A DNA stretch of 64,000 nucleotides from Deroplatys truncata (lineage: Eukaryota; Arthropoda; Insecta; Mantodea; Mantidae), in assembly GCA_030765065.1 (NCBI GenBank), contig CM060975.1:200236007-200300006 (forward strand), given 5' to 3'. The notes beneath the pieces are model-generated. The model saw nothing but the letters and a program-made list of their open reading frames with translations. It did not search any database and was not told the origin of the DNA. Shown piece by piece: positions 1 through 64,000 of the stretch. A program made the position numbers and the translations under genes. Every line of letters begins with the position of its first letter. Position 1 is the first letter of the stretch.

Positions 1-412
1 CTGTTCCTCCATTTTGTTCCATTCATCATTTCATTAGTCTTTCATCCCGTTGGTCTCTTACAGGATCGGAAGTGTCGGCGATGATGTTTCGGTGCAGCGT
101 GGCAGGAGAAAAGGATGTCTCTATACCGCTCTCCGTACCTCGTCTTCCGGCTGGCTGCCGGGGTATCCGAACCCCATTGAGGGGCGTTGGATCCCTCTGT
201 GTGTGGCGGGGTCCCCGGTCTGCCTTCCGTCTGCCGGGGTGTCTACTACAGGAAACTTAGGGACCCTGTCATTGCTATGCCGTTGGTCCGGATTCAGCGC
301 CCGGTGTTTCCTGTCGTCTCAACCTTGTTCCCGGGGACGCCCCTTCGTGGAGCGCAGATACAATATCTTTATGGGTCAGTGCCGAGTCCCCTCCGTTCAG
401 GAAGATTATGAT
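1..412 (+). mobile_element. Family S long SINE, truncated by window edge
   Basis: GC-rich body without the tRNA head, which would lie before base 1. It matches the reverse complement of 34262-34873 over most of its length (GGAAGTGTCGGCGATGATG near 68, and the shared AGGGACCCTGTCATTGC motif near 260). A 123-codon ORF spans it, but the same region in other copies is broken differently, so I do not call it a gene. Confidence 0.7.
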
Positions 413-900
413 ATACTCTGAAACCACCACACAATTACAATTGCATCTTCTTCTGCTGTTCAAGGTGTAGGAAGTGCTGCCTTTTCTGGCTTCAAAGGTC
501 CTGCCATCTTTTCCTTCGGCTTCCCAGATATCTTCTTCCTCTAGGTGTATACTTTGCTGCCTTCTTGGAGATTCTACTATCCTCAATTCTTTCAATGTGC
601 TCTTTCCATTTCATTCTATTAACATCTATTTTATCGTTTAGTGCGTAAAGTTTGTTTACTTCTAATATTTTCATTTTGTGCAGTCCTTTACCTTCTTAAA
701 CACCTCATTTCTGCTGCTTCTAATTTTATTTACTTCGTTCTGGGTTAGTCAGAACCCAAGTTTCCGATACATATAAGAAAATTAGTGCTTTCATAACTTT
801 ATATAACTTCATCTTTTTTCACTCCTTGTTTTTGTTTTCAGTGTTATATTTAGCATTCCGAATCGCATTGCCTGGAAAATCTGAAATTTATTCTAAATAT
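413..900 (-). pseudogene. Non-LTR retrotransposon RT, C-terminal remnant
   Basis: Read on the minus strand, it encodes pieces of the C-terminal part of an endonuclease/reverse-transcriptase polyprotein: a SETWVLT-like segment at about 744-771 (usual form YGSETWTLT), then W-x-E-H-I-E-R-I and YTPRGRR...RKRW at about 492-600. These are the thumb and tail motifs of the RTE-like elements common in insects. Several frameshifts and stops split it, and the catalytic RT core is absent. It abuts the S SINE. Confidence 0.7.
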
Positions 901-1068
901 CGTTATCGTGTATGTATTATGACGCAGCAGCTATGGGGCAAGGTTTACAGGAGTTCGGCGCCGGGCAGTCGGATATAAACAAAGATAAGTAGCGCTCTCA
1001 CCATCGTAAACACCGGAAGCGCTATCGTCAGATAACCAGAATCTTTTTGATGTTTCCCCTTCTGCAAC

Positions 1069-1135
1069 GTTCGAGAACTCTTTGGAAATTTCCAACAGCT
1101 ATATAAACAAGTCCTCTCGCTAGTTAGTGAGCGAG
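1069..1135 (+). promoter_or_regulatory. Heat-shock-type promoter (HSE array plus TATA box)
   Basis: Five contiguous 5-bp units lie at 1069-1093: gTTCg, aGAAc, tcttt, gGAAa, tTTCc. Four fit the alternating nTTCn/nGAAn heat shock factor site exactly. A TATA box, CTATATAAAC, follows at 1099-1108. The expected start would be near 1125-1135, in TCGCTAGTTAGTGAG. The block 905-1480 is richer in GC than its surroundings and matches nothing else in the window. Downstream ATGs open only very short frames, so the transcribed part would be a 5' UTR. GTGAGT near 1335 could be a splice donor. No chaperone ORF follows, so it may be a promoter whose coding exon lies elsewhere, a promoter remnant, or part of an unrecognised retroelement. 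Confidence 0.5.
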
Positions 1136-1484
1136 TTAGTGAGTGCGTTTCTGGTGCGACGAAAAGTGCTGCTCTCCTTGTGACATGTAATGAGTGCTGC
1201 TGCAGGGGAGATTGGAGAAGTCCTGCGTTTGACTCCTAGAGTGTGAACCGTTCGGAAGAAGAGGATACCGCGTGCGTAATTCGTTACGCCGTACGTCGCG
1301 AAGAAAATGAAGTGGTAATGAAAACTAAGTGAAGTGAGTGAAGATGGACAATTCACAATATCTTATGTCGCATCCTAGGTATTTAATATGAAATACTTGT
1401 TCTCTCATTTTATTCACATATAAATTATATATTACATTACAATTACCTAAAAAAAGATTAAAATAAAATACGAACAAAAGATTG

Positions 1485-1905
1485 TATGAAAAGGTAGAAT
1501 CAGACTGAAGTTTAGTATCATAGCTGGGATTTAAACCACGGATCTTGAGTTTTCCGTACGGTAAGAAATATAATTTCATCTTACAAAATTTAATATTCAT
1601 GAAATTGCCATTAACAAAGCAACATCCCCAACTCGATTAGATAAAGCAGTTAATATTGAAATTCATAAAATTGTTTTTGGTTTTATATTCTTTAAGATGT
1701 AAATCAAGTAAAATTTTGTTAGTGCTGTAACCAACTGACATACCATAGGAATATTCCGGTATGGCATTAAATTCCCCAACTGACTCACATTTTTTCCGAT
1801 TAACCACAAGGCGTTCTCAAATTAATTTTGAGACATCCCAATGTCAACCTAAAACATCGTAAGTACCTACTTTAGTTCCCGGGTTTCATAATTAACCACT
1901 ATTAG
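1485..1905 (-). mobile_element. Family V tRNA-derived SINE, interrupted
   Basis: The piece at 1492-1560 (gtagaatcagactgaag...accacggatctt) and the piece at 1725-1900 (ggcattaaattccccaactgac...) match the left arm of the palindromic element at 63545-63925. On the minus strand they read as a tRNA-Lys-like head, with agttggttacagc as box A and gtggtttaaatccc as box B. About 165 bp of AT-rich sequence (about 1562-1727) separates the two boxes and is probably a later insertion. Confidence 0.55.
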
Positions 1906-1971
1906 ATCAACGAAAGATAATTAATAGCCTGCACACAGCATGTATGGAAGAACTATTACTTATAAAAAAAA

Positions 1972-2877
1972 TCTGATGTTACACTCACATGACTTTCTCT
2001 ACTCTTGTACAAACTATTTCTTCAAACGCTTATTCTCCATCTACTTCATGTTAATCGAGATAAACATTTGCAGACTCCATCCTATTGCTAATTTTCTTGT
2101 AGATGTAAGGGGGAATATATATTTACAAGGGCAATATAGAAATACAGTAGCCTTTAAGCACATACATATCTCTTAATAGCTGGTTGCTAGGTGCAGCACC
2201 ATTCCCTTTGCCACAGATTAATATTCTTTGCATATACAAGACAAAAAATGAATAAAGAATTCCCATTTGAGAAAATAAGTATTGAAAAATTTAAGGGAAT
2301 AACAAGCAATATCTCGAAAATGGTTCACTCAACAAAAAGAATGTATATGACATAAATTGTGTATTTTAACGAGATCTACATTATTTGTGTAGTAAAATTT
2401 TGTCTATTTCATATGGTTTACCAGTTATGCAAAAGTCATTCACAATGAAGAATAATTTTGGAGACATTCCCAGGAAATTCAAGATATACATTTCATTTGT
2501 CATGAAAGTATCTTAAATATATGATATTTTAATCAAAATCGTTAGAGCCATTTTTGAGAAAATTAAAATTTTCGAAAAATGTTCCATGTAATCTGAGGTG
2601 GGGGATTTTCTTGAAAACCTTCGTGTTGCATCTCGGGAAGTTACTGAACCTAAATCCCAAGTTTGGTGTTTATCCGACTGTTCGTTTCTGAGTTATGCTG
2701 TTCTCAAACAGACACACACACACACAGACACACACACACACACGCGGACATGTTTCCAAAAATGCTTGTTTTGGATTCAGGGGGCCTCAAAACATGTATT
2801 TCCGGTGAAATCTCGGTGTCGAATTTTTGGGTGGAATAAAATACTTCCCCTACTTACTGTACGTAGTAGAGAAAGTA
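1972..2877 (+). mobile_element. Family A copy 1 (complete, 906 bp)
   Basis: This is the reference copy of the dominant repeat. It begins TCTGATG and ends GTAGTAGAGAAAGTA. ACTTTCTCTACT stands about 20 bp inside the left end, and its reverse complement lies at the right end. It is non-coding. A CA-rich microsatellite (2709-2742) lies about 150 bp from the right end. It is flanked by A-runs on both sides (AAAAAAAA left, AAAAA right), consistent with insertion into a homopolymer. It is probably a non-autonomous DNA element. I do not recognise the superfamily. Confidence 0.75.
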
Positions 2878-2887
2878 AAAAGAAATT

Positions 2888-3461
2888 GCTAGGTATTGAA
2901 CAATTCCAAGCATTAATAATAGATATCTCGGAAATAGTTGGTCACAAGGAAGGTTATTTGAAATAAATTGTACGTTTTAAAGGTTTACACACTTTTTGTG
3001 TAGTACGTTTGTGTCTCTGTTTACGTTATACAAGATTGTACAAAATTCCTTCTAATAAAGTGGACTTTACAAGTATTCCCAGAAAATTCAGGATATACAT
3101 TTTATTTGTCACGTAAATATGTTTAGTATATGGTATTGTAATCAAAATCGTTAGAGCTATTTTTTAGAAAATAAAAAATTTCGAAAAATACTCCATGTAA
3201 AGGATAGTTAGAGTTAGAGAGATTTTCTTGAAAATCCTTGTACCGTATATCTGGAAGACACTGAATTTAAATATGAGGTTTGGTATCCATCCGACTTTTC
3301 GAGTTTTTTAATTATGGTGTTCACACACACACACTTTTTTTTCTAAAAATGCCTTCCTTTGGTTTAGGGGGCCTCAAAAAATATATTTCCTGTGAAATCT
3401 CGACATTGAATTTTTGAGTGGAATACAATACTTCTACTTGCTATGCGTAGTAGAGAAAGTA
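2888..3461 (+). mobile_element. Family A copy 2, subfamily B, 5'-truncated
   Basis: It begins inside the element (tattgaacaattcc, then the atatctcgg segment) and runs to the right end GTAGTAGAGAAAGTA at 3461. It starts almost directly after copy 1 in the same orientation. The sequence follows subfamily B, with GTGTAGTACG and ttacaagattgta-type variants. Confidence 0.7.
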
Positions 3462-3833
3462 AAAATCATATACTGACTCAAAAAATGTAAAAAAAAAATA
3501 TTCGATTTCTCCAGAAATTTGCTATTAAAGCCATACACATGGTACCTAAAAATAGCTACTAAGTGCTTCACATTATTTGGTTGTGCAAAGAACCTTATGG
3601 CCATAAAGTAAAATTTAATGATTAATATACTTGTACATTCTGACAATAGGAGGATAACAAACAGGCAGTGACTGTTGTTCTGGCTTTTAATCCTGGATAT
3701 TTCTTTTTTCGTTAGTATGTGTTTCTACTTTTTCTTAGTAGAGGAAGTATTGCATTCCACCCAAATATTCCATATCGAGCATTCTCCGGAAATACACACT
3801 TTGGGGCTTTCCGGATCCAATAAGAGCATTTTA

Positions 3834-4386
3834 GAATCTAGATTAGGATTACCTACAAGGGTACACCTAGCACCTCGACCCACACAGGGATCTTTGGTGC
3901 ATACACCCCCGTGAGGAACGGATTACATGAAGGAACCGCAGGTGACGTATGGGCTGCAGGATGACAGACGCAGGCGACACAGACGCGTAGAGGTCCCTAA
4001 CAGTTACAAGCTTGACCACCCAGCCGGAGAGCGCTCAAGGCAGCCCTTCCAAGCCACCGGAAGGTGGCTCACAGGCTCCCCTCCGGCGGAGACCGGGGAA
4101 AGTTCGACCCAGCAGCAGAGACTGGAGCGGTCCATCTGACGGGGCCGAAAAGAAGTTCCAACACGCAAGCCGTCTGCACCCTCTGACCGCAATCGTCCGA
4201 CACACAGCCCCGGAGCCAACCTGTAACGTAAAAAAGGAAGATGAAATGAGAAGGAATGAGGGAAGAGAAATTCGGGGGAGACAAAGGCCTTACCATGGTC
4301 CAGAAAGGTCGGCCGCGGGAATCGAACCCACGACCTCCCGGATGAGGGCCACAGACGCAACCGCCTGAGCCATCCCTCTCGGCAAT
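3834..4386 (-). mobile_element. Family S tRNA-derived SINE with 15-bp target duplication
   Basis: The head lies at the right end. On the minus strand, GGGATGGCTCAGGCGG supplies box A (TGGCTCAGGCGG) and GGGTTCGATTCCCGC supplies box B, spaced as in a tRNA-derived pol III promoter. The target duplication is aataagagcatttta (3819-3833) and aataaaagcatttta (4387-4401), with one mismatch. The body is about 450 bp and GC-rich. ORFs of 118 codons on both strands are chance products of that composition. Confidence 0.85.
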
Positions 4387-4412
4387 AATAAAAGCATTTT
4401 AAGAAAAATACC

Positions 4413-4422
4413 CGTGTGTGTG

Positions 4423-4462
<40 letters not shown>
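4413..4462. repeat. (GT)n microsatellite
   Basis: About 25 dinucleotides with one interruption. It occupies the same position in family A copy 3 that CA tracts occupy in other copies. Confidence 0.95.
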
Positions 4463-4928
4463 AAAACTCCATTAAATGTCAAACTTGGTATTTAAGTTCA
4501 GCATCTTCCAAGGATACGACAAGAAAATTTTCAAGGAGTTCCTCATTCCAAACTATCCTTTACATAGAAAGTGTTTCGATGTTTTTATTTTCTCAAAACG
4601 GCTCTAACGATTCGAATTAAAATACCGTGTGTTCAAAATATTTGTTTGCCGTATAACATGTATATCTTGAATTTTCTGGTAATAGCATGTTCATTCTGAA
4701 TTGCTTTTGTATAACTGGTAAACCGTAAGAGATAGACAAAATCTTACTACACAAGGAATGTAGACCTCGTTAAAGGAAACAATTTGTCAAATAAACATTT
4801 TTATGAAGTTAACCAAATCCGACATATTCCTTTTTATAGGTTAAATCTTCAAATACTTATACTTTTTTCGAGTGGCAAGTCAAACAAATAACAAGGGATA
4901 TTTCGGAAATGGTTCAGTCCAATATATA

Positions 4929-6836
4929 CAGTAGACCCTCGCTAATTCGAAATCGGACAAACTGAAAACTCGGTTAATCCGTAGTAGCTGCTCGGTCCCT
5001 GCCTAATTACATGCAAAAAATCTACCGCTTAAACCGAATTTCGGATAATTCGTACTACGAACTAAAATTTGGTTCCCTCATTACATATCCCATATGTTAC
5101 TCTTCGATTAAACCGAATATGTATTTTGTGCGTGCACTACGATATTTTCCGTTACGCATTTCACATAATGTTTCTCAATTTTGTTTTTCACTGTCCGGCC
5201 CCATGCTTCAATAGAAGGTTCGGGAAATCCCCAAGAGAGAAGGAATTTCCGGGTTTGTGTCTTCTGAGGGATGGCTATGGCGTTTTTAGAAGAGGCCTAA
5301 AATCAGTGCTGTCAGTGTCTGTGGGGAGGCACATAAAGTAAACGAGGAAGATGCCAATGAGTGGGCTGGGAGTTTCAATCTAAGCTCTCTCATCATCACC
5401 CAAGAAATGTGTTTAATATGGGTGAAGCAGGCGTTTTCTATAACTTGATGCCTGAAAAAACACTACATGCCAAGGGCGGAAAATGCAGCAAGCAGAGACT
5501 AACGGTGGTCCTGTATTGTAATTCAGATGGTTCTGAGAAGCTCAAACCATTAGTGGTTGGAAAATACAAAAATCCACGTCGTTTTATAAAGGTCAACATG
5601 TTCAATCTGCCAAGTCAGTACGAGAATAACAATAAAGCTTGAATGACCAAATCTCTTGAAGATTCAACAACAAATGGCTGCGAGAAAAAGGAACATTTTG
5701 CTAACTTTGGACCACTGCTCGGCACATCAGACAACTTCCGAAAATAGAAGTTGTCTTCTTACTAGTTAACACTACGAGCCATCTGCAACCATTGGATCAA
5801 GGAATAATCGCCTCAATGAAGCGTAATTACAGACGCCAACTGGTTAAGGCTGCCATCAGTGCAATAGAACTACAAGAAACAGTTCCACATTGGAATGTAC
5901 TGCAAGTTATCCGCAACATATCTGCTGCTTGGGATGAAGTTACAACAGACACCATAACTAACTGTTTTAAGAAGGCCTGGACAGCAACTGATAACGGCGT
6001 CGAAACTGAACAGAAAACCGGTGATCCACATCTGAACTTATAATGTGGATGCAATTGGAATTCTGGTAATGTTCTTCTACAAGCTTACATCCGTTGGTGC
6101 CCTCTCGTATCGTCATTATGGAAGAATGGACTAAGGTAGACAACATCTGTGCTGCTGAAGAAACAGTCATTTGCTGATGATGCAGAAGAGAATGATAATT
6201 CTACACTGTCATCTTCTGAGGAGGAACATGAAGATAGGACACCGCGATCCCGCCCAGAAGTTACAGCTGCATTTCTGTTCTCGAGAGATTCGCTGCCACT
6301 TCTGATGTCTCCATGGCATTTCAGGATGCCCTGGATGAGGTATTTCCAGAGAGTGCTATAATATTACGAGCAACGTTCCGCCAACAACATTTAATTATTT
6401 TTTCAATTTATGGAACTTAAATTTGTAATGGATAAGTGTTTTAACTAAAACATGTGTCCTTAGTGTTAAAAGAACGGTATATTTAAAGTGTTTCTTAAGG
6501 TTATTATTTGTTGTATTATACGACTCACTAATGCAATGAGTACAATATTGTTCCAAATAGTACTGTTTAAAAAAAATTACGACAAGCATTTGACAGTATA
6601 CTTTCTCGATTAAACAAATGCCACGCATATCATATACAATAGTTATTTTTACTTTTTCTTAGAAGCGGAACACCCTCATTCGTTGGTACGCATAACAGAA
6701 AGTGAACTGAACAGTCGTATTTTACCACTTCAGATAACACGGGATTATTTTTACAAAACCTCGTTAATTCAAACTTCGTTAAACCGAATTGGCTATTTTT
6801 CGTTCCCTTGGAATTCGGTTAAACGAGGGTGTAATG
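4929..6836 (+). mobile_element. pogo/Tigger-type DNA transposon
   Basis: The terminal inverted repeats are CAGTAGACCCTCG (4929-4941) and CGAGGGTGTAATG (6824-6836), with neighbouring ctaattcg/cggttaaacg repeats inside them. CAGT...ACCCTCG starts and a TA target are typical of Tc1/mariner-superfamily Tigger elements. TA lies at 4927-4928; the right-hand TA has decayed to CA. At 1.9 kb it is slightly short for the group, and the transposase is broken. It is inserted into family A copy 4. Confidence 0.88.
5210..6043 (+). pseudogene. Tigger transposase remnant
   Basis: Frames shift several times. At 5361-5642 the translation reads HPRNVFNMGEAGVFYNLMP...KCSKQRLTVVLYCNSDGSEKLKP, the start of the DDE_1 catalytic domain; the usual D of N-x-DETG is replaced by G. 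About 5695-5730 gives LLTLDHCSAH, the second catalytic aspartate region. 5792-6043 gives LDQGIIASMKRNYRR...AWDEVTTDTITNCFKKAW, the third aspartate and the C-terminus. The CENP-B-like DNA-binding domain is mostly unreadable. Clearly inactive. Confidence 0.85.
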
Positions 6837-6842
6837 CATATA

Positions 6843-7659
6843 TAAGGATCATTCAAATGAAACAGTGTAAAGTAACGGTAACGATTTTATTAACTCAAAA
6901 ATAGTCGCCAAAACTGTTGGCACTTTATCCCATTGCGACACTAGCCGGTTGATTCCATCTTTGAAGAAGCTAGTGGGCTGCTGTCGGATCCCGGCCTGGA
7001 CCAATTCACACACTTCGTCGTCTGTTGTGAATCGATGTCCGCGAATAGCTTGTTTTAGAGGTCCATAAACATGAAAGTCACACGGTGAAAGGTCTGGACT
7101 GTACGGTGGATGTTCCAGCGTTTCCCATCGAAACTGCTGCAATGTTGTCTTCACCGCATTGGCAGTGTGTGGGTGGGCATTATCATGCAGGAGAATAACG
7201 CCATTGGACAACATGCCTGGGCGTTTCGACTTGATGGCTCGTCTAAGGTTCTGTAAAGTGGCTTGATAACGCTGGGCATTGATGGTGGTTCCCTGTTCCA
7301 GGAACTCGACAAGCAGTGAGCCCTTGTGGTCAAAAAAGGACATATTGACCTTACTAGAACTAGTGTGCACGGTCTTTGATTTCTTTGGAGGTGGTGAAGT
7401 CTCATGTTTCCACTGCTTGCTCTGGCACACTCCTCGTTGTTCCTGCTTACTCGCCTTCATGTTCAGTAGTGGACGATAACTTGTGTGACCACCTTCTCTT
7501 CGGCGCGAAACCACACTGTCGCTATGCAACGTGAAACGTTGCACACGCTGTAGTCGCTCTACCAATAGATGGTGCCACCATACACGCAGTTACAAGTTGC
7601 CACTTTACGTATAGTGCAAAGTTAGACGCACTGATCAGGTTTCATTTGAATGTCCCTCA
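6843..7659 (-). mobile_element. mariner-family element, internally deleted (817 bp)
   Basis: Inverted ends are TAAGGATCATTCAAATGAAAC (left, from 6843) and, on the other strand, TGAGGGACATTCAAATGAAAC from 7659. TA dinucleotides lie at 6841-6842 and 7660-7661. Its transposase reads on the minus strand. It sits a few bases from the Tigger right end inside the same interrupted family A copy. Intact mariners are about 1.3 kb, so about 0.5 kb is missing. Confidence 0.88.
6849..7565 (-). pseudogene. mariner transposase, N-terminal half deleted
   Basis: Open for 238 codons. Readable features are SFFDHKGSLLVEFLEQGTTINAQRYQATL, LHDNAHPHTANAV (second catalytic Asp) and YSPDLSPCDFHVYGPLK (third). Exactly 34 residues separate the two aspartates, the mariner D34D signature. 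The first catalytic Asp region and both helix-turn-helix motifs are absent; the first ~60 codons come from joined terminal sequence. The long frame therefore survives without a functional enzyme. The C-terminus ends almost at the TIR. Confidence 0.9.
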
Positions 7660-8155
7660 TATATGACATGAATTGTGTGTTTTAACGAGATCTACATTAC
7701 TTGTGTAGAAAAATTTTGTCTATCTCTTACGGTTTACCAGTTATGCAAAAGTCATTCAGAATGAACAAGATTTTTGGGAACATTCCCAGAAAATTCAAGA
7801 TATACATTTTATGTGTAATAAAAACATCTTAAATATATATTTTAATCAAAAATCGTTTCAGAAATGTTTGAAAAAATTTAAATTTTCGAAAAACCTTCCA
7901 TGTAAAGGGTAGTCTGAGGTGGAGGTGGGAATTTTCGTGTCGCATGTTTGAAAGATGCTGTCGTAATTACAAAGTTTGGTATTTATCTGACTTTTCGTTT
8001 TCGAGTAATGCTGTTCACAGACACGGACGTTTTTCTAAAATGCTTTTTTAGGATTCAGGGACCCTCAAAACATGTATTTCCGGTGAAATCTCGGTATCGA
8101 ATTTTTGGGTGGAATGCAATACTTCCCCTACTTACTATACGTAGGAGAGAAAGTA

Positions 8156-8485
8156 AACAACTATCTCTATGGTGTTTCTCATCCCTTTCAGAGAAATCTA
8201 AACCATTGATCTAAACCACGACAAACCTTTTGGAACGTAGCTCTTTAGGAATCGGCAAAAATTACTACTTGGACAGCTATTGCTCCTATGTGTATTTTAA
8301 CTCTTACATTCATTTCAATGGAATATCTATGTAGTCGCGTAAAGCCGTAGTCTTATTTAAAAGGTAAATAAATAACATGCTTAGTAAATAAATACCTTAA
8401 GAATTATTACTGTATTTATCAAACTCAAGTTATTTGAATATAGTGTCATTGATTATTATTACATTTTTTCTTCTTGTTCCCGCAG
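8156..8485. other. Unassigned 330 bp upstream of candidate exon
   Basis: AT-rich sequence with no ORF and no repeat match in the window. The last 25 bp form the polypyrimidine tract and AG of the candidate acceptor site. Confidence 0.5.
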
Positions 8486-8539
8486 GAAAGACATGCATGC
8501 TAGCGCTTCTGGACAGCCTGGTGGTTATAGACATGACCG
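8486..8539 (+). CDS. Candidate 54-nt internal exon of an unidentified gene
   Basis: The acceptor is tttttcttcttgttcccgCAG, ending at 8485. The donor is ACCG|GTAAGTAC at 8540. Both are near consensus. The 54 nt between them are more GC-rich than the flanks and divisible by three. Two of the three frames are open: KDMHASASGQPGGYRHD or KTCMLALLDSLVVIDMT, each with a split codon at the edges. I recognise neither peptide, so the frame is undecided. It does not recur in the window and no transposon covers it. If real, the host gene spans this region with introns of many kilobases and this would be a phase-preserving cassette. Chance juxtaposition remains possible. Confidence 0.45.
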
Positions 8540-8955
8540 GTAAGTACAATCAACAAAGCAGAATGCTGGTATGCATTTCTTTGGTTGCTTGTTCGAACCT
8601 TGAACTCTCGCACAAGGAGGATGATAAATGAATAAAGAGCACGACTCCACCTGCTCTTGTCGGGAGCAAAGTCCTCCCAGAGACCGGCACGCGCCTAAGA
8701 TGCTGGTAGGTACCAGAGTCAGCTGCAGAGATTAGCGCCGTGAAGAACTGCGGGCCACTCGGCCAGGTTGAGCTGGTTATGGAAACAGCTGTGAGACAGT
8801 TTGCGCTTATGCAAGTTTGCAAATTTTTCAAATTTAGTTTCATGTGATAATTTTATGCTTAAGCAGGCATTCCTTTGCTTAAATAAATCATAGTTTGCAA
8901 TTTCAAAACTGGGTGAAAAGGGGGAATGTATTTGGAGTTGAAACCTTTTTCTTTT
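8540..8955. other. Unassigned, intron-like
   Basis: Follows the candidate donor site. It includes a moderately GC-rich stretch (8640-8790) with no convincing frame and no match elsewhere in the window. Confidence 0.4.
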
Positions 8956-9783
8956 TACTTTCTCTGCCACGTAATTACAATAAGTAGAGAAGTATTGAAT
9001 TTCACCCAACAATTCTATGTCGAGATTCATGGGAAATACATGTTTTGAGTAAAACATGTTTGAATAAACAAATATTTTTAGGAAAAGGTCCGTGTGTATG
9101 TTTGTCTTTGAAAAGCATACCTCAAAAACGAAAATTCGAATAAAAACCAAACTAGGTATTAAGTTCAATATCTTCCAAAGATACAACACGAATATTTTCA
9201 AGAAAACCCACCCCCCACCCTTAACTAGCAGTTACATGGAACATTTTTCGAAATTTTCGATTTTCTTAATGGCTCTAACAATTTTAATTCATATTAAATA
9301 AGTGTTTATGAGAAAATATCTTGAATTTTCTCGGAATAGCCTGTGAAGTTCGGAAGGAATTTTGTGTAATCCTGTATAACTGGTAAACGTTAAGAGATAG
9401 ACAAAAATGCACTGCAAAAAGATGTATATCTCTTTAAAGCACACAATTTATTTTAAATAACTTTTTTCTGGCATAAGCCCTTTCCGAGATATACGTTATT
9501 AATGGTTCAGTACTTTGTCATTCTTTTAAGTCCTGTCAACATTCAGTTGTTTCTCGCGATTGCACGGAAAGAGTGAGGCCAACGTACAGCGTTCAGTTCT
9601 TAAACATTTGACTGTCGCTATTCCCTTTGTATTTATAACAAAATGTGTAATGTATTTATTTCTGAAAAAGTTTATTTCGATTAAAATGAAGTAGATAGAA
9701 AGATGAGCTTTCGTAAGAATAGCTTTTATACCCATTAATAAACGATACAGGGTAGAGAAAATCGTGTGAATGTAACCATTAGA
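8956..9783 (-). mobile_element. Family A copy 5, subfamily B, complete
   Basis: It starts tactttctctgcc, then gtattgaatttcacccaac. It ends with aaacgatacagggtagagaaaa and gtgaatgtaaccattagatg, the inverted left end of subfamily B. Internal B markers are tttctcgcgattgcacgg and ccttccgaact-like positions. Confidence 0.72.
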
Positions 9784-9989
9784 TGCTTTTTCTGCCATTT
9801 ATATGCCGGCTTTACCTTTGGGACAATTGCTCATCGACAATGATGTTCACTCCTTTTAGTATTGTCTGTCTTTGGGTTTTTTTACGTTGAGTTTTCTTTA
9901 TAAATATTAAATTCACACATACATTTACAATCTCATTCATATCTCCATACTCTAGCGAAGATGCGGAATAATCCTAGCTAAAGAAAAAT

Positions 9990-10065
9990 TCCCATCCAAC
10001 TAGGAATCGAACTCTGGACTCTGGATTTAGAAGCTAGCATGCTAACCAGCAGACCACGGAGGCAG
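9990..10065 (-). repeat. tRNA-like SINE head
   Basis: On the minus strand it reads TCCGTGGTCTGCTGGTTAGC (box A) followed 30 nt later by GAGTTCGATTCC (box B). No acceptor-stem pairing or body could be delimited, so it is a SINE fragment or tRNA relic and not a tRNA gene. Confidence 0.4.
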
Positions 10066-10154
10066 TCAGCAGAATCTTTGCTGCAATGGCTAATTGGATA
10101 AACTTGTTTTAGCGCATTATTTGAATATTTTGTGCTAAAGCAACTTTTCTAAAC

Positions 10155-10545
10155 GGCGCTGTGGCCGAGTGGTTAGACCACTCGCCTCAATCCCAGGGAA
10201 CTGCATGTGGGATTTGTGGTGGACAAAGTGGTGTCTGGGTGGGTTTTCTCCGGGTTGTCCGGTTTACTCCGCCATTCGTCATTCCACCGGTGCTCCATCT
10301 TCACCTTTCCTGTCATTCATCCCTCGCATCTCATCTATTATCTCTTTCGCTCTCATCCCGGGCGACGGGCTGATCCCCCACTCTGGTTGTCACTCTCTGA
10401 CCATAGACCATTGGCTCCCCGACAGGTATCTGACCACTGGCGTTGGCTTGTAAGTGCTGGGGTATGTAAGTTTTATGAAGGGGAGGGTAATCAGAGATTG
10501 CTTTGCTTTTTGCAACATCTCTTCATAAGAAGGGTAAAATAATTA
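10155..10545 (+). mobile_element. Family G tRNA-derived SINE
   Basis: The head GCTGTGGCCGAGTGGTTAG carries a canonical box A like that of Leu/Ser tRNAs. The usual box B segment is missing or degraded. The 3' part, GTTGGCTTGTAAGTGCTGGG then GGGAGGGTAATCAG, is shared with the copy at 54322-54635. The three overlapping ORFs here are not conserved in the second copy. Confidence 0.65.
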
Positions 10546-10789
10546 AGCAGCCCTATAATGTAAAATTAAAGGAAGTTATTATTTCTTACATTTGACATAT
10601 GGACGATGATTCTGAACGAATTAAACTACTTTTCCCTACATTCGTATTATGAAGAATAATACTCGTATTAGAGGAAGCATCGATGAATGGGGAAGCTTTG
10701 CATAGGATTTGCAATGCGCATTCGCTACTCGAGAAAATGGCGAATAATAATTAATAACAATACTTTTTTTAAACTGAGGGACCTAGAGT

Positions 10790-11420
10790 CTTTGTAACAT
10801 CCTGCATTTCGATCACCATGTCCCTTTGTCACTCCATATTTTCTCCAATAACCCCATCGAGCATAGCCGTTCTAATTGCTTCTCTCCATTGGGTTGCAGT
10901 CTTCTGTTCTTTTGTGCCCCGGATTACAATTCAGAGCGCTTTTTGACCATCTTTCCTCTTCCATCCTTTCCACATGACCATACTGCGTATAGTTTCTGTC
11001 CTCTCAGCACTTGTAAACATCTTCCGGTTACTCTTCGAATTTCTGCATTTGACCATGTAGTTTAGAAATCCTATATGCTTTTCTTGAGAAGTCCATTTTC
11101 AATGTCCCAAATACCCTTTCATCTTTCATATTATTAGACCCATAAGATAATATTGGTTCCACCACAGCACTGTATATCCTCATCTTTGTATTTTTATTAT
11201 ATTCCATCATAACAATCTATTTAAAACATAATAGATTTCTTACCTCATTGTACTCGATTGTGAATGTCTTTTCAGTTTGTTGCCTGTGCTGATACAATGC
11301 TTCCCAGATATCTAAATTCATTACATTCCCTGAAGTACCGAATACACAATTCTAAGTCTTCTTGTCCTTTTCCTGCTCTCAAGTATTCTGTTTTCATCTG
11401 TTCATGTTGAAGCATGTAGC
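10790..11420 (-). pseudogene. Non-LTR RT C-terminal remnant
   Basis: On the minus strand it encodes TKMRIYSAVVEPILSYGS (the usual Y-x-S-x-V-E-P-x-LLYGSE), a segment resembling MDFxRKAxRISKL, and further on HVERMEEERW and a degraded GRxxxGRPxxxW tail. It belongs to the same broad retrotransposon group as the remnants at 413-900 and 45.8 kb but is a different copy. Stops and frameshifts throughout. Confidence 0.65.
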
Positions 11421-12425
11421 GGGAATAAACACGGATTTAGATCGTTTGGCTTGGTGTCGGTTTCCGATTCGGAAAGGATTTGATTTGCCGGCTGCTCAGG
11501 TAGAGGATTAATGGTTGGTTATGAGGTTTTTTCTCAGAGAGTGTGGATAGGAAGTTAATGACGCTCGCATTTCTCCTTCACTTGCCCGTTTATTGTGATG
11601 ATCCACACGAGTTTTTCTTACCGAATCCCCGTCACACAAGACTTGATCACGCCTATCTTTCCTAGCTTTCATTTACGTGCTTCCCCCTTTCTATTTCCCT
11701 TCTTACGACGAAAAGTATAAAGTTATTATTTTTGTCACCCTGAATTAATTCATTTCTACACGTCTTTCCGCACACTAGCCTGGCACTAACTTTCACATAT
11801 ATTCTGCCTCGATGATCGACATGAAGTCTGATCCATTGTTCGACACGAAGTGATCCATGTTACCCCCGTCTCAAACTCTTCTGCCTCCAAGATAATTTTT
11901 CTATTCTCCGCCCATTTTCCAGTTTCATTCCTCCTTTTTACTATTCACGTGACTTTTCTAACTTCTCGTTGGTCACTTTTCTAAGTTTTACGCCGCTTCC
12001 CTTTGGTTTGGTAAACTTTAAATTGATCTTCACCACGTCTAACATTATCGACTTATTTACGCTTGATTTCCTTTTCTGTGCGGATGACTGCATCTGACTT
12101 CCCGTCTGTTGTATTCGTTTCTTGTGGGTTTCACAAATTCTATGTAGCTTAAGTGCTCGCTAATGGCATCGCCTTTTGCTCGTGAAACATTTCCCATTTT
12201 TACAGATTTCGCTAGTCTCTCTTCGCTCTGAAATACGCGGTTTCACCCATTTGATTTTCATATGTTTTATTTTATTTAAGTTCATTTTATATATTAGTGT
12301 CTGTTCTTTACTTAATCTCCGTCGTTATGCTTTTACTGCCCCCTTTCCTAATCCTTCATATTATGTTTGTTCTTCTTTCTTATTATTATTCCTATCATTA
12401 TTATTATGATTATCATTAATATTCA
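11421..12425. other. Unassigned 1 kb
   Basis: No convincing ORF, no match to the repeat families of this window, and no clear splice signals. A pyrimidine-rich zone at 11640-12380 gives only spurious frames. Confidence 0.4.

Positions 12426-12493
<68 letters not shown>
12426..12493. repeat. (ATT)n microsatellite
   Basis: About 22 near-perfect ATT units, preceded by a degenerate ATT-rich stretch from 12379. Confidence 0.97.
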
Positions 12494-12494
<1 letters not shown>

Positions 12495-12659
12495 TCTTCG
12501 GGCGAGTCTTATTGCTTCAGGCATCACTTCTTATACTCCACCAGTTTCTTCAGCACGTAATAATAGTAATAATAAATAAATAATCTGCAAAACATTGATT
12601 AAACTAAAATAACTGTCTATATGTCATACGTTCTTAATCCTCATGTCGCAAAAGTCCTA

Positions 12660-12903
12660 GGCAGGTCTTGAAAAGCCGGCGTATCATCCAACTTCATTCT
12701 ACACACTATCTGAGGGTCCTCTAAAAGCTGGCAGATACCAAAAGGTTGGGTTAGTTTTGTATAGGTTAGAGGTTATTTTAGAGTAAACACTTGTGCCTAA
12801 CAAGTTCTATCATTTCATCAATTCAGGTTCTACCATTTCATGAAGAACCGCAGCAGGAGTACTTTTGCATGCTTTTAGCATACCCGGCTTTTCATGAACT
12901 GCC
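12660..12903. mobile_element. 244-bp MITE with 20-bp TIRs
   Basis: GGCAGGTCTTGAAAAGCCGG at 12660-12679 matches the complement of the other end (GGCAGTTCATGAAAAGCCGG) with two mismatches. TA dinucleotides flank both sides (12658-12659, 12904-12905). The interior is non-coding. The TA target suggests Tc1/mariner mobilisation. Confidence 0.75.
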
Positions 12904-12911
12904 TATTATCT

Positions 12912-13147
12912 TAAATGACGGGGAGTTCACAGACTATTCCCAGAAAATTCAAGATTAAAATGTTATTTCCCATGTAACATCTTTAATAGGTGCTATTTTA
13001 ATATATTTAAATTAATTTTAGAACCGCTTTGGAGAAAATAAAAACAAATTGAAAAATGTGAAGAGTAGTTTGGAGTAGGGAAATTTTGTTGAAAACATTT
13101 TTCGAAAATTTTAATTTTCTCAAAAATGAATACAACTATTTTAATTA
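12912..13147 (+). mobile_element. Family A fragment (copy 6)
   Basis: The internal segment ttcacagactattcccagaaaattcaag through ttttgttgaaaac matches subfamily B in the forward direction. The last 60 bp (tttaattttctcaaaaatg) read in the opposite direction, so two fragments are joined. Confidence 0.55.
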
Positions 13148-13387
13148 AATATTCTATATTGGGCGTGAAAGACCAGTAATTTTGCTCAGAGGCCTCTTTA
13201 TCAGGCTTGAGATTCTTTTACGTGCCGTAAATCTACGACACAGGACCACCGGCTTTACTTCCCTTCCGAAGGAAGCCATGCTAAGGATTTTTACGCCCGA
13301 AAAAATCCATCGCCTTCCGCCGAGTTTGAACCCGCGACCTTGGAAACTAGAGGCTAGCACGATACCACTAGTCCACGGCGGACGACA
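13148..13387 (-). mobile_element. Family T tRNA-derived SINE
   Basis: On the minus strand the head is CCGTGGACTAGTGGTATCGTG (box A TGGACTAGTGG) and CGCGGGTTCAAACTCGGC (box B), followed by a body with GATAAAGAGGCCTCTGAGCA. Matching copies lie at 53426-53681, 59354-59580 and (3' tail) 62840-62905. The 3' tail is truncated where it meets family A. Confidence 0.85.
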
Positions 13388-14525
13388 GTGTAGGAGAGGG
13401 GAATACGGTGCCAGAGACAGCAAATCAGCAAATTGAAAAAATTGGCACAATTTTAGTACTGTCCGCTTTGGTGTAAAGGGAACCGTTAGTGTTTGGTATT
13501 GTAGACGTCGCATGTTGAAGTCCGGCGATAGGATTTGTACTTTTTTCGGCTAAATTACCTGCCCTCGTGCCTTTTAGATGTGTACATTTGTTCTTCTTAC
13601 ATGCTTTTGTTATATAAGTAGTTTGACATATCAATATCATATTATTGTGTTTTTTACAGAAGCCAAATGGATATTCTATTTAGTGTATGTTAATAACAAT
13701 AATCATAATAATGATAATACGTTTGTATATGAAAAACACAACCTAACTTACTTTGAAGTATTTGTATGACGGCGGGCGTGAGAGGTATAATACCAAAAAA
13801 TCTGCAAATGTTTCAAGCAGAACACTAACTTCATTTATAGCATAGCTTTTGCTACTGTCAGAGGTTCAATTGTCATTTTCGACTATTTGTATGCACCTGT
13901 ATAATAATTGTAGTTGTAATGTTTATATTCATTTTACTTCGTTTTTTCATCCTTATTATTTCGTTTTATTTTTCACTTTCATTTTACCGTTTTATCACAC
14001 CTGATTATAATATTTTCCCGTTTACATGGAGTTTTAGACGAAAACAAAGTTTGCTTATTATGCTTTGTCACCTTTGACAGTTCCTTCTCGGAAAAAAGGA
14101 AAGAATTGATTGGTGTGTAGACAAGGATTAGAGGTGGAATAAGATGCATTAGATTCTGTTTGCTGACGGCAGGCGACCACGACAGCGGTGGCAAAGCGTC
14201 GGCATGGAAAGTCAAAGAGTTACAGTTGGTATCTCGGCCTAAAGTTATTATTATTGATATTATTACCAATACCATAATTGCGAACTAAATAGAAATTAAA
14301 CTCTTTCTAATTATATAGAGCATTTAATGCTCCTTTTCACCACACTAACTTATAGAGACAGTAAACTGTGTCAAATAGGTACAAAGATTAACATCATGGA
14401 TATCATCACTTTAACACTAGTAACATAAATAAAATTGTATATAGATTTATAGAAATTAAATACATTTTCTTTCACACAAATCCACCAATTGTGAGATTCA
14501 ATGGCAATGTATTTACAACAAATGC
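13388..14525. other. Unassigned 1.1 kb
   Basis: AT-rich with no matched repeats. Short ORFs on both strands look random. A slightly GC-rich patch lies at 14160-14240. Confidence 0.4.
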
Positions 14526-14552
14526 AATAATAATAATAATAATAATAATAAT
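14526..14552. repeat. (AAT)n microsatellite
   Basis: Nine AAT units in an AT-rich stretch. Confidence 0.95.
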
Positions 14553-14689
14553 TATAATGCAAAACATTTTTGGGTTACTTTGTTTTTTATTTCTTTAATA
14601 GGAAGACCACCAACCTTGAGTTTTAATGATCCCATTTAGTCTCCTGGGTATTGAAAAACTAAAGAGCTGCAGATTTGACGTCGTCTCTC

Positions 14690-15640
14690 AGACTTCCCAG
14701 GCATGTTCCTCAGTGCCTCTTTGGTGTTTTCTTGACGTGTTCCCAGTCCCGACCCATTAATGTCCAGACGTCCTCAATTGGATTAAGATCCGGAGACTTC
14801 GCAGGCCATTCCAAAACCGAAATGTCTGGGTGCTGCTGAAGCCGCTGTGGTTCGGGATGTGTGCGTACTGTTGTTGTCGTGTATGAAATGTATCACAGGC
14901 TTTTCCTCTTCCGGGTAGATAAATCGCACCGTTGGAAGCATGCATTCTTCCAGGATTGCAACATATTCCTGGGAGTCCATGTTAGAGGAGATTTCAATAG
15001 GCTTTCCTATTCCACTGACGCTCATCCAGCCCCATACAGCTAAGTTGATCCTGCCACTCTGTATAGTGGCAACAACGTGTTTAGGGACGTAGCGAGTACT
15101 GTCGGGTCGCCACAAAGACAGTCTCCCATCCTCGTCTGACGAAATCTCTTTTTCGTCAGACCATATTCTCATCCCCCAGAAGTCTTGACTTGATAGCAGA
15201 TGCTGGAGGCAGAAGGCTATGCGAACTTCCCTGTATTCTTGCTTAAGAGCACCCTTTCTCGCAGACATGCGATGTGGGATACAACAGCATGAAGTCGTCG
15301 ACGGATCGTCTCAATACCCATTGGGAAATTGAGACTTCTTGTTATTCTTGTCGCTAGAAGGAAGGAATTCTCATTATGGACCTCTAGAATAGCTCTATCA
15401 TCCTCTGTCAAGGATTTTTTTGGTTTCCTTGCTTTTGCTTTGTCTTAAGACCCTCTTCACCCTCCTCCTGAAACGTTTTCACCGACAGTCTGTTTTACAT
15501 GCCCAACTGCTTGGCATATTTGGACCACTGTGCGACCACATTCCCATATTTAAGTAATGTGGACCCTGGTTACCCCACTTGTGTATGGCATTGATAGAGT
15601 GTGGGCTTCCAATACTGTCCGTGATAGGTATATCGCTTAA
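14690..15640 (-). pseudogene. Tc1-like transposase pseudogene
   Basis: The minus-strand pieces follow the order of a Tc1 transposase. TEDDRAILEVHNENSFLLATRIT...IETIRRRL (15217-15411) is the second helix-turn-helix region. IWSDEKEISSDEDGRLSLWRP (about 15120-15190) carries the first catalytic Asp. FIHDNNSTHTS (about 14870) carries the second, and WPAKSPDLNPIED (about 14770-14800) the glutamate of the DDE triad. At least three frameshifts separate the blocks. The N-terminus may start near 15638. I could not define TIRs. Confidence 0.85.
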
Positions 15641-15659
15641 CATGTTCTGTTCCTCATTT

Positions 15660-17774
15660 GGTGATTACAAGCTTGCTAGTTCTTAGGTCAATACAAAGTG
15701 ATGACAATATTACATGATATCAAGGTCCTCTGATTTCACCCTACCAGTTTAAAGCAAATCATAAGAATTTAGAATAGTTAGTGTGGTTACTTCTTTGGAA
15801 TAACGCTTAGAGTGTTGAATTATAAACTAAGATTCTGGGTTCAGTTCTTGCCTGGAGAAGAACTTTTATGACTTTTAATTATCTTTATTTCATATTTTCC
15901 GAAGAGTAAGGAAGAGTTAAAGGCAAGCACAAATCCTTTCTGGTTGAACGAAAGAGTATAGTATGCTGTTTCCTTAATTTGATTGAAAACAAGCACAATA
16001 GAACGTAATTTGGCGTTATTGCTTTTAAACTCTTACTGCATAAGAACTAGAGGAAATTTCGGAACATGCCAAATATTCGATTCATGAATCTCCGGTCTTC
16101 CTTGTAGATGGATTTAGTTCTGGAAAGGAAACATTCGGATGTTTCTAGCACTCATTAATTTAAAACACCTGAGATAGCCTAAAACAAGTCTCCCGAACGT
16201 CAAATGTATTAATGTAAAAGTAAAGAGCTCGACACCACAGTGGCTCTTTGGTATAGCGCCCATTTCTAGAACTGAAGTACGGAGATTCAAATACCGACAG
16301 ATGTTTTGTTTGTTTGTTTCTTTCTTTCTTTCCTTCAGGATTCTACCTAACAGAAGAAGCTTTTTTCATATCTTCAGTATTTCATAATACTCGAAGTATA
16401 CGACACAATTATTTAGTTAACTGAAACATTCTCATTTTACAGGCATAAACCAAATATCCGCTTGTAATTGAGTAGCTGACCATAATGTAAGCAAAACATT
16501 GCTTTTACGTCTGACGTATGCTTCATATTATTTGCATTAATGCAAGCTTAGAAAGTGAAAACCTGTTAGGGTGCTATTAAACGCTGGAGTCGTGTACTCT
16601 TAAACTATTTCCATTACTACCGCCATTACTATCATAAATTTGTTGATAACATTTGTTTGTCAAGAACAAAAAGTGAATATGACCATTATACAATTTAATT
16701 TTATACGTATTTAAGCACAATTTAGTTGTAACAATAGCTAAAAAATCATCCTAGCAGCAATTATATGCCCTGTGCTAAAAGCGCACAGTTATTTCTTTTT
16801 GATCCCTCTTCAAATTATAGAAACAAGTAGGTGATTATTTTTAGAAAAATAAGTTTCTTAAATTAAGTTTCTCTCAGTGCAGACTACTATCCTATAGAGT
16901 AATGATATTAAAATAGCCATGTAAACGTAGAAGTCAGAAACTCGTCGGTCTCCTGCTACTTTTGTAGATAAGCGCCCTGACCCCGAACAAGCCTGCGGCT
17001 CCGCCCTCCACTGGGTAGGGATGAACAAACAGCGCATACGCGACTCATTCCTTCGAATCGTGGCCCCAGATTTTATAAGGAATTTTACAACCTGTACAAC
17101 TGCATACGGCAGCATAGGAGATACTAGTGATCAGGGTCCGGATTTTGATGACCTCAAAATGTTTGAAAAAGATCAATAAAATGAAAATTTAAGAAAATAC
17201 ACAAGCTTTACAAAAACTAGTCTAAAGCTGAGATTTATTTGTTTTTGTATATTTATTAAAATAGTAATTAAATATACTGTTATAAATGAAATAATATTGA
17301 AACATTAGTATTATTTATTAAAATTAGTGCACAAAAAGTTATAAATTAATTTATACGTGACAACTGCTACAATAGTAGAAAAAGTAGATATAAGAATAAT
17401 TTATTTAGAAAACAATTAAAACTATATATTTTGTTGCATGATGTGTTTGAAGAATCTGAAAATAAAATTAAGAACGTTGCTTTTGAGACATTAACTCTTT
17501 TGAGTTCTCAGAATATATAAAATTCATAGCGAATGAAGAGGACTTCACAACTCATGACACGACATAAGGGTAGGGACAATAACACCTTGACTGTATGCAC
17601 TGTAACGCTAAAAACGGAAAACTGGCCTGTCCCATTCCTAGTTTGGAACATGCATTCATAACTGTAATGATATTTGCTCCCTGAGAATGGTCACCCCTCC
17701 ACCCGCAAATAACCCTTCCCGACTAACCATTAAATAGGAACGAAACTTTTTTCCCCAAGAATGCGAGTAAAGAA
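15660..17774. other. Mostly unassigned 2.1 kb with two tRNA-like SINE heads
   Basis: At 15790-15860 (TTGGAATAACGCTTAG... GGGTTCAGTTC) and 16245-16305 (GTGGCTCTTTGGTATAGCGC ... GAGATTCAAATACC) two degraded box A/box B pairs are visible on the plus strand. A GC-richer patch at 16970-17100 opens an 85-codon minus frame that I cannot identify. The rest is AT-rich with no match in the window. Confidence 0.4.
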
Positions 17775-17776
17775 TA

Positions 17777-18661
17777 GGGGAGAGGGGAGCAAGTTGGCAC
17801 AAAATTTAAGTTTTGTTATTTTATTGTTATTACCGCAACATTTCAGCCAATCCTGATTTGGCATTTTTATATAAATTTCTTTAACAATATCTATTAATAA
17901 TATGGCATTATTTTACGCCGCTTAAAGTTACATTTTTCAACTTTTAAAACCATTGCGTAGTGAATCAACTTACCCCACGTAGGAGGCAGGTTGGCACAGG
18001 CTGTGTGGTAAGTTGGCTACATGTAACTTAAATGGAAAATGTGCGTTTTAAATAATTTATTATAAACAAATATCATGATCAAGTTGTTAAGAACACTTCA
18101 GATGTATAATTACATATTCATCATTGTAAAAACGCCTTACAGAGGGTAGCGTTTGTTAAACATATCAACAGGTCCTTATAGTAAGATACAACGTCCAAAG
18201 TTAAACACTTAAATAGCAATAATAAAATGAAACATTGTACACAAATTAATCGGGAATGCCCGAAAAACAATTTAAGTACACAAACTGCCTGTTGCTATCA
18301 TTGTGCCCACATGTCCCTGGTCTACTGTTTTAATGGAAGCTCGATATAGCGATCAAGAATAAGTAATTAACATACTTACAAAAATAAGGAACAAAAACAT
18401 TTAAAAGCACTTTCAAAAAATATTTAGAGCCATTTCATATTGGATATGAACCCAGGAAAAAAAATCCCCATGAAGTGAATATTTACTAACCTCGCAGGAA
18501 AAACAACTGCATGGCATCCTTCCACTACAACTTGTCACAAAGGATTGTCGCTTCCATGGGACGTGTATTTGGAGACAAGGAATAGTATGTCTGCATTTGG
18601 CTACATCCTATTAACTAAGACCTGAAATAAGAGCCATGTGCCAACTTGCCCCCCTCGCCCC
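17777..18661. mobile_element. 885-bp non-coding TA-flanked MITE
   Basis: The left end GGGGAGAGGGGAGCAAGTTG matches the complement of the right end (GGGGCGAGGGGGGCAAGTTG), both continuing as GCACA. TA flanks at 17775-17776 and 18662-18663. A second, internal pair of GGCAGGTTGGCACAGG / GTAAGTTGGC motifs lies at about 17985-18015. No ORF over 60 codons. Confidence 0.75.
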
Positions 18662-18845
18662 TACACACATTTACTCTTATTTCTCAGTTTAATAGCGAAA
18701 TTTCTGAAGTTTGAGAAGTTAACCGTATGGAAAATGTAATAATATAAAAATCTCTATACACGCAATATAATTGCAAGAAATTAACTAGTAAAGGCGCAAA
18801 TGGCGAGAAAATTACAAAATAATGAAGTAGCTAACATCGAAAAAA

Positions 18846-19687
18846 TCTTATGTGTTACACTCACATGACTTTCTCTACTCTTGTACAAACTATTTTCACA
18901 AACGCTTATTCTCCATATGCTTCATGTTAATCGAGATATCGAGGTGTTAATCTTATTGCTAATTTTCTTGTAGATGCAAGGGGAATTGCTAGGCTTTAAG
19001 CGATAGTCAAATGTTTCAAGAGCTGGTTGCTATGTGGAGTATTCCATTCTCTTTGCATTACCAGGACAAAAAAAAATTTAATAACGAATTTGAGAAAAAG
19101 TATAAGTATTGGAACATTTAAGGGAATAGCAAGCATATCTCGAAAATGGTTCACTCAACAAAAAAATGTATATGACATAAATTGTGTATTTTAATGCGAT
19201 CTACATTTTTGTGCAGTAAAATTTTGTCTATCTTATGGTTTACCAGTTATGCAAAAGTCGTTTACAATGAAGAATACTTTTAGACATTCCCAGAAAATTC
19301 AAGATATACATTTTATTTGTCATGAAAATATCTTAAACATATGATATTTTATTCAAAATTGTTAGAGGCCATTTTTGAGAAAATTAAAATTTTCGAAAAA
19401 TGTTCCATGTAAAGGATATCCTGGGGTGGGGGGATTTTCTTGAAAAACTTCGTGTCGCATCTCTGGAAGATACTGAACCTAAATACCAAGTTTGGTGTTT
19501 ATCCGACTGTTCGTTTCTGAGTTATGCTGTTCACTGACACACAGACACACACACACGGACATGTTTCCAAAAATGCTTTTTTTTGGATTCAGGGGGTCTC
19601 AAAACATATTTCCGGTGAAATCTCGGTATCGAATTTTTGGGTGGAATACAATATTTCCCCTACTTAGTATACGTAGTAGAGAAAGTA
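18846..19687 (+). mobile_element. Family A copy 7, complete
   Basis: Begins TCTTATGTGTTACACTCAC and ends GTAGTAGAGAAAGTA. The left flank is AAAAA and the right flank AAAAATG. A short CA tract lies at 19535-19556. Confidence 0.8.
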
Positions 19688-20465
19688 AAAATGCCGTAAA
19701 ATATAAAAAGGCATAAAATTACCTAATAAATACCCATTTTGCATACAATGCCTGTGATGCTATAATTAAAAGATGACACGTCATCAGAATCCGGGAAATG
19801 CTAATGATACGTATTATGAAATAATTAGGAAAGGAAATTTGGAAAGAAAATTTTCCAGGACAAAGTTTAGCATATCTCCCGGCATTTGCCAGTTATAAGG
19901 TTGAGAAAAACTTGGAAAAATCCTCCGGAAGGGAGGACGGTGATTAACATCCTCGGTTACCCACGTCGGCGACAAATTATAGTAAGAAACCCTAGGCCAT
20001 AATACCTTTAAACAAATAAATAATTTAGAGTCGAAATTCATTGCACGTCTGTACGTGAATATCATTCCTTAAAGCTACGAAAGCCAAAGCTGCACAAAAG
20101 CTATATCACAGGTAAAGTACTTATCCAGCGTTGCCGCGACGTCTGCTCGCTGGCAGAACATGATACACGTATGCTGAATGGGAAGAGCACCAGACACCTG
20201 AATGGCGTAAAGGGTTTTGACCCTGTGTGGCAAATACCTATAGAGGAATTTGTAGGAGCAAATGACCTCTTCTCCCTGCCCATGGCGCAGTAAATCTGGA
20301 CCAGGTGTAGAGCGACAAGGATCCCGCCGCCACCTGCCGCCACGCGTGCACCAGCGCCGCCACGGATAAAACTGCACACCACACACACGAGGAATCCTGG
20401 GCTATATACATAGCAGCGCTCTTTTGTTTCCTCAACTCATTGTTCAACATCGTAATTAAAAACAA
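19688..20465. other. Unassigned, partly GC-rich
   Basis: 19880-19980 (aaaaacttggaaaaatcctccgg... ggttacccacg) resembles the body of tRNA-derived SINEs on the minus strand, without a head. 20130-20400 is GC-rich with three overlapping minus-strand ORFs of 75-103 codons. None shows a recognisable motif and none recurs in the window. A TATATA lies at 20402-20408. Confidence 0.35.
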
Positions 20466-21180
20466 TCTGATGTGTTACGCTCACATGACTTTCTCTACTC
20501 TAGTACAAACTATTTTTACAAATGCTTATTCTCCATCTACTTCACGATAATCGAGATAAACATTTGCAGAGTCTATCTTATTGCTAATTTTCTTGTAGAT
20601 GTAAGGGGAAAATATATTTACAAGGGCAATATAGAAATACAGTAGCCTTTAAGCACATACATATCTCTTAATAGCTGGTTGCTAGGTGCAGCACCATTCC
20701 CTTTCCCACAGATTAATACTCTTTGCATATCCATTTTAGAAAATAAGTATTGAAAAATTTAAGGGAATAACAAGCAATATCTCGAAAATGTTTCACTCAA
20801 CAAAAAAAATGTATATGGCATAAATTGTGTATTTTAACGCGATGTACATTTTTTGTGTAGTAAAATTTTGTCTATCTCATGGTTTACCAGTTATGCAAAA
20901 GTCGTTCACAATGTAGAATACTTTTGGAGACATTCCCAGAAAATTCAAGATATACATTTCATTTGTCATGAAAATATCTTGAACATATGATATTTTCATC
21001 AAAATCGTTAGAGCCATTTTTGAGAGAATTAAAATTTTCGAAATATGTTCCATGTAAAGGGTACTCTGGGATGACGGGATTTTGTTGAAAACCTTCGTGT
21101 CGCATCTCTGGAAGATACTGAACCTAAATACCAAGTTTGGTGTTTATCCGACTGTTCGTTTCTGAGTTATGCTGTTCACA

Positions 21181-21224
<44 letters not shown>

Positions 21225-21377
21225 GACACACAGACACACACGCACGGACATGTTTCCAAAAATGCTTTTTTTGGATTCAGGGTGTCTCAAAACATGTATT
21301 TCCGGTGAAATCTCGGTATCGAATTTTTGGGTGGAATACAATACTTCCCCTACTTACTGTACGTAGTAGAGAAAGTA
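20466..21377 (+). mobile_element. Family A copy 8, complete
   Basis: Begins TCTGATGTGTTACGCTCAC and ends GTAGTAGAGAAAGTA, and carries the longest CA tract of the family. Three bases later the left end of copy 9 begins. Confidence 0.82.
21180..21243. repeat. (CA)n microsatellite with GACA interruptions
   Basis: About 20 CA units, then imperfect CAGA/CACA units, at the standard internal position of a family A copy. The HTHTHT-rich ORFs here are translated microsatellite. Confidence 0.95.
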
Positions 21378-21380
21378 ATA

Positions 21381-23080
21381 TCCGATGTGTTGCATTCACA
21401 TTACTTTCCCTACTTTTTATCGTTTATTAGTGGATATACAAACTATTCTTACGAAGGTTTATTTACCTACCTACTTCATATTAATCGAGATAAACGTTTC
21501 TGGAAACAGCTACGACACATTGCGTTACAGATACTAAGGGAATAGCGATAGTCAAATGTTTTGGAACTGGTCGCCATATACTGGCCTTTAGAATTCCATA
21601 CCGTTTCCAAGACATCGCAAGAAAGAACTGAAAATCGACACGTTTTTAAAAACAAAAGGCAAGTATTGAACAGTACACACCATTAATAAGGGATATCTCG
21701 GAAATGGCTGATGCCACAAAACAAAGTTATGTGTAATACATTGTGTGTTTTAAAAAGATTTATATTTTTACTTTCTCTACTACATATAGTAAGTAGGGGA
21801 AATATTGCATTCCACCCAAAAATTCAATATCGGGATTTCACCGGGAATACATTTTTTAAGGTCCTCTGAATCCAAAAAAGCTTTTTTAGAAAAAGGTCCG
21901 AGTGTATCTGTGTGTCTGTGGACAGCATAACTCAAAAACAAAAATTCGGATAAATACTAAGCTTGGTATTTAGGTTCAGTATCTTTCAAATATGCGACAG
22001 GAAGATTTTCAAGAAGATCCCCCATCCCACACTATCCTTTAAATGGAAATTTTTTCGAAAATTTTGATTTTCCCAAAAATCGCAATAACGATTTTGATTA
22101 AAATATCACATGTTTAAGATATTTTCATGGCAAGTGAAAAGTGTATTTTGAATTTTCTTGGTATGTCCCCAAAAGTACTCTTCATTCTGAATGACTTTTG
22201 CATAACTGATAAACCGTAAGACAGAGATAAAATTGTTGTACACAAAAAAATGTAGATCTCGTTAAAACGCACAATTTATGTCATGTATTTTGTTTATGGA
22301 GTGAACCATTTTCGAGATATTCCTAGTTATTTGTTTGAATTTTCCAATACTTATACTTTTCCTGAAATGGGAATTCGTTATTCGTTTTTTTATGTCCTGG
22401 ACATACAAAGAGAATGAAATGCTCCACATAGCAACCAGCTCTTAAAAGATTTGACTATCGCTTAAAGCCTACCATATTCCCGTACAACAAAATTAGCAAT
22501 AAGGTTAACATTTGTATATCTCGATTAACATGGGAAGTAGATGAAGAATAAGTCTTTGTAAAAATAGTTTGTACAAGAGTAGAGAATGTCATGTGAGTGC
22601 AACACAAGGCTTTTTGGTAGTATCTTTTGATTATCGCTTAACGTTTATCAGTTGTAGAACATTATACAAAATTCCTTCCAAATGAAGTGGACTTCACTGG
22701 CTATTTCAAGAAAATTCAAAATATGCATTTTATTTGCCGTGTAAATATATTTAATCTATGGCATCCTAAATAAAATCGTTAGAGGTATTTTTAGAAAATA
22801 AAATATTTAGAAAAGTATTCCATGAAAAGGGTAGTTGGGTTGGGGAGATTTTCTTAAAAATCATATCGTATGTTTGGAAGGTACTGAACTTAAATACCAA
22901 TTTTGGATTTATCCGACTTTCTGAGTTACGCTATTTAGACAGATACACCGACGGGTGTTTTTCTAAAAGTGCTTTTTTTGTGATTCAAGGGGTCTCAAAA
23001 CACGTATTTCCTGTGGAATCTCTAGTTTTGGGGTGGAGTGCAATACCTGCTCTACCCACTATGCACGTGTAGAGAAAGTA
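21381..23080 (+). mobile_element. Family A copy 9 (subfamily B), split by copy 10
   Basis: The left part 21381-21769 begins TCCGATGTGTTGCATTCAC. The right part 22611-23080 continues ggtagtatctttt...cgcttaacg and ends GTAGAGAAAGTA. Joined, they give a full-length B element. Confidence 0.8.
21770..22610 (-). mobile_element. Family A copy 10, nested in copy 9
   Basis: An 841-bp inverted copy begins actttctctactac and ends gagtgcaacacaaggc. TTTTT lies on both sides (21765-21769 and 22611-22615), a candidate 5-bp target duplication. Because the host is the same repeat family, the insertion limits can be read directly. Confidence 0.8.
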
Positions 23081-23852
23081 AAAAAGAAAAGTATTTTACG
23101 TCGTGCACAAGCTAAACATGAAAACACACCAAAGCATAAATATATAAAGCTCCCAAATAAGCAGAAAAATAAAAGCAATCGTACTTTTCTAATAATAATA
23201 ATTATTGCAATATGCAGTACTATTCAAGTCAAAATTGTTTTCATTTCGCTTGATATTAAATAATTTATTCGATATCGCTGTTCCCTGCGTCAAGATTTGT
23301 AGCGCGGGTTGCGTTACCTGTCGTAGGGCGGTGCTGCTGTGTTGTACCTCGTCGACTGGCTGCAGGGATCTCTGGGTTAAACTTCGCTGCTCTGCTAACG
23401 ACAGTGTTAATGCTAGGGTGTAATTTAGTTGTAAATATTTTATGCTGGGCCTCGGCTAGCATCTCTCGGTACACGTTAGCTCTATCAGGGCACGTTCAAC
23501 CACAACACCACTTGATAATAACTCCTGTGAAAGTTGAATTGTGTTTGTAATTATTTCAATAAGCTAAACACATGTACATTTTGCACGATAGATTTGCCTA
23601 GATGTATGATAATGTGTGTTGTACGAGGATACTGATGCCTTTCTAAATTGTTAAATCTCATAACTATCTCCTAAACTAATTATGTGAAGTTAATAATTTA
23701 AATATTAGTGTGCTGCAGTCGGGGAGTATGTTGCAAGTTTTCACTTATGCGAATATTCTACAGTTTGATCTACCGTTAACACTTAATACATTTCCTGCCC
23801 TCATTAACACAAGGAATATCACATCTTGATGCTTCCGTCTAACGATGCCAAC
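23081..23852. other. Unassigned 770 bp
   Basis: 23280-23430 is GC-richer with short frames on both strands and no recognised motif. The remainder is AT-rich. Confidence 0.4.
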
Positions 23853-23855
23853 TAA

Positions 23856-24641
23856 AGGCCCATTCACAATGAAATGTAAGCGCAGACGCAACACAAGTGC
23901 AAGACTTTGCATTCATGTTATTTAATGAAAGCATTCACATAGAGTTACGCAACGCAAGAGTTTGCAGACTCCAAACTTTATGCTTGCGTTGCATGCATAG
24001 AGGAAGAATTCTCCATTTGTTTCTATTTGCATTGTTTGTTATTCAACAGCAGACGATCGCGGTGCGAGACTTTGTGACGCTAATGTACATGCATGCTCTC
24101 TTCCATTTTGCCGTGCCAAACAAATTGCTGTGGGTCACCATCTCTCATTTCCCTCAATAGGTTATGGTAGTCTCCTTATTGAATCCTACTTTTATTTAAT
24201 GCATGAACCCAGCATCTGCGCCTAAATTTCTTGGCTCATAAATCGTAAGGCGCAAAGAGATAATGCACATTACATTTATATAGCTTATACAGGTGTATCA
24301 TCACATATATAACTTGCTGCAGTTTCCAACTTGCACAACTATTTTCAATATTTTTGTCAAACATTCGTGATGTCACTAACGCTAGGGGCGGCAGTTGGGC
24401 GTAGGTATGTTTTTGTGACCTATTTATTTATAAAATATTCAGTGAACTTTCTTATTTGGTATTGTTGGTTATATTATTCAATTTGAAACTTACAGTGCGC
24501 TCGAGGATTTCCGCAATTGGTTTAAGGATCTGGAAGCCCGTGCCAACTTCTTGCGTTACGACTACATTGTGAATGGACTTCCCTCACGCCTACGCTTATG
24601 GTGCGTTATGTTAGCGCTTACATTTCATTGTGAAGGGGCCC
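23856..24641. mobile_element. Harbinger-like MITE (786 bp, TAA duplication)
   Basis: The left end AGGCCCATTCACAATGAAAT pairs with the complement of the right end, GGGCCCCTTCACAATGAAAT; the similarity continues GTAAGCGC. TAA occurs at 23853-23855 and 24642-24644. A 3-bp TWA target and GGGCC-type ends fit PIF/Harbinger elements. The interior has no transposase. Confidence 0.72.
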
Positions 24642-24644
24642 TAA

Positions 24645-25398
24645 CTCTGCTATACGCTACGTTGGCTGGTGTCTATGCTTCCTTAGCTTTGAAAATATAT
24701 GTTGGGTCTATTGGAAAGTTCTATTGAGTCTCATACTGACGTAATATATGCGCTGGCCTATCCTTACTTAGTTTTAAAAATGTTTCAAAACCCTTACCAT
24801 TGGCTTGCTCAACCGTCTTTAGAATGTTCTGGAACATTATTATTGTATGCGTTTATTACGTGCCCTTCTTGTACTTAGCTGTTGGGTTTTATTTATGGCC
24901 TGTGCAACTTTCTCTTCCTCGTAGCGGGTTTAAACAGTCAAAATGCTAGCTTTTAAAATATTTACACTGCACAAATGTACTGTATAACACATTACGGTAC
25001 ATGTATTCTGCATTATTAATAACAGTCATTAGATATTCATAAAATGTTTAACATTAAATAACATTACCTTGAAACAGTATAAATGAATAACTATCAGTAC
25101 ATAATTATAATATGGTATTATTAATTCATAAGGAGGGTTGTAATACGTCTCATCGAGCTTCGCCAACTACAGTGACATCTACATCATAATTACATAATTA
25201 CAGTAAGCAAGCATCACGTGTATTTATATCGTAAATTGGGTGATTCTAAACACCGAAAGAGTATATTGGTGGGGCGCTAAATGCAACGCATTTCCATTTT
25301 GTCTCAAAAGATGTAGTTTTGTCACGAAACCTCTACCAATTGAATAAGAACATCGTATCCGGCATTAAGTTACAAAAGGGGTTCCAAGAATCGATGTT
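24645..25398. other. Unassigned 750 bp
   Basis: AT-rich with no ORF and no match to the window's repeats. Confidence 0.4.
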
Positions 25399-26184
25399 TA
25401 CTTTCTCTTTCTACTACATATAGTAAGTAGGGAAACTATTGCATTCCACCCAAAAAATTAGACATAGAGATTTCACCGGGAATACATGTTTTGTGGCCCC
25501 TGAATCAAAAAAGCATTTTTAGAAAACGTTCTATGTGTGTGTCTGTGAAGAGCATAACTCAAAAACGAATAGTTTGGTAAATACCAAACTTGGTATTTAG
25601 GTTCAGTATCTATCAAAGATGCGACAAGAAGATTTTCAAGAAAATCCTCCAACCCCAGACTACACTTTACATGGAACAATTTTCAACAATTTTGATTTTC
25701 TCAAAAATGTCTCTAATGATTTTGATTAAAATATCATGTTTAAGATACCGTTATGGCAAATGAAATGTGTATCTAGAATTTTATGGGAATGTCTCCAAAA
25801 GTCGTCTTCATTCTGATTGAATTTTCCATAACTGGTAAGCCGTAAGAGATGAACAAAATTTTACTACACAAAAAATGTAAATCTCATTAAAACACACAAT
25901 TTATATCCTATACATTTTTGTGGAATGAACCATTTCCAAGATATTCCTTGTTATTTGTTTGAATTTTCCAATACTAACGGAATGCTCCACATAGCAATCA
26001 GCTCTTAAAAGATGTCATTATCGCTTAAAACCCACCATATTTTCCTTGTACGTACAAGAAAATTAACAATACGACAACATCTGTAAATTTTTATATCGAT
26101 CAACAAGAAGTAGATGGACAATAGACGTTTGTAAAAATAGTTTGTACAAGAGTAGAGAAAGTCATGAATGTGTCACACATTAGA
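25399..26184 (-). mobile_element. Family A copy 11, complete
   Basis: Begins tactttctctttctac and ends agagaaagtcatgaatgtgtcacacattaga. No long CA tract: only tgtgtgtctgtg remains at that site. Confidence 0.78.
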
Positions 26185-26454
26185 TTTTTACATTACTAGA
26201 GAGCCCACATCGGCTGTGCAGAGACTGATGCTCGTGGTCAAATATGTGAGGCTTTGTGCACAATATTTCAGTATTGGATGTAACATTTAGGTCATCACGC
26301 CGATTAAGGGTAGTTTCTGATATCAGGAGACGCAACTTCTCAATCAAGTAGCTTTTCAAGTGGCCACTACGAGGCTGATTACGGGGTTAAGTCAATAAAT
26401 CCGCACAACACTTTTTAAATTTGTTATAACAACAATAGAAACTTACAGTAGCTT

Positions 26455-26690
26455 CGTTTTTAAAGTAGTTCCTTGCTTCTCAATGCGCATGGTCCATCGT
26501 TGCACAAACTTTCTGATACCCTCAGAAAAAGAAGTTTTTCAGTTGAGCAGCAAGCCATGTATGCACCGCTTTCTTCATTTCTTGGTCTGTGGTGAAGCGA
26601 CGGCCCCATAAGGCTTTTTAAGGGACTAAAGTGGCATGGTTTGCCAGTTCATCGACAGTCAATCTTCGGTTCTCTGAATCAGGATGCGGA
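26455..26690 (-). pseudogene. mariner transposase remnant, N- and C-termini joined
   Basis: The minus frame reads DSENRRLTVDELANH, resembling the linker after the helix-turn-helix, then directly ALWGRRFTTDQEMKKAVHTWL and NFFSEGIRKFVQRWTMRI, which is the C-terminal end of a mariner transposase. The catalytic middle is deleted. It abuts the L-family LTR at 26720. Confidence 0.7.
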
Positions 26691-26719
26691 CTTACTCATT
26701 GTTGGCATTCTATTGGATA

Positions 26720-27010
26720 TGAGGCAGTATTTTTAGCACTTAAATGATTTTAATCAAATTATATAATATGTAAAATAAATAACAGCCCGCCTTAAAGCAA
26801 TATATATGTAACAATATATAAAAGGTGTATATTACTGTCATTGTATATGTTTATATTATTGTATACATGTAATAATGTTATCTGAATGTATTACGTAATT
26901 TAATAATATAGGAGCTGTGAGAATAATAGGTTAAAAGTTGCTAACAATGAAGAACACTTCAAATTGACGCCCAAAGCGTGGTGCAAATAACGTAAATATA
27001 TAATAACAAC
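26720..27010 (+). mobile_element. Family L LTR fragment plus leader (L1a)
   Basis: Begins TGAGGCAGTATTTTTAGCAC and follows the L LTR to gttgctaacaatg (26952). It then jumps to leader sequence (cttcaaattgacgcccaaagcgtggtgc), which matches 45612-45650 of copy L3. So the LTR's 3' two-thirds are deleted. Confidence 0.7.
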
Positions 27011-27011
27011 T

Positions 27012-27254
27012 TCAGATATGGATGGGCATCCTGCTCTTTCCTCGTCCTTCACGTTGTCCGACCATTTTGTAACTTTTCAATCTATTTGTACACATTTCGC
27101 CAGGGTAAAGATTGCCTCCATATTGTGCAGAAAGTCTTCGATGGATTTCAGCTCCTAGTACAGCTTCAGGCAACGAAAAACGGATTACCGCACGGTGTTC
27201 GTTGCTGCAAGCGGTGGGGGATGCAGCCGTGCTTATTATGCAACAATGCAGCAC
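27012..27254 (-). pseudogene. mariner-type N-terminal HTH fragment
   Basis: The minus frame contains EHRAVIRF, then GAEIHRRLSAQYGGN, characteristic of the HTH_48 DNA-binding domain at the start of mariner-like transposases. The following residues shift frame. No catalytic domain follows. It lies between the two inverted L LTRs. Confidence 0.7.
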
Positions 27255-28240
27255 TCACTGGAGTGATAACGTCAAACATTCCACAAACGGAGACAAAGAA
27301 ACCTGTCGATTTTTGCGCGCACAAGCCAACCTACAAAAAATTAAAAATATTGTGGGGATATTTATTAACTTACCCTCGTACATCCCTGGTACACCTCTCA
27401 GCAAGAGAAAAGCCCTATGTCGTGATGTGATCGAACACAGGTTCCCTCACACAGCAGACAGCAACGCTACTGCAGCGCCACGGAGAAAGGATATCTGTCA
27501 TCGGTAGACCCTTAAACATCTGCTAACGCTTTCAGGCCCTTATTTTAGACAATACCGGTTTTTCAACTTCGACGGCATATCGTAAATACTCCTGCTATTA
27601 AAAGTTTTTGTTACCAGATCCCAGTTTAATGGGTCAGTTGGTTGAAGTACTGAACACTAAGGATTTTAATGTCGGATATTGGCAATAGCAGTATTCTTGC
27701 AGCGGTGGTACCTAATTTTGCAGAAAAGGAAATGGTGGTTCCACAAAAATAAATGTCGACTGGCGTGTGTGAATAGTCACGGGATGTTTTGGTAAAACAC
27801 CTGCTGTGCATTTTAAGTAAAAAAATGTTGTATTTTAACTTTTTGCTTTAAGTTCTGCTAATGTCCATCAATTCTTTAAAAAGTCACGAAATTGTAGCAG
27901 TAAAGATAGACAATCGTAGATATTTGAAGGTTTGTTGAAGGCTGGTTTTGCTGCAAACGGATATATATGCTCATCATCATCATTCTTCAAGGAATAGGCT
28001 ATTATTAGTGTGTTGGGGCTCCATTTTAAGTTAAATAACCGGCCGATCCAACTCTTATTATGAGTCCATGATTTCTTTTTCCTTTTGATTTTTACTTTAA
28101 AATATTCAGAGGTATACGTTCTTTTTCCATTCTTAATACATGCTCATATCAATTTTTTTGTATTCTTCAAATCTTATTCTTATACTTGAAATTGTTAATT
28201 CATTTGGAATTTCTTGATTTTTCTATTTATCCAATAAAGT
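27255..28240. other. Unassigned 1 kb between inverted L LTRs
   Basis: The first 250 bp are moderately GC-rich (plus-strand frames are shadows of the minus mariner fragment or random). The remainder is AT-rich with no identified motif. Confidence 0.4.
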
Positions 28241-29188
28241 ATAGCGAAGTTGTGTTTATTTTAGGAGGAGTTGAATTGTAGTTCCGTTGTTGCGGAGCCG
28301 AAGTTGATGATGTAATTGCTGCCCCACGTATGGTACAAAGTTTCCGGTGGCCTTCGCCCCAATGTTCACTTTCCGGTGGCCTTCGCCCCAAGTTTTAGGA
28401 ATCAGCTTTGTATTCTTATGTTTCTTTAAATATTATATATATTTATGTTTGCCTCGGCTGTGTCAGTATTAATTTGTAGAAACATGTATCTCTTTGCAGG
28501 GAGTGATGCGGCTAAAGAATGTAGGCTTACACAAATTATAATTTTTACTTCACTCCTTTTATTAATCCTTGACACGATTAAATATCACTTCACTGTGAGA
28601 TTATTTATTATTGCACTTTTTAATACGTAAACTTTAAAGTATTCTCGCCGTAATGAATATTCGTCTCACACTGGATACGTATTAAACTTCTCGAGGACGC
28701 GTCTCGCGTCCAGTTAGGAACGCTGTCTACTAGCAGTTGACTTCTACCGCCTGAACTTGTAAATTTTGCTATTTCAAGTCTCTGATTGGCTAATCCTATT
28801 CCAATAGAATACTTTTATTTAACTTTTAGTCTTTCTAGTTGTTGATTGGCTATTTATAAACTGTTTTAAAAATATTACATTATTGTTTCCAAGAATTACT
28901 AGTAGCATTATTAAACTTTCCAATTTATTATTGCCTCAAGGTTACCTCATTGTTACCTCATTGTTAGCAACTCTTGACCTATATTCTCACAGCTTCTACA
29001 TTATTAAATTACTTAATACAGTTCGCATAACATTATTATACATGTATACAATAATATAAACATATACCATGACTGTTACATACATTTTAAATATATTCTT
29101 ACATAATATTGCTTTAAGGCGGGCTGTTATTATATTTTATATTATATAATTTGACTGAAATCATTTAAGTGTTAAAAATACTGCCTCA
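28241..29188 (-). mobile_element. Family L LTR plus leader (L1b)
   Basis: On the minus strand the LTR begins TGAGGCAGTA at 29188 and runs to about 28391, then the leader begins TTGGGGCGAAGGCCACCGG. It carries TATAAATAG and two AGCCAATCA boxes. A 30-bp unit around ggtggccttcgcccca is duplicated in tandem at 28338-28392. It mirrors L1a at 26720, giving an inverted pair. Confidence 0.75.
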
Positions 29189-29199
29189 CCTGTGAAGCA

Positions 29200-30190
29200 G
29201 TAACGATGGTCGGCCAATTTGAAAGCCACTTACTTTACCTGCTTCGTTGTTGATTCTGCTGCCGCGATCTCGTAGCTCGTTCTGTTGTCTGTGCTCTAGC
29301 TGCCCCATTGGTTTGTTATGAGATCTTAAGAGTATGCGTGGATGTATTGTGAAAGGACAACACTAGTTTAAATTGACTGAGACGTTTAATGCGATTTAAT
29401 ACTTGAGCTATTGAGGCGAGCTGCCGACCGTTTGAAGATAAAGAATCAAACTGATTATGAATCGTCGCATTTGAAACTATAACAATTGAATTATTATACC
29501 TGCTAACTTCTGCAGTATCAATTTTAGGACTTAAAATAAGTTTTTCTGCTAAAAAAAAAACTAGAAGCATAACTTGCCATGAGTCGTTAAAATGTTGCTC
29601 TGAAAGATCCCTCGCGATAGTGGCGACTTCTTACTCCCACAAGCGCGTCACTAAACGCTTAAAATATCATACCAGCGGCAAGTACCGATGATACTAGAGT
29701 AACTAATGAATGCACAACTCTGCACAAAGGTTTGCACGAATGAAGGTCGATCAGTACCCGTGACGGAACCAGAGTAACTCTCTGATTTAAAATTGCACGC
29801 CTTTGTTACTTTTAGCTCACTTCATTACTCCCCACCAACATTATTACTCACGCGCAGTCAATACTTAAAAACTTACGTATGCCTCCGCTACTTTGTTACT
29901 AGTGGACCTGGCTAAAATCTCAGAATCTAAGTGCCATTCTCTTCATCATAATTCTGCCTACGTAACTGAAAACATACTGATTTATAACAACTGAATTCGC
30001 AGAATGTTTAAGCTAATGCATTCACTACTTCGGCTGTCGCTAATGACTTTGGTTAACATGGCTCTTTCTCGGACAAATCTTTCAATTCAACAACTTTTTA
30101 TATTATACATTGATTTAATATACAGAAATTATTTATTGCAATTATTTCTTTATCTTACTATTATTTCTTTAATTATTTATACCTTCCCTT
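29200..30190 (-). mobile_element. Family K element, copy K1 (uninterrupted)
   Basis: The reverse complement matches 41390-43130 in order. Shared blocks are caattgcaataaa near the start, gatactgcagaagttagc, gtctcagtcaatttaaa and cagcagaatcaaca. An 84-codon minus ORF (29316-29570) is partly shared with K2 (IDTAEV..., LSQFK), so it may be a coding relic. Class is uncertain; an LTR-type retroelement is possible. It carries the empty site for the transposon inserted in K2, at TA 29400-29401. Confidence 0.6.
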
Positions 30191-30199
30191 CAATAATTA

Positions 30200-31905
30200 C
30201 GCCATCACCTGCTAATATTTTAAAAATCTCATTTCAGCAAACCTGTATTCTTTTTTCAAGAGCTTTGTTTATTATGCAGCATTCCGACCCATATAACGGC
30301 ATTGGCACCGCTAATACTTTGTAAAATTTTAACAGAGTTACTCTTTTTACTTTTCTTGTGTTTGGCCTTTAAATTGTTCCATATATCTGTTAACAAACCG
30401 AATTTCTTATTAATTTCATTTTTTGTTTCTATTAAGGCCAAGTAATACCCCCAAATTACTAAAGTTAATTATGCTCAATTGTTTTATAATTTATAGTTAT
30501 CTTAATCGTCGTTGGTTCTTTACCATAGAAAGCCATGACTTTATTTTTGCTTTCTATATTTCTAAATTATACTTTGTGGTTGCTTGATTTAAACTACATA
30601 CACTTCTTTGTGGACTATTTTCATCTGCTGCTATTACTATTTGATCATCCTCAAAGAGTCGTCAAATCCAGCGGTCCTATTTTAAAATTTTGATTTAAAA
30701 TATTCTGCCATTCTTTAATGATATTGTCCACATATACCTAGATTAAAAAGGATGGATGAAAGAGGACACTCTTGTCTTAAACCTTAATTTATCTTTTGAT
30801 CATTTGTTTCCACTTTTTATTCTAATTTTTGTTTCAACACATAAACTTTGTATAGCTCGTATTAAATGATTTGAAAAGCCTTTCTCATTCATAATATTCC
30901 GTAGTGCATTTCTTTTCACTCTATCGCAGGCTTTTACATAATCGATAAGGGCTACAAGTAGGCAAGTAAAATTACCTTCTTTTTTTCAAGCAGTTGTGTT
31001 ATCGTGCTCGAGATTCGGAGCAAGATATACCTTTTCTAAATCCATGCTGTGCCTCGTGTAACAGGGATTCGGCTATTGATTTCATTCTGTTTTCTAAAAT
31101 ATTTGTGTAAATTTTATAACACTTATGTCTCTATAATTTTCACATGCATTCCTAGAACCCTTCTTGAATATTAGTACGTAGCTTCTCTCCAATCTTCTGG
31201 GATACTATCAGTTCTCCATCATCTGTTATGTGTTTAATATACTTTTGTGTAGAAACGTACGACCATATTTTATTAGTTCCGCATTCATTTCATCTATACC
31301 TGATGCTGCCTTATTTGAAAAGTGGTTAGTGTGTAGTGATATTCTTCCATAGTTATTGAAAGGGAAGGATGAGAGGAGATACCCGAAATGCGACCAGATC
31401 CGGATGCCGACGGGCGCAAGCATTGACGGGGTCCCTAACGTTTTCAGATAGAACGCATCCGACGACGCCCATCCCTGCCCCGGTGCGCAGCCCCACGCAA
31501 AGGAGGAATCTAACTGAGCCGTACCACAGCGACGCCAGGGATGAAATCTTTACGGAGCGCAAGCTACCGCACAGCTGCAACCCGCCGAAAACCGTCGCCT
31601 GGTCCTTTAACCCTGAAATAGATGGCAAGGAAGATAATGGGTACAGGAAATGAGAGGAAGAAGAGTCGTGGTAGAAGATGAACCACCCCAGCATTCGCCT
31701 GGCGATCCGAGGAAGCCATGAAAAACCCATGAGCAGAGTGGACGGTAACCGGGGATCGATCACTGGACCTCCCGAATGCGTGGCACAAACATAACCGCCT
31801 GAGCCATCCCGCTCGGTAAGTCTGAGACATACTTGTCCCACTGTTGCCTCCTGAATTTTCATATTTATTTCTTTGCTATTCCTCTTCATCTATTATATTC
31901 CATTA
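30200..31905 (-). pseudogene. Non-LTR retrotransposon reverse transcriptase, decayed
   Basis: On the minus strand the RT motifs appear in order: QWDKYVSDL (about 31830), ASGIDEMNAELIKYG (about 31270), ENRMKSIAESLLHEAQHGFRKG (about 31070), ALIDYVKACDRVKR (about 30940), a DDQIVIA-like active-site relic near 30640, and VLAVPMPLYGSE (about 30290). This is an RTE-like RT with about one frameshift or stop per 50-100 bp, so it is old. An S SINE (31358-31816) interrupts it before the ASGID motif. Confidence 0.8.
31358..31816 (-). mobile_element. Family S tRNA-derived SINE
   Basis: The head at the right end reads, on the minus strand, CGAGCGGGATGGCTCAGGCG (box A) with GTGATCGATCCCCGG as a decayed box B. 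The body is GC-rich and very different from the neighbouring S copies except for AGGGACCCCGTCAATGCT near 31420. The 178-codon minus ORF spanning it is not conserved between copies. Confidence 0.8.
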
Positions 31906-32239
31906 TATTAATGTCCATTAAAATGGAATCCGATCTGAGAGGATTAGGGAACCGCACACCACTTTATCCAATACACTTCCATAGCTACTACATTTTGTTT
32001 GTACACACACGCGCGCACCTTCATGTGTTCAAATAATGAATTAACCGCGACTATTGGTTTCAGTTAGCAACTGCGGTCAATGTTTGCTTTTCAGTGCTTT
32101 CAGTTCTTCCTCCTTCCTCTTCTTCTGCGGCTGCAACACTCTCTGATTATGTCAGGATACAATAAAGTGCACGGAAACGTGCCGATGATTTGGTTTCCTA
32201 TAGTGTTTTTATTTATCTAATGTTGGCAGAAGCTACTTA
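31906..32239. other. Unassigned 330 bp
   Basis: Contains a (CA)/(CG) run, acacacacgcgcgcac, at 32005 and an imperfect inverted pair around ccgcgactattgg/gcaactgcggtc at 32047-32080. No gene. Confidence 0.35.
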
Positions 32240-32650
32240 TCATCTGTGTTCCACACCAGCCCTAGGTGAATCAACCTCGCATACCAGCTTATGGACAAAG
32301 ATCAGGCCTAGGTGAGCGGCGAAAGGAGAGGAGTGCAGAAACATTTCAACTGAGTGGCTGGAAGGCATGCTTCGCAGCGACGGTTCACACCAGGCCTTGG
32401 ATGAGTCCGTCTCGTATTGGTTTATGTCAAAAGTCCAGCACTCAAATATTGACCTATGAAAACTGATCATTTCAGGATCAAGAGCGAAGGAAAAGAGGGG
32501 GTAGTAAAAACATTAAATGGACTACTAGAACCAGCTAACGGGCAGAGGCTGAGCGTGGCAAAGTCGGTCTAGTATTTCCTTACCAACATAACCCACTGCA
32601 CATTTTATCGGCACGAGTCCATGCACTCGACTGTACCTACGCTGATTGCA
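32240..32650 (-). repeat. Family R repeat, copy R1
   Basis: The reverse complement matches 61385-61760 over its whole length, for example CCAATACGAGACGGACTCAT and TTTCGCCGCTCACCTAGGCC. Both copies keep a similar frame (here 76 codons, with NQYETD and SPFAAHLGL; in R2 SLFAAHLGL). No head, tail or TIR could be fixed, so the class is unknown. Confidence 0.65.
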
Positions 32651-34261
32651 TTTCTGTTACACTCAGTGGCTGTTGGTTAACATTTTATTTGTTGGGACAC
32701 AAAATATAAAAATAACTTTGCATAGAATCTACGAACATGTGACTATTATGCCGCATTGCAAAAATAGGCTTGCCTGACATAAAGAACACACTTTCACTTT
32801 TCGCGAAAGTATAGTCAAAAGTAACTGTAGGTACTGGTATTCACTTTTGATTTGAGGTAAAATGTTCATTACACACTTAAAGTTTACTAAATATGTAATT
32901 CACCTTTAATTAAGTTTCTCATAATTTCAGATTTCTGCTAATAGTTTGGGTGCTTACTCATGTTCAGAAACTGCACGCAAGAATTAATGTCGGTAATAAA
33001 TATAAATCTTAGGACCGAGCAACATATTTAAACTGCACTTCTGTTCCCGACGTCACTGTTTATTTTGTTGGGGTGACCATAGGTATTTTAAAAACAATAT
33101 TGAAAAGCAACTTTTAAGGTTGCAATAAACACTAAGCTCTCAATTTATAGATGAAGTAATCCTCCTCTAACTAACCACTCAAGTTTACACTTATGATAAT
33201 GCTGGCTATTTTTAAAACGTAATGTCATTAAGGATAACTTACTTGAGTTGCTTATATAGTGGAAGAGTTTCTTATAGCCATTGGCCCGAAAGAGCAAATA
33301 GCCGATAGGGAATAATAACCTTGATCTCAGGACAAATCACTTAGGGAAGCTCCTCTTGCAGGAGCTCCGATAGGGAGGACGGACTCAGTGCGCATGTGCG
33401 AGAAAAGTCCACAGATATTGCGCACCCTTCGTGAACCCTTCCTACGACACCCCTGGCATCCCCTTGTCTATCATAACTCCTTTTAAGTCAAAGCATTCTG
33501 CACACTAAACTTGGACAGAAGCAGAATGTGCCTTGGCCCGTTATCTTCACACATACTGTAGGCCTCTGACGAGGCCTCTACATTAAAAACATCGTGCAAA
33601 GAAAGTATTCCCGCATGTTTCACTTGGAGCAGTTTCTAGTGATTTATAAGTTATTTACAACGCCCAGTAAGAAAGGAAGAACTCTGTGACGAGGAAATCA
33701 AACAAAAGCAATTGGCCATTCAGCATTGCTAGCACAAGAGCGTATGTTGTCTAAGAGGCCTTAAGCCTTGCTCATATGTTGAAAGTAGAGCCGTAATCTT
33801 CCTCAGATAGTGCTAGAATTGTTGACGTCAACACATTCCTTACATTCTAGTCAGAGGGACACAGTACTCGTACACTCGCTAAGTATTTACATTCCCCTGA
33901 GAAGCCGTTTAAACCGCACGCTTCTCTTGTATAAGACAAAGCAAGTGTTGAACGATTCAGGGTTTGCGTCTATAATTTTACTCTGTAATCCTGTTTTGAG
34001 TTGACAAAATGTACACAAATTATTTAAATATATTTATAATTCAAAATTAAAACGAGATCAAGTGCTCTTGTGCCCTTTAGCTCGAACCACCACGTTTACG
34101 CATTTACACCTACTGTCTGTTCAGCGACGCTTTAGCTAGGGGGTGGGGTTGCCCTTCCAAGGAGGTAGGGGTTTAGCTATGAAAGGACATAGTGCTAATT
34201 TGGTCTGAGGCAAGCGAGGGGTAAAGACGCACGACAGACGAAAGACTGTTGGCTGTTTTCC
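32651..34261. other. Unassigned 1.6 kb
   Basis: No ORF of interest and no repeat match. A perfect 7-bp hairpin (AGCTCCT-cttgc-AGGAGCT) lies at 33349-33367, and AGGCCTC is repeated at 33562-33580. May be single-copy host DNA. Confidence 0.35.
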
Positions 34262-34873
34262 ACTGTACGCGTTACCGTGGCACGAGATCAACACACTGTG
34301 TACCCCTGCCACCTTCTAAGACTTGGATTGGATTGACGACTGAGGGGACTCGACACTGATCCATAGTGGATATTATACCTACGCCCCACGAGGAAGGATG
34401 AGGCGAGAGGAGACATCGGGCGGCCGGAACCAGGAGCGATGACACAGCAATGACTGGGTCCCTAATTTTCCAGATAAAGACACTCCGGCAGACGGACATG
34501 CAGGCCGGTGACCCCACCCCACACAGAGTTGGTGAATGCCCCTCAAGGGGGTTCGGATATTCCGGCAGCCAGTCTAAAGCCGAGGGACAGTCACAAAGAG
34601 CCTCGTTTTCCCCTGCTACGCTGTACCGAAACACCATCGCCGACACTTCCAACTCTGAAAGGGATCAACGGATGAAAGATGAATAAAATGCAGAATGGAA
34701 CGAAATGGATGGACAGGAAATTCGGAGGATGAAAGAAACCACTCCAGCATTCGCCTGATGACCTGGAAAAACTCCCCAAAAACCCATGGGTCAGAGTGGG
34801 CGGTCATTGGGATCGATCCCGGGACCTCCCGAATGCGGGCCACAGACGTAACCGCCGGAGCCATCCCACTCGG
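34262..34873 (-). mobile_element. Family S tRNA-derived SINE, long copy
   Basis: On the minus strand the head GAGTGGGATGGCTCCGGCGG carries box A, and GGGATCGATCCC is a modified box B. Then comes a body matching 1-412, including AGGGACCCAGTCATTGCT (near 34460). At about 610 bp it is the most complete S copy and the best template for the family. The 126- and 124-codon minus ORFs are body sequence. Confidence 0.85.
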
Positions 34874-35494
34874 CCCAGTTAAGACTTTATCTGAGAGATA
34901 AGCTAAAACGTCGCTGAACAGTGTGTATACAGCTCCGTGCTGAGCTATGATATTAGCCATAACTAATGTAAATATGTTTTTATACAGCAAGAAGAAGCTT
35001 CTGTTTAAGTTATGAAAGAAGGATGGTAATAGAAAATTATATACCTATTATTTCACTAAGGATTGCAGATAGTTTGGAAAAATATTAACGAAAATATATA
35101 ACAGAATGACATGAATGAACATTCATTGTAATCATTTGGACACAGGACTTCGGAAAAATCTATCAGTACAACATTTTGTGACTATGTGATAATAAAACCG
35201 AATTAAAGTAAATTTCCAAAGTTCCATTCGCCAAAGTGGCACTGCGCTATACATCTAGCCACACTAGCTTGCATGGCGTTTCGTAGTGTAAGGGTTACAG
35301 ACGCGGGAATGATCGTGGTTTGCTATCATAGCATTGGTAGTGATTTTTTCCCCTTTCTGATTAATTCTTAAATGGATAATCGTATTCTCATTCATTTACA
35401 ATTTTGTCGAATATTATGATTATTGTTACGCTTTTTATTTTCTATATTGCCATGTCAGGAGTGCCTGAACACCACCTAAGAAATCTTATCGAAT
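34874..35494. other. Unassigned 620 bp
   Basis: AT-rich apart from a GC-richer patch at 35220-35330. No motif recognised. Confidence 0.35.
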
Positions 35495-35507
35495 TAACGT
35501 AGTGTTA

Positions 35508-35685
35508 ATCGGGCGGGATGGCTCAGGCGGCCACTTCTGGAAACTAAGGGACACTGTCATTGCTGTAATGTCGCTCCTGGATCCGACCGCCTGGTATCTC
35601 CACATCGTTCCTCCCCGGGAAACCCTCTTGTGGGTAGAATATCCACTCTGGGTCAGCCAAGTCCCCTCCGTATCAGAAGATAAAA
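35508..35685 (+). mobile_element. Family S SINE, internally deleted, with TSD
   Basis: The head GGGCGGGATGGCTCAGGCGG joins directly to the AGGGACACTGTCATTGCT core and the gtcccctcc tail. Box B and the 5' body are missing. The target duplication is taacgtagtgtta (35495-35507) and taacgcagtgcta (35686-35698), with two mismatches. Confidence 0.8.
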
Positions 35686-35701
35686 TAACGCAGTGCTACC
35701 C

Positions 35702-35835
35702 TTGATTTACTGCAGGCCTCGTATTTACAAAACGTCCTATCGTACAATGCAGCCATGAAATCTCCATGGAGATAGATACGCTTGCAAAATGTAAAATGCA
35801 CATAGGCATTGAAGTAGGTTGTTGTTTCACGTATG
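35702..35835 (-). repeat. Family X repeat, copy X1
   Basis: The minus strand resembles 52180-52300 on the plus strand (gcaa, ggagatttcatggctgc, acgttttgtaaa). One shared frame reads FMAALYDRTFCK here and FTAALCDGMFFK there. It continues directly from the L2 leader, so it may be internal sequence of the L retroelement. Confidence 0.45.
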
Positions 35836-36933
35836 GAAAGCCAATTTGAAGTAGGAGTTGTATTGTACTTCAACTGTTGGGGAGCCGAACTTGAAGTAAT
35901 TGCAACCGCACGTATGGTACCCGGTAGCCTTCGCCCCAAATTTAAAATATTAACTTTGTAATTTGACTGTTTCTTTAAATATTATATATTTATGTTTGCC
36001 TCGGCTGCGTCAGTATTATTGTTAGAGACATGGATTTCTTTGCAGGTAGTAGTGCGGCTAAGAATGTAGGCTTACACAGATTATAATGTTTACTTCACTA
36101 AATTTATTAATCCTTGGCACAATTTAAATAACACTTCACTGATATAGAGAGCTGTGAGATTCTTTTATTAATTACTTGCACTTTATGCAAGTATTTATGT
36201 TTGCCTCGGCTGCGTCAGTATTATTGCTAGAGACATGGATTTCTTTGCAGGTAGTAGTGCGGCTAAGAATGTAGGCTTACACAGATTATAATGTTTACTT
36301 CACTACATTTATTAATCCTTGGCACAATTTAAATAACACTTCACTGATATAGAGAGCTGTGAGATTCTTTTATTAATTACTTGCACTTTTTAACACGTAA
36401 GCTATTTTTGTCTCACACTGAATACGTATTGAACTTCTCGAGGACGCATCTCGCGTCCGGTTAGGAACGCTGTTTACAAGCAACTGACTTCTGAATTTGT
36501 ACAATTTGCCCTATTTCAGTTTCTGATTGGCTAATCCTACTCAAATAGAATACTTTGATTTAATTTAAGCTTTTTTCTGGTTGTTGATTGCCTATTTATA
36601 AACTGTCTCAAAATTAACATTATTGTTGCTCCAATAATTACAAGCAGCATTTTTAAACTTTCTTATTCATTATTGCCTCAAGATTAACTTATTGTTACCT
36701 CATTGTTAGCAACTTTTAACCTATTATTCTCACAGCTCTTACATTATTAAATTACGTAATATATTCACATAACATTATTGAACTTGTACATAATAATATA
36801 AACATTAATATAATGACTGTCACATGCATTTTATATATTATACTATACACATATTGCTTCAAGGCGGGTTGTTATTATATTTTATATTATATAAATTGAC
36901 TGAAATCATTTAAGTGTTAAAAGTACTGCCTCA
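35836..36933 (-). mobile_element. Family L LTR plus leader (L2)
   Basis: The LTR starts TGAGGCAGTACTTTTAACAC at 36933 (minus strand) and ends near 35940, just before TTTGGGGCGAAGGCTACCGG. It is about 990 bp instead of about 800 because of an internal 205-bp tandem duplication. The leader (35836-35939) contains the ggctccccaacagttgaag motif seen in L4. Confidence 0.75.
35985..36394. repeat. 205-bp tandem duplication inside the L2 LTR
   Basis: tatgtttgcctcggctgcg occurs at 35991 and again at 36196, and the two units stay nearly identical to ttacttgcacttt. The other L copies have the unit once. Confidence 0.9.
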
Positions 36934-37385
36934 GCATATAGATACAACGAGACGTTTTATACTTGGGTTGGATTGACAGAGGACTCAGATTCAAATCTCG
37001 GTTGTTCGCCTGCATGTCCGCGTTAATGTAGAAATACAATGGTCCAGTTTAGGTATACAGGATTTATCAAAATTAATAACGCAGACTAAAACGTTTGAAA
37101 GTATACCACAGTCGAAGCAAAAGATTCTAGTAAACATGGGTCTGCAAACGAGCCATGTGCGAGATAGTCGGAAATACGTGATTACAAGCCGCCACTGAGT
37201 TTATTATGCGACATCGTCCTAATTAGTACCAATGAATTTGAAAAGTATATTTTTCGTTTAATATTTTCTATTCTAAGTTGCCTCAAAATTCACTCATGGC
37301 ATCATCTTACAAGGAGTACAATTCTACTTTAGTATGTTTCATGTTATTATAATAATGCACACTTTTCCCTGTGGAAGAAAGTGTC
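36934..37385. other. Unassigned 450 bp
   Basis: AT-rich with no ORF and no match in the window. Confidence 0.35.
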
Positions 37386-37880
37386 ATCCTTGCATCTGGA
37401 TGCAATACTGCACTCGTCTCTGCAGTGAGTTTCGAATTCTTTCAAACACGCCCGGGTCATCTCGGAATTCTTAACAAGTACGTGCAATTCTCTGCTCCAG
37501 TACTTCAACGGTATAAACGGGAGTGCTGTACACTACACTTTTGAGGTGACCCCATACAGAAAAATCCAAAGGATTGAAATTAGGTGATCGTAGAGGCCAA
37601 GGTACAAGTCCTCCTCGACTATCCATCTTGGACCATATCTCCACGTTAGATATCTTCTTACAGTAGCAGCAAACTGTGCCGGTGCTCCATCTTGCATGTA
37701 CCACATACTCCGACGTTGCTCAAGGGGAACTTCCTCAAGCAATTTAGGTCAGTGGAGGCTCATAACCGCACATTCGCAATAATAAATCTCGAACGCGGCT
37801 TGTTTGCGGACCCATGTTTACTCGAGCTTCTTTGCTTCTATCATCGTATACTTTCAACAGCTTTAGTTTGCGCTATTATT
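37386..37880 (-). pseudogene. IS630/mariner-superfamily transposase remnant
   Basis: The minus strand, in two overlapping frames, gives EEVPLEQRRSMWYMQDGAPAQF with one catalytic Asp, then RGGLVPWPLRSPNFNPLDFS with the other about 40 residues later, then VWGHLKSVVYSTPVYTVEVL. These are the C-terminal catalytic blocks of the insect transposase group with (M/Q)(H/Q)DGAP-HF and SPDLNPLDF motifs. The N-terminal half was not found. Confidence 0.75.
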
Positions 37881-38121
37881 ACACACTCTGTATATTAATA
37901 GCATGTAAATTATTCATACTTTGTAATTAGTTTTAGTTAAAGGACCGTGGCAATAAACATCTGATTCGATAAAAAATACAAAATAAGAACTTAATAATGA
38001 CTCTATGGTGACACTAGCGAAACCGTTTTAACTAAGGATGCATCACACATATCAGGGCCGTTAGCTTGCCAAAAATTATCATATCGACCTCCAGCACAAT
38101 GGTATACCCATGACAAAAAAA

Positions 38122-38934
38122 TCCGATGTGCTACATTCACATGACCTTTCTCTACCCCTCTGTCGCTTATTAGTGGGTATACAAATTATTCTACGAACGT
38201 TTATTTTTCTATCTGCTTCAACTCAAACGAGAAAAACCATTACGGAAATACCTGCATTACACATTTTGTTATAGTTACAAAGGGAACAACGACATCAAAT
38301 GTTTTACAGTTGGACGCTATACGCTGGCCTTAAAATTCCATATTGTTTCCATGAAATCACGAGAAACAACTAAAATTCGATGGGTCTTTAAAACAAAGGC
38401 TAAATATTGGACAATTTGAACCATTAATAAATGGTTGATGCCCCAAATACTTATTTGAAATAAATTGTGTGTTTTAAAGAGATCTATATTTTTCGTAGTA
38501 CGTTTTCGTTTATCGCTTAACGTTTACCAGTTACACAAATTATTCAAAATTCCTTCCGAATGAAGAGGACTTCACAAGTTACTCCCAGAAAATTCAAGAC
38601 ATACATTTTATTTTCCATGCTAATATCTTTATTATATGGTATTTTATTCACAATTCTTAGAGCTATTTTTAGTAAATCAAACATTTCGAAAAATGTTCCA
38701 TATAATGGGTACTTGGGGGTGGGGAGATTATCTTGAAAATCTTCATGTAGCATATTTGGAAAATATTGACCTTAGATACCCAGTTTGGTATTTATTCGAC
38801 TTTTCGTTTTTGAATTATGTTGTTCACACACACATAACCAGACCTGTTTCTAAAGCTGCATTTTTTAATCAGGAACCACAAAATATTTGTATTTCCTGAA
38901 ATCTTAGTATCGAATTTTTGAGAAGAATGCAGTA
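38122..38934 (+). mobile_element. Family A copy 12, subfamily B, 3'-truncated
   Basis: Begins TCCGATGTGCTACATTCAC. The last recognisable segment is gtatcgaatttttgagaag. The terminal GTAGAGAAAGTA is missing. Confidence 0.72.
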
Positions 38935-39207
38935 ATTGAGTGAGTGGCACTTAGCTTCTTTTTTTCTCATGTGTACATGAAGATTTCAGAATTCATTATT
39001 ATTAATTAAATATGGTTTTTAATTTTAGAAAGAAAGCTTTACAATAAATATCAGAACTGTATACACGATTAGAATGTACTCTGTCACTACTCTCAGCCAG
39101 GCAATCCCAATACCTATGCATGGTGAATAACAATTAAGGTTTATTTATTTGTCAAGGTTAAGCGAATTACACGAGTTATCTAGTATAATATGTTCCCATA
39201 TTCTATA

Positions 39208-39841
39208 CAGGGTGAACCATTTAAGTTAAAACTGCAATAACTTCAAAACTAACCGTTGTAGAAAGAAATGTCTTTAATAAAAGTCGCTTGATATTATGGG
39301 GGAAAGTAAATACCATTAGTCGTGTTTTGTTTGCAATCATGGTCATTTTAGGGTCAATTTAATTTTTTAAATGGGAACCTAAATTGTGTATGTTGTTTTC
39401 TCATTAGAAAATACTTTATAAAAAGCTGTTTATTTTGTGATAAGGAATAAGGAAACAAAATAAAATATGTTGGTTTTCAGTTAAACGTAACTTGACCCTC
39501 AAATGACCATCCATGAATGGTCCAACGATTCATTGCGCTCTTCGTACACAGCCATTCAGAATTTTCGTTCTTATTTACGTTGGGGTATGAACAATTGCAG
39601 TGTTTTATAAAATGTTTAGTTTTTTTATGAGGAGTGAGAAAACAACATTAAAAAGTAGGTTGCCATTTAAAAAAAATTAAATTGACCCTAAAATAACACT
39701 CACAACGTCCTCCAAACAAAACGCGACTAATAGTATTTATTTTCCCGTATAATATGAAGCAACTTTTATTCAAGATATTTCTTTCTACAACGCTTACTTT
39801 TGGAGACTTCGTTTAAGTCTCAACTTAAATGGTCCATCCTG
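39208..39841. mobile_element. Family P palindromic MITE (634 bp)
   Basis: CAGGGTGAACCATTTAAGT at the left end pairs with ACTTAAATGGTCCATCCTG at the right, and the pairing continues as long arms of about 280 bp (TTGTAGAAAGAAATGTCTT and its complement, AGGGTCAATTTAATTTTTT and its complement). TA flanks at 39206-39207 and 39842-39843. Non-coding. The TA target suggests Tc1/mariner mobilisation. Confidence 0.85.
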
Positions 39842-40098
39842 TATATCCTAAAATTCGTAACATATTCATGGAGCTTTGAGCTAGAAGCTGACAAAATCTT
39901 TGGAAGAATTGCATTCTGCCTAATGTTGTTTCAGTGTTGATACAAATATTTTACACGTCTTGTTTATGGCTATGATGACAAAGAAGTGGGTACAAAATTT
40001 TGTTTTCTTTTCCTGCACATGCAATGAATATACATCGCTTTATTTGCCGTATTTAAAATATTTACATTGTGATAAGATTATCTCAATTGAAAAAAATA

Positions 40099-40896
40099 TC
40101 TGTATTAAACTCACATGACTTTCTCTGCTCCTGTACAAAATATTTTACAAACGCTTATTCTCCATCTACTTCATGTTAATCGAGCTAAACATTTGCAGAA
40201 TTTGCAAATTTTCTTGTAGGTGAAAGGGTAATACGCAAATACAGTGGGCTTTAAGCGATAGTTCAATATTTTAAGAGCTAGTTTGCTATGTGGAGCATTC
40301 CATTGTCTTTGCATGTCCAGAATTACCAAAAAAAAAAAATGAAAAATTCAAGCAAATTACAAGGAATGTCTCAGAAATGGTTCAGTTGACAAAAAATTGT
40401 ATATGACAAATTCGGTGTTTTAATAGGGTTTACATTTTTCGTGTAGTAACATTTTGACTAGCTCTTACGATTTACCAGTCATTCAGAATGAAGAGCACTT
40501 TTTGGGTATATTCCCAGAAAATTCAGGATATACATTTCATTTGCCATGAAAGTATCTTAAACATGTGATATTTTAATCAAAGTCGTTAACCATTTTTGAG
40601 AAAATCAGAAGTTTCGAAAAATTTCCCATGTAAAGGGTAGTCTGCTGTGGGGGGATTTTGTTGAAAATCTTCGTGTCGCATCTTTGAAAGATTCTGAACG
40701 CAAATACCAAGTTTGGTATTTATTCGACTTTCGTTTTTGAATTATGTTGTTTACAGGCATAGACACACACACTTTCCTTTTTCTAAAAATGCTTTGCTTA
40801 TTATTCAGGGGTCTGAATTTCCAGTGAAATCTCGATATCGAATTTTTGGATGGAATATAACACTTCCTCTACTTATTATACGTAGTAGAAAAAGTA
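40099..40896 (+). mobile_element. Family A copy 13, complete
   Basis: Begins TCTGTATTAAACTCACATG and ends CGTAGTAGAAAAAGTA. Flanked by A-runs. Confidence 0.78.
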
Positions 40897-41039
40897 AAAT
40901 ATCATGAAGCAAATTTTTCAGTATGACATTAGTTACTGGTAGAAATTCCTCGAAAGTTGAAGTTTACTTAAACACTAAATTTAGTGTACATGTTAGTTAT
41001 GTCATTTCCCGACACGCACTCGCACCTAATATTTTCTTT

Positions 41040-41153
41040 GTCTAGATTCAAGAAACTTCAAAATATACGTTTTGGATAAGAGGTGGATATTAGAGTTTTT
41101 TAACTGAATGCAATACCAATCTCCTGGTAACCAAGTAGCGAATGTGGAAAGTA
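41040..41153 (+). mobile_element. Family A right-end fragment
   Basis: A diverged terminal piece (agattcaagaaacttcaaaatatacg ... gaatgcaatacc ... gtggaaagta) lies between copies 13 and 15 in the same orientation. Confidence 0.5.
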
Positions 41154-41370
41154 AAAGATCTCATATGATACATTCAGTGACTTTTTCTATCATACATCGT
41201 TCATTAGTGGGTACACGAAGTAATCAGAAAAATATTTCTGTCTATTATATTTTAATCCAAACAAACTTTTGCAGAAATAGCCTTATTATACATTTCGTTA
41301 TAGATACAAAGGCAACAGCGATAGTCAAATGTTTTAGAACTGGACGCTATATGTTGGCCTTAAATGCCAG

Positions 41371-43131
41371 TAATACCATAATTATTGTCAGTAAGATATA
41401 AATGTAAAGAAAGAAGTGATAGTAAGTTAGAGAAACAATTGCAATAAACATTTCCGTATATAAAATAAATGTATAATGTAATAAGCCTGTGTTAAAAGAT
41501 TTGTCTGGAGAAAAACGTAATTAGCGAGGAAAGTCATTAGTAATAACTGAGTAGCGAACGGGTTAGTATAAAGATTCCTAGAATGCAGTTAAGGTTATAA
41601 GTTTGGTACGTTTGCAGAGTCACGTACACAGAAATTCTATAAAACTGTAAGGGAATGAAATTCTGAGATTCGGGTAGATACCCCATAGTAACACTGTCAG
41701 ATACGCATACGAAGAAGTTTAAGATTGGCCTCGCGCGTGAAGGAACCTTGGTGGAATAGTTCTAAGGTAGACGGAGCTAAAGTAATAAAAGAACGCGTAT
41801 TGCTAAAATTAGCATCTGTCTTTCTTTTCCTTTCTTCGTGTGCAGCTTTTGAGGCTTACAGTCTCTTATGGTGATCGGCAGTTCGTAGCGCCTAAGACTG
41901 TGCTGTGTTATCAATTACTTTGTGGTAGCCGCAAGGGGGTTTGCTGGTAAGCATTTAGCGACTCACGGCAAGTTATTGCGGAAACAGCTATTTCAAACTG
42001 TAAAATTGATACTGCAGAAGTTAGCAGTATAATAAGTCAATTGTTATAGTTTCGAGTGCTACGATTGATAATCAGTTCCATTCTTTATCTTCAAACGATC
42101 GACAATTCCCTTCAATAGCTTAAGTATACAGGGAGAGCCAAAAAACTACGAACAGCCTGCGCGGTGTTCTTCCTGGCCGCGTCCTCGGCGCTCGTTGCTG
42201 TCTGCCCTATCATAGAAAGGCGCGGATGAAACCATACATTTTTAAAACTACTTTTAAAGGCTTTACTTACCAACTTTATGAAAGGAAATGCTGAAATTGT
42301 TCGTTGTCCATGTTTTTGGCGCCTCTTTAGGAAACTATCAATCACTCGCCAATTTTTTCGAGTCAACAATTGAAGCCCGTAGATATGTGAATACAATTTT
42401 GCCCCCCTTTTTAAAAGATTTAACAACCAGGGAGTATTTTGCCTTTTTTCAACAAGACTCTGCACAGCTTATACGGCCAATATTTCGATGAGAAAAATTA
42501 AAAGTGTGTTTGAGGACAGAATTATTAGTACAGATTTGTGGCATCCTCGCTCCCTCGACCTAACACCCTGCGATTTCTATCTCTGGAGTAACTTAAAACA
42601 AAGTATACAAGATAAACCCACACATCGTGGAAGAATTAAAAGAAAATATCCGCCAGGAAATTGCCAGCATTTCTCAACGTGAACTACGGTGAGTGATGGA
42701 TAGTTTACTAAAGAGGTGCCAAAATGTATGGACAACGACGGTGGCGAGTTTCAGCATCTCCTTTCATAAAGTTGGTAAGTAAAGCCTTTAAAAGTAGTTT
42801 TAAAAATGTTGTATGGTTTCATCCGCGCCATTCTATGATAGGGGCAGACGGCAGCGAGCGCCGATGACGCGGACAGGAAAAACACCGAGCAGCCGGTTCG
42901 TAGTTTTTTGGCTCAACCTGTATTAGATCACATTAAATTTCTCAGTCAATTTAAATTTATGTTACTAGTTCCTAATACGCCCACGCATATACCCCAAGAG
43001 AAAGATCTCGTAGTCAACCACCGTAGCAGCCAGCAGCAGAATCAACAGCAGATATTGGAGACGACGCCTAAAAGTGAGGACCATCGCCGAGTTTCAAACC
43101 TGGTGACTATCGCGCGGCAGGAACTGTCTTC
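41371..43131 (+). mobile_element. Family K element, copy K2, carrying a transposon
   Basis: Matches K1 (29200-30190, opposite strand) except for a 792-bp transposon at 42129-42920. Contains agtaataaaagaacg and other AATAAA-like signals near 41780. Limits are inferred from the family A host sequence. Class unknown, possibly an LTR-type retroelement remnant. Confidence 0.55.
42129..42920 (+). mobile_element. IS630/mariner-like transposon with ~110-bp TIRs
   Basis: The ends CAGGGAGAGCCAAAAAACTA and, complemented, CAGGTTGAGCCAAAAAACTA head inverted arms of about 110-130 bp. TA at 42127-42128 and 42921-42922. Between the arms the plus strand encodes a broken transposase: EYFAFFQQDSAQLI (an Asp block), then IISTDLWHPRSLDLTPCDFYLWSNLKQ (the last Asp), then a frame break. 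The first catalytic region is missing, so it is a deletion derivative. Confidence 0.85.
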
Positions 43132-43815
43132 ACCAAACTGTTTCCATGCAATCGCGAGAAACAACTGAATGTTGACAGGACTTCAAGAGAATGGTCAAGT
43201 ATTGAACAATTCGAGCCATTAATAACGGATATTTCAGAAATGCCTTATGTCACAAAAAATGTATTCGAAGTAAATTGTGTGTTTTAAAGAGATATAGATT
43301 TTTTGCGTAATACGTTTTCGCCTATCACTTAACGTTTACCAGTTATATAAGATTGTATCAAATTCCTTTGGTGTGACACCACAATGAAGGGGTCTTCGCC
43401 GGCTCTTCCCCGAAAATTAAAGATATTCGTTTTATCTTTATCTTTATTTTAATCAAAATCGTTAGAGCCAGTTTTTAGAAAAACAAAAATTTCGAAAAAT
43501 GTAAAGGGTAGTTTGGGTAGAGGGATTTTGTTGAAATCCTTCGTGTCGCATCTTTGGAAAGCGTTGAATTAAAATACCAAGTTTGGTGTTTATCGGACTT
43601 CCTGTTTTTGAGTTATGCTGTTCGTAGACACACATACACACACAAACACGGACCTTTTTCTAAGAAGGTTTTTTTATTTTATTTTTTTTGGGGGGGGGGG
43701 AATCAGGAGCCTAAAAACATAATCTGCTCATGAATTTTTGGGTGGAATGCAATACCTTCTCATCCATTATATAGTGGTAGAGAAAGTAAAAATCAGTAGT
43801 ACCTATAAGAAAAGA

Positions 43816-44319
43816 TCTGATGTGTCACATACACTACAGCTATGTTTACTTTTATAAACTATTGTGAAGAAGGTTTATTTTCCCATCTAATTCACGTTAA
43901 CTGAGATAAACCTTTGCAGAAGTAGTTTCATTCACAGATTATTTCCAGAAAATGGCAGATATTTATTTTATATGTCATGTAAATATCTTAAACATGTGGT
44001 ATTTTAATCAAAATGGTTAGAGACTTTATTGTGAAAATAAGATTTCAATAAATCTTTCACGTAAAAGTGGTTTGAGATGGAGAGAGTTTCTTGAAAATCT
44101 TCGTGTTGCATCTTTGGAGGATGCTGAGGCCAGTTACAAACTTTGTATCGGACATTACCTTTTTGGTTATGCTGTTCACACATACGGACCTTTTTCTAAA
44201 AACACGTTTTCTGGATTCCATGGGCCTCAAAACGTGTATTTCTAGTGGAATCTTGATATCCAATTTTTGAGTGGAGTGCAGCACCTTGTCTACCTTCCAG
44301 GTATGGGGTAGACAAAGTA
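43816..44319 (+). mobile_element. Family A copy 16, internally deleted
   Basis: Both ends are present (TCTGATGTGTCACATACAC; gtagacaaagta) but the copy is only 504 bp. The junction is near gcagaagtagtttcattcacag. Confidence 0.7.
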
Positions 44320-44684
44320 ATAAAATTTATGAATTTAAAAAAAAATTAACTTAATGCATGTCACATTTGCTACTGCAGAGGATGATCTTCCGAAAACTAT
44401 TCTAGAATTAGACAAAATAGGGAAAAATATAATTTAAATACTTCGCATACAAAAACCAAAACAAGTAAGTATTCTGGGGATAAATCATATAAATATAAAA
44501 TAGTACTGAATCATAAAATCATTGATCAGGTCACCGTTACAATTATCTGGGCTTCAGTATTTCTTATGAACACAGGAAAGACATAAACATAAAATTAAAT
44601 AAAGAACAAGAAAGAATAAACCAAGAAGAGCTACACCATTAAAGCTATGCAAAACATGTAGTACCAGTCCTTTGTTACGGAAGT
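44320..44684. other. Unassigned 365 bp
   Basis: AT-rich with no features. Ends at the L3 LTR start. Confidence 0.35.
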
Positions 44685-45744
44685 TGAAGCAGTATTTTTA
44701 ACACTTAAATGATATTAGTCTAATTATATAATATATAATTTAATAACAGCCCGCCTAAAAGTAATGTGTGTGTGTGTGTGTGTGTGTAATAATATATAAA
44801 GTGTATGTAACAGTCATTGTATTATGTTTATATTAATGTGTACATGTATAATAATGTTATGTGAATGTATTATGTAGTTTAACAATGTAGGAGCTGTGAG
44901 AATAGAAGCAAGCTGCTTTCCATAGCAAACAGAATTATAAAGTAGAAGCCAAAAGTTGCTAACAATGAGGTAAGAATGAGGTAACCTTGAAGCAATAATA
45001 AATTAAAAAAGTTTAATAAAGGCTACTAATACTTCTTGGAACAATAATGTAACACTTAAAGCAGTTTATAAATAGCCAATCAAAAACTAGAAAAAGCTTA
45101 AGTTAAATAAAAGTATTCTATTGGAGTCGGCTTAGCCAATCAGAGACTTGAAATAAGGGAAATATACAAATTCAGGTGGCAGACACTACCAGATCGGTAC
45201 GGTACGTGTTCAATGGGAGATATAAAAATTCAGTGCGGTGAGAATAATACAAACTTTACGTGTTAAAAAGTGCAATTAAACAATAATCTCACGCTCTACA
45301 GTAGGATACATCAGTGAAGTGTTATTTATTCGTGTGAAGGATTAATAAACAAAGTACAATACAATTATAATTTGTGTAAGCCTTGTTCTTTAGCCACACC
45401 AGCCCTGCTAAGAGATACGTGCTTTACAAATTACTACTGATGAAGCCGAGGCATACATATATAATATTTAAATAAACATTAATATAAAAAGTTGGTCCTT
45501 AAACGTGGGGCGAAGGCCACCGGAAATTTTGTATCGTACGTGAGGCAAAAACTCCTAGAAACAATCTCCCGCAAAATTGGCATCCATTACGTGCGTGGTT
45601 TAAAAACAGCTTCAAAATGACGCCCAAACGTGGTGCAACAGTAACAATATAAATTACTTCAAGATTGGCTCTCCAACAGTGGGGCTGCAACAACTTCAAG
45701 TTTGGCTACCATACAAGGGGCAACTACTTCAAAGTGAAGACTGG
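44685..45744 (+). mobile_element. Family L LTR plus leader (L3)
   Basis: The LTR begins TGAAGCAGTATTTTTAACAC and ends near 45505, before TGGGGCGAAGGCCACCGG. It has a (TG)n run at 44768-44787, a TATAAATAGCCAATC block near 45066 and a second AGCCAATCAGAG. The leader holds repeated ctacttcaag/ggct motifs and continues until an RT remnant begins. No gag or pol follows. Confidence 0.72.
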
Positions 45745-46075
45745 ATCCTAAGCAGACAGTGCAGAGGAAGAACTGAAAGCTCGGAAATGAAATTCTTCAG
45801 ATCGCTGCTCGGATGTAAGTTAATAGATCATAAGAAACACGTAGAAATACGAGATGAACTACAAATATATAACCTAAACGAGCATAAAGAAAATTAAGAA
45901 CAGACTGGTATCAATATATGAGAATAACAGATCGCAGGTTCCCCAAAATCGTATTCAATTATGAACCCAAAGGTTACAGAAAAAAAGGTAGACCATCTCT
46001 AAGATGGGAAGTCCAACTTTCGAAGTTGCAACAGGCTCGATGTCCTAATCGTTGTTATTGAAGAAGACGAAGAGT
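45745..46075 (+). pseudogene. Non-LTR RT C-terminal remnant
   Basis: SSEMKFFRSLLGCKLIDHKKHVEIRDEL lies in the first frame. After a frameshift, WYQYMRITDRRFPKIVFNYEPKGYRKKGRPSLRW follows. These correspond to the EMKFLRR..GYTLLDHK and H..RM...R.PK....P.GRR..GRP..RW tail motifs. A similar tail lies at 413-700 on the other strand. Confidence 0.78.
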
Positions 46076-46285
46076 AATGTAATATTTCCTAGTTCTGTGG
46101 TTACAAACATTTCTCAATTTAAATATTCAGTTGTTTTAATGCTAATGGCATCGAAACTTAGATCATAAGAGTTGAAGATTTATGTTAAATAATATGTATG
46201 TACCTAATATTTGTCACGAGGTTTCTTCTTTGTTCTCTCATCATACGGCTACCGTCATCTAGATCATATACTAGATCAGATAATA

Positions 46286-47199
46286 CTTAGGTTGGACCAT
46301 TTTAAGTTGAGACTGTACAAAATCTCCAAAACTAAGCGTTGTAGAAAGAAATGTCAAATAAAAGTTGCTTGATATTATGGGGGCAGTAAATGCGTTAGTC
46401 GTGTTTTGTTTGAAGGACTTATGATGGTCATTTTAGGGTCAACTTAATTTTCTTAAGGGAAACCTACATTTTGTATGTTGCTTTCTCATTAGAAAATGGT
46501 TTATAAATGTTTATTTTGTGAATGAAGAATAAGGGAGCAAACTAAAAAATGTTGGTTCCCAATTACGAAACGTAACTTGACCTTCAAACGACGATCCATA
46601 GATGGTCCACCATTCATTGCGCTCTGCGTACACAGCCATTCAGAACTTTTGTTGTTATTTACATTGGTGTAAGAACAATTGCAAAGTGCCTTATATAAAT
46701 GTTTAGTTTTTTATGAGGAGTGAGAAACCAACATACAAAGTTAGGTTCCCATATTAAAAAGATCAAATTGTCAACCCTGTAGTAATTTGTGATTATTAAG
46801 ATGCTCATTCAAGAGATCCTTGATTTCATTCATGAAATAGACCGATCATTAAAATAAATAAGAACAGAATACTTGTGATTGTTCAAATTTATTAGCTCAT
46901 TACAATTATGTTCTATCAATAGGGGCAGTCTTTGACATTATAGCAGGATTTATTCAAAGTCCCACGAACTCAAATTTATATAAAAGCAATAAAAATCAAC
47001 TTAAAATAAAATATTAATCAATTCAAATTTGATCCAAGAAATACCCTAAAATAACCATCACAACGTCCTCAAAATAAAACACCACTAATAGCATTTACTT
47101 TTTCCCCATAATACCAAGCAATTTTTATTCAGGACATTCCTTTCTATTAAGCTTACTTTTGGAGATATTGTATAGTCTCAAGTTAAATGGTCCACCCTG
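46286..47199. mobile_element. Family P palindromic MITE, copy P2, in the satellite
   Basis: Left end cttaggttggaccatttt, right end taaatggtccaccctg, with TA flanks (46284-46285, 47200-47201). Matches P1 along both arms but is longer (914 bp) because of a secondary insertion at 46770-47042. Confidence 0.82.
46770..47042. other. Secondary insertion in P2, about 272 bp
   Basis: P1 reads aaattgaccctaaaataac, while P2 is broken between caaattg and accctaaaataacc. The inserted AT-rich sequence begins tcaaccctgtag and ends aatttgatccaagaa. It has no match here and no clear TIR, except a possible gatcaaatt / aatttgatc pair. Confidence 0.55.
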
Positions 47200-47470
47200 T
47201 ATGTACACAATATTTGCTACTAGTTTCTTCTTCTCTCATTATACGGCTACCCTCATCTAGATCACAAGAACTGAAGATTTGTGTTAAAAAGTGTGTATAT
47301 GTATATAATATTTGCCACGAGGTTTCTTTTTTGTTCTCCCATCATACGGCTACCCTCATGTAGATCACAAGAACTGAATATTTGTGTTAAATAGTATGTA
47401 AATGTACTTAATTTCTGCCACGAGGTTTCTTCTTTGTTCTCTCAACATACGGCTACCCTCATCTTTAGGT

Positions 47471-48206
47471 TTAGGACAGGTCATTGTCATCTCCGAGCAT
47501 CTGCAGTTCTAGGAAAACATCTGGAGAATCTTCGATACATTGAGGGCGAATAAAAGCAAGCAAAGGTAACCAACTAAATAATTATCATACAAATAGGTAC
47601 CTAGGCTTTTGGTTGCATGCTTTTGATGAACTGCATAAGGACAATTCCTTTTGTAACATTTGCATAGCCAGCGTGAACCAGAATCAACACATTTATCTGA
47701 CACTGAACACCATAAACTCCTGCATTTTCTTATTTTACAACGGTATTCCTTTGACTGAATAATGAGTGAATAAATAAATAAATAAATAAACAAATAAATA
47801 AATGTGTATAACTAGATGATCCGTGCGAATAAGTTGGACAACCTTGACAAATATTTAAATACACCATAAAACTGTCATTCACACATGTTTAAATACTGGA
47901 CTCGTCTGGCTGCCAGTAACGTGACACATTGTAAAACCATATATAGATACAGTTTTGATATGTATTCTAAATTACTTTTTCTAAAACTAAAAGCCATATT
48001 TAATAAACAATATATGTACGTATGAGAAGATACTTGATGTTGGAGGTTGCACCAATATGCTGAAGTTTTGGCAAGGTCCAAGCTGTGTGTGCTACACCCC
48101 AAGTATAAAGTCGTTTCAATGGTGTCACCATAGAGCAATTAATAAATTTTTTTCAGTGAATGTTTATTACCTTGGACTTTTTAGTTATATCTACGTAATT
48201 ATATTA
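47471..48206. other. Unassigned, with an (AAAT)n tract
   Basis: (AAAT)n at 47770-47803. Two ORFs of 87-94 codons on the minus strand show no motif I recognise. Otherwise AT-rich. Confidence 0.4.
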
Positions 48207-48515
48207 CATATTGTGACGTAAAGTTTGACGTCGCCTCTATTTGACTCGGAAGTCCTTGGCAGCTCCATCAAATGTGAAGGTCACTTTGCCCAACTCAGAT
48301 CCTATGAAAGAGTCCGGCGTTCCATTTTCGTCGTGCCTAGGGCTTACGTCGAAGTTTTAAGTTAGCACAAAATAAATTTAAAGAGCTGATCGACACAGAG
48401 TCCTGCTAGGCAAGTGTTACTTCAGACTTCTTCCGTCTACCAGTTAAAGCCTCGCTCTCTAACTCTCTCGCAGTTGGAGTATATGAGGACTATTCATAAA
48501 GTAACTTCCGTTTAT

Positions 48516-49282
48516 TACTTTCTCTACTACGTATAGTAATTAGGAAGTATTGCATTCCACCCACACACTCTATACCCATATTTCACCTGGAAATACATGT
48601 TTTGAGACCTCCTGTATAAAAACACAAAACAGCATATTTAGAAAAAGGTCTGTGTCTGTGACCCGAAAAAGTTCAAGAAAATCCCTCCATCCCAAATTAC
48701 CCTTTACATGGAACGTTTTTCGAAAACCTTTATTTTCTCAAAAATGCTCTAACATTTTGATTAAAATATAATATGTTTAAGATACTTTCATGGCAAATGA
48801 AATATATACCTTGAACTTTCTGGGAATGTCCCCACAAGTCGTCTTCATTCTGAATGAATTTTGGGTAACTGCTAAACCGTAAGACATAGACAAAATTTCA
48901 CTACACAAAAATTGTAGATCTCGTTAAAACACACACTTTGTCACATCCATTTTTTTGTCGAGTGAACCATTTCCGAGATCCTTGTTATTTGTTTGAATTT
49001 TCCAATACTTTTTTTCCAATTTGTCTCAAATGGGGAATTCGTTATTCTTTTTTTTTCCTGGACACTCAAACAGAATGGAATGCTCCACATAGCAACCAGC
49101 TCTTAAAAGATTTGACTACCGCTTAAAGCCTACCACATCCCCTTTGCACCTACAGGAAAATTAGCAATAACGTAGTTTCTGCAAATGTTTATCTCTATTA
49201 ACATGAAGTAGACGTAGAATCAGCATTTGTAAAAATAGTTTGTACAAGAGTAGAGAAATTTACGTGAGTGTAGCACATCAGA
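48516..49282 (-). mobile_element. Family A copy 17, complete
   Basis: Begins tactttctctactacgtat and ends agtgtagcacatcaga. Inserted at the inner edge of the N left arm. Confidence 0.78.
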
Positions 49283-49299
49283 TTTGTTTTTCAAAAAAT

Positions 49300-49883
49300 G
49301 TGAATGAAGTTACAGAATTTGTTTTACAACACTTTGAAAGTATATACTCTAATTTATTTTTCCACGTAGTTTCCAGCCACATTGAGACACTTCTCGTAGC
49401 GTTTGACGAGCTTTGAAATTCCACAATCGTGGAATTCTGCCGCCTATGACTGAAGTCAACCTACAATCTTCGTAATCGCCAAAGTACTTCGCGTCAAGCC
49501 ACTTCCTCAACAAGCCACGACGTTTGTTTGAATGGCCCTTCTCAAGTTTGTTACTCTGTTGCAATATGTCAGCATTTCTCTCCAAGAACTCCACTAGCAA
49601 AATTCCTCTTCTGTCCCAGAAGACAGTTTACATGAGTTTCGTGCTGGAAAGTGTTTGACGACACAAAACGTGGGTTCATATATTGAAGTTTTGTTTGACG
49701 CAGATTTGAAAACCAGCGTCGTAGGCTGGCTTTAGTCAAAGGCGGCAGAATCTGCGATTGCGGAATTTCAAAGCTCGTCAAACGCTATGACAAGGTTTCA
49801 ATGTGGCTGGAAACTATGTAGAAAAGTAAATTAGCGGGTGTACTTTCAAAGTATTGTAAAACAAATTCTGTAACTTCATTCAC
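49300..49883. mobile_element. Fold-back element built from mariner 3' ends
   Basis: The arms GTGAATGAAGTTACAGAATT (49300) and their complement (ending 49883) extend about 145 bp and include the transposase C-terminus in both directions (CGISKLVKRY ... NVAG/NYVEK on the minus strand at the left, CGISKLVKRYD on the plus strand at the right). The centre has LLVEFLERNADILQQSNKLEKG-like sequence on the minus strand. So two copies of the same end point at each other. Confidence 0.7.
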
Positions 49884-50079
49884 GTTTTACTTTCTCTACT
49901 GCGTATAGTAAGTGGGGGAGGTATTGCATTCCACTCAAAAATTCAGTATCAAAATGTTACCGGAAATACATGTTTTGAGGCACCTGAAGCCAAAAAAAGC
50001 ATTTTTAGAAAAGGTCCGTGTGTGTCTGTGAAAAAGCATAATTCAAAAACCAAAAGTCGGATAAATACTAACTTGGTAT

Positions 50080-51052
50080 TGTGGCAGTATTTTATATCAC
50101 AACACTGTAAATGCCAGAGTGATTGTAGTGTAATTTAACATTATTGTATGACAATGATCTGAGATGTTTGTTAATTATAAGCATTATTAGGAAATAAGTT
50201 TACACGACCTCACTGAAACTGACATTAAGAGCGGGTAACAGTGAGCGAGGGGGTGAGTTGTTTATTAATTAGAAGAGACAAGCAAATGACGTCAGAGTGG
50301 CGCGCTTTCCTGTAGAAATGGAGAGAATTTCTTCCCTAGAGCATATGTGTTCGTAATTTTGATTGGATATAAAAATAGACGCTAATGTTGGCTCGTTTTA
50401 TTAACCAATAGCAACTCGGTTATAATCTTTAGGCATATCGGGTGAGGGAGTATAAATTCCGTTCCAGAGACGGGTAAAGCGCAGTTTGACAGAATAATTC
50501 ACGAGGTAAACGTCGCTCTGTCCAACGGAAGGATTCGCGGTAATACGTCGTTCAGTCCAACAGAATCATACACAGGTTATACGTCGCTCAGTTCATCAGA
50601 ATCGTTCGCGGGTTACACGTCGCACAATTCTACAGGATCTCTTGTGTCGTAAAGTTACTTATAAATGTGAAATACGCGAATTAATAATGTGCAGCAAATA
50701 AGTGATTATAGTAACATTAGAAAATATAACAGTTTCATTCTGGCGTGTATTAAGAGTCAATATGTGAAATTAATTAATTGTGACGGTAATAAAAGTGTAA
50801 AAACAAATTCTTTTATAAGTGTTATCTTTCAGTAACAAATCCTTTCCATTTACACACCCTGTTCAAGAGATATGCTCGACTGAGTAGTAATAATAGCTAG
50901 CCAGAGGACAAATAACCCAACATTCAAACTATTAATACAATAACAGGGCGCTCAGCAATAGATAACACGAAGTTACTGCGACAAATTGGCTCCCCTACGT
51001 TGTGCAGATAAACATGAAGCATCTTCCAACTACAATAAAATATTCTACTTCA
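50080..51052 (+). mobile_element. Family M LTR element M1 with GTAT target duplication
   Basis: Begins TGTGGCAGTATTTTATATC and ends TTCA, flanked by GTAT on both sides. The LTR portion (50080-50983, ending GCGACA) matches solo LTR M2. A CCAAT box (50405) and a TATAAATT (50451) are spaced like a pol II promoter, and AATAAA is at 50788. After the LTR come AATTGGCTCCCCTACGTTG, a candidate primer-binding region, and 70 bp of leader. The very end resembles an inverted LTR start. No coding sequence. Confidence 0.75.
50498..50640. repeat. 35-36 bp minisatellite in the M LTR
   Basis: Four imperfect units start at 50498, 50534, 50569 and 50605, each with (g)gtnanacgtcgctcagtcc. They lie directly downstream of the predicted start site. 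The same region of M2 (about 56100-56240, minus strand) also has repeated acgtgtaactcgcgaa units. Confidence 0.75.
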
Positions 51053-52119
51053 GTATTTAGGTATAATATCTCTCAAAGATACGACACGAAGATTTTAAAG
51101 AAAACCTCCCCATTCCAGACTAGCCTTTACATGGAACATTTTTCAAAATTTTGATTTTTTCATAAATGACTAACGATTCTGATTAAAATACCATATATTT
51201 AAGATATTTTCATGACAAATAAAATGTACACCTTGAATTTTCTGGGAATGTCCCCAAAGTGCTCTTCATTCTAAATGGCTTTTTCTTATCGGGTAAACCT
51301 TAAGAGATAGACAACATTTTTTTACATAAAAAAATGTAGATCTCCTTAAAACACACACATTATGTCATATACCTACGTTTTATTGTGTAATGAGCCATTT
51401 CCGAGATATTTCTTGTTATTTGTTTGAATTTAGCAATACTTATACTTTTTCTCAAATGGGAATTTGGTATTCTTTTTTTATGTCCTTCACATGCAAAGAG
51501 AATGGAATGCTCCACATAGCAACCAGCTCTTAAAAGATTTGATTATTGCTTAAAGTCTACCATATTCCCCTTGTATCTACAAGAAAATTAGCAATAAGAT
51601 TAACATCTCGATATCTCGATTAACATGAAGTATGTGGAGAATAAGCGTTTGTAAAAATAGTTTGTACAAGAGTAGAGAAAGTTATGTGAGTGCAACACAT
51701 CAGATTGTTTTAAAAATAAATGAAAGTTACTTTATGAATAGTTCTCGTAGATTAGATTTGTTACTAAGAAGATTAAAGTGCCTCTTGGAATCAGAATTGT
51801 AGTCTAATAGTGTCATCCTTTCGCCACCCTTCCAACTACCCACAATCTATGCCCTCTCAATGACATCCCTGTGCATCGTGCCCGTCCTCTTCACTTATGT
51901 TAAAGGCGCTGAGTCGGGCAAAGTTACTTCACATCTGGTGGAGCCGCCAAGGGCGTACGAGACATCTGGTGTCGTCGCCGTGTCAAAGAGGCAACGTCAC
52001 ACATCTTACGTCACAATATGAATAATTTACATACTATTAACATATACCCAAACTGAGAGATATTAATACACCACATATTCCTACAGGAATGCGCGCATGC
52101 ATACAGATAAGAAGGCGAA

Positions 52120-52460
52120 TAACAGAGATTCTACTCTGGTTCATTTGTGAGTCTGGCCCAAGTATAAAAGGTTTCGATGAATCTGTGCACCTATGTGTAA
52201 AAATTGCAAACTTATGTATCCGTGTGGAGGTTTCACGGCTGCGTTGTGCGACGGGATGTTTTTTAAACCTATGCGATTCCACAGTATTTTATTTACTTTT
52301 ACGGTGGCACTATTTAATTCGAGAAGGTATGTTAGGTTCTGTCCAGCAATCTTGACATACTTGGGTGCATGTTACGGTATGTCATTTATCATTCCGTTGT
52401 GTACTTTCCTAATGTTTCGTTCATCTGGAATCCTTAGTGAAATAATATGCAGGGGATATC
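52120..52460 (+). repeat. Family X repeat, copy X2
   Basis: tatccgtgtggaggtttcac and gcgacgggatgttttttaa resemble X1 at 35702-35835. A frame open for 90 codons (52193-52465) includes CGGFTAALCDGMFFK, partly shared with X1, which hints at a once-coding repeat. No known domain recognised. Confidence 0.4.
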
Positions 52461-53425
52461 GCTAAGTGAGCCCAGAGTTATTTACACTACTCTGTTTTGA
52501 TGTTCGCTCTTTGTACAGCGGATGGTTGCTGCAAATATGTACCTGAAAAATCTTGTGGATAATGCTCTGGTCCCGAAGATCTGTATTTAGAGCACTCTCC
52601 TTAAACAGGTGAAAAAATTAGATATTTCGAAAGATATTTCTGCCTTTTAGATTGCCCAGAAAATCTCAAATATACAGGATGTTTAAAAAATGATAGCAAA
52701 ATTTAAGGATGAGAACTAAAAGCTAAAAGATCCATTGCTCCGCAGATTTCATTCCTTTTGGTTATTGGAACCGTGACTGAACCGAGCACCTGTATATTGT
52801 AAACAAAACGCATTAATGGTTCGTATACAATCCACACTCCCACCAAAGCTCTCCTCATTGGTTGAGCCCAGGTAATAAACAAAAATAAATTAATATCTTC
52901 TGTTATTGAACTCGTCAGGAGGAAATAAGTGCATTAGTTTTATTATCAAAAGGGAAATGCTACCGTTACTGCAATGGATTTTAATTTGTATACGGCGTTC
53001 CAGTAGAAGTGGTAAGCTCCTGGCCACGTTTGTGACTTGTGGAACTGGAGATTGATTCACAGTTTGTTTTTATTCTATTTTATTTTACGTCGCTTTAACT
53101 CCTTGCTCATATCGCGACGGATCTGTTGGTGAATATCTCTTAGAACGATATGTGATGGACAGTTAGCCTTCTAGGTCTCATTCCTGTAACCCCTGCTTCA
53201 TGCTGTGCAGATGGCATTAGGGTGCCGTCCAGTCAAACCGCCGCCCTCACACAGAAAGGCGGACAGTTAGCCTTCAAGGTCTCATTCCTGTAACCTCTGC
53301 CTTATGCCGTGCAGATGGCATTAGGGTGCCGTCCAGTCTAACTGCTTACATTGTCTGTAGATAGATGGCATAGCATTCGCTATTACCACTTATTTTTCAT
53401 TTTACTATTGTTTTAGACTTAAGAT
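52461..53425. other. Unassigned, with a 104-bp tandem duplication
   Basis: ggacagttagccttctaggt at 53157 recurs at 53261, and both units run through cagatggcattagggtgccg (two copies over 53157-53355). The rest (52461-53150) has no ORF and no repeat match. Confidence 0.6.
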
Positions 53426-53681
53426 ATCGTCCTCCGTGGACTAGTGGTACCGTGCTAGCCTCTAGTTCCCAAGGTCGCGGGTTCAAACCCGGCGAAGGGC
53501 AATGGGTTTTTTTCGGTAAGTAAAGCCGGTGGTCCCGTGTCGTAGATTTACGGCACGTAAAAGAACCTCAAGCCTGATAAAGAGGCCTCTGAGCAAATTT
53601 ACCGGTCTTTCACGCTTAATATAGAATGGGACGCTAAGAACCATAGTAGTTAAAGAGCGTCCATAAATAAAACTCAATTTA
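53426..53681 (+). mobile_element. Family T tRNA-derived SINE, complete with TSD
   Basis: Head CCGTGGACTAGTGGTACCGT (box A), CGCGGGTTCAAACCCGGC (perfect box B), body with GATAAAGAGGCCTCTGAGCA and tail aaataaaactcaa. A perfect 14-bp target duplication, TTTAGACTTAAGAT, lies at 53412-53425 and 53682-53695. Best-preserved SINE in the window. Confidence 0.93.
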
Positions 53682-53717
53682 TTTAGACTTAAGATGGAAC
53701 TATTAAATATCCAATCC

Positions 53718-53848
53718 GGTATTTACCTTGGCGACTGAGGAAAACCACGAAAAAACCTCAGACAGATTGGTCGGCCCACGGGATCTGAACCCGGGACCTC
53801 CCGAATGCGGGCCACAGACTTTACCTCCTGAGCCATCCCGCTCGGCAC
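53718..53848 (-). mobile_element. Family S-type SINE, head only
   Basis: On the minus strand, GAGCGGGATGGCTCAGGAGG (box A) and CCCGGGTTCAGATCCCG (box B), then gaccaatctgtctgagg. It stops after about 130 bp, without the long GC-rich body. Confidence 0.85.
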
Positions 53849-54009
53849 ACAGTTTTTATTTTTCTTGTTTCGAACGTAATTCTAATAATCAACTACACGC
53901 CTTAAGATCACAGGAAGCGCTCCTTCTATCTTACACATATTGTCATAATGAGACACCCATCTTTATTTGTCTACCATGTACGTCGGACAACCAAATTGTC
54001 GGCCAACCG

Positions 54010-55013
54010 ACAATTCGATATCAAGATTTCACCAACAATACATGTTTTGACTCCCCCTGAATCCTAACCAAAGTGTTTTGGAAAAAGGTGTGTATGTGTG
54101 TGCGTTTGTGAACAGAATAACTTAAAAACGAAAACTTGGATAAAACCAAAGTTAGTATTTAAGTTCAGTAATTTCCAAACATCACACACCAAGATTTTCA
54201 GGAAAATTCATCCGCCTCGGAAACTCTACACAATTTTAATCGGAAAATGTTTTGAAATTTTTTAATTTCTCAAAACTGGCTGTAATGATTTTGATTAAAG
54301 TATAATAGGTTTAAGATATTTAAGAGCGGTAATGTGTGCAACTTGCATTTGGGAGGTCCGGGTTCAAACCTCGGGACCGACCAATCTGGCTGTTTCTTCG
54401 CGGTTTTCTTCGGTCGCTAGGCAAATGTTGGGTTGGAGAGCCTGATCCGCAAATTTTATTGTTATCCCTTTCATCACTACCTTTCATTCCCTTCATCTTC
54501 ATCGCCATACCATGCATTGGCTAATTACACATCCCAGAGTTTGCTTGCTCCTCGTGAACCAAGGCATTGGCTTGTAAGTCCTTGGGTGTGTAAATGCTAA
54601 AAAGAGGAGGGTAATGCGTTAAAAAAGAAAAATATAGTTTAGATATTTGCATGATATACATTTTATTTGCCATACAAATGAAATGCATGTATTTTCATCA
54701 AAACCGTTAAGCATTTTTGAGAAAATAAAAAATAATTTTTTCCATGTGAACGGCATTTGGGGTGAGATTTTCTTGTAAATCTTCGTGGCGCGTCTTTGGA
54801 AGATATTGAACTTAGATATCAAGTTTGATATTTAACCGACTTTTCGTTTTTGATTATGGTATTCACAGGCATACAGAGACATATACATATGCACAGCATA
54901 TTTTCTAAAAATGCTATTTTTGCAGTCTCAAAACGTGTATTTACCGTGAAATTTCGGTATGGTATATTTGAGGTTGAATTCAGTACATCCTCAAGTAAGT
55001 CATAGAGAAAGTA
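54010..55013. mobile_element. Two family A fragments, inverted, split by a G SINE
   Basis: 54010-54321 and 54636-54655 are minus orientation (caattcgatatcaagatttcac ... ttaagatattt). 54656-55013 is plus orientation (atatacattttatttgcc ... cataGAGAAAGTA). The switch at catg/atatac makes a head-to-head pair. Confidence 0.7.
54322..54635 (+). mobile_element. Family G tRNA-derived SINE
   Basis: GGGAGGTCCGGGTTCAAACC is box B. Box A is decayed. The 3' part GCATTGGCTTGTAAGTCC ... GGAGGGTAATGCG matches 10440-10500. The flanks gtttaagatattt and gtttagatattt are the target duplication in a family A copy. Confidence 0.75.
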
Positions 55014-55228
55014 AAGACACTGCCGAACACATGCCAGTCGCATTACTGTACTCTGACCTTGAGGTACTTGTGTGGATCCAGCCAGATCATTTTAGCACTA
55101 CCTCATACTACAGCAAATATTCGACTCTACGACACGGAGGTACCGTTGTTACCTTCTGATCGAGTAGATAACATAGCATACCAACATGAACACTAAATCA
55201 ATTAGGCATATTCTTATCTCCACGAGCT

Positions 55229-57010
55229 TGAGGCAGTATTTTTAACACTTAAATGATTTGAGTCAATTTATATAATATAGAATATAATAACAGCCCGTCT
55301 TAAAGCAATATGTGTATAATATAATATATAAAATGCATGTAACAGTCATTATATTAATGTTTATATTATTATGTACATATTCAATAATGTTATTGAATAT
55401 ATTACATAATTTAATAATGTAGGAACTGTGAGAATAATAGGTTAAAAGTTGCTAACAATGAGGTAACAATAAGTTAACCTTGAGGCAATAATGAACAAGA
55501 AAGTTTAAAAATGCTACTTGTAATTATTGGAGCAACAATAATGTAAATTTTGAGACAGTTTATAAATAGCCAATCAACAACCAGAAAAAAGTTTAAGTTA
55601 AATGAAAGTATTAGTAGGATTAGCCAATCAGAAACTGAAACAGGGCAAATTGTACAAATTCAGAAGTCAGTTGCTTGTAAACGGAATTCCTAACCGGACG
55701 CGAGATGCATCCTCCAAAAGTTTAATATGTATTCAGTGTAAGACAAAAATATTTTACGTGTTAAAAAGTGCAAATAATTAAAAGATGTCGCGGTATCGTT
55801 CGTGTTATCTTATTTACTGAGCGCCTGTTATTGTTTTACTATTTTGAATTTTGGGTTCTTTGTCCTCCGGCTAGCTATTATTACTCAGTCGAGCAAATCT
55901 CTTGAACAGGGTGTGTAAACGGAAAGGAGTTGTTACTAAAAGATAACACTGATAAAAGAATTTGTTTTTACACTTTTATTGCCGGCACACTTTATTAATT
56001 TCACATAATTACTCTTGATACACGCCGATTGAAACTGTTATATTTTCGAATGTAACTATAATCATTTAATTGCCGCGCATTATTAATTCGTGTATTTCAC
56101 ATTTTGTAACTAACTTTACGACGCGAGAGATTCTGTATAATTGCGTAACGTGTACTTCGTGAAAGCTCCTAGATCTACCTGACGTGTAACTCGCGAAAGA
56201 GATTTCTGTAGAACTGCGCGACGTGTAACTCGTGAATGATTCTGTTGAACTGTGCGTTACTTGCATTTGGCTTTAGAATTTATACTCCCTCACCCCGATA
56301 TGCCCAAACATTATAACAGAGCTGTTATTGGTTAATAAAGCGCGCCAACATTAGCGTCTATTTTTTTATCCAATGAAAATTACGAACACATATGCTCTAG
56401 GGAAGATATTCCCTCCATTTCTAAAGAAAGGCACGCTACTCTGACGTCATTTGTTTGTCTCTTCTAATTGATAAACAACGCACCCCCTCGCTCCATTGTT
56501 ATCCGCTCCTACTGTCAGTTTCAGTGAGGCCGTGTAAACTTATTTCCTAACAATGCTTATAGTTAACAAACATCTCAAATCATTGTCATACAATAATGTT
56601 AATTTACACTGCAATTACTCTGGCATTCACAGTGTTGTGATATAAAATACTACCTCAAAGAATCTCACAGCTCTCTTTATATCAGTGAAGTGTTATTTAA
56701 ATCGTGTCAAGGATTAATAAATGTAGTAAAGTAAAAATTATAATCTGTGTAAGCCTACATTCTTAGCCGCACTACTCCCTGCAAAGCAATCCATGTCTCT
56801 AACAATATTACTGACGCAGCCGAGTCAAACATAAATATATAATATTTAAAGAAACAGTCACATTACAAAGTTAATATTTTTAAATTTTGGACCGAATGTT
56901 ACCGGTACCATACGTGCGGTTGCAACTACTTCAAGTTCGGCTCCCCAACAGTTGAACTACAATACAACTCCTACTTCAAATTGGCTTTCCACACGTGAAG
57001 CAACAACCTT
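55229..57010 (+). mobile_element. Family L LTR plus leader (L4), split by solo LTR M2
   Basis: Begins TGAGGCAGTATTTTTAACAC. The LTR is broken at aaAAGA (55785) and resumes AAGAatctcacagctc (56658), reaching its end near 56888. The leader 56889-57010 has ccgaatgttaccggtaccat and ggctccccaacagttgaac. A Jockey-like fragment follows. Confidence 0.78.
55786..56657 (-). mobile_element. Solo LTR of family M (M2)
   Basis: 872 bp beginning TGAGGTAGTATTTTATATC (minus strand from 56657) and ending GCGACA, i.e. TG...CA. A perfect AAGA target duplication lies at 55782-55785 and 56658-56661. TATAAATTC and an AACCAATAAC-type box occur in promoter order. No leader or internal sequence, so LTR-LTR recombination is the simplest origin. 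Confidence 0.88.
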
Positions 57011-57014
57011 CTTC

Positions 57015-57555
57015 AAGCTCAATCCGATCCTAAATTGCAAATCCTTTCTACGAGTTGGCTGTACTCTGCTGCTATACAAGAGCATTCCGCGGCTACTCCT
57101 CCTGTACTCCAGTCATGTATGGGGTTATTCTTCCCCTAATAGGTGTTCCAGAACAAGGTGTTGCATGTATCTGTGAACGACCCATGGTACATACGGAATG
57201 CACAAGTTCATCGTGAATTGGGAACCACCAACATCCGAGAGCACATCTCTACTGCGATCGCCAATTCTTTGCAGACCTTCCTCCAGTACCTGCACTCTTT
57301 GAATTGGGACACCGTAAAGGTGCTGAGCCTCGACTGAAGCCGCGCTTGCAGCAGGATCTTACCTTAAGGTTACACAGTGTGGTGCTTGTTTCCTTACTTT
57401 CTATTCACATTGATTGACTTGTGTTCGATTTGGGCACTCGCATATGAGCATCCCTATATTTTGCATGTTTTAGCAGTGATATTTTATTTTATTTCTTAGT
57501 ATATCTATAATTTGTATAGCACATAGCCGTGCTGAGCAATTGATTCAAATAATTT
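57015..57555 (+). pseudogene. Jockey-like non-LTR element, 3' end
   Basis: LLLYKSIPRLLLLYSSHVWGYSS, then after a +1 shift FQNKVLHVSVNDPWYIRNAQVHRELGTTNIREHI, then a stop (57336). These match the conserved end of the Jockey-clade RT ORF (LYKSLIRP.L.Y...VWG; QNK.LR....APWYVRN..IH.DL..P...E.I). About 200 bp of 3' UTR end in an AT-rich tail. 5'-truncated, as is usual for target-primed insertion. Confidence 0.82.
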
Positions 57556-57566
57556 TTTTTAAAAAA

Positions 57567-58406
57567 GCTGACGTGTTGCACTCACATGACTTTCTCTACT
57601 CTTCCTCAAACTATTTTTACAAATGCTTATTCTCTATCTGCTTTATGTTAATCGAGGTAAACGTTTGCAGAAACTATCTTATTACTAATTTTCCTGTAGA
57701 TGCAAGGGGAATATGGTAGGCTTTAAGCGATAGTCAAATATTTTAAGAACTGGTTGCTATATGGAGCATTCCATTCTCTTTGCATGTCCAGGAAATAAAC
57801 AAAATGAATAACGAATTCCCATTTGAGCACAAGTATAAGTATTGGAAAATTCAAACAAATAACAAGGAATATCTCGGAAATGGTTCACCTCAAAAAAGTA
57901 TATGACATAAACTGTGTGTTTTAGCGAGCTCTACATTTTCTATGTAGAAAAGCTTTGTCTATCTCTTATGGTTTACCCGTTACGCAAACGCCATTAGAAT
58001 GAATAGGACTTTTATGGGACATTCCCAGAAAATTATGGATATACATTTTATTTGTCATGGAAATATCTTAAATATATGACATTTTAATTAAATTAGTTAA
58101 AGATGTTTTTAAGAAAATCAAAATTTTTCGAAAAATGTTCCATGTAAAGGGTAGTGTGTAGTGGGGGGATTTTACTGAAAATCTTCGTGTCGCATCTTTG
58201 AAAGATACTGAACGTAAATGTCAAGTTTGGTATTTATCCGACTTTGAGTTATGTTGTCCACAGACATACAGGCACACACATGGACCGTTTTCTAAAAGTG
58301 CTTCTTTCTTGATTCCAGGGGCCTCAAAACATGTATTTCCGGTGAAATGTCGATATAAAATGTTTGGGTGGAATGCAATACTTCCCCTAACGTAGCAGAG
58401 AAAGTA
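57567..58406 (+). mobile_element. Family A copy 19, complete
   Basis: Begins GCTGACGTGTTGCACTCAC and ends ACGTAGCAGAGAAAGTA. Left flank is a T-run/A-run. Only a short CA remnant is left at the usual place. Confidence 0.8.
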
Positions 58407-58480
58407 TAAACAAACAAAATAAAAACAACAGCAAAACAAACGGCGTTTAGCACAATTTCATACAAGCGGTGTAATTTGCA

Positions 58481-58777
58481 ATGGATATTTCTGGTCTTGG
58501 AGTGTTGAAAATCCGTTATAATGAAAACCCTATTCAACGAATACAAAGGAAATTGAGGAGCATGGAAGTGAAGATAAGCGACCGTGTACTTCCATCAGAC
58601 TCCTTGAAGTTAATCAAGTACACCAGTTCGCTGAATACATCAGCACGGCTGAACGGTGCAGTAATGGCTTATATTAAAAAACGTATCTGTAAACACATTG
58701 GCGGAATGGCTTGTAACAACAAGGTATGTGCTTGCACTGGACAACACCTGCTTCCGGACCTCTACTGCCCCACTTAA
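58481..58777 (+). CDS. Unrecognised 98-residue ORF
   Basis: The frame starts at an ATG 75 bp after the end of a family A copy. It encodes a basic peptide (RYNENPIQRIQRKLRS, then MAYIKKRICKHIGGMACNNK). The sequence occurs once in the window and overlaps no identified repeat. AACAAG|GTATGTG at 58717 is a good splice donor, which would end the exon at NNK. No domain recognised. It could be a coding exon, a retrogene fragment or chance. Confidence 0.22.
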   Translation: MDISGLGVLKIRYNENPIQRIQRKLRSMEVKISDRVLPSDSLKLIKYTSSLNTSARLNGAVMAYIKKRICKHIGGMACNNKVCACTGQHLLPDLYCPT

Positions 58778-59169
58778 ATCCTTTCGTACTTCCGACACGC
58801 ACCTTGATGCTCTTTTCTTATTGATTCTACCTTGTTCACACTTTTGCGTGTTAACATTCGAACTCCAGAAGATGTAGGTAAAGGAAAAAGGAATGCTAAG
58901 AAAATAATTAAAGATAATAGGAACAAATAGTCCATATTCACACCAAGGTCTTATTGAACTCTAGGATATGCTATCTTACGTATACAAATATCTGTGATCA
59001 ACGCAAATTCGGTACCGAGAGAACTTCTGAAGAACCTAAGACATAACATATTAGTTGAATCAACCGCTGAGAGAAACCAATAAAGACAGAGACTGCCTTT
59101 ATGGCCTGGTGGTTAGCCAGGATTCTTCTTCATCCTCTCTAGTGTCTGGAAGTATGGATGAGTGTGTGA

Positions 59170-59170
<1 letters not shown>
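58778..59170. other. Unassigned 390 bp
   Basis: No ORF and no repeat match before the TG microsatellite. Confidence 0.35.

Positions 59171-59217
<47 letters not shown>
59171..59217. repeat. (GT)n microsatellite
   Basis: About 23 GT units. Unlike the other long GT/CA tracts, no family A sequence is seen around it. Confidence 0.95.
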
Positions 59218-59219
<2 letters not shown>

Positions 59220-59353
59220 ATTTAATAAACTATCAAAAGGAATATCGCCTCAAAAATTAATACTATTGTAAGCGAGTGAACATCAATTGCATATAAGCAA
59301 TTGTTCCAAAGAGAAAAAGTCGTCGATATGAGCTTAGATGTTAAAAAAATTAA

Positions 59354-59580
59354 ATTGAGTTTTATTTATGGAGTTCGTTAACTGCTATGGTTCTTAGCGT
59401 TCCATTCTATACTGGGCGTGAAAGACTAAATTTTGCTCAGAGGCCTCTTTATCAGGCTTGAAATCTACGACACGGAGCCACCGCCTTACTTCCCTTCCGA
59501 AAGAAGTCATGCTCAGGTTTGAACCCGCGGCCTTGGGAACTAGAGTCTAGCATGGTACACCTAGACCACGCAGGACGACT
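59354..59580 (-). mobile_element. Family T tRNA-derived SINE
   Basis: The tail (ttgagttttatttatgg) is at the left and the head (cgcgggttcaaacc complement, accacgcaggacgac) at the right. A roughly 20-bp deletion before the body removes the ttacggcacg segment present in the other copies. Confidence 0.82.
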
Positions 59581-59654
59581 TTAGATGTTAAAGTCGCATA
59601 TAAATGGAACATTAAAACAATTAATAAAGACAAAGCATCTGGAAATTTAGTTAT

Positions 59655-60075
59655 TGCGTTTTCTTTCTCGGAATTTATTCGTCTCTTGTCCATCATTTCC
59701 TGTCCCAGTCTTCTCGGCAACAGCGACTGGTGCGTTGCGTCGGGACGGTGGAGCTGCGCTGTGTGATTTCTCCCTGGCGTTTGATTGGTCTTCTGATATT
59801 CCTTCCTGGAGGACGTTCTTCCGGGATCAGCGTGTTAAAATGGAGCATGCAGGCTCGCACTGGCTTCAGGATTGTGTCGTTCTGGAATCTTTAGAGGCCC
59901 CCTTGCTAGCGAGCATTATCGCCCGCATTTGTAGCCTGTCGAGTCTGTCCTTCATCCCTTTATCCCAGAGGTCACCAAGTCACAAGGGCCTATTTGCGGA
60001 GCTGAGATGCAGTGGCTGGGAGCCCCTCCGTCAGACTGATCCTAATCATCCCCACCACAAAGATGAAAAATGTTT
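59655..60075 (+). mobile_element. Possible family S SINE body
   Basis: GC-rich block with one 149-codon frame. catttcctgtccc...cttc and gttgcgtcgg...gagctgcgctgtg line up loosely with the body of the S copy at 31358-31816. No tRNA head is visible. The ORF has no recognisable motif and is probably compositional. Confidence 0.35.
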
Positions 60076-60103
60076 CGTCATGTTTTACATTTTTAATAGC
60101 TAA

Positions 60104-60753
60104 CGATTGATGGTAATGCTACACCTTTAAGATATTTACATTTTAATCTTTAATTTTCCGAGAAAATCCTGTGAAGTCCTCTTCATTCGGAAAGAATAAA
60201 TTATAATTTTGTATGACTGGTAAACTATGACACAAAAAATGTGGATCTCTTCGATACATTTATTTTAAATAAATCTTGTGGAATCAGTCATTTCCAAGAT
60301 TGTTATTGACTGGAATTATTAGGTGCTTTTGTCATATTTTGAAGTGCTGTCACCATTCACATATTCTCGCCATGTCATGAAAGAGTATGAAATTTTAAGG
60401 CCAGTATATAACGAAACGCTTTTTAAACATTTGACTATCGCTTCGATCTCCTTTATCCCCGTTGTGTCTTACCTATAATGTGTAATTCAGCTACTTCTGC
60501 AAACGTTTATCTCGAATAACATCAAGTAAATAAGAAAATTTTCATGTGGTACATTCACATGACTTTCTCTACTCTCTATCGTTTATTAGTGAGTATACAA
60601 ACTGTTCTTACTAAAGCTTATTAATTTTTTCTACCACGTACATAGTAGGTAAGGAAGGTATTGCATTCCACTAAAAAATTCGATACCGATATTTACCGGA
60701 AATACATGTTTTGAGGCACGCTGAATAAAAAAATCATTTTTAGAAAAAGGTCG

Positions 60754-60790
<37 letters not shown>

Positions 60791-61345
60791 TGAGAACAGC
60801 ATAACTCAAAAACGAGAAGTTGGATAAATACCAAACTTGGTATTTAAGATCAACATCTTCCAATGAAGTAGAATGGCTTTAGTAAGAATAGTTTGCATAC
60901 CCACTAGTAACTATTTTTGGTAGTGCATTTTCTCTATCGCTTAATTTTTACCAGTTATACAAGATTATACAGAATTCCTTCAGAATGGGGAGGGCTTCGA
61001 AGGCTATTCCCAGAAAATTCAATACATATGTTTTATTTGTCATGTAAGTATCTTTAATATATAGTGTTTTAATCAAAATAATTAGAGTTCTTTTTTATAA
61101 AATCAAACTTTTCGACAAATCTTTCATTTAAAGGGTAGTTGGAGATGGAGGATTTTCTTGAAAATCTTCATGTCTGATCCTTGGAGGGTAGTGAACTTAA
61201 ATACCAAACTCGGTGTTTATCCGACTTTTCGTTTTTAGTTATGCTGTTCACACAGACGATCTTTTTCTAAAAATGTTTTTTTTGTGGATTCAGGGGGCCT
61301 CAAAGCATGTATTTCCGGTGAAATCTCGGTGTGAAGTTTTGGAGA
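60104..61345. mobile_element. Mosaic of family A fragments
   Basis: 60104-60535 is minus-strand subfamily B. 60543-60618 is the plus-strand left end of B (ggtacattcacatgac). 60626-60866 is a minus-strand right end with a (TG)n tract at 60753-60790. 60867-60912 is a minus left-end scrap. 60913-61345 is plus-strand B, cut before its right terminus. Successive nested or rearranged insertions are the likely cause. Confidence 0.65.
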
Positions 61346-61384
61346 AAATAAAAAGAGACTGAAGAATGATAGATCCAAATCCAC

Positions 61385-61760
61385 AGCATGCACGTGGAAA
61401 CGCAATATTTATACAGTTGAGTGCATGGAATCGTGCCGATATAATGTGCAGTGGTTTAAGTTGGTAAGGAAATACTAAATCGCCTCTGCCACGCTCAACC
61501 CCCACCCTTTATCCGGTTCTAACACTCCACTTAATGTTTATCTTTGTCCCTCCTTTTACTTCGCTCCCAAGCCCAAAACCGAAGTTCATAGACTAATGTT
61601 TCAGTGCCAGACATTTGGAATCAAACCAATACGAGACGGACTCATCCAGGGGCTGGTGCGAACCGTCATTAGAAGCTTGTCTTTCAGTCACTCATGGAGT
61701 GATATGTTTCTGTACTCCTCGCTTTTCGCCGCTCACTTAGGCCTGGCCTTTTTTCCTGGG
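61385..61760 (+). repeat. Family R repeat, copy R2
   Basis: Matches the complement of 32240-32650, starting at gtcgagtgcatgg-type sequence (agttgagtgcatggaatcgt here) and ending at gctcacttaggcctgg. Open for 72 codons in the frame shared with R1. Confidence 0.65.
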
Positions 61761-62839
61761 CTAATTAGGATGTCTTGGACTTTAATTCAAACCAATAAGA
61801 GATTGGTCATTTGAATTTAACGCCGAGCCTTTTGTATAGTTTTATTTAGTTGTGAATAACACAATAGACTATAAAGATAAGGTCTTGTTACATTTTATTG
61901 AGTCACCTTCTCTCTTAGTCATACTGATTTTAATGTAATTTAACCTATGCCGAGTGCAGAAGTAACTGCGATCACAGTCACTCCTTAATCAGTCATTCTC
62001 TCGTCCCTAATTTCGCATATGGCTAGTATTAAATTGTAATAACACTCTAAAGTAAAAGGAGTCATAAAGCTGAAAATATGCACGTGAGCTCTACATACTT
62101 GCAACATTCACTTTATTTTCTCTTCTTCCTAATGACGCAACTGGCATCCCGCTACTCCTATGGCGTTGCAGTGCCAATACGTTCAAGCATTAGCAGTAGA
62201 CCAGCCCATCCATTCTCCCCTAGATAATACTAACGATGCGAAAAAATATGAATATGTTATGCTTACAGTTACATATTACCATACATAAAGTATTTAAAAT
62301 TACGCTTCCCTCTTGTGTCTGTAAAAGTTTGAAATAGGTGGAATACATCATTAAACACTTAAGGATTGGTGCAGCCCAAACAAAGCTGGACACTTTGTTC
62401 TAATTCGTGGAGTGTAGTGAAATTTGGTGCATAAATTTATCTTTAAACAACATTCCCACACATAATAATGCAGGAGTTTAAATCTGGAGACCGAGTAAGC
62501 GAGTCAATTATTCTTTCATAAACACCACGTAATATTTCCACAGACTGAATTGCTGACGTGGAGTTGCATTACCCTTCATTTTCAGGACTTTGGTGCCTAT
62601 TGTTTTGTGTGTTAACAAGAGCTGATATATACAGCCTAGCTTCATCAGAAAAATATAGCAGATAGGATCAATATAACCATCATGCTTATGTATACTTCAG
62701 AAGCCAGCAGTAATAACGAAGTATTGCAACATTATCCACATTTGTTAGCCTTTGTACTACCATTGTTTTGTATTTCTTTAATTGTTTCGACCTGTTTGTT
62801 TATCCACTTCCCATTGATGTTGTCATGATGGAACGTTGC
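61761..62839. other. Unassigned 1.1 kb
   Basis: AT-rich with no ORF above 60 codons and no repeat match. May be single-copy DNA. Confidence 0.35.
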
Positions 62840-62905
62840 AATATAGGATGGGACGCTAAGGACCACAGCAGTTAAAGAGCGTCCATAAATAAAACTCAAT
62901 CTTAA
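62840..62905 (+). mobile_element. Family T SINE, 3' tail fragment
   Basis: atataggatgggacgctaag through aaataaaactcaatc matches 53620-53681. 5'-truncated copy. Confidence 0.8.
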
Positions 62906-63116
62906 GTTGCATTTCCTTCATTCCGTGCTAGTAATATAACCTACCTGCGTGTTTTATCTACTTTACTGTAGGCATATGCATGAAGTATATAAATCCTCCA
63001 ACTTTATAGTTGTGTATTTATTATTGCAGACATGAATAGTTGAATTTTACCATTCTTTACTTTCTTTTCATTACTTAATATTTTGTTACGATCTAACTAA
63101 TGCAGCATGTAATATG

Positions 63117-63377
63117 GCCCGCCTCTATTGTATGGGGGTAGCGTGTCTGCCTCATATTCAAGAGGTCCTGAATTTGAACCTCGGTTAGGCTGAGTTACCC
63201 GGATAAGGCTAATTTCGGGGATTTCCCCTTATTGTGAGGAGACAAACGTCGGATAATTTAAGCTCTATGGGCCCCGGGCTCATTTGAGCATCATTTCACC
63301 ATTTCATTCATTTATCGTCCTATACGACCTACCAGGTTAAAGGACATTAAACTTAAAAAGAAGAATAAGAAAAAGGT
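63117..63377 (+). mobile_element. Family U tRNA-derived SINE
   Basis: tatgggggtagcgtgtctgc (box A) and gaatttgaacctcgg (box B) are spaced about 30 nt apart. Then comes a 150-bp body (tacccggataaggctaattt, gggccccgggctca) and an A-rich tail (aaacttaaaaagaagaataagaaaaagg). Confidence 0.75.
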
Positions 63378-63544
63378 AAGTGTAAGCTGCAAGTTATTGT
63401 TGTTTTTAAGATCAACCAGGTGTAATACTTGTTCACCGCTGTGCCACCAAGGTTAATCTTGGTGGCCTTACTACTGGAATCACCAGGTGCATCAGCTGTT
63501 AATGATTAATTTTATTTTCGCATAAATACTATCTATATTGGAAG

Positions 63545-63925
63545 GATAGAATCACACTGAAAAATTCAGTGTCATAGCCAAAATTTGAACCACGGATCTT
63601 CCTGTTTCCGTCTAGTTGTTCTAACCACCTGAGGTACTGGCAACATGCCGGCACCACATTAAATTCCCCAACTGACTCGCATTTTTTCCGGTAAACCACA
63701 AGGAGATCTCAAATCCATTTTGAATGACATCCCCAGTGGTGACTTATGTCAAAAGTACTGTAGGTCGCTGGCTTCGTAGTTAAACCAACTACTAGGTTGG
63801 AATTTAACGTGGTGCCGGCATGTTGCCACGGCAGCTCACTTAATTAGAGCAACTGGACAGAATGGTTCTGTGGTTCAAATCCCGGCTATGGCATTGAATG
63901 TTTCAGCCTGATTCTACCTTTCCAA
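63545..63925. mobile_element. Palindromic pair of family V tRNA-Lys-like SINEs
   Basis: The left arm (gataGAATCACACTGAAAAATTC ... ggcaacatgccggcacca) is the complement of the right arm (tggtgccggcatgttgcca ... GCCTGATTCTACC). Each arm contains a tRNA-like head. On the plus strand this is gagcaactggacagaatgg and GTGGTTCAAATCCCGGC (box B). A spacer of roughly 120 bp joins them. Confidence 0.72.
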
Positions 63926-64000
63926 CCTTGTCCTACACACGGATTGTGTGAAAAATAATAAGCATCATTTATATTATTCACCACTACGAAACAAATAGTA

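Follow-up and report, generated by a model that had tools for sequence, protein, structure and literature searches.

Architecture of the Locus

The window analyzed here is a 64,000-nucleotide stretch (G000:C1:200236007-200300006) of the 4.29-Gb genome of Deroplatys truncata, across which further copies of each layer were sought. It carries a set of repeats that lie one within another (Table 1). The outermost is an old dispersed repeat, R, which is about 760 bp long when unbroken and which spans about 47812-52385 in the window with its insertions. R encloses Q, Q encloses N, and N bears two copies of the A family, the second of which is split by M1. Each layer was tested via its further copies in the same genome, and the limits of those copies were read. 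Because at most the best 40 candidates were scored in each similarity search, all copy counts are lower bounds.

Table 1. Positions of the nested components within the window
Feature	Position	Strand	Description
R left part	47812-48208	+	old dispersed repeat around Q; exact left end not fixed
TA at Q left end	48209-48210	.	
Q left arm	48211-48419	-	piece from the Q family unit's right half, inverted and with an internal deletion; seen in this copy alone
Q right arm, left of N	48425-48481	+	contiguous in L007 with the segment after N
N outermost left arm	48484-48514	+	preceded by TA (48482-48483)
A1	48515-49289	+	A copy within N left arm
N central part ("fold-back mariner")	49290-49886	+	inverted arms, mariner transposase remnants
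A2 left part	49887-50079	+	includes first GTAT (50076-50079)
M1	50080-51052	+	973-bp TG..CA unit, solo-LTR-like
A2 right part	51053-51716	+	starts with second GTAT (51053-51056)
N outermost right arm	51717-51747	-	followed by TA (51748-51749)
Q right arm, right of N	51750-52016	+	ends CGTCACAA, followed by TA (52017-52018)
R right part	52019-52385	+	end at about 52372-52385

The original prediction described a nested stack of four levels. The nest is real, but it has five levels, since R had been overlooked as the layer around Q. The same prediction held that the insertion order Q, N, A, M1 is fixed by the sequence of the window alone. We arrive at the same order, and its support comes from empty sites elsewhere in the genome rather than from the window by itself.

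M1, a Solo-LTR-Like Unit

M1 starts with TGTGG, ends with TTCA, and carries GTAT on both sides, just as had been predicted for an LTR element within the second A copy. Its limits are about the same in all 40 copies scored (the best 40 of 9626 candidates). Flanks were fetched for nine of the 39 other copies and judged by eye, and eight of these display a perfect 4-bp target-site duplication (TSD): GCAT, ATTT, GTAT, AAAT, GATT, GTGG, ACAC, and ATTT. The ninth copy (L063) lacks a TSD. The A consensus has a single GTAT at the M1 site (..AACTTGGTATTTAGG..), and at locus L045 both halves of A meet at the M1 target, likewise with one GTAT.

Judging from its sequence, M1 most likely derives from an abundant LTR retrotransposon as a solo LTR, for which we infer a past recombination between LTRs. 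We take it to belong with the solo LTRs of LTR retrotransposons, whose TG..CA ends and 4-bp TSD it shares. It differs in that the 40 scored copies (the top of 9626 candidates) include no pair at the distance expected of an LTR element, and in that M1 is not assigned to a family. Three further observations concern this unit. Tandem repeats of 36 bp (3.8 units) lie inside M1 at 50489-50623, a second copy in the window (56658-55786, minus strand) is 13% different from M1, and the last 71 bases are repeated directly beside two M1 copies at G000:C3:54015982-54016051 and G000:C7:165312818-165312887.

The A Family

Two copies of A are present inside N, as proposed originally, but the word "complete" fits them loosely, given that A1 measures 775 bp compared to 858 bp for the A consensus. 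Moreover, A1 and A2 are in direct orientation to each other rather than inverted as had been claimed; an inverted arrangement is seen only when they are compared with certain other A copies of the window. Matches to A occur at 14 or more places in the window, A1 and A2 included. Head-to-tail A copies, an arrangement familiar from rolling-circle elements, are found at 44320-43186 and 21378-20458 (minus strand), and the segment 43821-43641 (minus strand) matches the N terminal inverted repeat (TIR) plus the start of A at 65%.

A total of 44 near-full A copies was assembled from the window and 40 loci, with 14 duplicate or overlapping loci set aside. The consensus starts with TTACTTTCTCTAC and ends with GTAGAGAAAGTCATGTGAGTGTAACACATCAGAT plus Ts, and the ends of the element read TTACTTTCTCTACTACGTATAG ... 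GTAGAGAAAGTCATGTGAGTG. A 12-bp subterminal inverted repeat (subTIR) is exact in the consensus and was equalled in 1 of 2000 base shuffles; its 11-bp core is exact in 36 of 43 copies on the 5′ side and in 32 of 43 on the 3′ side. The dinucleotide TT precedes A in all 38 copies with readable ends (six of the 44 were dropped), where part of the Ts may be A's own. The flanks are T-rich, and no TSD was seen. Eleven readable copies outside N had not been recruited by a query containing CCGTTTATT. In nine of these, A is immediately preceded by at least five Ts, in one by three, and in one by the end of another A.

The idea that A specifically targets CCGTTTATT was discarded, since the loci in question had been recruited by a query that itself contains CCGTTTATT, and several of them lie in another repeat. 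In this query-recruited sample, A sits at CCGTTTATT in an apparent other repeat, possibly A-related, at six loci (L022, L027, L031, L033, L036, and L037), which have common flanks near TCTCTAYCCACTACCGTTTATT and TTTTATATAGCTTCTACAAACTA.

According to the published account (PMC4067079), Helentron-type non-autonomous elements (HINEs) carry, close to the 5′ end, subterminal inverted repeats 12-15 bp long and use TT or T-rich targets without a TSD, and the mite HINE families have a short palindrome after the 3′ subTIR. A resembles these elements and DINE-1, as portrayed there, in its 12-bp subTIR located 2 nt from the 5′ end, in its T-rich targets with terminal Ts at both ends and no TSD seen, and in its internal GT-rich stretch, high copy number, and head-to-tail copies. 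Two differences from that portrayal exist. The 3′ subTIR of A is 29 nt from the 3′ end, compared to 38-60 in the mite families, and is accompanied by a stem (ATGTG/CACAT) in 27 of 43 copies. In addition, the terminal hairpins of A fold no better than chance, with equal or lower values in 25, 78, and 47 of 300 shuffles. On balance, its sequence features suggest that A is most likely a Helentron-type non-autonomous rolling-circle element, whose rolling-circle mode of movement would follow from that assignment.

N Is a Single Fold-Back Element

The end repeats of N are 35 nt long with 89% identity and have TA at both ends, which agrees well with the 33-bp TIRs and TA flanks first described. What had been set apart as a separate fold-back mariner between the two A copies is indeed present (at about 49295-49888, with arms of ~170 nt), but genome copies reveal it to be part of N, whose arms overall are ~200 bp. 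The N core occurs at 39 other places (best 40 of 253 candidates), and at 20 of these it is in one piece, from query position 24 or before to 602 or beyond. Six fold-back copies from the top of this list, chosen regardless of A, were fetched with their flanks. In five of them (L055-L059), the fold-back runs on both sides into the TIR TA-CGAGGGCTATTCATAAAGTAACTTCCGTTTATTTTTTAAAAAAATGTGAATGAAG and both arms lack A, one TIR end being degenerate in L057. In the sixth (L060), one arm is occupied by A, such that A fills one of six copies and one of 12 arms when copies are chosen in this manner. TA adjoins the TIR in the fetched copies. Because genome copies run from TIR through fold-back to TIR, the N ends and the fold-back mariner are a single element, a Tc1/mariner fold-back MITE, each arm of which is split by A at the same T-tract.

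Both N arms have the insertion tract TTTATTTTTTAAAA at ~30-40 bp from their ends, and A occupies each arm in the window. A query made from the TIR/A junction recruited further loci, including three with A in one arm (L044, L046, and L047), one that reads TIR-A-TIR without the core (L048), and two that are partial (L045 and L049). The tract is nearly palindromic, being T-rich and then A-rich, and this may explain why A has the same absolute direction in both arms.

Evidence for the mariner affiliation includes a Pfam match to Transposase_1 (PF01359) in the N copy L055 (E 3.4e-7). The same domain scores below the cut-off in the window's own N frame (E 0.004), and Pfam returned no transposase match in two shorter N peptides. 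N belongs with the Tc1/mariner fold-back MITEs, whose terminal TA, long inverted arms, and transposase remnants it shares. N differs from them in that both of its arms bear the 3′ side of the transposase, as judged by eye, and it is not matched to a named mariner subfamily.

Q and the Outer Layer R

The end repeats of Q are evident in the window, where 48207-48303 and 51904-52020 align in inverted orientation with 80 of 96 aligned positions identical (alignment score 45.5, compared to at most 15.0 across 500 base shuffles). To this extent the 110-bp TIRs attributed to Q exist, but the arrangement recurs in no other scored copy: neither the left-arm junctions nor 110-bp TIRs were found elsewhere in the scored copies (best 40 of 745 candidates; five of five; best 40 of 410 candidates), and the 39 other matches to a left-arm query stop at query positions 45-51 (best 40 of 410). 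As far as seen, the 110-bp TIRs appear to be private to this Q copy. The family unit is about 724-800 bp long and runs in one direction, with its left end near (TA)TTGTGAC.. and its right end near ..CGTCACAA(TA). A short TIR (TTGTGACG/CGTCACAA) with TA is readable in several, not all, of eight aligned unit copies. Thus, a Q family with 110-bp TIRs was rejected, since family copies have short TIRs and other limits, and so was a long Q element, given the size of the unit. In the comparison with TA-type MITEs, Q has no transposase link.

Genome copies of Q bear the segments 48425-48481 and 51748-52020 side by side, without N. At L007, for example, the window segments 48425-48481 and 51747-51987 adjoin (1586-1646 and 1644-1896, respectively), which constitutes an empty N site. 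A single TA occupies the N target in most of the aligned empty Q copies. The search for empty elements that the original prediction suggested therefore yielded both Q copies without N and, as described above, N copies without A. That prediction also named genome copies with different limits as a refutation. Those of Q do have different limits, and those of N do in part, since its body includes the fold-back.

The R left flank occurs at 39 other places (best 40 of 418 candidates scored), and 33 of these matches start at query positions 1-8, where the query starts at 47810. The right flank likewise has 39 other matches at 70-81% (best 40 of 418 candidates), of which 26 end at query positions 344-358. 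Seven R copies without Q were identified in total. Four of them (L079-L082) align unbroken across the junction of the joined flanks, which represents an empty Q site, and three (L083-L085) have both R flanks without Q, with a short deletion at the site in L083. TA is found at the empty site in L082, and the other aligned copies differ there. R forms a fifth level of the nest.

A second R copy is present in the window at 39062-35046 (minus strand), where both Q flanks are matched in order with 62 bp in place of Q. Further insertions have since entered this copy, namely an A copy at 38934-38111 together with ~0.9 and ~1.1 kb of extra sequence, which makes it a second nest within the same window. 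Its last small match, 35070-35046 versus 52423-52447, lies beyond the R limits. Two tandem copies of a 205-bp unit, matching at 98%, are located at 35987-36389, and a 103-bp tandem repeat (2.3 copies) lies left of R at 47224-47464.

Order of Insertion and Alternative Explanations

We consider it very probable that this locus is a five-level nest of successive insertions (R > Q > N > A2 > M1, and A1 likewise within N). Other loci display the limits of the layers, the empty sites of Q, N, and A, and A copies with only one GTAT. In the sequence of events that we propose, the old dispersed repeat R would have received Q at a TA. Q, rearranged into its inverted-duplicated form before or after this event, would then have received N at another TA. 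A elements would subsequently have entered both N arms separately at the T-rich tract, without a TSD, giving rise to A1 and A2. Finally, M1, most likely as a solo LTR, would have entered A2 with duplication of GTAT. The enzymes responsible for these steps and the way in which the Q left arm arose we infer rather than observe. The evidence places A1 and A2 after N and leaves their order relative to each other unfixed, and this N copy may already have carried one of them on entering Q.

M1 shows 89-94% identity to or among its other copies; the corresponding values are 80-90% for N cores, 68-80% for Q pieces longer than 100 bp compared to L007, and 70-81% for R (right flank). This scale fits the proposed order, with Q and R not separated because their divergences overlap. 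A is not placeable on the scale, its consensus sample being rich in young copies. Divergence from the A consensus is 14.2% for A1 and 12.1% for A2, and that of the N core from its own consensus is 8.1%. At face value these numbers make A look older than N, but they carry little weight and offer no independent confirmation of the order, because the consensuses derive from differently biased samples.

If N and its A copies were a composite transposon amplified as a unit, then A would already have been in place before Q was entered. At L044-L049 and L060, seven further loci, A does lie at the same position of N-type arms. A tree was built from 43 A copies, with one of the 44 omitted as a doubtful chained match. 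The eight A copies in N-type TIRs (two in the window and L044-L049) require eight label changes on the best tree, compared to a shuffled mean of 7.5, and the starred branches force at least five. A single label change occurred in none of 200 bootstrap trees, and one clade of A-in-N copies was rejected by the AU test (p 1.8e-56). L049 is on a long branch, and L046 and L048 fall in one unresolved group, which leaves room for a small shared group. The A copies in N are scattered over the tree, and therefore carriage by N was not the main route by which A spread; those copies do not descend from one N+A unit. L060 and window A2 are also oriented oppositely relative to the arm, and the exact filled-junction pattern (forward-filled) occurs only twice genome-wide, in the window and in L046. 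Composite amplification was rejected on the tree, and we regard it as quite unlikely for this locus.

A more plausible alternative, albeit one that we do not favor, concerns only the origin of the Q left arm. This arm might be a second, truncated, inverted Q insertion beside the first rather than part of a fold-back derivative of one Q, as the left and right arms bear partly different segments of the family unit. However, each outer end is a Q terminus next to TA, and a single empty R site results when the flanks are taken together, as expected for a single element. Such a second insertion is compatible with the rest of the five-level explanation. By comparison, we find it extremely improbable that the stack has four levels in which N and the fold-back mariner are separate and Q represents a family with 110-bp TIRs. 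The limits used for that reading are legible in the window itself, but TIR and fold-back are contiguous in genome copies, the units of the Q family run in a single direction with short TIRs, and R encloses Q. It is just as difficult to credit an assembly artefact that wrongly joined layers from different repeats. Although the region is highly repetitive, its junctions agree with filled or empty sites elsewhere and show TA and GTAT as expected.

Concluding Remarks

The five-level nest is an ordinary product of a large, repeat-rich genome, and no new mechanism is needed to account for it. Nesting is an already known phenomenon, and in a study of plant LTR retrotransposons (PMC6911290), it is described as common, especially in large genomes, with non-random insertion into older elements. 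The locus described herein is similar to those plant examples in its repeated insertion into older elements. It differs from the LTR retrotransposons treated there in that its layers combine DNA transposons with a HINE-like element and an LTR-like unit. Among titles and the starts of abstracts, studies of nesting and of HINEs came up, and no published study of this locus or of an A-into-mariner hot spot was found, a search whose partial coverage of the literature gives this result little weight.

At this locus, successive insertions can be put in order from paralogous empty sites, which makes it a clear example of the approach. It also illustrates that two symmetric insertions, one in each arm of a fold-back element, can create the impression of an additional element. 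We would be somewhat surprised if the T-tract of the N arm proved to be a true docking site for A that is used more than T-tracts of equal length, with dispersed MITEs serving as landing pads that can be filled in both arms. Recurrent insertion of A at one T-tract of N would make the target choice of a Helentron-like element measurable genome-wide.
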